Positions 1 through 36,261 of a stretch of 36,261 nucleotides of DNA are shown here, piece after piece. A program made the position numbers and the translations under genes. Below the pieces are notes generated by a model. That model saw only the letters and a list, made by a program, of their open reading frames with translations, was not told the DNA's origin and did no database searches. The first letter of the stretch is position 1, and every line of letters starts with the position of its first letter. The stretch is taken from the IMG/VR virus record IMGVR_UViG_3300029448_000153, positions 1-36,261 of that record; one strand, given 5' to 3'. The DNA is from a virus.

Positions 1-100
1 CGGTAGAGCTACAAGCGCATTTAGCCTTTTCATCCACTTTGGTCATGGCTTCAAAGACTTTGTCACATTTTTTACATTGATAATCGTATGTTCTAAACAT
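1..100 (-). CDS. FmdB-type zinc-ribbon protein, 5' part (continues at 36261)
   Basis: Codons 1-33 and the first base of codon 34 of a 70-residue protein. It opens MFRTYDYQCKKCDKVFEAM and has a second cysteine pair, CAC, near residue 28, which together look like the short zinc ribbon of FmdB-family proteins. The frame runs off position 1 and continues exactly in frame from 36261 (codon 34 becomes GTA, Val), ending with TAA at 36149. No Shine-Dalgarno sequence precedes the ATG; the gene may instead be translated by coupling to the 13-codon ORF at 93-134. It sits between the MCP and the fibre gene in the late operon. FmdB-like proteins are common in marine phages; their role there is unknown and a DNA-binding or structural role is a guess. 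Confidence 0.85.
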   Translation of the reverse strand, partial: MFRTYDYQCKKCDKVFEAMTKVDEKAKCACSST

Positions 101-134
101 AATAAGGAATGGGGGATAAATACATACCCCCCAT
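93..134 (-). CDS. 13-codon leader ORF before the FmdB gene
   Basis: An ATG at 134 is preceded by an ideal ribosome-binding site (AGGAG, six bases before the ATG) and opens a 13-codon frame whose TAG overlaps codons 2-3 of the FmdB gene. The FmdB ATG at 100 has no ribosome-binding site of its own, so the mini-ORF may deliver ribosomes by coupling. The peptide itself (MGGMYLSPIPYYV) resembles nothing I know. The alternative is that the Shine-Dalgarno sequence is a relic and the peptide has no role. Confidence 0.4.
   Translation of the reverse strand: MGGMYLSPIPYYV
109..134 (-). other. Perfect 7-bp G/C hairpin between MCP and FmdB genes
   Basis: ATGGGGG at 109-115 and CCCCCAT at 128-134 form a perfect inverted repeat with a 12-nt loop. 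No T-run follows in the direction of transcription, so it is not a standard terminator. It includes the start codon of the 13-codon leader ORF and could stabilise the 3' end of the abundant MCP message or reduce expression of the genes behind it. Confidence 0.5.
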
Positions 135-160
135 ATTGATCTCCTATTCGTAATTAAGGA

Positions 161-1258
161 TTAAGGATTCTTAAATTCCTGTATTCTGCCCTCAAAAACT
201 GTTACTGCTCCGTAAAGCATGTCTGAGACAACTTTAGTACCTAAGAAGTCAACAGAATACTCTGACTGAACTCTTGGCTCTAATTGTCTAGCTGCACTTA
301 CCGCACTTGGATGAAAAATGTATCCAACTTCCACGCCAGTAGAGCCTGATGACCCCATGACTGTAGAGTGAAGAACAGGCATGCCATAAAGCATTCCTAT
401 TTGACCATTTTTCAATGCTGATGGGCCTGCACCCATCTTAGAAGCATCTACAAAATCACTGATTCCAAGCATCGCTGTATAAAGCGCTGGTGAAACCACG
501 AAATTACACTCGTTAGTGTCTACATCCGCTTCCATGAGAGTTTTCATTCCCCCACGAATCTCGGCTGCTGTGATTGTGTTGTCTGTTCCTAAAGCAGTTG
601 AATTAGTAGTCGCTGCTTCAACTTTTGATTCTATAAAAGCATCGTAAGTTTTTGCAAGGCTATAAGCCATCCCACTAACTTCTTTCTCAAAAAGTCCTGG
701 AATTGACTGTACTGATGCTATATCTTCTACTAATTTTGCAGCGTAACGATGCTGGTCGATCGTAAGATCGGACTTCGCATGTGTTGAAGCTGCGTATGTT
801 ACTAATGTTTCTGCTGCCTTCGCCGCATCACTTACCTCTGCTAATTTGGGAATGTGAAAAACGTCCCCTCTACCTTTAACTAGACCGTTTAAAGAAGTAT
901 CCACACATTGTTCAAACACAAGGTTGCGTTCTAAATATGCTTTAATTCCATCAGTCCAAATCTCTGGTATAAAATTTGCCAATTTGTTATCATAAAGGCT
1001 TTTTATCCTTTATTTCTTTAGGTTTCCCTAAAGTTCGGCATATCTTTTCAATCATTTAGATTGTCGCGGCCTCTTGGATCTGTTATTTCAAGATCTATGC
1101 TCTGCCCCTGACCATACTTAGTATAGCCTTCGGTTCTGATTAGCTTATCTTACGACTTAGCCTTCCAGCTTAATTCCGCGATTTTATACCGCCACAAACT
1201 ATGTTCTAGCGGTAGTTGTAGTGACCGAAGCGCCAGCAAAATTCTCTGATAATGCCAT
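161..1258 (-). CDS. Major capsid protein, interrupted by a group I intron (join of 1258-1208 and 979-161)
   Basis: Exon 1 (1258-1208) encodes 17 residues, MALSENFAGASVTTTTA; exon 2 (979-161) encodes 272. The joined 289-residue protein reads TTTTAANFIPEIW across the junction, the usual N-terminus of this HK97-fold phage capsid family, followed by the typical segments RGDVFHIPKL and QHRYAAKLVED and a C-terminal VEVGYIFHPSAV. The ATG at 1258 has a Shine-Dalgarno sequence (GAAAGG) and lies 20 nt after the scaffold stop. Read without splicing, exon 2 could only begin at a poor TTG (982), would lack the N-terminus and would leave a 296-nt gap in a gapless operon; exon 1 would stop after 19 codons at TAG (1201-1199). 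The position after scaffold fits a capsid gene. Confidence 0.93.
980..1207 (-). ncRNA. ORF-less group I self-splicing intron in the MCP gene (228 nt)
   Basis: All core elements are visible. P1: exon UACCGCU (1214-1208) pairs with GGCGGUA (1193-1187), with the required U-G wobble at the 5' splice site. P10: exon 2 GCAAAUU (979-973) pairs with AGUUUGU (1200-1194). P3: UCGCGG (1181-1176) with CCGCGA (1069-1064). P4: CUGG/UCAG (1168-1165, 1139-1136). P5: GGCU/AGCU (1162-1159, 1145-1142), with AA joiners on both sides. P6 extension: CUAUAC/GUAUGG (1126-1121, 1117-1112). P7: GCAUA/UAUGC (1100-1096, 1042-1038), the latter preceded by the conserved AAGA. P7.1: GAUCU/AGAUC. P8: CAAUC/GAUUG (1063-1059, 1053-1049). 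P9: CUUUAGG/CCUAAAG closed by a GAAA tetraloop (1033-1016). A second hairpin, AAAGG/CCUUU (1011-994), follows. The intron ends in the obligatory G (980). The P7.1 hairpin suggests subgroup IA. There is no homing endonuclease inside. Confidence 0.95.
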
Positions 1259-1278
1259 TCGATTTCTACCTTTCTACG

Positions 1279-1806
1279 CTACTTTTTAGCGTAGTTTGAT
1301 AAAACCTTACTCCAATTACTTTGCCTCTGCTCTTTCGTCATCTCAGCAAAAGGATTTACCGATCTATCGGGCATCGGTGTGGAATAAGATTCATTTGTTT
1401 TAACTGTTTGATTACTTGACCGAGTTACGAATTTCTGCAACTTTTCAGTTGGTAGATCAATCGCAAATTCTCGATCCTCGTCAGATAGTTGATTAAGAAG
1501 CTCTTTTCGCACAGATTCTTTGATCTGTAGACCTTCTTCTGCCTGAGATTTGTACTCATCTCGTTCAGACTTGTACTTGGTAGCTAGATCCTGCCACTCG
1601 TTGTTCTTCTGCATTTCTGCTTCTTCACGATCATCGAGTTGACCTTGCAATTCCTTTATCCTTGCTTCAGCTGCCTGCCTCTGTGTTCTGTACTTCTTCG
1701 CATCTGCGATAAGCTCTCCAACTTCAGAGGAAGTGTTGGTGCTTTCTTGAACATTAGCCTGTTCTTCGGCTTGAGCTTGCTGCTCGACTTTTACGTCCGT
1801 TTCCAT
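1279..1806 (-). CDS. Capsid scaffolding protein
   Basis: A 175-residue, highly charged, Glu/Gln/Lys-rich protein. A predicted coiled coil covers roughly residues 30-110 (heptad-like stretches around KKYRTQRQAAEARIKELQGQ), and the C-terminal tail is basic (WSKVLSNYAKK), as in scaffolds whose C-terminus binds the coat protein. It lies directly before the MCP exon 1, the standard place for a scaffold. No protease motif is seen here or nearby, so the scaffold may leave the procapsid intact. Confidence 0.8.
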   Translation of the reverse strand: METDVKVEQQAQAEEQANVQESTNTSSEVGELIADAKKYRTQRQAAEARIKELQGQLDDREEAEMQKNNEWQDLATKYKSERDEYKSQAEEGLQIKESVRKELLNQLSDEDREFAIDLPTEKLQKFVTRSSNQTVKTNESYSTPMPDRSVNPFAEMTKEQRQSNWSKVLSNYAKK

Positions 1807-1814
1807 AATATCTC

Positions 1815-2324
1815 CTATATGGTGTAAACCTTAAAACCCATTTTATTCTTTTTGAGTTCTGTGGTTATTTGTCTTACTACTTGTTTACTCATTTCTTCCA
1901 TAATCATTTCCCTAATCTCTGGGGGTACTGCGTGATTCTCAGAAGAGATAATTCTTTTTTTGCTTTTCTTTACATTTTTACCAAAAATACCAGTTTGGTT
2001 TCCCTCTAGCTTTGCAGCTTGCTTTGGGTCGGTAATACCATAGCGAAACCCATTTGGCTCTGCTACGATCATTCTTAAAGAGTTTAGCATATCACCAGTC
2101 AATGTTAAGTCTGGAACGGTGCTTCTACTCATTTGCGCTCTACCTTTTGCTGCTTTGCCAGCTGCTTTTTTCTTAGCATAGGCAGTTGTATATTTTACAA
2201 ATCTTCTTCCAGTATGACTTTTTTTAAGTTGCCTTATATAACGCCTATGTGCTTTAACTACATTTTGGCCAAGTGAGTTAAAGAACACTGCTGGAAATCT
2301 GTATAGCTTCGCTAAACTAATCAT
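1815..2324 (-). CDS. Head-associated protein of unknown function
   Basis: 169 residues, strongly basic in the first half (around YAKKKAAGKAAKGRAQMSR) and mixed in the second. Its ATG overlaps the stop of the MuF-like gene (ATGA), so the two are translated together. By position, between the minor head protein and the scaffold, it should act in head assembly. The central segment (LTGDMLNSLRMIV and GFRYGITDP) faintly resembles HK97 gp10/virion-morphogenesis proteins, but I cannot assign a family firmly. Confidence 0.6.
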   Translation of the reverse strand: MISLAKLYRFPAVFFNSLGQNVVKAHRRYIRQLKKSHTGRRFVKYTTAYAKKKAAGKAAKGRAQMSRSTVPDLTLTGDMLNSLRMIVAEPNGFRYGITDPKQAAKLEGNQTGIFGKNVKKSKKRIISSENHAVPPEIREMIMEEMSKQVVRQITTELKKNKMGFKVYTI

Positions 2325-3118
2325 CTGTAATACTGCTCCAAAGTTTGTGGCACTTTAAATGTTCTTCCCTTTTTTGTTGCTTTAGCAGCCATCCCTTGAT
2401 AAGCTACTTTAGCTTTCTGCTGTATATCCTTATTTTGAGTAGTCGGTGACAATGCAACCCACTGATGTCGACAATTAAATCCGCCACCGTCACGAAGTGC
2501 GCCTGGATATTTGGCTTCTACTTGCTCCTGTGTCATCCCACCTTCTTTCAACATCCGAATACATACTGGTCTGGTCTTAGAGTCCATTGGGCCATTGTAT
2601 ATTAATTTTTGCGTGGGGTTTTGTTCTAACTGTAATAAAGTGAGTGATCGTGAGTAGGTTGCCATTGAAGTGGTGATAAGCGTATCGACTTGATAGGGTT
2701 TTATAGATAAATCTCTTAACAACATAGCACTAATGTCTTTTCGAGGCATTTTCTGAAGTACCCCTTGCACTAATGATAATCGTACCCTCTCACTAATGTC
2801 GGTAGTGTATCTCAAGATAGAGGCTTGTTGCATGTTGCGTAATGCGACCAGTTGCGTTTCAGATACTTTACCAAAGAATACCGCATCATCTAATAGCGTG
2901 TCAAAACTGACCATTAAACGATTAACTGCTTGCTGCATCTGTAAATCAGCTAACCAGTAGTCTACCATAGAGATACCAGCCAAGATAGCTAGTATCTCCT
3001 CAGTAGACAACCCCTGCTCTCGTAATTCTTCTACGTCTTGGGTAAATTGATCTTGCGCTTCGGTAAGCCTAGCCTCGAAGTCTGCAACTGCACTATCAAT
3101 AGATTGAGATAATGGCAT
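2321..3118 (-). CDS. MuF/SPP1 gp7-like minor head protein
   Basis: 265 residues. The C-terminal part carries the MuF signature: MDSKTRPVCIRML, then GGGFNCRHQW near residues 180-230, with paired cysteines and a histidine. The N-terminal two thirds are helical. In related phages this protein is placed inside the head with the portal and helps head assembly or DNA entry. Its ATG overlaps the portal stop codon (TAATG), and it follows the portal as is usual in SPP1-like gene orders. No toxin domain is fused at the C-terminus. Confidence 0.82.
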   Translation of the reverse strand: MPLSQSIDSAVADFEARLTEAQDQFTQDVEELREQGLSTEEILAILAGISMVDYWLADLQMQQAVNRLMVSFDTLLDDAVFFGKVSETQLVALRNMQQASILRYTTDISERVRLSLVQGVLQKMPRKDISAMLLRDLSIKPYQVDTLITTSMATYSRSLTLLQLEQNPTQKLIYNGPMDSKTRPVCIRMLKEGGMTQEQVEAKYPGALRDGGGFNCRHQWVALSPTTQNKDIQQKAKVAYQGMAAKATKKGRTFKVPQTLEQYYR

Positions 3119-4446
3119 TAGCCTTGCAATCTATTTAAAAGCCTATTCTGTTCTGGTTGTGCTTCAGAATCATCTACTTCACTTAATAAGGCTTCTGCAT
3201 CTTCTGGAAGCATATCAGGATTCTTTAGCATTAGGTATGATTTTCTTGTGGCTAGCTTGTTCTGGAATAACCAGGTGAACATCTCTCGTTCTTCAGATGG
3301 TGATAATATCTGTGGCTCTTCAAAATCTACCAGATACTCATCGCTAAGTTTCTGGCCTGTCTGTACCTCGATAATACGCTTGTCAATTTCAAAGCGCTTA
3401 TGTTCCCAGGCTCTCCAGGTATCTTCGATGTTGGCTTGGACTTCGGAGTAGTTATCAATCTCTTGAACTCTCAAGGCTTCGGCTGATTCTGCATTACCGT
3501 GAGAGTCTATAAATTTTACACGAAGCTGATTATTATTGAGAGTAGTCTCGACCAAATACTTAGCACCTAAGATTAAGTCACTTATACTCGCAGATGGCCC
3601 AGTAACGCCAAAATTTGCACCTTCTGGGAGATATAAAATTTTATCGACTCCCATACTTATGCGAGATCTATCATCTACGCCTGTAACAAACTTTACACCA
3701 ATCGCACCCAGTCTGATACATAAGGATATTTCCATCGCTGCTACGGATAAGGCTAGGTCTGCTCTCACTACATCTTCAGCTCCCCCTACAAAGAAATCTC
3801 TGATCGGTGAATACTTGTGACAGAACGATACTGGTAAAATACCATAAGGATTTACATCCCCTTCGTTAAATGAGAACTTGTCGCCATTCGCATCAATACC
3901 AAAGTGTTTACCAGGCATACCTTCACGATCGGCAGTCCATACAATAAATTCTTGTTTAGCAAGCCTAGACATCCCTTCGTTCTCGATAGCATAGATACAG
4001 CCAAAAGGCTCTTTCTCACCAGGTAAGAACAACGGTTCTAAAAAGGGGAGTAACTCATACTCTACCTTGTTGCTTCTTGGATTCCAAAGACTGCGAAAAC
4101 CCATAGTTCCAAGTAGAAATGTAGTCTGCTCTAATTGTCTACGCTTAGAATTAAGGTCTTGTAGGTCTGCGAAATCTTGGTAGCGCTCATCGACCTTCAT
4201 ACGAGGGGGTCGTTTGTATGCTTGCCCTCTGGCCTTACATACACGCCTTGTTAGGTTCTGGGTGAACATAGGTACTTGCTGTAAGCTTTCGCTCGCAAAG
4301 TATTCGCCTACATAGTTCTCTATGTTTACGCCTTCGTAAAAATCAAGTAAATACTCACGCTCTCTTGTGCGTTGAGTCTCAATATTGCCTAGATAGTCTG
4401 ATAGGCTATCAATTATTAGTTGTTCAGATAGATCTTGTATTATCAC
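3118..4446 (-). CDS. Portal protein
   Basis: 442 residues, the usual length for an SPP1 gp6-like portal that forms the DNA-packaging ring at one capsid vertex. Features consistent with the family are an N-terminal helical region, a central beta-rich part (YELLPFLEPLFLPGEKEPFG), and a long helical stretch around residues 290-400 (AESAEALRVQEIDNYSEVQA, like the portal stem and crown). The start is GTG at 4446, overlapping the terminase stop by four bases (GTGA). It is flanked by the large terminase and the MuF-like gene, the canonical order. Confidence 0.88.
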   Translation of the reverse strand: MIIQDLSEQLIIDSLSDYLGNIETQRTREREYLLDFYEGVNIENYVGEYFASESLQQVPMFTQNLTRRVCKARGQAYKRPPRMKVDERYQDFADLQDLNSKRRQLEQTTFLLGTMGFRSLWNPRSNKVEYELLPFLEPLFLPGEKEPFGCIYAIENEGMSRLAKQEFIVWTADREGMPGKHFGIDANGDKFSFNEGDVNPYGILPVSFCHKYSPIRDFFVGGAEDVVRADLALSVAAMEISLCIRLGAIGVKFVTGVDDRSRISMGVDKILYLPEGANFGVTGPSASISDLILGAKYLVETTLNNNQLRVKFIDSHGNAESAEALRVQEIDNYSEVQANIEDTWRAWEHKRFEIDKRIIEVQTGQKLSDEYLVDFEEPQILSPSEEREMFTWLFQNKLATRKSYLMLKNPDMLPEDAEALLSEVDDSEAQPEQNRLLNRLQG

Positions 4447-5783
4447 CAGTCAATTACTCCTGCTTCTCTCGACTTTATAGGAAAAAGGTTACAGAAAAAA
4501 TATCTCGAAGCATCGTTTGCGTGGTCATTTAGACCATCCTTGAGTGGTTCTTCTTTAAGTCTTTGGTCTTTCTTCTTCTCTGGATAGCGATAGTTCTCAT
4601 AGCTAGATATAAACTTTTCGCATCTTTTATCGGCATAAAAATGAGGATTTCCAGCAGCATCCTCAAACCAGGTTCTCATGTGTGAGATACCGTTAGCGAT
4701 ATTGCGAGAAACTCTATCTTGCCTAAAGTCAACTCGAATACCTTTCTTTTTAAATATTTCTATATCACCAATACCACTTTGCGCTTGAACGCCACCGCCT
4801 GCTGGATCGCCAAAGTGACGAATAATCGGATAACCTTTCGCTTTCACTTTGTCTGCAAAGTCCTCAGTCTTGATATTCTCTTCCCATATCTCATCGATCA
4901 GATATACTTTATCTTTATCTTTGCGTTGCTCCACCTGAAAGAATCCTGCTGCGCTGGTTCTGTATCCAAAGTCGATACCCACATAGGTAGGAAGATCTGG
5001 GTTATACTTGAGTTTTTGGATGTGTATGGTGCGATCAAACGGAAAGACCCTTCCGCTGAATGAGGTGAATTGCGCTCCGAACTCTTGTTGCCAGGTTTCA
5101 TAGGTTAGTGTTTTCTTTAATTCTTCAATGTCATCTTTAAAAAATGGAGACTCCCAGCTTGGATGCTGCCAAGACTCCCAGTCTGGAAACTCCTCTGATT
5201 TTCCTCGTTGCCATAGGTCATATATCCAATTATATCCTTCAGGTGTTGTGGTAAATAATGCCCAACCAGCTCTATCGGCTAATGTCGGTCTTAAATATTG
5301 TTCCCATACAACCTTTCGTATCTTTGCTCCCTCTTCTACAATTAAATGGTCAATTCCTTCACCCACCAAACTTTCTGGGCGTTCGCAACTTTTTGCCCAT
5401 ACTTCGCTATTAAGTCCAGCTAGCTTTAAATAGTGTAATGCTCCACTAACTTCTTTCTTCGTTGCTATTGGAAGTCTCAGTTTTGTTAGAATGTCTATTT
5501 TTAATTCTCTAACAATTTTGTCTGCAAGTTCTAATGTAGGCGCACATATCCAGGTTCTCGTATTAGGAGTTAGGATGTACGGTAAGACTTCTTTAGCAGC
5601 ACTATAGCTTTTGCCTGATCGTCTGCCTTGCACATTGACTCTAAACCTTGCGGTCGAGTCGTGGACAGATTGCTGATTAGGCGAGGGCTGGTACTTGAGG
5701 ATCTTCCAGAGCTTCTGTTTGTTTAAAACTTTTCTTTTCAATCGGTGAATCTTCGTAGCCACACTCTTTGAGTAATCCCTCAA
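4443..5783 (-). CDS. terL: Terminase large subunit
   Basis: Packaging ATPase and nuclease. Walker A is GRRSGKS near residues 53-59, Walker B is LIVEEGA near 150, and the motor motif FTTTPEGYNW follows. The RNase H-like nuclease domain has the acidic residues of YVGIDFGYR, RHFGDPAGGG and, near the C-terminus, HANDASRYF. About 446 residues, normal length. There is no ATG: the frame opens after a TAG, and the candidate starts are TTG at 5783, GTG at 5762 or TTG at 5741, all inside the end of the small-subunit gene. The overlap implies translational coupling. The TTG at 5783 is used here but not proven. Confidence 0.93.
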   Translation of the reverse strand: MRDYSKSVATKIHRLKRKVLNKQKLWKILKYQPSPNQQSVHDSTARFRVNVQGRRSGKSYSAAKEVLPYILTPNTRTWICAPTLELADKIVRELKIDILTKLRLPIATKKEVSGALHYLKLAGLNSEVWAKSCERPESLVGEGIDHLIVEEGAKIRKVVWEQYLRPTLADRAGWALFTTTPEGYNWIYDLWQRGKSEEFPDWESWQHPSWESPFFKDDIEELKKTLTYETWQQEFGAQFTSFSGRVFPFDRTIHIQKLKYNPDLPTYVGIDFGYRTSAAGFFQVEQRKDKDKVYLIDEIWEENIKTEDFADKVKAKGYPIIRHFGDPAGGGVQAQSGIGDIEIFKKKGIRVDFRQDRVSRNIANGISHMRTWFEDAAGNPHFYADKRCEKFISSYENYRYPEKKKDQRLKEEPLKDGLNDHANDASRYFFCNLFPIKSREAGVIDW

Positions 5784-6078
5784 GGTTGCCTACTAATTCC
5801 AGTTCGTTACGGTCGGATTGACCTAAATATTGTTTACCTAAGAAAATAAGCAAGCTAGTATTCCCTAGTTCGGCTTGCTTCCATTGTAACTGGCGAAGCT
5901 TGATGCGCATGTTCTCTCTGCCACGCTCGATCTCTTCTCTAAATTTTGTACGGATAGTGGTTTCACTACAATTATGTAGTCTCGCTATCTCCACCGTTGA
6001 ACAACCAAAGCTCGAAAGCATCTCCACCTTATCTCCACTTACGTCTACTGGTTTTCTACCCTTCTTTTTATTGGCCAT
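5677..6078 (-). CDS. terS: Terminase small subunit
   Basis: 133 residues. A helix-turn-helix at about residues 20-50 (FGCSTVEIARLHNCSETTIR) matches the DNA-binding domain of small terminases, followed by an amphipathic helical part (RENMRIKLRQLQWKQAELGN) that would make the oligomeric ring. It lies immediately upstream of the large subunit and overlaps its likely start by about 100 bases. It recognises the packaging site and stimulates the large subunit. Confidence 0.85.
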   Translation of the reverse strand: MANKKKGRKPVDVSGDKVEMLSSFGCSTVEIARLHNCSETTIRTKFREEIERGRENMRIKLRQLQWKQAELGNTSLLIFLGKQYLGQSDRNELELVGNLEGLLKECGYEDSPIEKKSFKQTEALEDPQVPALA

Positions 6079-6111
6079 AGTAATTCCTGTAATAGTTTCA
6101 GTAATTAGGCT

Positions 6112-6423
6112 TTAGACGACATCAAATAAGACCCAGCACTTGCGAATGGCTCTGCGCCAGTAGGTCTTTGCGGATGACTCAGATATTTCCAGGTTGTCTG
6201 CGATCAGTGGAAAGCTATGTGATTTTAGGCGCATCTTAAACACTTGCAACTCTCGTTGGGATAGGCTGTCGTAGGCTTCGTGTGCTGATAGCTGCCAGTG
6301 GCGCATGTGCGGTTCGATTAGGCCAGAGCGGAAGATGGCTAGTTTGCGGAAGAACTCGTCTCCGAGATCGATTGATTCTATGAGTCTTTCATAGTCTTTT
6401 TCTGTGATGATTGGCCAGTCCAT
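6112..6423 (-). CDS. HTH regulator, sigma-70 region 4/LuxR-like, first gene of the late operon
   Basis: 103 residues. The C-terminal half (about 53-96) reads LSQRELQVFKMRL, a gap, then LEISESSAKTYWRRAIRK, the pattern of a sigma region 4 or LuxR-type helix-turn-helix. The N-terminal half is acidic and unknown. It is the first gene transcribed toward the terminase and borders the large regulatory gap at 6424, so a late-gene activator role (like ArpU/RinA-type proteins) is likely but inferred. It could also be an additional terminase-associated DNA-binding protein. Confidence 0.65.
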   Translation of the reverse strand: MDWPIITEKDYERLIESIDLGDEFFRKLAIFRSGLIEPHMRHWQLSAHEAYDSLSQRELQVFKMRLKSHSFPLIADNLEISESSAKTYWRRAIRKCWVLFDVV

Positions 6424-6668
6424 TATTGTAACATATCCTATTGCTTAAAAATCATAAAAAAAATTTAGGCACGGAATCCGACGCACGCCAAAATTGCACC
6501 TTGTGGACTCGATTTATTATTGAATAAAATCATATTATCTAAGCTAAAAAGAATCATTTGTTCGCATACCATAGGGCATAAAATCAACAATCGGTAGATA
6601 ATAAGCAATTTCAATCGTAAAAATCGGAAATCATTTTGTTTCGGTTGCGTGTGTTTGTTTGGTCGCTC
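6424..6668. promoter_or_regulatory. Divergent regulatory region between late and early operons
   Basis: AT-rich non-coding DNA between the first late gene (minus) and the early genes (plus). It has several copies of AAAATCA and AATCGG (for example near 6524, 6578, 6588 and 6625) and a small palindrome, CGGATTCCG, around 6475-6483. These could be operators, but no clear minus-strand promoter stands out. The first late gene's best Shine-Dalgarno (AGGA) is 12 bases from its ATG, which is long. I see no coding sequence here. Confidence 0.5.
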
Positions 6669-6697
6669 TTGAAAATTTCTTGTAATATATATATAAG
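6669..6697 (+). promoter_or_regulatory. Early promoter candidate 1 (sigma70-like)
   Basis: TTGAAA at 6669-6674, a 17-base spacer, then TATAAG at 6692-6697. It points at the plus-strand early genes beginning at 6786 and lies in very AT-rich DNA (TAATATATATATAAGG). Confidence 0.55.
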
Positions 6698-6721
6698 GGG
6701 TAATAAAAGTATAAATAAGTG

Positions 6722-6750
6722 TTGCATTAAGTAATATGTGTTACTATATT
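6722..6750 (+). promoter_or_regulatory. Early promoter candidate 2 (sigma70-like)
   Basis: TTGCAT at 6722-6727, a 17-base spacer and TATATT at 6745-6750, 36 bases before the first early start codon. Together with the candidate at 6669 it forms a tandem pair. Confidence 0.5.
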
Positions 6751-6785
6751 TAACCATGTTAAAGAACACAACGAAAGGAAATGAA

Positions 6786-6998
6786 ATGAACGAAACACTC
6801 GAAACTGCAAAAGAACTTGGAAATGATTATTTAATAAAAGGACTCCAAGAAATCTTAATTCTAATGAATGCTGATTTATATTCATTAAATGGAGAATTGG
6901 AAGTTGAAATGATTGAGAACGGAATAACTAAACTTGACGACACTCAAAGAAACGAAGTTTTGCAAATGGTTATGGCTTTGTTGAAGGAGCGTAAATAA
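6786..6998 (+). CDS. Early protein of unknown function (70 aa)
   Basis: The start is taken at ATG 6786, preceded by AACGAAAGG in a leader shared with other early genes; the open frame extends further upstream but without a ribosome-binding site. The protein is acidic and helical (MNETLETAKELGNDYLIKGL) and matches nothing I can name. It is the first gene behind the two early promoters, and its TAA overlaps the ATG of the next gene. Confidence 0.7.
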   Translation: MNETLETAKELGNDYLIKGLQEILILMNADLYSLNGELEVEMIENGITKLDDTQRNEVLQMVMALLKERK

Positions 6999-7321
6999 TG
7001 TTTATTGAATTCAAAGATGATGAGCTTAAAAGTTATATTAATGATTCCATAAAAGAGTGGAAAGAAAATGAAACTTTCACCGATGAATGGAAAGAGGATT
7101 TGCATTTTCATTTATTTAATGAGGATTATTATATAATTGGCACTTATAAAGCTACTCAATGGCTAGAGGATAAAACATTTCAAGTAATAGAATATATAAA
7201 GCAATATGAGCTTAGTAATTGTGGCGAAGTTATAACGGATTTTTCTAGCGCTGAGCATGTTGTTAATATGTTTGCTTATATAAGAGGCGAGGAATTATTG
7301 CAAGAAATGGATTTGATATGA
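6998..7321 (+). CDS. Early protein, conserved-looking phage hypothetical (107 aa)
   Basis: Acidic and aromatic-rich, with a central FHLFNEDYYIIGTYKATQWL and a C-terminal VVNMFAYIRGEELL. I believe related sequences occur as small hypothetical proteins in other marine phages, but I cannot give a function. Its stop overlaps the next ATG (ATGA), so the genes are coupled. Confidence 0.7.
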   Translation: MFIEFKDDELKSYINDSIKEWKENETFTDEWKEDLHFHLFNEDYYIIGTYKATQWLEDKTFQVIEYIKQYELSNCGEVITDFSSAEHVVNMFAYIRGEELLQEMDLI

Positions 7322-7521
7322 TGACTAAGCACGAAATAAAAATCAAAAGAAAGCCATTGATATTTGGCTTGAATGCTTGGGAAGTTTTCAAGATTACCCA
7401 TTTAGGGCAAAGGCAAATAATAAGCGTTATATATAAGGGTTTTGATCTTAACAACGCCTTAGAATTTGCAAGGGAAGAAAGAACACATTTCAACAACTCA
7501 ATACTAATCGTGGAAGGATAA
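7318..7521 (+). CDS. Early protein of unknown function (67 aa)
   Basis: A small basic protein starting at ATG 7318, overlapping the previous stop by four bases (a second ATG follows at once at 7321). No motif is recognised. Four bases separate it from the next gene. Confidence 0.6.
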   Translation: MMTKHEIKIKRKPLIFGLNAWEVFKITHLGQRQIISVIYKGFDLNNALEFAREERTHFNNSILIVEG

Positions 7522-7525
7522 GAAA

Positions 7526-7987
7526 ATGAAAAGCGTAAATAGTTTATTAAATAAGTTGGCTTTGAATCCAATGACATTTGGACAGATGCAATTACATGTA
7601 TTTAAGCGTTCAAGAAATTATAAATCTTGGAAGGCTCAAGGGTTGGGAGATAAAGCGCCTCGTGGTTATTGGTGCGTAGCTTTTAATATCCTAACAAATA
7701 AAACGAAGGTTATTAAAAAGAATAAAGAAAACAACCTTTATTATTTAACCCCCATAGGTGAGAATATTAAAAAACCAATGAGTATTAAAGAGGCTCAAAA
7801 GTTTGCATATTATTGGGAGGAAAGAGATAGAAGAAATTTAACTCATATTGAATCGCAATTTAGAAAGGAAAATGAATTAAGGCTTGTTATAAAGGACTTT
7901 TTAGAGGTTGACCCAATGACATTAACGCCCAATGATTATAGGACTTTTTTAGAGCTAATAAGCAAGGATTTAATAAATATTGGATAA
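7526..7987 (+). CDS. Early protein of unknown function (153 aa)
   Basis: Basic, Lys/Arg/Asn-rich, with aromatic patches (KAPRGYWCVAFNILTNKT) and a helical C-terminus. No family recognised. It starts at ATG 7526 just after the GGAAGGATAAGAAA ribosome-binding region. Its TAA (7985-7987) touches the first base of the hammerhead ribozyme, so self-cleavage would leave this gene at the 3' end of the upstream RNA fragment, directly followed by the ribozyme. Confidence 0.65.
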   Translation: MKSVNSLLNKLALNPMTFGQMQLHVFKRSRNYKSWKAQGLGDKAPRGYWCVAFNILTNKTKVIKKNKENNLYYLTPIGENIKKPMSIKEAQKFAYYWEERDRRNLTHIESQFRKENELRLVIKDFLEVDPMTLTPNDYRTFLELISKDLINIG

Positions 7988-8044
7988 TTACTACTGATGA
8001 GCTTTTAAAAAGCGAAACGCCCCTTTTTTGGGGTGTCTAGTAAT
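7987..8044 (+). ncRNA. Type I hammerhead ribozyme
   Basis: The complete conserved core is present. Stem I: AUUACUA (7987-7993) with UAGUAAU (8038-8044), 7 bp, open-ended. Core: CUGAUGA (7994-8000). Stem II: GCUUU-UAA-AAAGC (8001-8013). Core: GAAA (8014-8017). Stem III: ACGCCCC (8017-8023) with GGGGUGU (8030-8036), a U6 loop and one G-U pair. Cleavage is expected after C8037 in the GUC triplet. Both ends leave through stem I, which defines type I. It fills the whole space between two early genes, so cleavage would cut the polycistronic early mRNA and give the downstream gene a 5'-OH leader starting at U8038. The UAA loop of stem II is short, so tertiary contacts and speed are uncertain. Confidence 0.93.
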
Positions 8045-8062
8045 AAAACGAAAGGAACTGAA

Positions 8063-8428
8063 ATGAGCATAGAAGAGATGAAGAAATTAATGGATAAAGA
8101 ATTTAATTATAAAATGGATTTTAAAAATTGGGATGAAAATAAATTTATTAATTATTTAAATGACTTAATGAACGGAAGAACTGAATTTTACCTTGATGAG
8201 TTTTTCCCAAAAGAGGTTGTTAATAATTTTTTAGCTGATATTTTCAATACAACTACTAATAAAAATAAAAAAGCTCTTGAAAAAGGAGGAGCGCAAATAA
8301 ACATCCGTTTAAAAGATGGCAAGATGATTGTAAGACATACAAATCAAGAGGGCGTATTATTGCACGAAAGAAACTGTTTTAATGGCGAGTGGGATGAGCT
8401 TTGGGAATTTATTAGAAGAAGTGATTAA
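8063..8428 (+). CDS. Early protein of unknown function (121 aa)
   Basis: The start is at ATG 8063, after AACGAAAGG at 8048-8056. The upstream in-frame GTG at 8033 lies inside stem III of the ribozyme and is rejected. The protein is rich in Asn, Lys and Asp (MSIEEMKKLMDKEFNYKMDF) with no recognised domain. It is the first gene of the RNA released by the hammerhead ribozyme. Confidence 0.65.
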   Translation: MSIEEMKKLMDKEFNYKMDFKNWDENKFINYLNDLMNGRTEFYLDEFFPKEVVNNFLADIFNTTTNKNKKALEKGGAQINIRLKDGKMIVRHTNQEGVLLHERNCFNGEWDELWEFIRRSD

Positions 8429-8441
8429 TTAGAACTCAAGA

Positions 8442-8520
8442 TTTTTATATTATAGACCAAAGGGTTTTTATATTATGGATCAAAGGGTTTATTAAGATTT
8501 TTATATTAACAACGAAAGGG
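8442..8520 (+). repeat. Three copies of the 23-nt early repeat
   Basis: Units at 8442-8464, 8465-8487 (head to tail) and 8498-8520. Each reads TTTTTATATTA, then a variable part, then AAAGGG. The third copy is identical to the one at 8818-8840. The block lies directly before the gene at 8527, and the final AAAGGG is placed to act as its ribosome-binding site. Confidence 0.85.
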
Positions 8521-8526
8521 TAGGAA

Positions 8527-8784
8527 ATGGAAAACGTAAAAGAATGTGAATGGTGTGGTAAGGAAACCGATAAACCACTAGAAAGAAACTTTGCTCAAGA
8601 TAAGTGTTGCGTAGATTGTATCGATGAGGCAAATGAGAGAACAAGGTTTTTTCAGAATTGGGGCGATGTTGGTAGAATGGGTAGGGTTGATGCAGAAGAG
8701 ATGATTAATACATTAATAAATCGTTATGATGTATCATTAGATGAATTGAATGATATATATTTTGAAAATCAAAGGAATAGATAG
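8527..8784 (+). CDS. Small zinc-ribbon early protein (85 aa)
   Basis: The N-terminus has CEWCGKE at residues 7-13 and KCCVDC near residue 27, a treble-clef-like zinc-binding pattern. The C-terminal half is acidic and helical (DAEEMINTLINRYDVSLDEL). It may bind nucleic acid or protein. The ATG is six bases behind the repeat copy ending at 8520. Confidence 0.7.
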   Translation: MENVKECEWCGKETDKPLERNFAQDKCCVDCIDEANERTRFFQNWGDVGRMGRVDAEEMINTLINRYDVSLDELNDIYFENQRNR

Positions 8785-8793
8785 GTGGAGTGA

Positions 8794-8840
8794 TCTTATA
8801 TTATTTCACTAAGGGTATTTTTATATTAACAACGAAAGGG
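8794..8840 (+). repeat. Two copies of the 23-nt early repeat
   Basis: Units at 8794-8815 (TCTTATATTATTTCACTAAG then GG) and 8818-8840, the latter identical to 8498-8520. They occupy most of the space between two early genes; the second ends seven bases before ATG 8848. Confidence 0.85.
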
Positions 8841-8847
8841 TAATAGA

Positions 8848-9039
8848 ATGAAAAAAGTAAAAGATCTAGATCATAAGTTATGGTTATACGAACACTTAGA
8901 TAACTTAAATAATAATACACAAGAATTAATGAGTGGATTATTAGATGGCAGTATAGAAATTAAAGATGTTTCACAATTCTTTTTAGACTATGCAGAAGCA
9001 AGTGAAGAAAACCATATTTTTTATAGTGAGGTGGAGTGA
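8848..9039 (+). CDS. Early protein of unknown function (63 aa)
   Basis: A small acidic helical protein (MKKVKDLDHKLWLYEHLDNL). Its TGA overlaps the ATG of the next gene by one base. No homologue recognised. Expression probably starts from the repeat-associated leader just upstream. Confidence 0.6.
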   Translation: MKKVKDLDHKLWLYEHLDNLNNNTQELMSGLLDGSIEIKDVSQFFLDYAEASEENHIFYSEVE

Positions 9040-9236
9040 TGGAATATCATTTTTACGAATCTTTATATATGGATAAAGATGATTTCGATAATCATACACC
9101 AATAGAAAAATTGGAGAATTTTTATAAGGTTTTAGAACATAGAAGGTTATTTAGTACCGATTCTATGATATTTACATCAGACCTTAAGGAATTTAAAGCA
9201 ATCATCAAGGACATTAAAGAAAGCGAGGTTGAATGA
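9039..9236 (+). CDS. Early protein of unknown function (65 aa)
   Basis: The ATG at 9039 is preferred over GTG 9036; it shares a base with the preceding stop, and GAGGTGGAG supplies a ribosome-binding site. The protein is acidic and aromatic (MEYHFYESLYMDKDDFDNHT). No domain recognised. Confidence 0.6.
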   Translation: MEYHFYESLYMDKDDFDNHTPIEKLENFYKVLEHRRLFSTDSMIFTSDLKEFKAIIKDIKESEVE

Positions 9237-9283
9237 TTTTATATTATTTCACTAAGGGTATTTTTATAATTAATAAGAAAGGG
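9237..9283 (+). repeat. Two copies of the 23-nt early repeat
   Basis: Units at 9237-9258 and 9261-9283. The first is nearly the same as 8794-8815; the second is a diverged copy (TTTTTATAATTA, then GAAAGGG). They lead into the gene at 9291. Confidence 0.8.
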
Positions 9284-9290
9284 TATTAAA

Positions 9291-9614
9291 ATGAATATTG
9301 AAATAGATGAAAAAGATGTAGACCTATTAATTCATTCAAGCAGTGGAAGTTTTGCGCAAGATCAACCTAGTAGATTTGAAAATTACACATATAAAGGTGT
9401 AAAGTTTAAAGATTGCCATGATAATGGCTCAATGCATTATGTAGATAGTTACTTAGATGCCTTAATTGTTTTCAAATGGTATTGTAATGAAAAAAATCTA
9501 AAAGCTTCTATAATGTGCGATGTATATATAAATGATAAAGATGAGTTTTGTTCAGAATGGTTAGTGTGGACTGAAGAGGATTTTGAAAAGAAAATGAAAG
9601 AAAAATATAACTAG
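9291..9614 (+). CDS. Early protein of unknown function (107 aa)
   Basis: An acidic protein (MNIEIDEKDVDLLIHSSSGS) with a Trp/Tyr-rich middle. It is the last gene of the early operon and converges on the minus-strand gene at 9611, overlapping it by four bases, with no terminator between. No family recognised. Confidence 0.6.
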   Translation: MNIEIDEKDVDLLIHSSSGSFAQDQPSRFENYTYKGVKFKDCHDNGSMHYVDSYLDALIVFKWYCNEKNLKASIMCDVYINDKDEFCSEWLVWTEEDFEKKMKEKYN

Positions 9615-9967
9615 TCTCTATTAACCTTATCATACTTAGCGCCTTTAAAATTACCTTTGCGCCTACGATTAGCTTCGGCTAATTTCATATCATATTTCAT
9701 TGTTAAAAAACAAGATCGGAGACCCTCAACTTGGATATGCTTTGACCAATCGTACATAGCCATACAAAGTAAATCCTCATTCTCATCTTTATATGCTAAA
9801 ATGCAATAGTGATCCAATTCGGGCCTACCATGAGGACATTGATTATGATTAAACCCATCGGTTAAAACTTCTTGTATATTATATCCTAAAGGGTCTTTGT
9901 CTTTAAGATCGGTTTCTTTTATAATTTGGCTGAAAAGGTCATTATAATCTTTTATATCTCTATCCAT
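9611..9967 (-). CDS. Hypothetical protein (118 aa), lone minus-strand gene in the early region
   Basis: It has an acidic N-terminus, a possible metal-binding segment (NQCPHGRPELDHYC) and a basic C-terminal tail (ANRRRKGNFKGAKYDK). It points against the early operon and starts beside the repeat block 9974-10097, which may hold its promoter. Function unknown. Confidence 0.6.
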   Translation of the reverse strand: MDRDIKDYNDLFSQIIKETDLKDKDPLGYNIQEVLTDGFNHNQCPHGRPELDHYCILAYKDENEDLLCMAMYDWSKHIQVEGLRSCFLTMKYDMKLAEANRRRKGNFKGAKYDKVNRD

Positions 9968-9973
9968 AGGGTG

Positions 9974-10097
9974 TCTTTATATTATTTTACAAATGGTTAT
10001 TTTTATATTTATATTACCAGGGTAAGAGTCATTTTACTAAATGAGAGTTTCATTTTTATATTATAGAGTAAATGTTATTATATTTATTACAAAAGGG
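9974..10097 (+). repeat. Four copies of the 23-nt repeat with no gene behind them; possible iterons
   Basis: Units at 9974-9996, 10000-10022, 10053-10074 and 10075-10097, all in the plus direction with the TTTTATATTA core and most ending in AAAGGG or a close variant. No plus-strand start codon follows, so here the repeat cannot be serving as a ribosome-binding leader. The next feature is the strong inverted repeat ending at 10190. An AT-rich array beside the helicase gene would suit a replication origin or a set of operators. Confidence 0.7.
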
Positions 10098-10099
10098 TT

Positions 10100-10190
10100 A
10101 AAAAAAGGGAGTGACCCCCAGATAAAGTGAGAGTGTTGAGAGTCTTGCCCTTAAGACTCGCAAGACTCGCAAAACTCTTGGCCTCACTCC
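10100..10190 (-). terminator. Large nested hairpin followed by T7; terminator of the replication operon or structured site
   Basis: An outer stem pairs GGAGTGA (10108-10114) with TCACTCC (10184-10190), the latter covering the helicase stop codon. An inner stem pairs GAGTCTTG (10140-10147) with CAAGACTC (10161-10168) and extends, with two mismatches, to 10131-10177. In minus-strand RNA the outer stem is followed by seven U residues (10106-10100). Direct repeats of GACTCGCAA lie inside. This suits a rho-independent terminator for the operon, although the nested form and the neighbouring repeats also allow an origin function. Confidence 0.6.
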
Positions 10191-11290
10191 TGGAAGTCAT
10201 TTTTGTAAAATTCTAGCTTAGTTTTACGATAATTACCATAAGAAAACTTATCAATCAACCCAATAGCCACTATTTCTTTCAACCATCGGTACGCTGTGGC
10301 ATCTACCACCGAGCCACCATCTTGATCACCACAGACATTTAACCAATCATTCGTAGTAAACTCATCAGACATCCTATTTAAACTTGCTTCCCACTTGGTC
10401 TTTCTACGCTCTGGAATCACCAATCCCTTCACATGCTCATTAGAGATCAAGCCACCACACTCCACCGCTACCCCACCGCCTGTCTTGTCATTGATCTCTA
10501 TTCCGTAAATACCAGGATTCTTCGCACCCATGCGACTCTTACCCACCGCATACATGCTAAAGGGTTGATTGGTTTTGCATAGCATTACACAATACTCGTA
10601 CCACCAGTTGATCGTACTTGAACCAGCCATGCGCTCTTCCGTGATCCCTTGCTCCTGGGTATTCTTATTAAAATGATGGATCAGTACGATTGCAGCTTCA
10701 CTATTTGACCGAAGATTCTCCACTTTAGCCAACAATGGCTTTATCTTATCTGCATCAGCTATATTACTCGCACCAGAAAGCTGATAAAGATTATCTATAA
10801 TAATCACATCTGGCTTAAACGATTCCGTTTGACCAACGATCATTGTAAATACATCAGAAAAATCACCAGGCTTAGTCACCAACCGAAGCGTATCCTTGCA
10901 ATTCTCTTTATCTATATTATGTCCTATTGTAAGATCCTGGATTCGCTTGATCGTTTCATCTTTACCATTCTCCAGGTCAACATATAAAACCTTCCGTTGC
11001 TTTTGAATCTTAAAACCTAAGTAGTCAGGCTTACCAGAAGCCAACGATAAAGCAGCACCTAAGTATAAATAGCTTTTCCCAGCCTCAAAATCACCGACCG
11101 CTACCGTTTTCTTACGCATCGGAATCATATCTGCTATGGCCCATTCGATCGGATGGTAATCTGTATCCCAAATATCCAAGCCACTGATTACATTTACTTC
11201 TACCTTCTTCTCATCCTTTACCATTTTACCATTAGCTAAGAAATCCGTTACATCCATACCTTCTTCTAGCTTTATATCCGCTTTACGCAT
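10184..11290 (-). CDS. RepA-like hexameric replicative helicase (RecA-fold ATPase)
   Basis: 368 residues. Walker A is VGDFEAGKSYL near residues 65-75, Walker B is VIIIDNLYQLSG near 165, and IHHFNK is the sensor-like motif near 205, together typical of RepA/AAA_25 helicases. The C-terminus is winged-helix-like (WLNVCGDQDGGSVVDATAYR). It unwinds DNA at the fork together with the primase encoded just upstream, whose 3' end it overlaps by eight bases. It is the last gene of the replication operon. Confidence 0.85.
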   Translation of the reverse strand: MRKADIKLEEGMDVTDFLANGKMVKDEKKVEVNVISGLDIWDTDYHPIEWAIADMIPMRKKTVAVGDFEAGKSYLYLGAALSLASGKPDYLGFKIQKQRKVLYVDLENGKDETIKRIQDLTIGHNIDKENCKDTLRLVTKPGDFSDVFTMIVGQTESFKPDVIIIDNLYQLSGASNIADADKIKPLLAKVENLRSNSEAAIVLIHHFNKNTQEQGITEERMAGSSTINWWYEYCVMLCKTNQPFSMYAVGKSRMGAKNPGIYGIEINDKTGGGVAVECGGLISNEHVKGLVIPERRKTKWEASLNRMSDEFTTNDWLNVCGDQDGGSVVDATAYRWLKEIVAIGLIDKFSYGNYRKTKLEFYKNDFQE

Positions 11291-12017
11291 TAAAAATCCT
11301 CATTATCTTTTGTGTAGCCTTCCGACCAGCTTCATCCTGGTCAAATATCACTGCAATATCATTAAATTTACCTTTTATAATAGCCACCAACTCTTTTGGC
11401 ACGTTTGTATTCGCACCATTATTAAATGTGATCGCTTGTTTACCACTGCTGATCATAGAAATACAGTCTTTTTCACCTTCCACAACATATAATGTCCTAC
11501 TTGGGTCATATTTTACCATCATGTGCCAAAATGGAAAGACAAACGTAGCTGCGTGACCCTTTACTTGCTTCTTCTTATGCCATTTTATATTCACAAGCTG
11601 GCCATCGCCATTCAAGTAAGGAAAAACGAATCCATTATCCCAGCCAATAAACAATTTCTTGACAATCTCACGATTCCAGGGCAATCCTTCTGTAAATCGC
11701 TCAAAATTCTTTAATAAAGCATCATTTGCACTAAAGACCATCTCTTGTTTGCTCTCATCGAGAACATCTGGCATCGACCATGACTTAACCTTCTTCTTAG
11801 AAACGACCGTCTTAGGCAAATTAGAGGTACTTTCTCCGACCAACTCTGCAAATTTTACTGCATTTCCCTTGATTTCACACGCATGACAGTAAAAAGCACC
11901 TTCTTCGTTAAAACTAAAGCTTGGCTTCCGATCATCATGGAATGGACACAAGCCTAAGAACTGACCAGAGCTGGTTTCCTTAATTCTTTCTACATGCTTT
12001 AAGAAAAGATCGGTCAT
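11283..12017 (-). CDS. DnaG-like primase (CHC2 zinc finger plus Toprim)
   Basis: 244 residues. An N-terminal zinc finger is seen at LCPFHDDRKPSF and FYCHACEIKG (about 23-50). The Toprim core has the acidic residue of LYVVEGEKDC near 180 and IAVIFDQDEAGRKA near 225. It synthesises RNA primers and probably pairs with the downstream helicase. It is shorter than bacterial DnaG and lacks the helicase-binding C-terminal domain, as is usual in phages. It overlaps both neighbours by a few bases. Confidence 0.88.
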   Translation of the reverse strand: MTDLFLKHVERIKETSSGQFLGLCPFHDDRKPSFSFNEEGAFYCHACEIKGNAVKFAELVGESTSNLPKTVVSKKKVKSWSMPDVLDESKQEMVFSANDALLKNFERFTEGLPWNREIVKKLFIGWDNGFVFPYLNGDGQLVNIKWHKKKQVKGHAATFVFPFWHMMVKYDPSRTLYVVEGEKDCISMISSGKQAITFNNGANTNVPKELVAIIKGKFNDIAVIFDQDEAGRKATQKIMRIFNA

Positions 12018-12196
12018 TTCTTCTTAGCTCGTATCTGATACCCAGCAAAATACCACCAACCATTACCGCCTTCTTTAAATAGCTTATCTCTATCAGCTAA
12101 ATACTTTTTATTATTTATATCACCAGTATAAGGCCAGCCATTCTTCCAGTCTCGCCAATCCTCATCCCAATAATCTTTAACTTTCTTTTCTGGCAT
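12014..12196 (-). CDS. Small Trp-rich protein of unknown function (60 aa)
   Basis: Basic and aromatic, with six tryptophans in the first half and middle (YWDEDWRDWKNGWPYTG). It overlaps the primase start by four bases (ATGA) and is probably coupled to it. No family recognised. Confidence 0.6.
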   Translation of the reverse strand: MPEKKVKDYWDEDWRDWKNGWPYTGDINNKKYLADRDKLFKEGGNGWWYFAGYQIRAKKK

Positions 12197-12293
12197 CTTT
12201 TCTTTCCCTACGTTTCTTAGCTTTATATTCAGCGATCGCTTTTCGCTTTAACATCTTCTGTCGCTTCCGAACTTTTGCAGCTTTATTTGGCAC
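12177..12293 (-). CDS. Very basic 38-residue protein, GTG start
   Basis: A frame of 38 codons from GTG 12293 to TAA 12177. About half of its residues are Lys or Arg (KVRKRQKMLKRKAIAEYKAK), as in small nucleic-acid-binding peptides. It overlaps the end of the membrane-protein gene before it and the start of the gene after it, matching the tight packing of this operon. The GTG start and small size make it uncertain. Confidence 0.45.
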   Translation of the reverse strand: MPNKAAKVRKRQKMLKRKAIAEYKAKKRRERKDARKES

Positions 12294-12417
12294 GAAACAC
12301 TCTACCGTATATCTCTGCAAAGAATGCGCTTAACACCATTAGACCAAAAGCCAATAATGCGACACCCACACCTAAACAAAAAACCGACCCAGCTACTTTT
12401 ACTATTATATCAATCAT
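12283..12417 (-). CDS. Single-span membrane protein (44 aa)
   Basis: The ATG at 12417 overlaps the methyltransferase stop. One strongly hydrophobic helix (VAGSVFCLGVGVALLAFGLM) occupies residues 8-32, with a short polar tail. No function is known; it lies inside the replication operon rather than near the lysis genes. Confidence 0.6.
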   Translation of the reverse strand: MIDIIVKVAGSVFCLGVGVALLAFGLMVLSAFFAEIYGRVFRAK

Positions 12418-13549
12418 GTAATTTCCTTAGTAACACTCTAATTGCTCTCTCTGCCATCTGTGGCACTACACCATTCCCAAGCAACCTTAATCTGTCCACT
12501 CGGTTGGTAATTGAGTCCACCCCACTGGCAATCCCATCATCTGTTCCACCCAATTCGGATTGAGTACGCTTGGTGACTCTTGGCTCTTCCCATTCGTACT
12601 GCTCTTGCCCTGGTCTAGTAGGCCAGCTTGCTTCGGTAATGACATTTGATGGTTTTTTAAACTTTTCCATTTTTTAAAATCTCCTGTATCTTTCCAATCT
12701 CTAGTTGTAGGGGTTTGCCAACCCTTCTCTATTTTTACTTGATCACCTAATCCTACCGAATGCGAGTCTTTACCATCTTTAGTTAATCTCCTACCTTTTT
12801 CGTTTAACTTCATATCTTTATGCTCGATAGTATCTTGCGTTGTTGGTGTCGCCCACGCTAATTCTCTCTGTACTGCCATCGCTAAATTCACCGATCTGCC
12901 ACTTCCAGCTTTAGTTTTACCTTCTGCTACCGCTATCTTAACTCTAGCTCTTCTCTCCTCTAACTGCTTGCCAGATATTTCCCACGGTATTCCATCACTA
13001 ACATTGGTCGCATCTGCGGTAGGCCAAGATAAACACTCTCTTCCGCTGGTGTGGAGCGCCAACTTCACTCGCTGAGAATACTCCCCACGATGTTCGATAA
13101 CCTCTTTCTTCCAAATCTCCGAGGACATACTTGAGTACCGACTCGCCATCGGCTGTTTTACTTGAGATAATCCCTTGGACGTTTTCGAGAACAACATAAG
13201 TTGGTCTGCACTCTGAGATTCCTTTTGCGATGTAGGGGTAAAGGTGTCGAGGATCTTCTGTGGAAGCTCTGCGACCAGCGGCGCTGAACGGTTGGCAAGG
13301 AAAGCCTGCTGAGAGGAAATCCACTTTTCCATAAAATTCTTTGTATGGGAAGGTCTTAAGATCCGTGTAGATAGGTGTCGCATATAAGTAACCCTTTTCC
13401 ATCTTCGCAACCAAGTTTGCGATAGCGAAGGCTTCGATCTCCACATAAGCGACTTCTCTGACATTTGGGAAAATTCTTCTGAGTCCACGCCCAATACCTT
13501 CATATCCTGTGCATAATGATAAATGGGTAAGTTCTTTGGTATAATCCAC
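12410..13549 (-). pseudogene. Cytosine-5 DNA methyltransferase broken by two compensating frameshifts
   Basis: The N-terminal part (13549 to ~13025, GTG start after AAGGAG) has motif I (LSLCTGYEGIGRGLRR), the catalytic motif GFPCQPFS, the ENV motif (VVLENVQG) and HQRKRVFILA. Coding then continues in another frame (~13025 to ~12500) through the target-recognition region: WPTADATNVSDG, WATPTTQD, WQTPTTRDW and NPNWVEQMMGLPVGW. It returns to the first frame for the final motif VDRLRLLGNGVVPQMAERA, ending at 12410. The two shifts cancel: an apparent extra base near 13025 and a missing one near 12500. This may be sequencing error, a decayed gene, or split polypeptides. An intact enzyme would protect phage DNA from host restriction. 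Confidence 0.8.
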
Positions 13550-13550
13550 A

Positions 13551-14087
13551 TCATAGCTCCTTATGCAATTTATTACAAACCTCTTTTAATATTTCAGTAG
13601 AAGGTCTTTCGTCAAAAGATTCTTTTATAATATCACGCTGAAACTCACCAAATCTATTAAATTCCATTAAGTATAAAGGTACATATTGAATAAAATCAAT
13701 TTGTTGCCACCAAGCATAGTAATTATTAATTCTTATATCTGTTAATCTTGAATGATTTTCTATTTCAACTATAAAAACACCTTTCTCATCAAAAATGTAG
13801 GCATCAGGCAGACCAATTGGCCTTTCGTAATCTTCCGAACAAACATTCCATTTTTCTATTGCATATTTTTTAGCTTCTTTGTGAAAACCATAAAGTCTCA
13901 ATGATGGGAAATTTCTATGTATCTTTTGAATTTGTAGTTTTTGAAGTTCATAGGTACTCTCTTTCATACTATTAGGTTTGTTTCTTTTTAACATTAGATG
14001 CTTCAATACATCATCGTGGGGTGTTTTAGTTTTCCAGTTTTTTAATTGAGTATCCATAGTTATATACTTATCAGTTTTCATTCTCAT
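13551..14087 (-). CDS. Possible PD-(D/E)XK-like protein beside the methyltransferase (178 aa)
   Basis: The middle segment LPDAYIFDEKGVFIVEIENH (about 93-112) looks like the PD...ExE core of a PD-(D/E)XK nuclease, with Asn where Lys usually stands, followed by a conserved-looking NNYYAWWQQID. It could be an inactive or divergent nuclease. The place next to a DNA methyltransferase invites a restriction role, but the ATGA overlap ties it equally to the RecB-like nuclease upstream. Fold assignment is tentative. Confidence 0.5.
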   Translation of the reverse strand: MRMKTDKYITMDTQLKNWKTKTPHDDVLKHLMLKRNKPNSMKESTYELQKLQIQKIHRNFPSLRLYGFHKEAKKYAIEKWNVCSEDYERPIGLPDAYIFDEKGVFIVEIENHSRLTDIRINNYYAWWQQIDFIQYVPLYLMEFNRFGEFQRDIIKESFDERPSTEILKEVCNKLHKEL

Positions 14088-14731
14088 ATTTCCTTATGCA
14101 ACTTCTCTAATTCCATGCAAGCTTTAAACACATTCCATCCCCAGTCCAACTGAGACTTCCCCACAAAGTGATGCGAGAAATTTCCGCTATTCTTATCTAG
14201 CTTTAAAATCATCGCTGATTCTATAGAAGCTTTTGGTTGTATCTCTAAATACATTTTCCGATACGCTGCTAATTGACAAGTCATTTCTGGGTAAATACCC
14301 TTGCTCGTTTTAAAATCACCAAGCACCAAAGACCCATTGATCCTTGCAATAAAATCAGCAGTACCACCTACCTTATATTTTTCTGATACCATCTTTAATT
14401 CAATCGCTTCGTACTTAGGCTTGGTCATCTTTTTCCACTCTAGGTATCCTAAAAAAGCATTCTCTGCTTTCTCTATCTGCTCTGCTGAATAATCAGTCAT
14501 ATCAGCTTTCTCGCCTTTTATATCACATTCGCATAGATAATGAGCCAATGTACCGATCGCACCAGCTTCCTTCAATACCGCATCTGGGTCATCACCAGCC
14601 AATGCAGTCCTTCTGGCCCACGCTACCAATATGTTCTTATTCCAACCCAGGTTATTAAGAATGGTTGTAACACCCTTAACCCTTGTTCCATCTTTCAGCT
14701 TATAAGCTGTATGCGCTTTCGTCTTTGCCAT
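14084..14731 (-). CDS. RecB/Cas4-like PD-(D/E)XK exonuclease
   Basis: 215 residues. Family motifs appear in order: GTLAHYL with the histidine near 64, YEAIELKMVSEKYKVGGTAD with Glu and Asp, LVLGDFKTSKG with the D-x-K catalytic pair near 137-139, and CQLAAYR with the Gln and Tyr of motif IV. Such phage enzymes resect DNA ends for recombination or processing. It sits in the replication operon with SSB and an Hjc-like nuclease, consistent with recombination-dependent replication. Confidence 0.85.
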   Translation of the reverse strand: MAKTKAHTAYKLKDGTRVKGVTTILNNLGWNKNILVAWARRTALAGDDPDAVLKEAGAIGTLAHYLCECDIKGEKADMTDYSAEQIEKAENAFLGYLEWKKMTKPKYEAIELKMVSEKYKVGGTADFIARINGSLVLGDFKTSKGIYPEMTCQLAAYRKMYLEIQPKASIESAMILKLDKNSGNFSHHFVGKSQLDWGWNVFKACMELEKLHKEI

Positions 14732-14897
14732 TTTTCACCATTATAGCAAGCAATCGTTTCTTCAATGCTGTGCTATCCTTTCCTTCTTTGGTTCTTTTTC
14801 TAATTAAATTTTTATAAACCTCTACCACCTGGTAATAACTACCCTGCTTCGTTACCAATTTCGACCCACCTTTCAAGTTGTTCTCGTAATGCTTCAT
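14700..14897 (-). CDS. Small basic protein of unknown function (up to 65 aa)
   Basis: It fills the space between the GIY-YIG gene and the nuclease gene, overlapping both. It is Lys-rich with a helical segment (VYKNLIRKRTKEGKDSTALK). The ATG at 14897 gives a 59-base overlap with the gene before; a shorter form from an internal TTG is possible. No family recognised. Confidence 0.5.
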   Translation of the reverse strand: MKHYENNLKGGSKLVTKQGSYYQVVEVYKNLIRKRTKEGKDSTALKKRLLAIMVKNGKDESAYSL

Positions 14898-15243
14898 TGA
14901 CTATATCAGACACAGGCACATCTTTTACCGCATGTTTGATCTTTATTGCTTTCCACACATCCAACTCTAAGGCACATGAAAATGTCTTAGTCTCTATTTC
15001 CGCTCTTGTAAAATCTTTGTTTAGCGATGGCTTTAATCTTCTGATCAATTTTTCTTCTAAGTTTCTTGCTTCCGTTAAACTATTCATCTTACGATACTTA
15101 GCGGTCTTGTGTTTTTTATCGTGACGACAAACTCTTCTAGGTACATCCGTAGAATGCCCTATATATATAAGACCTTTTTCATCGTATAAAGCATATAGTC
15201 CTACAAATGGCTTGTGTAGAGAAACTCTAAAGGGTTTCCACAT
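14839..15243 (-). CDS. GIY-YIG nuclease domain fused to a ribbon-helix-helix domain (134 aa)
   Basis: The N-terminal domain (about 10-75) has VGLYALYDEKGLIYIGHS (the GLY...YIG signature), an arginine in DVPRRVCRH and the glutamate in NLEEKLIRRLKPSLN, so the catalytic set looks complete. The C-terminal 45 residues (CALELDVWKAIKIKHAV, then SDIVNEALREQLERW) match a ribbon-helix-helix DNA-binding domain. The combination suggests a small sequence-specific nuclease, possibly a homing-type enzyme. It starts at ATG 15243, sharing one base with the preceding stop. Confidence 0.8.
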   Translation of the reverse strand: MWKPFRVSLHKPFVGLYALYDEKGLIYIGHSTDVPRRVCRHDKKHKTAKYRKMNSLTEARNLEEKLIRRLKPSLNKDFTRAEIETKTFSCALELDVWKAIKIKHAVKDVPVSDIVNEALREQLERWVEIGNEAG

Positions 15244-15584
15244 TATTTACCCCAGATCTTCAAGCTAACCAATACGCTCATTATTCCATAATTAGATAGA
15301 TCAAGAAATGAATCCTCTAGTGGCTCACCATCTACCGCACTTGCTTTACGCATAATTAAATTCTTTGCTCTTTGTATCTTGTCGTGCATTCTAAACCATA
15401 GACCATAAAGAGATAGCTGTACTTCCTCTTCCGTTTCTAATCTTGTACCGACCGATATATTCTGTGAACCATAATCATGCTGCTTATGACAGAATAACTC
15501 GTACTGCTCTCGTTGTATCTCTTTAAATCTTTTAGTCATTAAAGGATATTCTTTTTCAATCTTCTTTATAATATCATCTGCCAT
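15243..15584 (-). CDS. DUF1599 / nucleotide modification associated domain 1-like protein
   Basis: 113 residues. The conserved blocks HKQHDYGSQNISVG (about 33-46), YGLWFRMHDKIQRAKNL (about 60-76) and LEDSFLDLSNYGIMSVLV (about 88-105) match the DUF1599 family, found in phages and linked by genome context to base modification or nucleotide metabolism. The family's biochemical role is not established. No dedicated base-hypermodification enzyme is seen elsewhere in the genome. Confidence 0.75.
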   Translation of the reverse strand: MADDIIKKIEKEYPLMTKRFKEIQREQYELFCHKQHDYGSQNISVGTRLETEEEVQLSLYGLWFRMHDKIQRAKNLIMRKASAVDGEPLEDSFLDLSNYGIMSVLVSLKIWGK

Positions 15585-15714
15585 GTAACCATCTCCATAA
15601 TCTTAATAATCGTTTATTATCACTAACTCTCAATAGCCAATCAACATTTTCTGCTTCTTTTTCACTTCTGTCATCCTTGAAGTATCGATACAGGTATATA
15701 AAATACCATTTCAT
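15574..15714 (-). CDS. 46-codon protein of unknown function
   Basis: The ATG at 15714 overlaps the preceding stop (ATGA) and the frame ends at TGA 15574, overlapping the start of the DUF1599 gene by 11 bases. It is basic and aromatic (MKWYFIYLYRYFKDDRS, ending RLLRLWRWLHGR). Coupled overlaps on both sides, together with the otherwise unexplained 126-nt gap, support it as a real gene. Confidence 0.6.
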   Translation of the reverse strand: MKWYFIYLYRYFKDDRSEKEAENVDWLLRVSDNKRLLRLWRWLHGR

Positions 15715-15950
15715 TTAAACCATCCCCACTTCGCACGATAGTATTCTATTAAATTCTTCCAGGGTCTTGTATAAGCCATATTAGACTTTCGCTTCATTAT
15801 ATTGTAATTCCTTCCCATGATCTGATGTTCTTTTTTATAAAAATCACAGATAAGACCTTCGATCACTGGGTTTGTATAATGTTTATTACAGATATGAATA
15901 CCATGTAATGTGTTGCTTGACATTTGTGTGCAGAATTGGCATCTTTGCAT
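15711..15950 (-). CDS. Small zinc-finger-like protein (79 aa)
   Basis: The N-terminal CQFCTQMSSNTLHGIHICNK gives a CxxC plus C/H set typical of a short zinc finger; the rest is basic. It likely binds nucleic acid. It is in the middle of the replication operon; its stop overlaps the next ATG. Confidence 0.65.
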   Translation of the reverse strand: MQRCQFCTQMSSNTLHGIHICNKHYTNPVIEGLICDFYKKEHQIMGRNYNIMKRKSNMAYTRPWKNLIEYYRAKWGWFK

Positions 15951-15961
15951 AAGTTACTCCT

Positions 15962-16243
15962 CTATGGTTCGCTCGTCATTTCTTCACCACATTCCTCGCA
16001 GTACCAATAAGTATTATATTGATGCTCCTCTGCCCCATAATAAGTTTCACCCTGGACTATATCAGATATATTATGCTCACAAACCTCTGCGCTATGTAAC
16101 GGTTCTGAGGATGAGTGGCGGTTTAATAGAGAAAGTAAACCATCACACAGCGCATCGTAAATATAGGCGAGTAGATCAACTACCCAGCGCCAACCAAGTA
16201 TTATCGTCTTTTCCGTCTCGCCTTTTTTTGTTTCAAAGGACAT
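15962..16243 (-). CDS. Protein with C-terminal zinc-ribbon-like motif (93 aa)
   Basis: The start is set at ATG 16243, which has GGAG eight bases upstream; the longer frame from 16288 lacks such a site. The N-terminus is amphipathic (LGWRWVVDLLAYIYDALCDG), and the C-terminus has CEHN...YWYCEECGEEM, a probable metal site. Function unknown. Confidence 0.6.
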   Translation of the reverse strand: MSFETKKGETEKTIILGWRWVVDLLAYIYDALCDGLLSLLNRHSSSEPLHSAEVCEHNISDIVQGETYYGAEEHQYNTYWYCEECGEEMTSEP

Positions 16244-16362
16244 ACCTTTATCTCCGAAACAAAGTTTGGATGTTTTGCAAATCCACATCTAAGTCTTTCC
16301 TGTTTATCATAACCAGCAAAAGCACATTGTCTGCCCTCTATCAGAGGACACTTTTCAAACAC
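16201..16362 (-). CDS. Cysteine-rich 53-residue protein, GTG start
   Basis: It reads MFEKCPLIEGRQCAFAGYDK, then RLRCGFAKHP and VCPLKQKKARRKRR. Four cysteines at positions 5, 13, 26 and 41 and a very basic tail suggest a small metal-binding nucleic-acid-interacting protein. It starts at GTG 16362 (TTG 16371 is also possible) inside the end of the Hjc-like gene and overlaps the next gene by 43 bases. It fills a space that otherwise looks empty. Confidence 0.6.
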   Translation of the reverse strand: MFEKCPLIEGRQCAFAGYDKQERLRCGFAKHPNFVSEIKVCPLKQKKARRKRR

Positions 16363-16637
16363 CTTACCCAATCGTCAAACGTCATAGAAACAAATGTAAT
16401 ACCTCTATCTTCTCTATACATTACCACATCACAATTACCGAGATTTAACCATTTAGGTATAGACCTTCTACGCTTGGCTTGTATCTTGATTCCATCTGCT
16501 AAAATGTCAACATCTGGCGCTTCTCCCATCGACCTACCATCCGACCCCCACGCTCTTTTGACCTTTTCAAAACCAGATTCTTCAAGTTTTTTTACCAACT
16601 CATTCTCGTAGCCTGTGCCTTTTGCTTTACTGTTCAT
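16341..16637 (-). CDS. Hjc-like PD-(D/E)XK endonuclease, probable Holliday junction resolvase
   Basis: 98 residues. GTGYENELVKKLEESGFEKV carries the N-terminal Glu, RAWGSDGRSMGEAPDVDIL the basic loop and catalytic Asp, and IKIQAKRR the Q-x-K catalytic pair. This arrangement is typical of archaeal-type Hjc and related phage resolvases that cut recombination junctions before packaging. The start overlaps the SSB stop codon. A role in general DNA processing is the alternative. Confidence 0.75.
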   Translation of the reverse strand: MNSKAKGTGYENELVKKLEESGFEKVKRAWGSDGRSMGEAPDVDILADGIKIQAKRRRSIPKWLNLGNCDVVMYREDRGITFVSMTFDDWVRCLKSVL

Positions 16638-17158
16638 TAAAAGGGTAGCTTGTCGTCATTTTCAAAGCTGACATCATCTGCTTTATCTACTATTCTTTCA
16701 AATGTAACCGACTCACCACTATTCTTTTCTACCCATTGAACTTGCTCTAGGTAGCAACTGATAGATTGCTTACCATTCATATCCCATACCTTTGGCTTGA
16801 TCACTACATTTATCTTGTCACCACCAAAAGGACAATCGCTAGTCACTTGACCATCGCCATCATATATCTTTGGAAAACGCTCAATACCTTCTGTGCTATG
16901 TATCTTGTTTTTAAAACTCGCAAGCTTGACACCTTCATCTTCTTTTAGGCCATTGATCTTTTTAACACCAGTTTGAGCAACCAGTTCTTTTTGCAACTTA
17001 GCTAGGTCTTTGTTAACCTCTACTGTAACGCTATGACCAGAATTATATTCAAGATCTGGTTTAAGCAAATGTGACCATTTAACGGTAAGATTCTTTACGA
17101 TCATCTTATCCATTCTCACAGGACTTTTCATTTTTCCTGTGCTTTTATTTACTGCCAT
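16637..17158 (-). CDS. ssb: Single-stranded DNA-binding protein
   Basis: 173 residues, beta-rich with an OB-fold-like pattern and ending in the acidic tail DDVSFENDDKLPF, the hallmark by which SSBs recruit partner proteins. Size and place, before a resolvase and exonuclease in the replication operon, match phage T7 gp2.5-like or related SSBs. Its ATG lies inside the end of the 34-codon membrane-protein gene. Confidence 0.75.
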   Translation of the reverse strand: MAVNKSTGKMKSPVRMDKMIVKNLTVKWSHLLKPDLEYNSGHSVTVEVNKDLAKLQKELVAQTGVKKINGLKEDEGVKLASFKNKIHSTEGIERFPKIYDGDGQVTSDCPFGGDKINVVIKPKVWDMNGKQSISCYLEQVQWVEKNSGESVTFERIVDKADDVSFENDDKLPF

Positions 17159-17253
17159 AATAGACTCCTATTGTTTATTAAAACCGCTACTAACATCAAG
17201 ACAAGAACTATCTCGATAAAATAATGCTTTATATACCACCATAAATCACTCAT
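17149..17253 (-). CDS. 34-residue single-span membrane protein
   Basis: MSDLWWYIKHYFIEIVLVLM begins an almost entirely hydrophobic peptide of 34 codons. The ATG (17253) overlaps the stop of the preceding gene (ATGA), and its TAA lies inside the SSB gene. Overlaps at both ends mark it as translated. It may be a membrane-anchored early peptide; no function can be assigned. Confidence 0.65.
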   Translation of the reverse strand: MSDLWWYIKHYFIEIVLVLMLVAVLINNRSLLWQ

Positions 17254-17474
17254 CTAATCACCTCATATTCTATGTTTAATGTGTCCAGCTTTCGGCATAC
17301 CTCAACGATAAGGTGCTGTCGATGTAATTCAGATTGACTTGTAATATCGAAGGCTAGATTAAAAGAAGGGTCGCTAGGTGTTGTCGCACGAAAGGAAGCG
17401 CCTAACGACCCTATGTAGGAAAGGAAATCTCGTTTGATTAATTTATCGCTTGATAGTATTCTGACTTGGCTCAT
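17250..17474 (-). CDS. Small protein of unknown function (74 aa)
   Basis: A mixed alpha/beta composition (MSQVRILSSDKLIKRDFLSY) with no recognised motif. It lies 41 bp behind the HTH gene and may be its co-transcribed partner. The start is a plain ATG. Confidence 0.55.
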   Translation of the reverse strand: MSQVRILSSDKLIKRDFLSYIGSLGASFRATTPSDPSFNLAFDITSQSELHRQHLIVEVCRKLDTLNIEYEVIR

Positions 17475-17515
17475 GGTATGTGGATCATGTTAAAGTCTAC
17501 TTAAATAGAGGTTTT

Positions 17516-17755
17516 TCAAATAAAGACCTCATCATAAGTAACATCTATGTTAAAAGTTCGTAACGTATTTAAAATTTTGTTTGCTTGATAATCCTGTAGC
17601 CTTCTTTTGCCATTAACGATCTGGTGAAGCAGCGTATGATTTATCTTTGATTGCTTCGCTAACCAGAATAGGTTTCTTTGGACATTCGGCCGATCTAAAA
17701 CCTCTTTTATTTTTCTTTGAGGTGCTATTGGCGTATCAATTTTTGGTCTACCCAT
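17516..17755 (-). CDS. Cro/CI-like (XRE) helix-turn-helix regulator
   Basis: 79 residues from ATG 17755, which follows AAGGAAAC; the longer frame from TTG 17782 lacks support. The helix-turn-helix spans about residues 26-50 (NLFWLAKQSKINHTLLHQIV) with the typical NGKRR turn after it. It is divergent from the integrase, as repressor or Cro genes often are. With no peptidase or dimerisation domain it is more Cro-like than CI-like, and no second repressor is seen, so it may be the only lysogeny switch. Confidence 0.75.
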   Translation of the reverse strand: MGRPKIDTPIAPQRKIKEVLDRPNVQRNLFWLAKQSKINHTLLHQIVNGKRRLQDYQANKILNTLRTFNIDVTYDEVFI

Positions 17756-17817
17756 GTAAAATGTTTCCTTATTTGGTAACAAATATTAAAACAAATATAA
17801 TTTATGTGCAAAGAATA

Positions 17818-17877
17818 TTTACAATTAACATAATAGTTGTATAAATGTAATATCTGTTATAACTTTTAGTCGTATAA
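17818..17877 (+). promoter_or_regulatory. Integrase promoter and operator-like repeats
   Basis: TTTACA (17818-17823), a 16-base spacer and TATAAA (17840-17845) form a promoter candidate for the integrase. Two near-identical 11-mers, TAGTTGTATAA (17834-17844) and TAGTCGTATAA (17867-17877), start 33 bases apart. The first covers the -10 box, as a repressor or Cro operator would. They could also be integrase arm sites. Confidence 0.45.
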
Positions 17878-17896
17878 CTAATGAGGATTAGTGAAA

Positions 17897-19000
17897 ATGG
17901 CTAAAATTACACAAATAAATGATGATAAATATCTTATAAAGTATATTCCAGAGGGATATAGACAATTATATAAAAACCCTTACCGATCTATAACAATTAA
18001 TGGTAGGGAAAAAGCATATACTATATATAATGATGCAAGTTTAATTGAAGAGCGTGACCGTATTAGCTTGAAATTAAGTGGTAAAATCAACTCAACAAAT
18101 GTTATAATTCCAGAGCTAACTATCGGTGTTATATTTAAAGTATTTAGGGTAAATGCAATACCTTATAAGCAATATGCGGTTAAAACCATTAAGCGCTACG
18201 AAGCATTAATGAGTAAATTAGAAAATGACTTAGGAATGGATTTTCCATTCTGTAAAATTAATTATCCTTTCTATTTTAAGCGCTACGGAAACCCTAATAA
18301 GAAAAACTCTGGTCTATCAGACTTGCGATGCTTAAACCATATCGGTAATTGGACTAGGGAACAGATTTCTGAGGGCAATATTAGGGGTACAATCAACGCA
18401 AAACCAATAAAGCTACCAAAGGCTACCAAGAGCAAAAAGAACGCTTTAAAGCCTTATCAGTTAGATATGATATTTGACCATAAAGATATATGTCCTATTA
18501 CAAAAGCTATCATTGAACTTTATATTTTAACTGGGTGTCGTATTAGTGAATTATGTAGACCAGACTTTACTTGGAATCAAATTGATATGGAAGGCGAAGT
18601 CGCTTATATAAAGAACAAAGGGCATAAAAAAGAATTTGATACTCCGCTAGAGATTCCTTTTTTAAAAGACCATCATCAGAGATTGATTAAAATCATTAAT
18701 GATTACTTTAAAACTATACACGATGAAGCACATATCTATCCGATTCCTATAAGTTCAAAGAATGTTTACGATAGAATCGTAGTTGCAAGTGATACTGTCG
18801 GTTTTAAGTTCACACCGCATGACTTTAGAGATACTTCCGCTACAATTCTATTAAGAGAATCTGGGAATATCTATGCAGTAAAAGAGCATTTAGGTCATGC
18901 AAATGTAAAAGATACGGAAGATGCTTATGCTGATTGGATTATGGATGATAAGAGAAAATCATCAAACTCTATAGTTAAAGGATTGAATCGATTAACTTAA
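17897..19000 (+). CDS. int: Tyrosine-recombinase integrase
   Basis: About 368 residues from ATG 17897, with AGGA nine bases upstream; GTG 17891 is less likely. The catalytic residues are visible: Arg in LTGCRISEL (about 215), Lys in NKGHKKEFD, HDFR (His and Arg), the second His in EHLGHANVKDT, and Tyr in EDAYADW near the C-terminus. An N-terminal core-binding domain precedes them. It integrates the phage genome by site-specific recombination, so the phage is temperate. The 3' end converges on and overlaps the last late gene by nine bases. I could not identify attP. Confidence 0.95.
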   Translation: MAKITQINDDKYLIKYIPEGYRQLYKNPYRSITINGREKAYTIYNDASLIEERDRISLKLSGKINSTNVIIPELTIGVIFKVFRVNAIPYKQYAVKTIKRYEALMSKLENDLGMDFPFCKINYPFYFKRYGNPNKKNSGLSDLRCLNHIGNWTREQISEGNIRGTINAKPIKLPKATKSKKNALKPYQLDMIFDHKDICPITKAIIELYILTGCRISELCRPDFTWNQIDMEGEVAYIKNKGHKKEFDTPLEIPFLKDHHQRLIKIINDYFKTIHDEAHIYPIPISSKNVYDRIVVASDTVGFKFTPHDFRDTSATILLRESGNIYAVKEHLGHANVKDTEDAYADWIMDDKRKSSNSIVKGLNRLT

Positions 19001-19765
19001 TTGCTCTATCAGTTTTATATTAGTGTCATAGACCCCAAACGCTACCTCTTTAAACTGTAGCGAATCATCAGACATTCGCACATAGTAATAGGCAGAATCA
19101 TCATAATATAAGAATTTATCGTGTGGGCCATATAGAGCAGTTCTCATTGTTTCCAAGCTTGTTTTATAAGTAGAACTAACAAACTTTAAATTAAAATTCC
19201 AAAACTTCTTACCATCATGTCTTTTATTTGAATACTCTACACCACCTTGACTGGTAAGTATCTTATTCCCATGTATCTTACCTTCTGTTCCAGATAATTC
19301 TACATTGGTTAAAGATAATTTTGTACCAAGTATTACTTGCGTTACTGTAGCTACTGCCTCTTCGTGCGCTGACATATACCAAAATCGTTCAGCATTTCCT
19401 AATGTCATATCAACATCGACATTCCATCCAGCGGTAGTAGCGTTAAAAGTCGCTCTTTCTGTAGCAGAAGAATTATCAGATGCGCTATTTGTATATATTC
19501 TAAATCCACCATCATCGGCTGCGGTAGAGTAATAAGCGATACTATCGATTTTATCGATTGATCCACTTCCTTTATCTACTCTAATTGTAGCATGTTGCGC
19601 AGTAAAATTCGCTGCTGCACCTAAGTTTCCATCAACCAATCGCTCATCATTGGTTACCTTTGATGCGTTAGAACTGTAAGATCCACCACCGTCAGGAATA
19701 GAACCACTGTCTACAGATGCAGATGTCTCACGACCTTCGGTTGGATAAATAAAATACTTTGCCAT
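18992..19765 (-). CDS. Tail-tip structural protein (257 aa)
   Basis: A beta-rich, Ser/Thr/Asn-rich protein opening MAKYFIYPTEGRETSASVDS, with a jelly-roll-like region of discoidin/carbohydrate-binding character at about 20-130 (VTNDERLVDGNLGAAANFTA). The C-terminal part resembles a distal-tail segment (GKKFWNFNLKFVSSTYKTSL). It is the last late gene, 12 bp behind the tail hub, and is therefore probably at the tail tip. The host-binding idea is inference. Confidence 0.65.
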   Translation of the reverse strand: MAKYFIYPTEGRETSASVDSGSIPDGGGSYSSNASKVTNDERLVDGNLGAAANFTAQHATIRVDKGSGSIDKIDSIAYYSTAADDGGFRIYTNSASDNSSATERATFNATTAGWNVDVDMTLGNAERFWYMSAHEEAVATVTQVILGTKLSLTNVELSGTEGKIHGNKILTSQGGVEYSNKRHDGKKFWNFNLKFVSSTYKTSLETMRTALYGPHDKFLYYDDSAYYYVRMSDDSLQFKEVAFGVYDTNIKLIEQLS

Positions 19766-19777
19766 AATTATACCTCT

Positions 19778-21832
19778 TTAAGAAATAGCGCCTACTTCCC
19801 TTACCTTAATTTTTAGTTTACCTGGAGTGCGTGATAAATAAATAACCATAAAAGCTTTATTAGTCCAGGCAGATCCAAAAGCTTTCTCTGGATACATATC
19901 ACTATTATCAAATGTGACTATATCCCCTACCTCAATACCTATATGCGCTGGGTTAATTACCTCTGCTTCTATCATCAACTTTACATTAGATACTAAATGT
20001 CCGTAATAATTAGCAAATCCATCATTCGGACTGCCACCAGTAAGATCGGTAGCGCCTACTGTACCAGCACCATTTTGCACAATATAGTCTAAGCTGACTT
20101 GTTCAATATTCTCTTTTGCTGCAATATTATAATTAGTCCTAGTAGTGCCATTCGTACAAGTTTGAGAATTTATATAAGTACCGTTACCAGGGTGTTTCTC
20201 ATAGTTCACAACAAACTTACTTACTAGATCAGCAATAGACGTATTACTCACAGTTATATTAGCCAGATCATCTTTTGCTAATGTATAGTCAGCACTACTA
20301 TATGAATCTTTTACATAAATATATTGTGGACTATCATCTGCTTTAAAGCGAAAAGCAAAGCCACCTTCAAACTGGATTTTCTCTAAAGTTTCTCTTAAAG
20401 TTTTTGGTTGTAATTGCCAAAATCGTGCATACCATTCTTTATTAGATTGAGATCGAGATGTATTTAAATCAGAGTAGTTATCTGGCGTAGATGTTGTTAC
20501 ACCACCAAATCGTATAAGCATGTCTCGATGTATGTCGTGAATATAGGTTATAGCTGAAGAATCCCAAGAATTAGTTAAGCCATCATTACCAGAATATATC
20601 ATATCTAAATTAACTTCTTGCAACGCAGCAGCGTTTGGCTCATTGGTATAATCTTCTTCAGTAGTAAACTTTAGATAAACATCTTTAATTGTGCAAGTCG
20701 CTTGTGTGCCATTAGCGGTACTTGATAGTTGAAATCTTAATACATAATCATCTGGAAGTCGATTGCCATTGTTCTGTATGTCAGATAATATATTCCTTGT
20801 TCCAGATGCTTCAGTGGTAGTACCATTTGTAGATCTTGAAATCAATGTAGTATCTGCACCAAAAGAACGATCATATATAATTGCTTCTGAATCTCCAGTC
20901 TCACTAGAGACAACAATTACTGCTGAATAATTTAATGAAGCACTTGTTATTTTTCCAGCAATCGAAGGTAGTTCAAGTTTTAGATCGGCTGACTGAGCAT
21001 TACTAGCAGCAGTAAAAGATTGTGTAGCTCCATCACTTGTACTGGTATTAATAGCATTACCTGGATTAGTAAAGCCTGTGCCAGTTGCAGTTGCTTGAGG
21101 TCTAAATTGATAAGTGCGATTTACTTTACCTTTAATTTCAAAAGCATCTTTACCATCTCTAGTCTGTGTAGCGGTACTATTAGGTTCAACATAAACAAAC
21201 ATATCACCTCTGGAATCATAATAATTTGCAACAACACCACTGCCTTCATTTTTCGCTGCTAAGAAATAAATGTTTTGATTTGAATGGCTGGTTCTTGGCG
21301 CTGGATACAAAGCTTTTCCTGTCATAAATACATTAGAAGCATGTCCAGAATAGTTACCATAAACTACTGGCACATAGACACCAGTAGTACTTTTATCTAC
21401 TGGCAATTCTATACCATCCCAGGGTCTTTTGGCAGCCATCTGCATTGTAATTGCATCACCGTCATAACTTATATCTAAGATACGAAACGTACCAACCACT
21501 ACTGGGTTATCAGAACCAACCTTAATAGATGCTGATACACTTCTATTAATGTAGTGATTAGACCCACCAAAGAACTCTTCAGAAATAGGACTACCATTGT
21601 ATTCAAAATCAGCTATTTTTAATGTAATGTTTGATGTGTTGGCTTTTGATCTGACAATATCAAGGCTTTCACGAATACTTGGATTATTGGTTATAGCACC
21701 ATAATAAAAATTAGAGCTATGAGTCACATCGGCTAGTGCTAAATATAAATTACCGCCAGAATGTGTAATATTGAAAAGCCAATTCTCTTCAATCCCATGT
21801 GCATTTTGAGAACCGTTAAAACTTAGGCTCAT
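19778..21832 (-). CDS. Tail hub / baseplate-like protein (684 aa)
   Basis: A large tail protein placed directly after the tape measure, where siphoviruses encode distal tail and hub proteins. It begins with a beta-rich domain (about 1-170, ending at VYVPVVYGNYSGHA), contains a Thr/Ser-rich insert at about 230-390 and ends with a hub-like region (TLRETLEKIQFEGGFAFRFK, and DIVTFDNSDMYPEKAFGSAW). It overlaps the tape-measure stop by four bases. Exact family not assigned. Confidence 0.7.
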   Translation of the reverse strand: MSLSFNGSQNAHGIEENWLFNITHSGGNLYLALADVTHSSNFYYGAITNNPSIRESLDIVRSKANTSNITLKIADFEYNGSPISEEFFGGSNHYINRSVSASIKVGSDNPVVVGTFRILDISYDGDAITMQMAAKRPWDGIELPVDKSTTGVYVPVVYGNYSGHASNVFMTGKALYPAPRTSHSNQNIYFLAAKNEGSGVVANYYDSRGDMFVYVEPNSTATQTRDGKDAFEIKGKVNRTYQFRPQATATGTGFTNPGNAINTSTSDGATQSFTAASNAQSADLKLELPSIAGKITSASLNYSAVIVVSSETGDSEAIIYDRSFGADTTLISRSTNGTTTEASGTRNILSDIQNNGNRLPDDYVLRFQLSSTANGTQATCTIKDVYLKFTTEEDYTNEPNAAALQEVNLDMIYSGNDGLTNSWDSSAITYIHDIHRDMLIRFGGVTTSTPDNYSDLNTSRSQSNKEWYARFWQLQPKTLRETLEKIQFEGGFAFRFKADDSPQYIYVKDSYSSADYTLAKDDLANITVSNTSIADLVSKFVVNYEKHPGNGTYINSQTCTNGTTRTNYNIAAKENIEQVSLDYIVQNGAGTVGATDLTGGSPNDGFANYYGHLVSNVKLMIEAEVINPAHIGIEVGDIVTFDNSDMYPEKAFGSAWTNKAFMVIYLSRTPGKLKIKVREVGAIS

Positions 21833-23700
21833 GCTAAATTAAACCTTGCTGCTTTTTCAATGGCTGGAATAATATGATCTACAACTGTTTCATCTACCAT
21901 TGGTGCAGAAATATTAACAGTCATATTATTACTTTGACCTGATTGATTCATTTGATGTAGCTGGTCTAAGCCAATATTCTGTACTGCTTCTCTACGCATA
22001 ATAAACTCGCCTGCTTGAGCTAGTATAGGTACATTATCTTTTCCTTGAACCATACCACCTTTAGCAAAAGCTTGTACGCCTTTTTTAGTAACCGCTCCGC
22101 CTGTGTGACCGAATATAGACCCTAATAAGCTAAATCCAGCTTGCGATGCTGAAAATCCACCACCAGTCAACATATTTAAAATTGCAAATGATGCAGCTTG
22201 CGCTGCTAATTCTGCTGCTATTGACCTAATAGCTTTAGTAAATGCCTCTTCCATGTCGTCAGCTTGTAAGGCAGCTCTAGCTGCTGTGTCACTTATGGAT
22301 TTCATTCCATTAGCGGTTCTCATTATTTCCGCTTCAGCTCTTGCCATATCAGACATTTTTAATTCTTTATTCATTTGATTAAAGCCTTCTGCTGCTTCAT
22401 TCGATTTTTCAGCTTGCTCTGCTAAAGCTTCATTAAAGAACTGATCCATAAAATCACCAGTATCTTTAAAAGTTTCCATTAACTCTGCCATGTCTTGATC
22501 TCTGGCTGTTAGCTCATCAAATTTTTGTTTTACTTCATCTACTACTGGCGGTATATCTTCTAATAAAGCTCTAACGCCATCTTTACCAAGATGATGTGCC
22601 ATCATTTGAAAATATGTTAAACCATTGTTATCGTCATCGCTAACAAAATCAGCCATTACACTATCTAAATTCTTTATAGAACCAGTGTAATCTTCAGTAG
22701 CATCTTTAGCAAAAATGGTTCGTGCTGCAAGCTCGCCTAGTCCAACAATCGCAATTCCAATTCCAGTTTTTACTAATGCAGCTTTAAAAGTAGTTGTAGC
22801 ACCAGCAGCTAATAATGCCTGCGCTCTATATACTCCATAAGCAGTTGCAGCAAGACTGATTGCTGCTGCATAACCTTTAATACGTTCAATTTTTAGAAAT
22901 TCTAAACCTAAAGAAGCCATTGGTATTAATACTTGACCAATCTCTATCTGAAGATCCTTTAATTGTTCTTGAACCTTTCTAGTTTGGTTCGCAAATTCAT
23001 GTTGTGTTCTTGTGAGATCACCTTGAGCATCTTTAGTGCTTTTTAATATAACAGAAACTCTAGCAAGCACTTTTTGTTGTGCATTCATTTCACCAGTGCC
23101 TCTAAAAATTCCTGTATTGTAAGCTTCTTGTTTTAACTGAGCCTCTGTAAGCACAATACCAAAACGCCTTACAGCTTCATGGTTTCCTACAATAGCGGAA
23201 GTTAACGCATGTGCCACTTCTGGACTTGCTACGTTATTAAATGATCCTATATCAAATGAAAGCTGAGTTAAGGCTTCTGATAATTTTCTTGCTTCATCTC
23301 TTGAAAATCCTAGAGGAACAAAAGTGTCCTGCAAAGAGGCCATTAATGTTATAATAGAAGCTTCCGATCTTTGAAAGCTACTAGCTAATGTTCTGGCAAA
23401 TTCTAACGCTTCATCGGAAGCATCTCCAAATACAACTTTAAATTTACTAACGCTCTCCTGCATATTAGAAGCAGCAGTTAAAAAACTACTCATTGTTCTA
23501 GCAGCAGCGCCTACAGCAAATGTATATAATAAGAGGTTATTTCTTAAAGCACCTATTTCTCTTCTAATACCAGAAGTAGTACCTCTAATTTTACCGCCAG
23601 TATTATCAAATTTCTTCATCGCACCATCAGCTTTACTAAACTGCTGATTAAGGTTCGTAAACCCTTTGGCTCTGACTTCAATTACAAATTTATTTGCCAT
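21829..23700 (-). CDS. Tail tape measure protein
   Basis: 623 residues, Ala-rich and mostly helical. The N-terminus (FVIEVRAKGFTNLNQQFSKA) and the following LSEALTQLSFDIGSFNNVAS segment match phage tape measure proteins. Hydrophobic stretches at about 275-330 (AAISLAATAYGVYRAQALLA) and 495-535 suit membrane interaction during DNA entry. It sets the tail length; at about 0.15 nm per residue a tail near 90 nm is expected. It follows the tail chaperone genes, and its ATG overlaps the frameshift product's stop. Confidence 0.92.
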   Translation of the reverse strand: MANKFVIEVRAKGFTNLNQQFSKADGAMKKFDNTGGKIRGTTSGIRREIGALRNNLLLYTFAVGAAARTMSSFLTAASNMQESVSKFKVVFGDASDEALEFARTLASSFQRSEASIITLMASLQDTFVPLGFSRDEARKLSEALTQLSFDIGSFNNVASPEVAHALTSAIVGNHEAVRRFGIVLTEAQLKQEAYNTGIFRGTGEMNAQQKVLARVSVILKSTKDAQGDLTRTQHEFANQTRKVQEQLKDLQIEIGQVLIPMASLGLEFLKIERIKGYAAAISLAATAYGVYRAQALLAAGATTTFKAALVKTGIGIAIVGLGELAARTIFAKDATEDYTGSIKNLDSVMADFVSDDDNNGLTYFQMMAHHLGKDGVRALLEDIPPVVDEVKQKFDELTARDQDMAELMETFKDTGDFMDQFFNEALAEQAEKSNEAAEGFNQMNKELKMSDMARAEAEIMRTANGMKSISDTAARAALQADDMEEAFTKAIRSIAAELAAQAASFAILNMLTGGGFSASQAGFSLLGSIFGHTGGAVTKKGVQAFAKGGMVQGKDNVPILAQAGEFIMRREAVQNIGLDQLHQMNQSGQSNNMTVNISAPMVDETVVDHIIPAIEKAARFNLA

Positions 23701-24363
23701 TATTCATTTCCCTTGATCGTTTCTCGCAAGCACTAATCTCCTCACTAATAAGACGAAAGATGTCAATGGTCTTAGCATCGGCTTCATGTAAGGTTTTTGC
23801 GAGAGGTAAATTAAATTTAGTGGATACAAAGTAATCGTCTATATATCCTTCTATCTCCCTATCCATAAAGAACTTAGGGTTACAAAAGAAATTAAGATTA
23901 TAATACAAGTTTTGACCTAAAGAGAATTTATTGTGTTTATCTTCTTCAATAATACGCTGACACTCATCCCATATCTCATCTTCAGTAAAGGTAATTACTT
24001 TAGATAAAGTTGGACTTTGTGCTTCGTAAGACTCGAATTTGACTGGGTAAAGACTGTTTCCCCAGCCGAAGAAGTTACACCAGGTGGCTACCCTGACTTT
24101 GATTTGGTCTTTTTTTTAGTAAGACCTTTATATTCTAAATAGACTTCATTAAGCACTTCATCTATCTGTGCATCGTCTAGGTCTTTTAGGGTTTCTTCTG
24201 GATCTTGGAAGGCTTTAGTCATACACCAGTTTAGAAGATCAAAGTAAGCATCTCGTTCTATTTCGTCATCCCAAAACACTTTCATTTCCAATCGATGTAA
24301 TTCTCTACGTTCACCAAAGGTGATAGGGCGAATTTCAAATTCACCATGTGGGGTTTTTATCAT
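23690..24363 (-). CDS. Tail assembly chaperone, long form made by -1 ribosomal frameshift (224 aa)
   Basis: The first 85 codons are those of the gene at 24363. At the heptamer A AAA AAG (24115-24109) a slip of one base back gives the frame KKKDQIKVRVATWCNFFGWG, which stays open for 139 codons to the stop at 23690. The downstream frame has no suitable ATG start of its own. It corresponds to the lambda gpG-T arrangement, where the fusion loads the tail tube protein onto the tape measure. Position between tail tube and tape measure agrees. Confidence 0.88.
24088..24363 (-). CDS. Tail assembly chaperone, short form (lambda gpG-like, 91 aa)
   Basis: An acidic helical protein (MIKTPHGEFEIRPITFGERR, then LDDAQIDEVLNEVYLEYKGL) ending just behind the slippery run with KKKTKSKSG and TAG at 24088. 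It is the main product of the chaperone gene. The N-terminal segment resembles other tail chaperones that act on the tail tube protein encoded upstream. Confidence 0.8.
   Translation of the reverse strand: MIKTPHGEFEIRPITFGERRELHRLEMKVFWDDEIERDAYFDLLNWCMTKAFQDPEETLKDLDDAQIDEVLNEVYLEYKGLTKKKTKSKSG
24109..24115 (-). other. Programmed -1 frameshift slippery site, A AAA AAG
   Basis: Within a run of eight A residues (24117-24110) followed by G, the zero-frame codons are AAA AAA AAG. The heptamer fits X XXY YYZ, and re-pairing one base back keeps Lys codons in both ribosomal sites. The zero frame stops seven codons later, while the -1 frame stays open for 139 codons. Confidence 0.85.
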
Positions 24364-24369
24364 AATTCT

Positions 24370-25386
24370 TTATGTTCTAATAGCTAACATCGCATTTGCA
24401 CCAGATGCACCAAATTTAACTGATACATCGTACATCATCGCATTGGCTTCATTGTATGCTACGCTAGTAATTTTACCATAGCTACCTATAAAGCCAAAAC
24501 TTGTAGCACTTCCAATCGTTGCGTGATTAGCAAGGTTTGAAACAACGGTTGTTCCAGCTTTCATTGTAGTTGGAAGCTCGGCTGTTTGATTATCATATTT
24601 AACAGTAGCATCTAGTGTGGCGCTAAGTTCTGGAACTGCACGAACTATTGCTTCTGGATTTCCATTAGCATCATTCTGTCCAATATATTCTGATGGATTC
24701 TCTAAATTCAATGAGAAGCTTTGAATAACACAATGTTCAGCACCAGCGATTGTTTTCTGTGCTGTGCCTGCTAAAGTAGCTAGTGAATAAAAACTTGTTC
24801 CGTATGCGGAAGGTGAGGATGGCGCAGCTTGCGTAAAGCTACTAATATAGCCTGTCTTAGCTGTAGCTGAGAATTTTAATCTACCTGACTCATTAGCCAT
24901 ATCACCAGAGATTGTAAGATTAGTAATCGTACACCCTGGGAAGATGATAGATCTATTTCCACCAGAAGTAGCTGGTGCGATAACTGCTATTGTAATTGTA
25001 TCTGCAATCGTAACAGAAGAATTATCTCCAGTCTCAAGCTCTGGTGGTGTATAAGTAGCAGGAATAGTCACTACATCACTAGATTCTACAAGTCCTATGC
25101 AGTTCTGAACTAAAAAAGGAGCTACTGCGGCATCAAAAACGCCAGAGAAGGTTATCTCTTTTGCTACACCTTTTTCGTCAATATGTGCATCATCTACATC
25201 AAAGACACGACCACTTGAGCCACTACGAGGATCTAAGACTTGAGTTAAATTAAAATTAGGCATCTCAATACTGTCAATATTAACTAACTGCATTGAGCTT
25301 ACGTTTGCTGTTCCTATGGTTGATTCAGCTACAAACGCTAACTGAAACTCTTTCGGTGAATAGGCTGCTCCATCTAAAGCGCTCAT
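24370..25386 (-). CDS. Major tail (tube) protein
   Basis: 338 residues, beta-rich, opening MSALDGAAYSPKEFQLAFVA. Pieces such as NIDSIEMPNFNLTQVLDPRS and EITFSGVFDAAVAPFLVQNC match tail tube proteins of marine siphoviruses. It is followed directly by the two-frame tail chaperone gene and the tape measure, the invariant order in siphoviruses. The extra length compared with a ~200-residue tube suggests an additional Ig-like domain, but none is certain. Confidence 0.8.
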   Translation of the reverse strand: MSALDGAAYSPKEFQLAFVAESTIGTANVSSMQLVNIDSIEMPNFNLTQVLDPRSGSSGRVFDVDDAHIDEKGVAKEITFSGVFDAAVAPFLVQNCIGLVESSDVVTIPATYTPPELETGDNSSVTIADTITIAVIAPATSGGNRSIIFPGCTITNLTISGDMANESGRLKFSATAKTGYISSFTQAAPSSPSAYGTSFYSLATLAGTAQKTIAGAEHCVIQSFSLNLENPSEYIGQNDANGNPEAIVRAVPELSATLDATVKYDNQTAELPTTMKAGTTVVSNLANHATIGSATSFGFIGSYGKITSVAYNEANAMMYDVSVKFGASGANAMLAIRT

Positions 25387-25559
25387 TACTTAGACTCCTT
25401 CTTACTGGAATTTACTTTTTCTAAAAAATCTTTTGCTGCTTCTGGTACTTCATCTAATTCGACAATTTCTCCTCGGTTAAAAGCTTCCCAGTCATCTTTC
25501 TTTAAACCTTTGTAACTGTCGAACTGATCTATAAATTTATTTGACTTATATTTTGCCAT
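25386..25559 (-). CDS. 57-residue protein between tail completion and tail tube genes
   Basis: The ATG at 25559 opens MAKYKSNKFIDQFDSYKGLK; the frame ends at TAA 25386, overlapping the ATG of the tail tube gene by one base. It is charged and helical (ELDEVPEAAKDFLEKVNSSK). It fills the 191-nt space that would otherwise separate two tail genes. Function unknown; a small tail assembly factor is possible. Confidence 0.7.
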   Translation of the reverse strand: MAKYKSNKFIDQFDSYKGLKKDDWEAFNRGEIVELDEVPEAAKDFLEKVNSSKKESK

Positions 25560-25577
25560 CATTAATACCTTAATCGT

Positions 25578-26165
25578 TTACGCATAGACCTCTTCCACTA
25601 AACATTTAAACTCTAAAGTCGCAGTTAAGTAAGAAGGGTGTTCACTTTCTAAATCATAGTTTACAGAATCCAATCTTGCGTTATGCCACTCATAAGAATT
25701 GGCTGCTGGAAACACTGTAAACGCTAGTCCATTTGCATCAATAACAAACCGATCTAAGCTTGTAATTAATATTGGCCTTCTGATCAATCTTAATTCATCA
25801 CCATCACTGGTAATAAAATTCCTACCAGCAGAAGTGATAAAATTTGAAAACTCATCAATACTTGCCACATTTGTTCTCAATACTTCTTTTAGTCGCTCTA
25901 TAATGTCAATGCGTGTATCTAAACTGCGTTTTTTGGTGTACCTACCACGTTCTTTTTCATTATAGGTTAAAAGTATTGAGTATTCTCTAATCGCTCCATC
26001 TGAGCGCAATTCTACAATTTCATCTCTTTGAGGTGTAAGTTGGAAAAATGAGTTACCACGATAGACCTTATCATAACGAATAGGTACATTTCTAAATTCT
26101 TGAGCCACCAATGACCTCAAGTTATCTAATACATTCTCATTATAGGTTTTATTATAAGTAATCAT
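25578..26165 (-). CDS. Tail completion-type protein, paralogue 1 (195 aa)
   Basis: It opens MITYNKTYNENVLDNLRSLV and shares a layout with the next gene upstream: V..NV...L.SL...EF...P..YDK near the start, R.Y.ILL.Y in the middle, YEWHNARLDSVNYDLE near the end. Tail terminators or head-tail joining proteins sit in this place. Overlap of four bases with the neighbour indicates coupled translation. Confidence 0.6.
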   Translation of the reverse strand: MITYNKTYNENVLDNLRSLVAQEFRNVPIRYDKVYRGNSFFQLTPQRDEIVELRSDGAIREYSILLTYNEKERGRYTKKRSLDTRIDIIERLKEVLRTNVASIDEFSNFITSAGRNFITSDGDELRLIRRPILITSLDRFVIDANGLAFTVFPAANSYEWHNARLDSVNYDLESEHPSYLTATLEFKCLVEEVYA

Positions 26166-26605
26166 ACTAGCACATTACAATTAAACATGATGTCTGCTAC
26201 TTGATAATCCATCTCTTCATCTTCTAATTCTGGCTCATAATTCACAAAACTTATTACTGCATCATTCCATTTATAGCTTGATGAAGGACTGTAGTTTGAA
26301 TTATTACCGATCAAACGCTTTACTCTATCTGCATAGTTCATTAATTGCTCAAGATTATTACGTCTGCTAAATACACCAGGTGTCCTTCGATACAATCGCA
26401 GTAATATGCCATAGATTCTAATTTGATCTTCGGTGGTGGGTTGGTCTAATTGATCTTGCACAGGGATAAATCTTAGGAAGAAGTTTCCTCTGTTTTGAAA
26501 ATCTTTATCGTAATATACTGGAAGTTTATTGAACTCGCCCTTGATTAAGGACTCTAGTGGCTCAATAACATTGGCTCGAAGGACTGAAGTGTACTGTGTT
26601 GCCAT
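26162..26605 (-). CDS. Tail completion-type protein, paralogue 2 (147 aa)
   Basis: It opens MATQYTSVLRANVIEPLESL and aligns by eye with the following gene (NV..LE SL..EFN.LP.YYDK, RIYGILLRLY, YKWNDAVISFVNYEPE). The pair probably arose by tandem duplication, or both belong to one family of tail-terminator/neck proteins. The functional name rests on position. Confidence 0.6.
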   Translation of the reverse strand: MATQYTSVLRANVIEPLESLIKGEFNKLPVYYDKDFQNRGNFFLRFIPVQDQLDQPTTEDQIRIYGILLRLYRRTPGVFSRRNNLEQLMNYADRVKRLIGNNSNYSPSSSYKWNDAVISFVNYEPELEDEEMDYQVADIMFNCNVLV

Positions 26606-26611
26606 AAAACA

Positions 26612-26695
26612 TTACTTACGTTTTATAACACGAACTTTCTTCTTTTTCTTCTTTTTCTTTGTGGTTGCGTAACCGTAACCTTTACCTTTTGGCAT
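26612..26695 (-). CDS. 27-residue lysine-rich peptide
   Basis: It reads MPKGKGYGYATT, then a run of eight lysines and a basic end. It starts at ATG 26695 with AGGAGATAGGA just upstream and ends at TAA 26612, seven bases before the next gene. I recall similar MPKGKGYG peptides among head-tail genes of marine phages. A charged virion or DNA-associated peptide is likely. Confidence 0.65.
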   Translation of the reverse strand: MPKGKGYGYATTKKKKKKKKVRVIKRK

Positions 26696-26697
26696 TC

Positions 26698-27675
26698 CTA
26701 TCTCCTACTTACTTGCTCTGATTTAACTGAACCATACTCCTCTGGTTGTCCTACTACAATAATGCCCCATTGGTCATTAGTAGTATAGACACCCTCTCCA
26801 AATCTTATATACATTCCGTAAGCCAACCCTTGATAATCGCCATTGATTTCTTCAGATTGCACAACCTCATCTATGGCAAGTCCAGTGTCGTTCTTAACAA
26901 ATACTGAATATTTTACGGATGTATTCGCTGTACCAGAAGTAAATGTACCCCCAGCAGTAATTTTTACACGCACATCATCGTAATCTACAGAAGGTAAAGC
27001 TGTCATTTTAGTATCCAGGATACCGCCTGTAGTATTGGCGTTCAAACTTATAGGTCTAAGCATTCCTTCATTCTTCTCATAGGTTGCTTCGTGCCAAAGC
27101 GCATAATCGCCTCTTTTTAATAAGTCTAACATTCCATCACCATCAGGTGAGATGTAGCGCTCTTCGATGTCTTTAGACCGTTCTGGGTCTACTGCTCGCA
27201 TTAAATCTGCACAGGCTAACCCTGCATTCGCATTGATCAGTACAAAATCATAGTCACGACTGGATGCACCTTGATCTTCTGCCTTTGTACGTTTAAATAT
27301 TGGTCGATTGATATAAGAGCGAATGCGGTCTGCTTGCTCATTGACCACTCGCTGTTTAATGGTGGCCCAGTCCTCTGCTGCTTCATAGACTAAATTATCT
27401 GGGTCTACAGAACTATAAACATATAAAGCATCAGCAGCAGAATCAAAATACGCATCATCTGAAGAATCTACAGCTCCCAATGAAGTTTGCATATTCATCT
27501 CTTTACCATCAATATAACTTTGCGATACATAACCGCTGTTAAAAGCCACATAAACATTTGATGCGTGACTTTGAAAGTTCTGAATTAAACGCTTCCGATC
27601 ATAGTTGTCGATATTAGGCTCTACGCCCATTAGGTCGGTTGTAATATTACAAAATGCTTCTAAATATGTTGCCAT
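26698..27675 (-). CDS. Head-tail connector-type structural protein (325 aa)
   Basis: The N-terminal part is helical (NITTDLMGVEPNIDNYDRKR, then QRVVNEQADRIRSYINRPIF) like head-tail adaptor proteins, and the C-terminal part is beta-rich (DVRVKITAGGTFTSGTANTS). It lies at the start of the tail block after the lysis-like region. Similar proteins in marine phages are annotated only as structural. Connector role is inferred. Confidence 0.6.
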   Translation of the reverse strand: MATYLEAFCNITTDLMGVEPNIDNYDRKRLIQNFQSHASNVYVAFNSGYVSQSYIDGKEMNMQTSLGAVDSSDDAYFDSAADALYVYSSVDPDNLVYEAAEDWATIKQRVVNEQADRIRSYINRPIFKRTKAEDQGASSRDYDFVLINANAGLACADLMRAVDPERSKDIEERYISPDGDGMLDLLKRGDYALWHEATYEKNEGMLRPISLNANTTGGILDTKMTALPSVDYDDVRVKITAGGTFTSGTANTSVKYSVFVKNDTGLAIDEVVQSEEINGDYQGLAYGMYIRFGEGVYTTNDQWGIIVVGQPEEYGSVKSEQVSRR

Positions 27676-27905
27676 TATGCCATTCCACTTTGTGTGTCAT
27701 CAAAATATTCCATGCTATTAACCTCTTCAAATGAACAGACTATATCTGGAATATGTAAACCCTCGATCATCGTCATTAGGTTTGCAATCTTCTTTACACC
27801 ATTGATGGATATATCATTATCCATATCTCTAGCAATACTTTTTGTTAATAATTTTATTGCTCTCATCTCATCCATCATAGCCTGCATCTGTTCGGATAAT
27901 GTCAT
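27675..27905 (-). CDS. Small helical protein of unknown function (76 aa)
   Basis: It is Met-rich and helical (MTLSEQMQAMMDEMRAIKLL). Its stop overlaps the start of the connector-type gene. No family recognised. Confidence 0.6.
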   Translation of the reverse strand: MTLSEQMQAMMDEMRAIKLLTKSIARDMDNDISINGVKKIANLMTMIEGLHIPDIVCSFEEVNSMEYFDDTQSGMA

Positions 27906-27927
27906 TACTTAAACCCTTTTCGACTAC

Positions 27928-28413
27928 TTATCGTAGCCATTTAGTTACTTGCTCAACAAACTCTTCTGAATTACCTTTACCACCAGCGTTATAGTAATCC
28001 TTCCAATAATGCGACATTCCCTCTACACTTGTTGGCATACGTTTAGGTATTCTCCAGTATTTAATACGACAATGCACTATGCCAGCAGCAATATTCTTTT
28101 CAAGTATATCTGCCCATAGCTTTTCATCATAAGTTTGCCAATACTTTAGATCTACTACACTTGCTTCAGCACATTTCTGCATTAATTCTGGTCGATGCTT
28201 TAGATAGTGGGCAAGATTATCTACTGCGGTTGCTGGTTCTACTTGAAAGAAAGATTTCGCTGGGCCATCATTCATTTGCGTAATATACTCGTAGCGTGAT
28301 TCAATAATGCCTGTGGCCAGTACCATATCTACCGCACTTTTAGAGGCATATTTTTCACCCATTACGTTGCAAGTACGTTCAATAAGTGAGCGCATTTGCT
28401 TAATGCTTACCAT
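27928..28413 (-). CDS. Lysozyme-like / transglycosylase-fold protein (161 aa)
   Basis: TGIIESRYEYITQMNDGPAK carries a likely catalytic Glu near residue 34, followed by SFFQVEPATA, the G/S-x-xQ.EPAT block seen in phage lysozyme-like proteins. The C-terminal SVEGMSHYWKDYYNAGGKG is also typical of that group. It could be the endolysin or a virion-associated wall-cutting enzyme; the neighbouring small membrane proteins favour lysis. There is no signal peptide. Confidence 0.65.
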   Translation of the reverse strand: MVSIKQMRSLIERTCNVMGEKYASKSAVDMVLATGIIESRYEYITQMNDGPAKSFFQVEPATAVDNLAHYLKHRPELMQKCAEASVVDLKYWQTYDEKLWADILEKNIAAGIVHCRIKYWRIPKRMPTSVEGMSHYWKDYYNAGGKGNSEEFVEQVTKWLR

Positions 28414-28569
28414 TTAGAAGTTTTCTTCAATAAAAGGCTTTACGACTAATTCCCAAGCTTCATCATCTTTTTCATTCTTACTAGCTGATACCGCCCAGTC
28501 ACCGATCTTTATTAAAAGACCTTTCATACCATGTTTGCGTACAAGACTTCTTACTAACTTTTTTAACAT
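28414..28569 (-). CDS. 51-residue basic protein before the lysozyme-like gene
   Basis: From ATG 28569 to TAA 28414 (MLKKLVRSLVRKHGMKGLLI, then acidic DDEAWELVVKPFIEENF). The stop is directly followed by the ATG of the lysozyme-like gene. The basic, amphipathic N-terminus suggests membrane contact. Unknown, possibly part of the lysis cassette. Confidence 0.65.
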   Translation of the reverse strand: MLKKLVRSLVRKHGMKGLLIKIGDWAVSASKNEKDDEAWELVVKPFIEENF

Positions 28570-28570
28570 A

Positions 28571-28726
28571 TCATTTTCCTGCTATTTTATAAATACTTTT
28601 TTTAACACTTGTCCATAAAAGATCATCCCAAGTAGAGGGTGATAGGGCAACTGCTTTATCGATTGCAAGAATAGCAATTATTGCATATTCCCAATTTTCT
28701 ACTAAAACTCTTACAAATTCTTCCAT
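28571..28726 (-). CDS. 51-residue membrane-associated protein, possible holin
   Basis: ATG 28726 follows AGGAGCTAGTTAAT. It has a short hydrophobic helix (NWEYAIIAILAIDKAVALSP) and a C-terminal DDLLWTSVKKSIYKIAGK. Size and place before the lysozyme-like gene fit a small holin or accessory lysis protein, though the hydrophobic helix is short. Confidence 0.6.
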   Translation of the reverse strand: MEEFVRVLVENWEYAIIAILAIDKAVALSPSTWDDLLWTSVKKSIYKIAGK

Positions 28727-28727
28727 A

Positions 28728-28961
28728 TTAACTAGCTCCTTTAATCCATGCGATTAGACTACTAAAAACGAAAGTGATTGCTGCCAGTATCCCAGTAAAC
28801 CATTGTTGTTTGTTCTCTAAAGAACGTACTCGACCATTCTGAGCCTTTACATCAACTCTGATCTCTTTTGTCACCTCGAAGTGTGCTTGATGCTTTTCTT
28901 CTAGGCGTGTCATACGCTCTAATACTTCATCACGATAACTATCTACTTCAGCTCTTTTCAT
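28728..28961 (-). CDS. Coiled coil plus C-terminal transmembrane helix (77 aa), XhlA/holin-like
   Basis: Residues 10-50 form a coiled coil (ERMTRLEEKHQAHFEVTKEI) and residues 52-74 a transmembrane helix (QWFTGILAAITFVFSSLIAW). This is the layout of XhlA-type proteins that assist lysis in Bacillus phages. It overlaps the preceding gene by four bases. A holin or holin partner is the best guess. Confidence 0.6.
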   Translation of the reverse strand: MKRAEVDSYRDEVLERMTRLEEKHQAHFEVTKEIRVDVKAQNGRVRSLENKQQWFTGILAAITFVFSSLIAWIKGAS

Positions 28962-29206
28962 TTTTCGCTTTTACCTTTTAAAAAATTAAGATCATCTGAA
29001 ATGTCATTGATCTCTTTTATAATATCCTCGTGCCTTCTGTCACGAGATTCATCCGAGCGATTCCATCTATTAATGAGCGCTATGACCTTTTCATCTGTCT
29101 CATTTAATTTTTTCATTAGCGTTTTTTGGAGGAACATGATTTGACCAAAAAATAAGGCCAAAAGACAACCAACAATACCCCACTCTTGTATCAGTAGTTT
29201 TTCCAT
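28958..29206 (-). CDS. N-terminal transmembrane helix plus coiled coil (82 aa), holin-like
   Basis: A hydrophobic helix near residues 8-28 (WGIVGCLLALFFGQIMFLQK) is followed by a charged coiled coil (KLNETDEKVIALINRWNRSD). It mirrors the orientation of the next gene's product. Candidate holin or membrane anchor; not proven. Confidence 0.55.
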   Translation of the reverse strand: MEKLLIQEWGIVGCLLALFFGQIMFLQKTLMKKLNETDEKVIALINRWNRSDESRDRRHEDIIKEINDISDDLNFLKGKSEK

Positions 29207-29223
29207 ATTCCCCCTAAAACGAT

Positions 29224-29448
29224 TTATGCTTCGACTGCTGGTTCTTCCAGTTTAGCCTTTAAGCTATTAACAAAAGCCTGTCGACCTATCTCGATCTGCT
29301 GAAGATTAAAGCGTGCGCTATCAACCTTACGATTTAGATCGTTAATATGCGCTACAATTAGCTTTTCATCGTCACCCAGGTCGTTGATCTTGTATTCTTT
29401 ATCATCAAGAACAAGAGTCGGTTCGTTTTGTTTTTCTTTTTTTGACAT
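29224..29448 (-). CDS. Conserved small marine-phage protein, DUF6447-like (74 aa)
   Basis: The pattern KEYKINDLGDDEKLIVAHIN, followed by a helical SARFNLQQIEIGRQAFVNSL, matches a small family I know from marine phages (probably DUF6447; number from memory). An acidic, helical protein with AAGGAGT before the ATG at 29448. Function unknown. Confidence 0.6.
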   Translation of the reverse strand: MSKKEKQNEPTLVLDDKEYKINDLGDDEKLIVAHINDLNRKVDSARFNLQQIEIGRQAFVNSLKAKLEEPAVEA

Positions 29449-29460
29449 TTGAACTCCTTT

Positions 29461-29733
29461 TTACCATTTTACTTTTGCTGACCAATATGCAGCAGAGAAT
29501 TTTCCTCTTCTGATATTTGCCCTGTGTCTTGCCAAGAAAGACCTTCTTCTGGCCTTTCCTCTAGCTGTCTTTGGATTACTACCAGCGCCTTTAACGCCTT
29601 GTTGACCAAATCTTATTAATTTTACCTTTTTCCCTACTTTAGCTAGTACCGCATGACTCTTTGTTTTGTGTCCTGGTGTTCTCTTTGGCTTATTATAGCC
29701 TCTAAATTTTTGTCCTCTATAAGTGATTGCCAT
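29461..29733 (-). CDS. Very basic conserved phage protein with RHRANI...YWSAKVKW end (90 aa)
   Basis: About one third Lys/Arg. The blocks KLIRFGQQGVKGAGSNPKTA, RRSFLARHRANI and AAYWSAKVKW match a widespread family of small basic proteins in marine cyanophages and pelagiphages (DUF6321-like; number from memory). A nucleic-acid-binding or virion role is likely but unknown. The start overlaps the stop of the gene before it. Confidence 0.65.
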   Translation of the reverse strand: MAITYRGQKFRGYNKPKRTPGHKTKSHAVLAKVGKKVKLIRFGQQGVKGAGSNPKTARGKARRRSFLARHRANIRRGKFSAAYWSAKVKW

Positions 29734-30002
29734 TATGGTTTCTTCAATCCCATTTTTTGTAATAAGCTTCGTTGCTCTTTAACTTCTTCTTCTAATTCAT
29801 TAAGATGTTCTTGTTTCATTCCTTGAACATCAGTAGCTAATACTGTAACTCTATCTTCAATATCATTAAGCCTTATAGATATTTCTTGAAATTTCATTTG
29901 AGCTTGATACCAAGATCCTGTAACCACACCAACCGCAAGCATTGCTTTAATAAGAAAAGCAACGGAGATATGTACTTGAGCATCTTCACTAATCGCTTTC
30001 AT
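29733..30002 (-). CDS. Membrane-anchored coiled-coil protein (89 aa)
   Basis: The transmembrane helix at about residues 13-32 (VAFLIKAMLAVGVVTGSWYQ) is followed by a heptad-rich coiled coil to the end (LNDIEDRVTVLATDVQGMKQ). Same architecture as the products of 30583 and 28958. Role unknown. Confidence 0.6.
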   Translation of the reverse strand: MKAISEDAQVHISVAFLIKAMLAVGVVTGSWYQAQMKFQEISIRLNDIEDRVTVLATDVQGMKQEHLNELEEEVKEQRSLLQKMGLKKP

Positions 30003-30213
30003 ACAATGAATCCAATTCCATTTCTATTCTTATTAATAATGAGTCGACTTCAAATATTTGCTGATTAATCTCTTCAAAATCTTTATTGTATCCAGCTATA
30101 TAAGTATTGTCATCGCAAGACGATACGATCATAAACACATAAACAATACCAGCGATGCCAGTAAGACTAAGTAATGTGTTTAAAAAGTTTTCTACTTTAT
30201 CTTTTTTAATCAT
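29989..30213 (-). CDS. Membrane protein with acidic coiled-coil tail (74 aa)
   Basis: The start is set at ATG 30213, which overlaps the thioredoxin-like gene's stop by eight bases; an upstream ATG at 30249 would overlap by 44. A hydrophobic helix (VENFLNTLLSLTGIAGIVYV) ends at a cysteine (VSSC), and an acidic helical tail follows (QIFEVDSLLIRIEMELDSLY). Function unknown. Confidence 0.55.
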   Translation of the reverse strand: MIKKDKVENFLNTLLSLTGIAGIVYVFMIVSSCDDNTYIAGYNKDFEEINQQIFEVDSLLIRIEMELDSLYESD

Positions 30214-30586
30214 TTCCTCTTGAATGCCAATCGATTGATTTTTTAACATCGTCTGTGGTTAATTCAAGCTTGCCATCAAAATCTGCTTTCCAAGTTTTTA
30301 CTTTCTTACCATCTTTAAATAAAACTACACTTGGAAAATTCCTTAATCTTAATTTTCTTACTGTTTTACTTACATTTTTTGCAGGCAAAATCATCATTTG
30401 TGTTCCCATATAAGCACTATCACCATCTACAATAAATTTGCCTTGATAAAAGTTTTGTTTACTGTCTTTTGACCATTCAGCAGTAAATCTTACTAAGTGC
30501 ATCCCTTTGTAAATAGCTCCGTAAAAATTAGAGTCTGTTACCTTTTGTTGACCAAAAGCTAATGTTAGTAATAATAGCCACCTCAT
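30206..30586 (-). CDS. Secreted thioredoxin-fold protein lacking the CxxC site (126 aa)
   Basis: The N-terminus MRWLLLLTLAFGQQ is a likely signal peptide. LVRFTAEWSKDSK (about 31-43) aligns with the thioredoxin active-site strand and loop, but the WCGPC cysteines are Ser and other residues. FPSVVLFKDGKKVKTW (about 84-99) carries the cis-proline and following strand. Without cysteines it cannot act as a disulfide exchanger and may be a binding module in the periplasm. It lies between small membrane proteins near the lysis block. Confidence 0.65.
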   Translation of the reverse strand: MRWLLLLTLAFGQQKVTDSNFYGAIYKGMHLVRFTAEWSKDSKQNFYQGKFIVDGDSAYMGTQMMILPAKNVSKTVRKLRLRNFPSVVLFKDGKKVKTWKADFDGKLELTTDDVKKSIDWHSRGND

Positions 30587-30933
30587 TGTACTGCAATCCT
30601 AAGATTAATAACTTGCTGTTCAAGTTTTTCAATCTTTTCTTGTAGCTCTTCAACCATATCAAAGATTTCATCTTGATTTTCTTGAAGGTTTCCTACTTGC
30701 TGTTTATACTGCTCATAAGATGGACTCCAATTGTAGCCTTCTGCTTTGCTTGGATATTCTTCATCAAATAACGATAAAGGCACAGGTAATTCTTTAGCTT
30801 CTTGTATGTCTGCTTGTAAGGCATACCACATTCCGATCAAAGATGCTAAACCAGTTCCAGCAGCGATCATCGTCTGTAAGGACAAAGTAAACTTAGATCC
30901 TAATATCTTTTCTTCACTTAATTCTTTAGCCAT
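30583..30933 (-). CDS. Membrane-anchored coiled-coil protein (116 aa)
   Basis: A hydrophobic helix near residues 18-40 (SLQTMIAAGTGLASLIGMWY) is followed by a proline-rich linker (AKELPVPLSLFDEEY, residue order approximate) and a C-terminal coiled coil (EIFDMVEELQEKIEKLEQQV). It overlaps the thioredoxin-like gene by four bases. Role unknown. Confidence 0.6.
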   Translation of the reverse strand: MAKELSEEKILGSKFTLSLQTMIAAGTGLASLIGMWYALQADIQEAKELPVPLSLFDEEYPSKAEGYNWSPSYEQYKQQVGNLQENQDEIFDMVEELQEKIEKLEQQVINLRIAVQ

Positions 30934-31235
30934 TAATTTTTAGTTCCCCAGCTTTCTGTTCTTTCTTGAGCAGTATGGTTAAAAGTGTTAGTTTGTGTAT
31001 TGCCTCTATTTTCTCCACTATTAGAAGATTGTCTTTGAGGTCTTTGATTGTTAAAAGTATCTGGTTGCATTCTGTGATGGTAGTAATGACTTGGAAATGG
31101 TCTATAAACATATCTCACCATATACTGGTCATTAGTATAGTAATTGACTTTCTTAGCTGGTTTGCCATCCGTCAGTTCCACAATAACAAGTCCAGCTAAA
31201 AATCCTAAGAAGAAATATGCAGAGCCTTTAAGCAT
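30933..31235 (-). CDS. N-terminal membrane helix with His/Tyr/Asn-rich tail (100 aa)
   Basis: Residues 5-22 are hydrophobic (SAYFFLGFLAGLVIVELTDG). The rest is low in hydrophobics and rich in Tyr, His, Asn and Gln (FPSHYYHHRMQPDTFNNQRP). The ATG overlaps the fibre gene's stop by one base. It may be a small envelope-facing protein of the fibre/lysis block. No family recognised. Confidence 0.55.
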   Translation of the reverse strand: MLKGSAYFFLGFLAGLVIVELTDGKPAKKVNYYTNDQYMVRYVYRPFPSHYYHHRMQPDTFNNQRPQRQSSNSGENRGNTQTNTFNHTAQERTESWGTKN

Positions 31236-34200
31236 TATTTAACCATCCACATTTCAACTGTATCTGAAATATCTTTCATTTTAATCCAGTTACTTGCCAT
31301 TGGCTGTCCTTTGGTTATTGGTATTTGACCAAGCAAACCAATTAAGCACCATTCATCACGCTCTTCTCTTGGCTTATATGTTTTACTTTCATCATAATCA
31401 GGATTAAGTTTATTTCTCATTAATTTATTTCCATTTCCATCTTTAGAAATAACAACTGCGTCACTTGGAACTGTAACATCTGAGGGAACTCTATCAGTAT
31501 GGTAGCAAAAATCATTATGTTCATAAACAGCATCTTTTCCATTCTTTGCTTCTGTTCTTATTTCATCTGTGTATTCAATCCATTCTGTTAAAGTATATTC
31601 TTCTTTAATATAAGCACCATAGTCATCTTTTAAATATTTACTTGTCCATTTAAGAGGTTCTGAATTACCAATTACTATTGAATTTCCATAAGGTCTTACT
31701 ACACCTATAGGTGTGTCTCCATCTTCACAAGCAACAACTTTATCTCCGTCAAGTTTTACAGTTACTCCTACTGTCATTGCTTTTCCATCTTTAGATTCAA
31801 AATACTCTGCATAATCAGCACCACCTGAACTATAAGCACCATCTGCTAAAGTCTGACCATCACCTCTTAAAGCGTGCTGTGAATCACTATCCCCAGTTGT
31901 GAATGTTCTTATAAAATTAAATCCTGAATTTGAACTTCTTTCAACAGGAATATAGAGAGTCGTGTCTGTAAAACTTCCATTAGCACTTCTAAATTCTCCA
32001 TTAATTCCATTAGCATCTTGCTGTGAGTAAAAGCATCTTGTTTCATTTGCATTAACGTGGTTATTTTGAATATAAACTAAAATTCTTCCTGTGTTGTCAT
32101 CATGGTTAGAATCAATGTATAATGCTTTGCCTGAGGTTAAATCATCACAAGCATTAAGAGTAATTATTGTTCCAGTTGTTGTTTCCATACTTGATAGATT
32201 TAAAACATTTGCTGATGTAGATGCTGATTCAATTAATATTGCTGAAGCATCTCCATTTTGGTCAATTTTCATACCAAGTGCTGGTGCATCTTGCTTAATT
32301 TTTAATGCTGTTGTTCCTGATGCTGAAGCGTTGTCATTTTGAACTTCAAGAAGATTCCTTGTGCCTGTTGAATCTGAATCAGAATAAACGTATGCTCCTG
32401 CACCTGTTGTTAAGGCATCAGCTTCAATAGTAAAAACATTAGTTGTTGTATTTTCTCCATCTATTTTAAAAGCTGTAGTATTAGAATCTTGGTCTATAAA
32501 AAGCTTTGCCGCAGGAGAAGCAGTACCAATTCCGACATTGCCACCATCAGGTTGCAAAGATAAATTATAATATTGAGCAAGATTGCTTGCATCGTGTGAT
32601 TGAATCCACATTGCATAAGGACTTGCGTGCTGACCAATATCAAGAACTGAATTATAAGTAGAAGCAAATCTCGCAATAGCAGTAGGTGTTGTACCAGAAG
32701 TTGCAGGATTTCCTGTTGCTCCTACTGTATGAATAGCAGTTTTTGGCGAAGTAGTACCAATGCCGACTTTGCCATCACTTGCAATAATCATTCTTGTATT
32801 ATTACCATTAGTCCCAAAAAGAATATCACCTTGACTTCTAATTCCAAAAGAATCAGCACTTGCCCCTGTTGTAAGAAAGTCTTGCGAATCTCCTATAAAA
32901 GCTAAATCTCCATTTGTTGAATCTTCAAAAAATATTGTAGGAACTGCTCCTTTAATGTGGACTAATTGACCTGGCGAAGCAGTACCAATTCCAACTTTGC
33001 CTGTTTCGTCAATATGAAGTCTTGGGTTTTGACCGCCTGTGCGTAACTGTAATTCCCCAGAGCCATTGTTTGCTGTTATATAAACTATGCCTGCCCTGTC
33101 AAACTCCATGTCAATACCATATCTGAAATCTATGTTACCTAGAAGTCCGTCAAACCTTGCAACATTTTCATCGTCTGTAGTTACTGTTAATGTACTTGCC
33201 ACAGCTAATGTGCTTGCCATATCTACAGCACCATCTATATCTACTACATCTAAATTAGCTGTTCCCTCAACGTCAAGGTCAGTTCCTACATAAAGCTTTT
33301 TAGCTATACTTGCACCACCTTCAGTTCTTAATGCTCCAGTATCTCCTGTGGCATCAGATGAATCTGTTGCATCAGTTATATCTACAACTCCACTAAAAGC
33401 AGTTGCCCCAAAGCTATTTGATGCAGCAGTTGAGGTTATTCCAGCAGCTGCGGTTATTCCACCACCATCTGCTATTGTTATCGCATCATCGCCATCGGTG
33501 TATTCTATTAAAGGTGTTTTAATAGAGGTTGCAAAAGAACTTGATCCTGTAGCAGTAATTGCTCCAGATCCTATTGTTCCGAGTGTAGCTATATTTTTTG
33601 AGCCATCTAAAACTACTGCTTTTGATGCTGCTGCTGTTCCAGCAGTAATCCCATCTATCATTTCTAATTCGGCTTCTGCGATAACTGCACTTCCGATTGT
33701 AAAGCCAGTTGCAGTAACTACTCCAGCACCTAATGTTCCAGAGGTTGATAAATTTTCATTTCCAAAATCTATTGCACCACTACTGTCAGTTATTGAACCA
33801 TTAGCTAAAGTTAAATTGCCAATGGTAGAGCCAGTTGCCGCAGATATTGTACTTGTAAAAGTTGAAGCATCGTCTGCTGTTAAAGCACCAACTCTTAAAG
33901 GAACATGATCTGTAATCGTAACATTTCCTGAAGTTGTTCCTGCTTCAGTTGCAGCCTTAATTGCTGCGAAAGTATCAGCGGATTCATCCCAGATAAAAGC
34001 CATATTCTGCGTATTGGTACTTGAGCCATCGCCCCTGGTAAATACAATTCCTTGATCGTAAGCACTTCCTGTGTATGCTTGACCTAATTTTATTAAAGTA
34101 TCTCCAATAGTTAGCGTTCCAGAAGATACTGTCGTGGTTGTTCCTGATACAGTAAGATCTCCTGTTACAGTAAGGTTATCATTAACTATTGTTTCAGAAG

Positions 34201-36100
34201 TTCCATGACCTATTGATACCGCTGTTCCAGAAATACCAGTTCCGATTGCTACTGATTCACTACTATTTGCAGTATCTATAATTAGATAAGCATCAGAGCC
34301 TTGTTTAATTGTTAAAGCAGTTGCAGAATTATCAGATACCGCAATATTAATATCAGTACCATCAGCACTAATGCTATCCAGGGCAATATCCCCTACATTA
34401 GTAATGTTTCCATCAGATGCACTTAAACTGTCTACAGTTGTCGCACCAAAGTTTGCTGTGCTTGAGCCAATATCTATTGCACCAAATCCGCTTGAAATTG
34501 CTCCAGCTCCGAGTGTTCCTACACTTGTAATTTGAGTTTGACTTGCATCTACGCCAATCACCGCACTTGAGGCAGTTAAGCCTGTTCCAGCAAATAAGGT
34601 AGCTACATCATCAATCTGTCCACGATTCGCTGGATCACCAGATTCACCTTCATCAGAGAAGGCAATAAAGTCTCCACTTGCAATCGCATCGTCTGTTAAT
34701 CCTTTAATATCTAATTCTAAAGTAACTGCTGCGGATTCTGAGCCACTATTGGCTACTGTGATACCGCCACCGCCACTATCTGCAACCGTTGCTACATAAT
34801 TTCCTGTCGTATCTGTACCTAAAACAACTGAATTGGCCTGGATAGCAGCAACTCCGCCTTCAGTTATCGTTATATCACCACTTACAGATGCAAATATTGC
34901 ATCTTCTAAATTTTCAAAAGTTATTTTACCAGAGCCATCGTCCGTTGCATCTACCATCGCAATAAAGTCTGCATCAGCAATCGTTGTTTCAGTAGCTAAT
35001 TCATTTAAGTCTAAAGCAAAAGTAACTGTATTAGAACTTGCTGAAGTATCTACTCCTGTTCCACCAGTTAAAGTTAAAGTCTCAGAATCAAGATCAATCG
35101 CTATTGTACCAGAATCAGTTGTTAGGTCAAGATCTTCAGCGGTAACCTTTGTATCCACATAATCTTTAACTGCGGCAGAAGTAGGAATTGTTGTGTCATT
35201 ATCATTACTTGAAATACCATCACCTTCATCGACAAACTTTGTAACTGCGATTGACTCACCAGAGTCGGTTAATGTTCCGAAGCTGATTATTCCTGTAGTC
35301 GTTAGATTCTCATCACCAAATGATATACTACCATCACTATCAGTAATTGATCCGTCATCTACAGTTAATGTGCCAGTAACAAAGCTACCAGCAGTTGAAG
35401 AGCCAGTTGTAGTTAAATTCTCGTTGCCAAAGCTAATTGCACCAGAGGAATCAGTGATAGAGCCATTGGCAATCGTTACATTTCCGATAGTAGAACCTGA
35501 TACCTGGCTTGAAGTCTGAGCAAAGGTAACGCCCCCACCGTCTGCGATGGTTATGGCTAAATCACCATCGGTATAATCTATTGTTGCTGTCTCGATTGAA
35601 CCAGCTACGTTAAAATCTCCACTAGAATCTATTGCTGCAAGTGTGCTAGAGGCATCTTTAAAGGTAATATCACCGCCATCTGCATTGATTTCTATATCAC
35701 CAGCAACGTCTATGGTTAAATTTCCACTCGCTACATCTATTTCTGTAGCATCGGATAAATATATGTCGCCTTCTAAGTAAATATCTTGCCAAGCATAACT
35801 AGAACTACCTATATCATAAGTGTCATCTGTCGCTGGTATAAGATTGGAATCTATCGATCCTGTTATTGTTACGGTATCTCCGCTTGCGTCTCCTAAATCT
35901 ACGTTGCCCGTAAGACTTACGTTTGCTGCAGTAACAGTTCCCGTAGCTGTAATATGCCGAAATCCTGTTATATCTTTGTTAGAATCAACAACAACCGCCT
36001 TACTCGCTGCGACTGTTCCTGCTGTTACATCGGTTGAATTTGCTCTGGATACTGCGCTGTCAATTTGCGCTCCAGTGTAATCTGAATTATAATTAGCCAT
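31235..36100 (-). CDS. Giant tail fibre with C-terminal self-processing (intramolecular chaperone) domain, 1,621 aa
   Basis: About 1,400 residues are beta-rich repeats poor in Cys and rich in Gly, Ser, Thr and Asp. The block ITDSSGAISFGNENLTTTG recurs with small changes (for example near 215, 255 and 770), and VGIGTxSP occurs three times (about 1,040-1,200), as in fibres that form trimeric beta-helices. The last ~190 residues, beginning DYAEYFESKDGKAMTVGVTV and including LKDDYGAYIKEEYTLTEW, resemble the Peptidase_G2/IMC auto-cleaving chaperone domain of phage fibres, which helps trimerise the fibre and then cuts itself off. It likely binds the host cell surface. It is by far the largest gene and follows the FmdB gene. 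Confidence 0.8.
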   Translation of the reverse strand: MANYNSDYTGAQIDSAVSRANSTDVTAGTVAASKAVVVDSNKDITGFRHITATGTVTAANVSLTGNVDLGDASGDTVTITGSIDSNLIPATDDTYDIGSSSYAWQDIYLEGDIYLSDATEIDVASGNLTIDVAGDIEINADGGDITFKDASSTLAAIDSSGDFNVAGSIETATIDYTDGDLAITIADGGGVTFAQTSSQVSGSTIGNVTIANGSITDSSGAISFGNENLTTTGSSTAGSFVTGTLTVDDGSITDSDGSISFGDENLTTTGIISFGTLTDSGESIAVTKFVDEGDGISSNDNDTTIPTSAAVKDYVDTKVTAEDLDLTTDSGTIAIDLDSETLTLTGGTGVDTSASSNTVTFALDLNELATETTIADADFIAMVDATDDGSGKITFENLEDAIFASVSGDITITEGGVAAIQANSVVLGTDTTGNYVATVADSGGGGITVANSGSESAAVTLELDIKGLTDDAIASGDFIAFSDEGESGDPANRGQIDDVATLFAGTGLTASSAVIGVDASQTQITSVGTLGAGAISSGFGAIDIGSSTANFGATTVDSLSASDGNITNVGDIALDSISADGTDINIAVSDNSATALTIKQGSDAYLIIDTANSSESVAIGTGISGTAVSIGHGTSETIVNDNLTVTGDLTVSGTTTTVSSGTLTIGDTLIKLGQAYTGSAYDQGIVFTRGDGSSTNTQNMAFIWDESADTFAAIKAATEAGTTSGNVTITDHVPLRVGALTADDASTFTSTISAATGSTIGNLTLANGSITDSSGAIDFGNENLSTSGTLGAGVVTATGFTIGSAVIAEAELEMIDGITAGTAAASKAVVLDGSKNIATLGTIGSGAITATGSSSFATSIKTPLIEYTDGDDAITIADGGGITAAAGITSTAASNSFGATAFSGVVDITDATDSSDATGDTGALRTEGGASIAKKLYVGTDLDVEGTANLDVVDIDGAVDMASTLAVASTLTVTTDDENVARFDGLLGNIDFRYGIDMEFDRAGIVYITANNGSGELQLRTGGQNPRLHIDETGKVGIGTASPGQLVHIKGAVPTIFFEDSTNGDLAFIGDSQDFLTTGASADSFGIRSQGDILFGTNGNNTRMIIASDGKVGIGTTSPKTAIHTVGATGNPATSGTTPTAIARFASTYNSVLDIGQHASPYAMWIQSHDASNLAQYYNLSLQPDGGNVGIGTASPAAKLFIDQDSNTTAFKIDGENTTTNVFTIEADALTTGAGAYVYSDSDSTGTRNLLEVQNDNASASGTTALKIKQDAPALGMKIDQNGDASAILIESASTSANVLNLSSMETTTGTIITLNACDDLTSGKALYIDSNHDDNTGRILVYIQNNHVNANETRCFYSQQDANGINGEFRSANGSFTDTTLYIPVERSSNSGFNFIRTFTTGDSDSQHALRGDGQTLADGAYSSGGADYAEYFESKDGKAMTVGVTVKLDGDKVVACEDGDTPIGVVRPYGNSIVIGNSEPLKWTSKYLKDDYGAYIKEEYTLTEWIEYTDEIRTEAKNGKDAVYEHNDFCYHTDRVPSDVTVPSDAVVISKDGNGNKLMRNKLNPDYDESKTYKPREERDEWCLIGLLGQIPITKGQPMASNWIKMKDISDTVEMWMVK

Positions 36101-36148
36101 TTATTTTCCCCTGTTAATAGACTTCAATTAAAGAGGATTAGACTACAC

Positions 36149-36261
36149 TTATATTGTCTTACCATTGGCCATAGCTTTACAATCGGACTGAGCTTTAAAC
36201 TCTTTTCCTGGCCAACCACCCCCCTTTAGCTTAAATAAAGGTGCGCCCATTAGCTTCTTTA
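36149..36261 (-). CDS. FmdB-type zinc-ribbon protein, 3' part (continues from position 1)
   Basis: The remaining codons of the zinc-ribbon gene that starts at 100, read through the junction of the two window ends. This part encodes VKKLMGAPLFKLKGGGW followed by a short polar tail and stops at TAA (36149-36151). The continuous frame across the join, giving a protein of normal length for phage members of this family, is the main evidence that the window is a closed circle. The stop lies 48 nt before the start of the fibre gene. Confidence 0.85.
   Translation of the reverse strand, partial: KKLMGAPLFKLKGGGWPGKEFKAQSDCKAMANGKTI

Follow-up and report, generated by a model that had tools for sequence, protein, structure and literature searches.

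Gene context of the locus

The stretch of DNA analysed here (the window) is an IMG/VR record of 36,261 bases with a G+C content of 37%. Judged by its gene content, it is a tailed, probably temperate phage. The genes for the major head protein, the terminase large subunit, a primase, a DnaB/RecA-like ATPase and an exonuclease are all located on the minus strand, and a plus-strand ORF (17891–19000), read by eye from the sequence, is presumably a tyrosine integrase. A DNA methyltransferase-like ORF lies at 12487–13554 on the minus strand (PHROG 1008, E = 2.6e-12). The only match to the terminase in GTDB genomes is a distant Poribacteria MAG (38% identity), and therefore no host is assigned.

Nine small genes form a plus-strand block (6738–9614), which is flanked by the terminase and structural genes and by the primase, helicase and exonuclease genes, all on the minus strand. 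The ribozyme site lies between the fourth and fifth genes of this block. The original prediction called these early genes, a label that the position of the block, between minus-strand structural and replication genes, leaves unsupported. The features that concern us are the following:

161–982, minus strand: gene for the major head protein
4443–5783, minus strand: gene for the terminase large subunit
7526–7987, plus strand: upstream gene, 153 aa (ORF)
7987–7993, plus strand: 5′ strand of stem I, AUUACUA (sequence, fold, alignment to covariance model R1)
7994–8000, plus strand: catalytic core CUGAUGA (sequence)
8001–8005/8009–8013, plus strand: stem II hairpin GCUUU/AAAGC, 5 bp, UAA loop (sequence, fold)
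8014–8017, plus strand: core GAAA, comprising G12, A13, A14 and A15.1 (sequence)
8017–8023/8030–8036, plus strand: stem III ACGCCCC/GGGGUGU, 7 bp, U6 loop (sequence, fold)
8037, plus strand: C17, base after which cleavage is predicted, GUC^U (hammerhead consensus)
8038–8044, plus strand: 3′ strand of stem I, UAGUAAU, predicted 5′-OH start of the downstream mRNA (sequence, fold)
8045–8062, plus strand: leader with an AAAGGA ribosome-binding site (8051–8056)
8063–8428, plus strand: downstream gene, 121 aa (ORF)

A7987 is both the final base of the upstream TAA stop codon (7985–7987) and the first base of stem I, and the downstream ATG at 8063 lies 25 nt past the predicted cut. The ribozyme had been said to fill the whole intergenic space; it does start at the upstream stop, but 18 nt of the 75-nt gap remain before the ATG. 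The stretch from 8042 to 8065 resembles the leader of the first gene of the block (6765–6788; D8 repeat, 88%), and AACGAAAGGNNNTGAAATG is found at 6770 and at 8047. A GTG at 8033 is in frame with the downstream gene, but it falls within the ribozyme without an evident ribosome-binding site, and the ATG at 8063 is preferred. The gap contains no sigma-70-like promoter match, by a consensus that may not be the host's.

The protein encoded by 8063–8428 has no PHROG match and no confident Pfam match. A search of viral contigs found no relatives of the 7526–7987 protein, and neither the DNA of 7400–8700 nor the two flanking proteins matched cultured phages. The AlphaFold model of the 7526–7987 protein is poor (mean pLDDT 51), so no fold or function is claimed for it. 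Elsewhere in the block, a 107-aa protein (6998–7321, PHROG 10208) has relatives in the hammerhead-bearing loci L176 and L192, and also in phages of Lactococcus and Enterococcus. In the three remaining wide gaps of the block (8429–8526, 8785–8847 and 9237–9290) there are imperfect copies of another element, TTTTATATTATTTCACTAAGGGTATTTTTATATTAAC...GAAAGGG before an ATG, which is promoter-like by eye and has one further copy in L121 near position 1679 (minus strand).

Structure of the ribozyme

As originally predicted, 7987–8044 on the plus strand is a complete type I hammerhead with an intact core and stems of 7, 5 and 7 bp. The invariant residues C3-U-G-A-N-G-A and G12-A-A, together with the A15.1/U16.1 pair, are found at 7994–8000, 8014–8017 and 8036. 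Stems II and III are closed by loops and stem I is open; stem III includes one G-U pair, and its count of 7 bp takes in A15.1-U16.1. The N-U-H triplet is GUC (8035–8037), and both the type I architecture and the predicted cut after C8037 agree with the hammerhead consensus. The minimum-free-energy fold of 7980–8052 is the hammerhead three-way junction, at −19.2 kcal/mol with a z score of −3.4. Stem III was also considered as an intrinsic terminator and was rejected, as the T run is located in the loop and none follows the stem.

Covariance model, Rfam scores and chance level

Viral contigs carrying the hammerhead pattern were collected, and 50 type I examples were aligned (alignment A1) to give covariance model R1; the window phage and its terminase relatives are excluded from this training set. 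The covariation counts of A1 are partly circular, its rows having been picked for pairing, and are not taken as proof. Run without filters, R1 scores the window site at 62.4 bits (E = 3.1e-15). The same search finds no other hammerhead above 15 bits in the window, the next best site reaching 14.8 bits. As an outside check, R1 detects one element in Pseudomonas phage PaP3 (44116–44030, minus strand; 35.7 bits).

The covariance search in Rfam that had been proposed as a check did not recover the site, which falls under the curated gathering cut-offs of all families; at these thresholds neither the window nor 11 relatives give any match. The best matches, both sub-threshold, are RF03152 RAGATH-1-hammerhead (33.4 bits, cut-off 56.3) and RF02275 Hammerhead_HH9 (25.2 bits, cut-off 52). 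The upstream hairpin of RAGATH-1 was sought and rejected, as the candidate is weak and would fall within the 7526 coding region. About 40 R1-type viral type I hammerheads from 16 loci (L036, L035, L047, L064, L071, L031, L008, L101, L079, L060, L007, L113, L192, L237, L010 and L005) likewise score below the curated hammerhead cut-offs, and the silence of Rfam is therefore no evidence against the window site. Since the cut-offs miss hammerheads in the loci tried, phage annotation probably undercounts this class.

A search for type I hammerheads under loose criteria (at least 4 bp in stems I and III, at least 3 bp in stem II) returned one site in the window and two, both weaker, in 150 dinucleotide-shuffled windows, where the best stem total is 17 compared with the 19 observed. 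Together with the R1 E value, these counts bear out the earlier statement that a chance origin is very unlikely.

Hammerhead-like elements in terminase-related phages

The window terminase has 71 related loci among viral contigs. Eight of these contigs carry hammerhead-like elements 1.6–2.9 kb upstream of the terminase gene and on the opposite strand (2.2 kb in the window): L129, L133 and L135, which share one sequence; L150; L172 and L190, which also share one sequence; L176; and L163. The stem sequences of these elements differ from those of the window. Among the 32 loci with at least 3 kb of upstream sequence, seven have an element and 25 have no match (L150 is shorter). A single protein family is encoded by the gene that immediately precedes the element in the loci L172/L190, L176 and L163, and by the second gene before the element in L129/L133/L135. 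In an hmmsearch, the 7526–7987 protein is the best match outside this family (E = 5.1e-5; next unrelated protein, 0.41), and on this sequence evidence the upstream gene of the window and the genes that immediately precede the element in L172/L190, L176 and L163 are remote homologues. Across these phages the kind of gene that precedes the element is therefore maintained, whereas the sequence of the element varies. In L169 the next ATG comes so soon after the homologous gene that a ribozyme would not fit between them, and hence the element is dispensable rather than essential.

Several relatives carry damaged copies, which occupy the same kind of junction. In L129 and its twins L133 and L135, the core of a second copy reads CUAAAGA instead of CUGANGA (L129 7395–7464, minus strand); this copy keeps its stems despite the broken core. 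The second copy in L176 (1314–1378, minus strand) has a mismatch at the first pair of stem II. L163 contains two near-identical cassettes (2664–2732 and 3406–3475, minus strand), the downstream leader included, with U-U at the first stem II pair and GUA before the cut site.

Placement of viral hammerheads

We surveyed 229 unique viral type I elements among the matches listed, each with a stem total of at least 14 bp and the element of the window included. The rows come from pattern scans that demanded a consensus-like core and stems, so that some of the core conservation and pairing follows from the selection itself; the placement statistics are independent of this choice, but related phages are recounted where their element sequences differ. 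Random positions in the same contigs served as the null, and an ATG was counted when it opens at least 40 codons. Among these 229 listed matches, an upstream stop codon ends between −12 and +2 of C3 in 63% (null 7%), an ATG lies 15–50 nt past the cut in 73% (null 17%), and both apply in 52% (null 1.5%). In the same matches the stop lies at a median of +1 nt from the 5′ boundary of the element (IQR −2 to +4), the 3′ boundary at a median of 22.5 nt before the ATG and the cut at a median of 28 nt before it; in 23 of the 229 the stop codon is the core's own UGA, with its end 4 nt into the core.

For 64 type III elements among the matches listed, the 3′ boundary lies at a median of 17 nt before the ATG and the cut at a median of 64 nt before it, so the ribozyme stays within the downstream leader. 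Their stops are further upstream and their placement is less regular than that of the listed type I elements. The trait common to both types is therefore the packing between stop and ribosome-binding site together with a cut, not a leader of constant length. Much of this geometry is accounted for by genome economy, and cleavage may also be gated by translation.

The core is nearly invariant, in part by selection of the rows: CUGAUGA is identical in 185 of 219 viral model matches, nearly all the others being CUGACGA or CUGAAGA, and GAA is present in all 219. The stem I/stem II lengths among the matches listed are 7/5 (n = 12), 7/4 (n = 1), 6/5 (n = 17) and 6/4 (n = 113), a coupling (Fisher p = 6e-9, with related sequences not independent) that suggests, indirectly, that a tertiary contact between stem I and loop II may be kept in the class. 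With its 7-bp stem I and 5-bp stem II, the window belongs to a recurrent subclass. It shares with the intercistronic phage class a phage genome, co-directional flanking genes, a kept core and variable stems. Ribozyme series in one operon are frequent in the class, without being a strict rule, and R1 finds one copy in the window; 97 of 148 viral loci among the matches listed have a single ribozyme.

When 50 viral records were searched whole, the elements were found in same-strand groups that span no more than a few kb, with at most seven per record. The phage contig L113 combines four pistol matches with three hammerheads between 2399 and 5022. Along the gene run at 2813–5039, the junctions hold, in order, pistol, hammerhead, hammerhead, none, pistol, pistol and hammerhead, so that six of seven are occupied, and the fourth pistol precedes the first gene of the run. 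The other 49 records contain no pistol match, and mixing of the two folds is therefore rare in this sample. The mixture in L113 implies that the selected trait seems to be cutting between genes rather than one particular fold.

Proposed function and alternative explanations

We consider it likely that the element is a cis-acting type I hammerhead that splits the operon transcript into two mRNAs; transcription of the block as one unit, cleavage in the cell and an effect on mRNA fate are what we infer. Once RNA polymerase has passed 8044, stems I, II and III would close and the RNA would cut itself co-transcriptionally after C8037. The upstream mRNA would carry four genes, through 7526–7987, and end just beyond the stop codon of the last one, its 3′ end consisting of the folded stem II/III domain and a terminal 2′,3′-cyclic phosphate. 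The downstream mRNA, from the 8063 gene on, would begin with a 5′-OH and a 25-nt leader able to hold a ribosome-binding site. The phage would probably gain from this by having each half of the operon as a message of its own, degraded and translated at its own rate. As the original prediction had it, the best-supported role is the processing of a polycistronic mRNA, and the intercistronic placement is right, but the idea is an already published suggestion for phage hammerheads (PMC3088659).

Division of the transcript is the reading best supported by the intact structure, the 62.4-bit score, the elements of the relatives, the survey geometry, the clusters, the mixture in L113 and the literature. 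The 25 of 32 relatives without a match, L169, the damaged sister cores and a geometry that may in part be simple packing count against it. One alternative, which we regard as unlikely, is that a ribosome ending the 7526 gene keeps stem I open, so that cleavage is largely confined to transcripts with little translation and the downstream message depends for its fate on how the upstream gene is translated. The type I stops among the matches listed, within a few nucleotides of the 5′ boundary (median +1, IQR −2 to +4) and provided by the core's own UGA in 23 of 229, would fit this model, but packing in compact genomes alone would give the same overlap, and the listed type III stops are further upstream and less regular. 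Equally improbable, in our judgement, is a selfish or neutral cassette that moves with stop/ribosome-binding-site junctions by phage recombination, its cleavage tolerated and useless. The twin ribozyme-leader cassettes of L163, the core-damaged copies in L129, L176 and L163 and the patchy presence would fit such a history; near-invariant cores beside variable stems (partly by selection), the coupling of stems I and II (7/5 vs 6/4, Fisher p = 6e-9), which suggests a kept tertiary geometry, and the pistol ribozymes at equivalent places in L113 argue against it.

The remaining explanations carry far less weight. That the conserved feature is a stabilising 3′ or 5′ hairpin, with catalysis incidental, seems very improbable: sister copies with broken cores do keep their stems (L129 7395–7464), but a hairpin needs no CUGANGA/GAAA/GUC core, which the window and nearly all viral copies keep. 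A chance match is practically refuted, since the loose motifs that occur in shuffled windows (2 in 150) stand against the independent model's E value of 3e-15, comparable elements in related phages and a regular placement.

We suggest, tentatively and with less than even confidence, that many phages punctuate operons of small genes by placing self-cleaving ribozymes between a stop and the next ribosome-binding site, and that hammerheads of types I and III and pistol ribozymes are interchangeable in this role. Such a system would do with RNA alone what RNases or tRNAs do in other forms of transcript processing, and the ribosome at the embedded stop might gate the cutting.

Comparison with known systems

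The window ribozyme belongs to a large and already partly described class, for which transcript processing has been proposed: Perreault et al. (2011) suggested that phage hammerheads serve to process long transcripts of the phage (PMC3088659). In vitro, cleavage was shown for tandem prophage hammerheads, and those of Agrobacterium were also active in E. coli (PMC3088659). Ribozymes associate with each other and with phage genes (PMC10085705; PMC4604425), and a 2023 paper calls the reason for the hammerhead associations unknown (PMC10085705). The regularity of their placement makes the question of their purpose easier to test. What the present analysis adds is placement statistics and concrete test cases, namely the stop-ribozyme-ribosome-binding-site regularity, the phage in which a second, unrelated ribozyme occupies the same kind of junction, and the sister copies whose cores are damaged. 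No description of an overlap between hammerhead and stop codon was found in the open-licence literature.

RF03152 and RF02275 have the core and type I order of the window, which scores far under their cut-offs. The pistol ribozyme (RF02679), an unrelated self-cleaving fold, takes equivalent stop/ribosome-binding-site junctions in L113 and is absent from the window. Type I hammerheads of phages and prophages resemble the window in core, type I order and intergenic site, but often occur in series. PaP3 is named as having an intergenic hammerhead (PMC3088659); the R1 element of this phage overlaps the stop end of ORF67 at 44113, upstream of ORF66, and its tie to the published element is at the level of the phage. 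Compared with hammerheads of the PaP3 type, the window has different stems (7 bp in stem I, 5 bp in stem II), a single copy and a cut nearer the ATG (25 nt). In the haloarchaeal viruses HF1/HF2, the hammerhead lies 13 nt before a helicase gene, and a transcript 5′ end maps within three nt of the cut (PMC3088659). HF1/HF2 differ from the window in a core variant, an archaeal host and the helicase gene, but share with it a hammerhead placed shortly upstream of a start codon.
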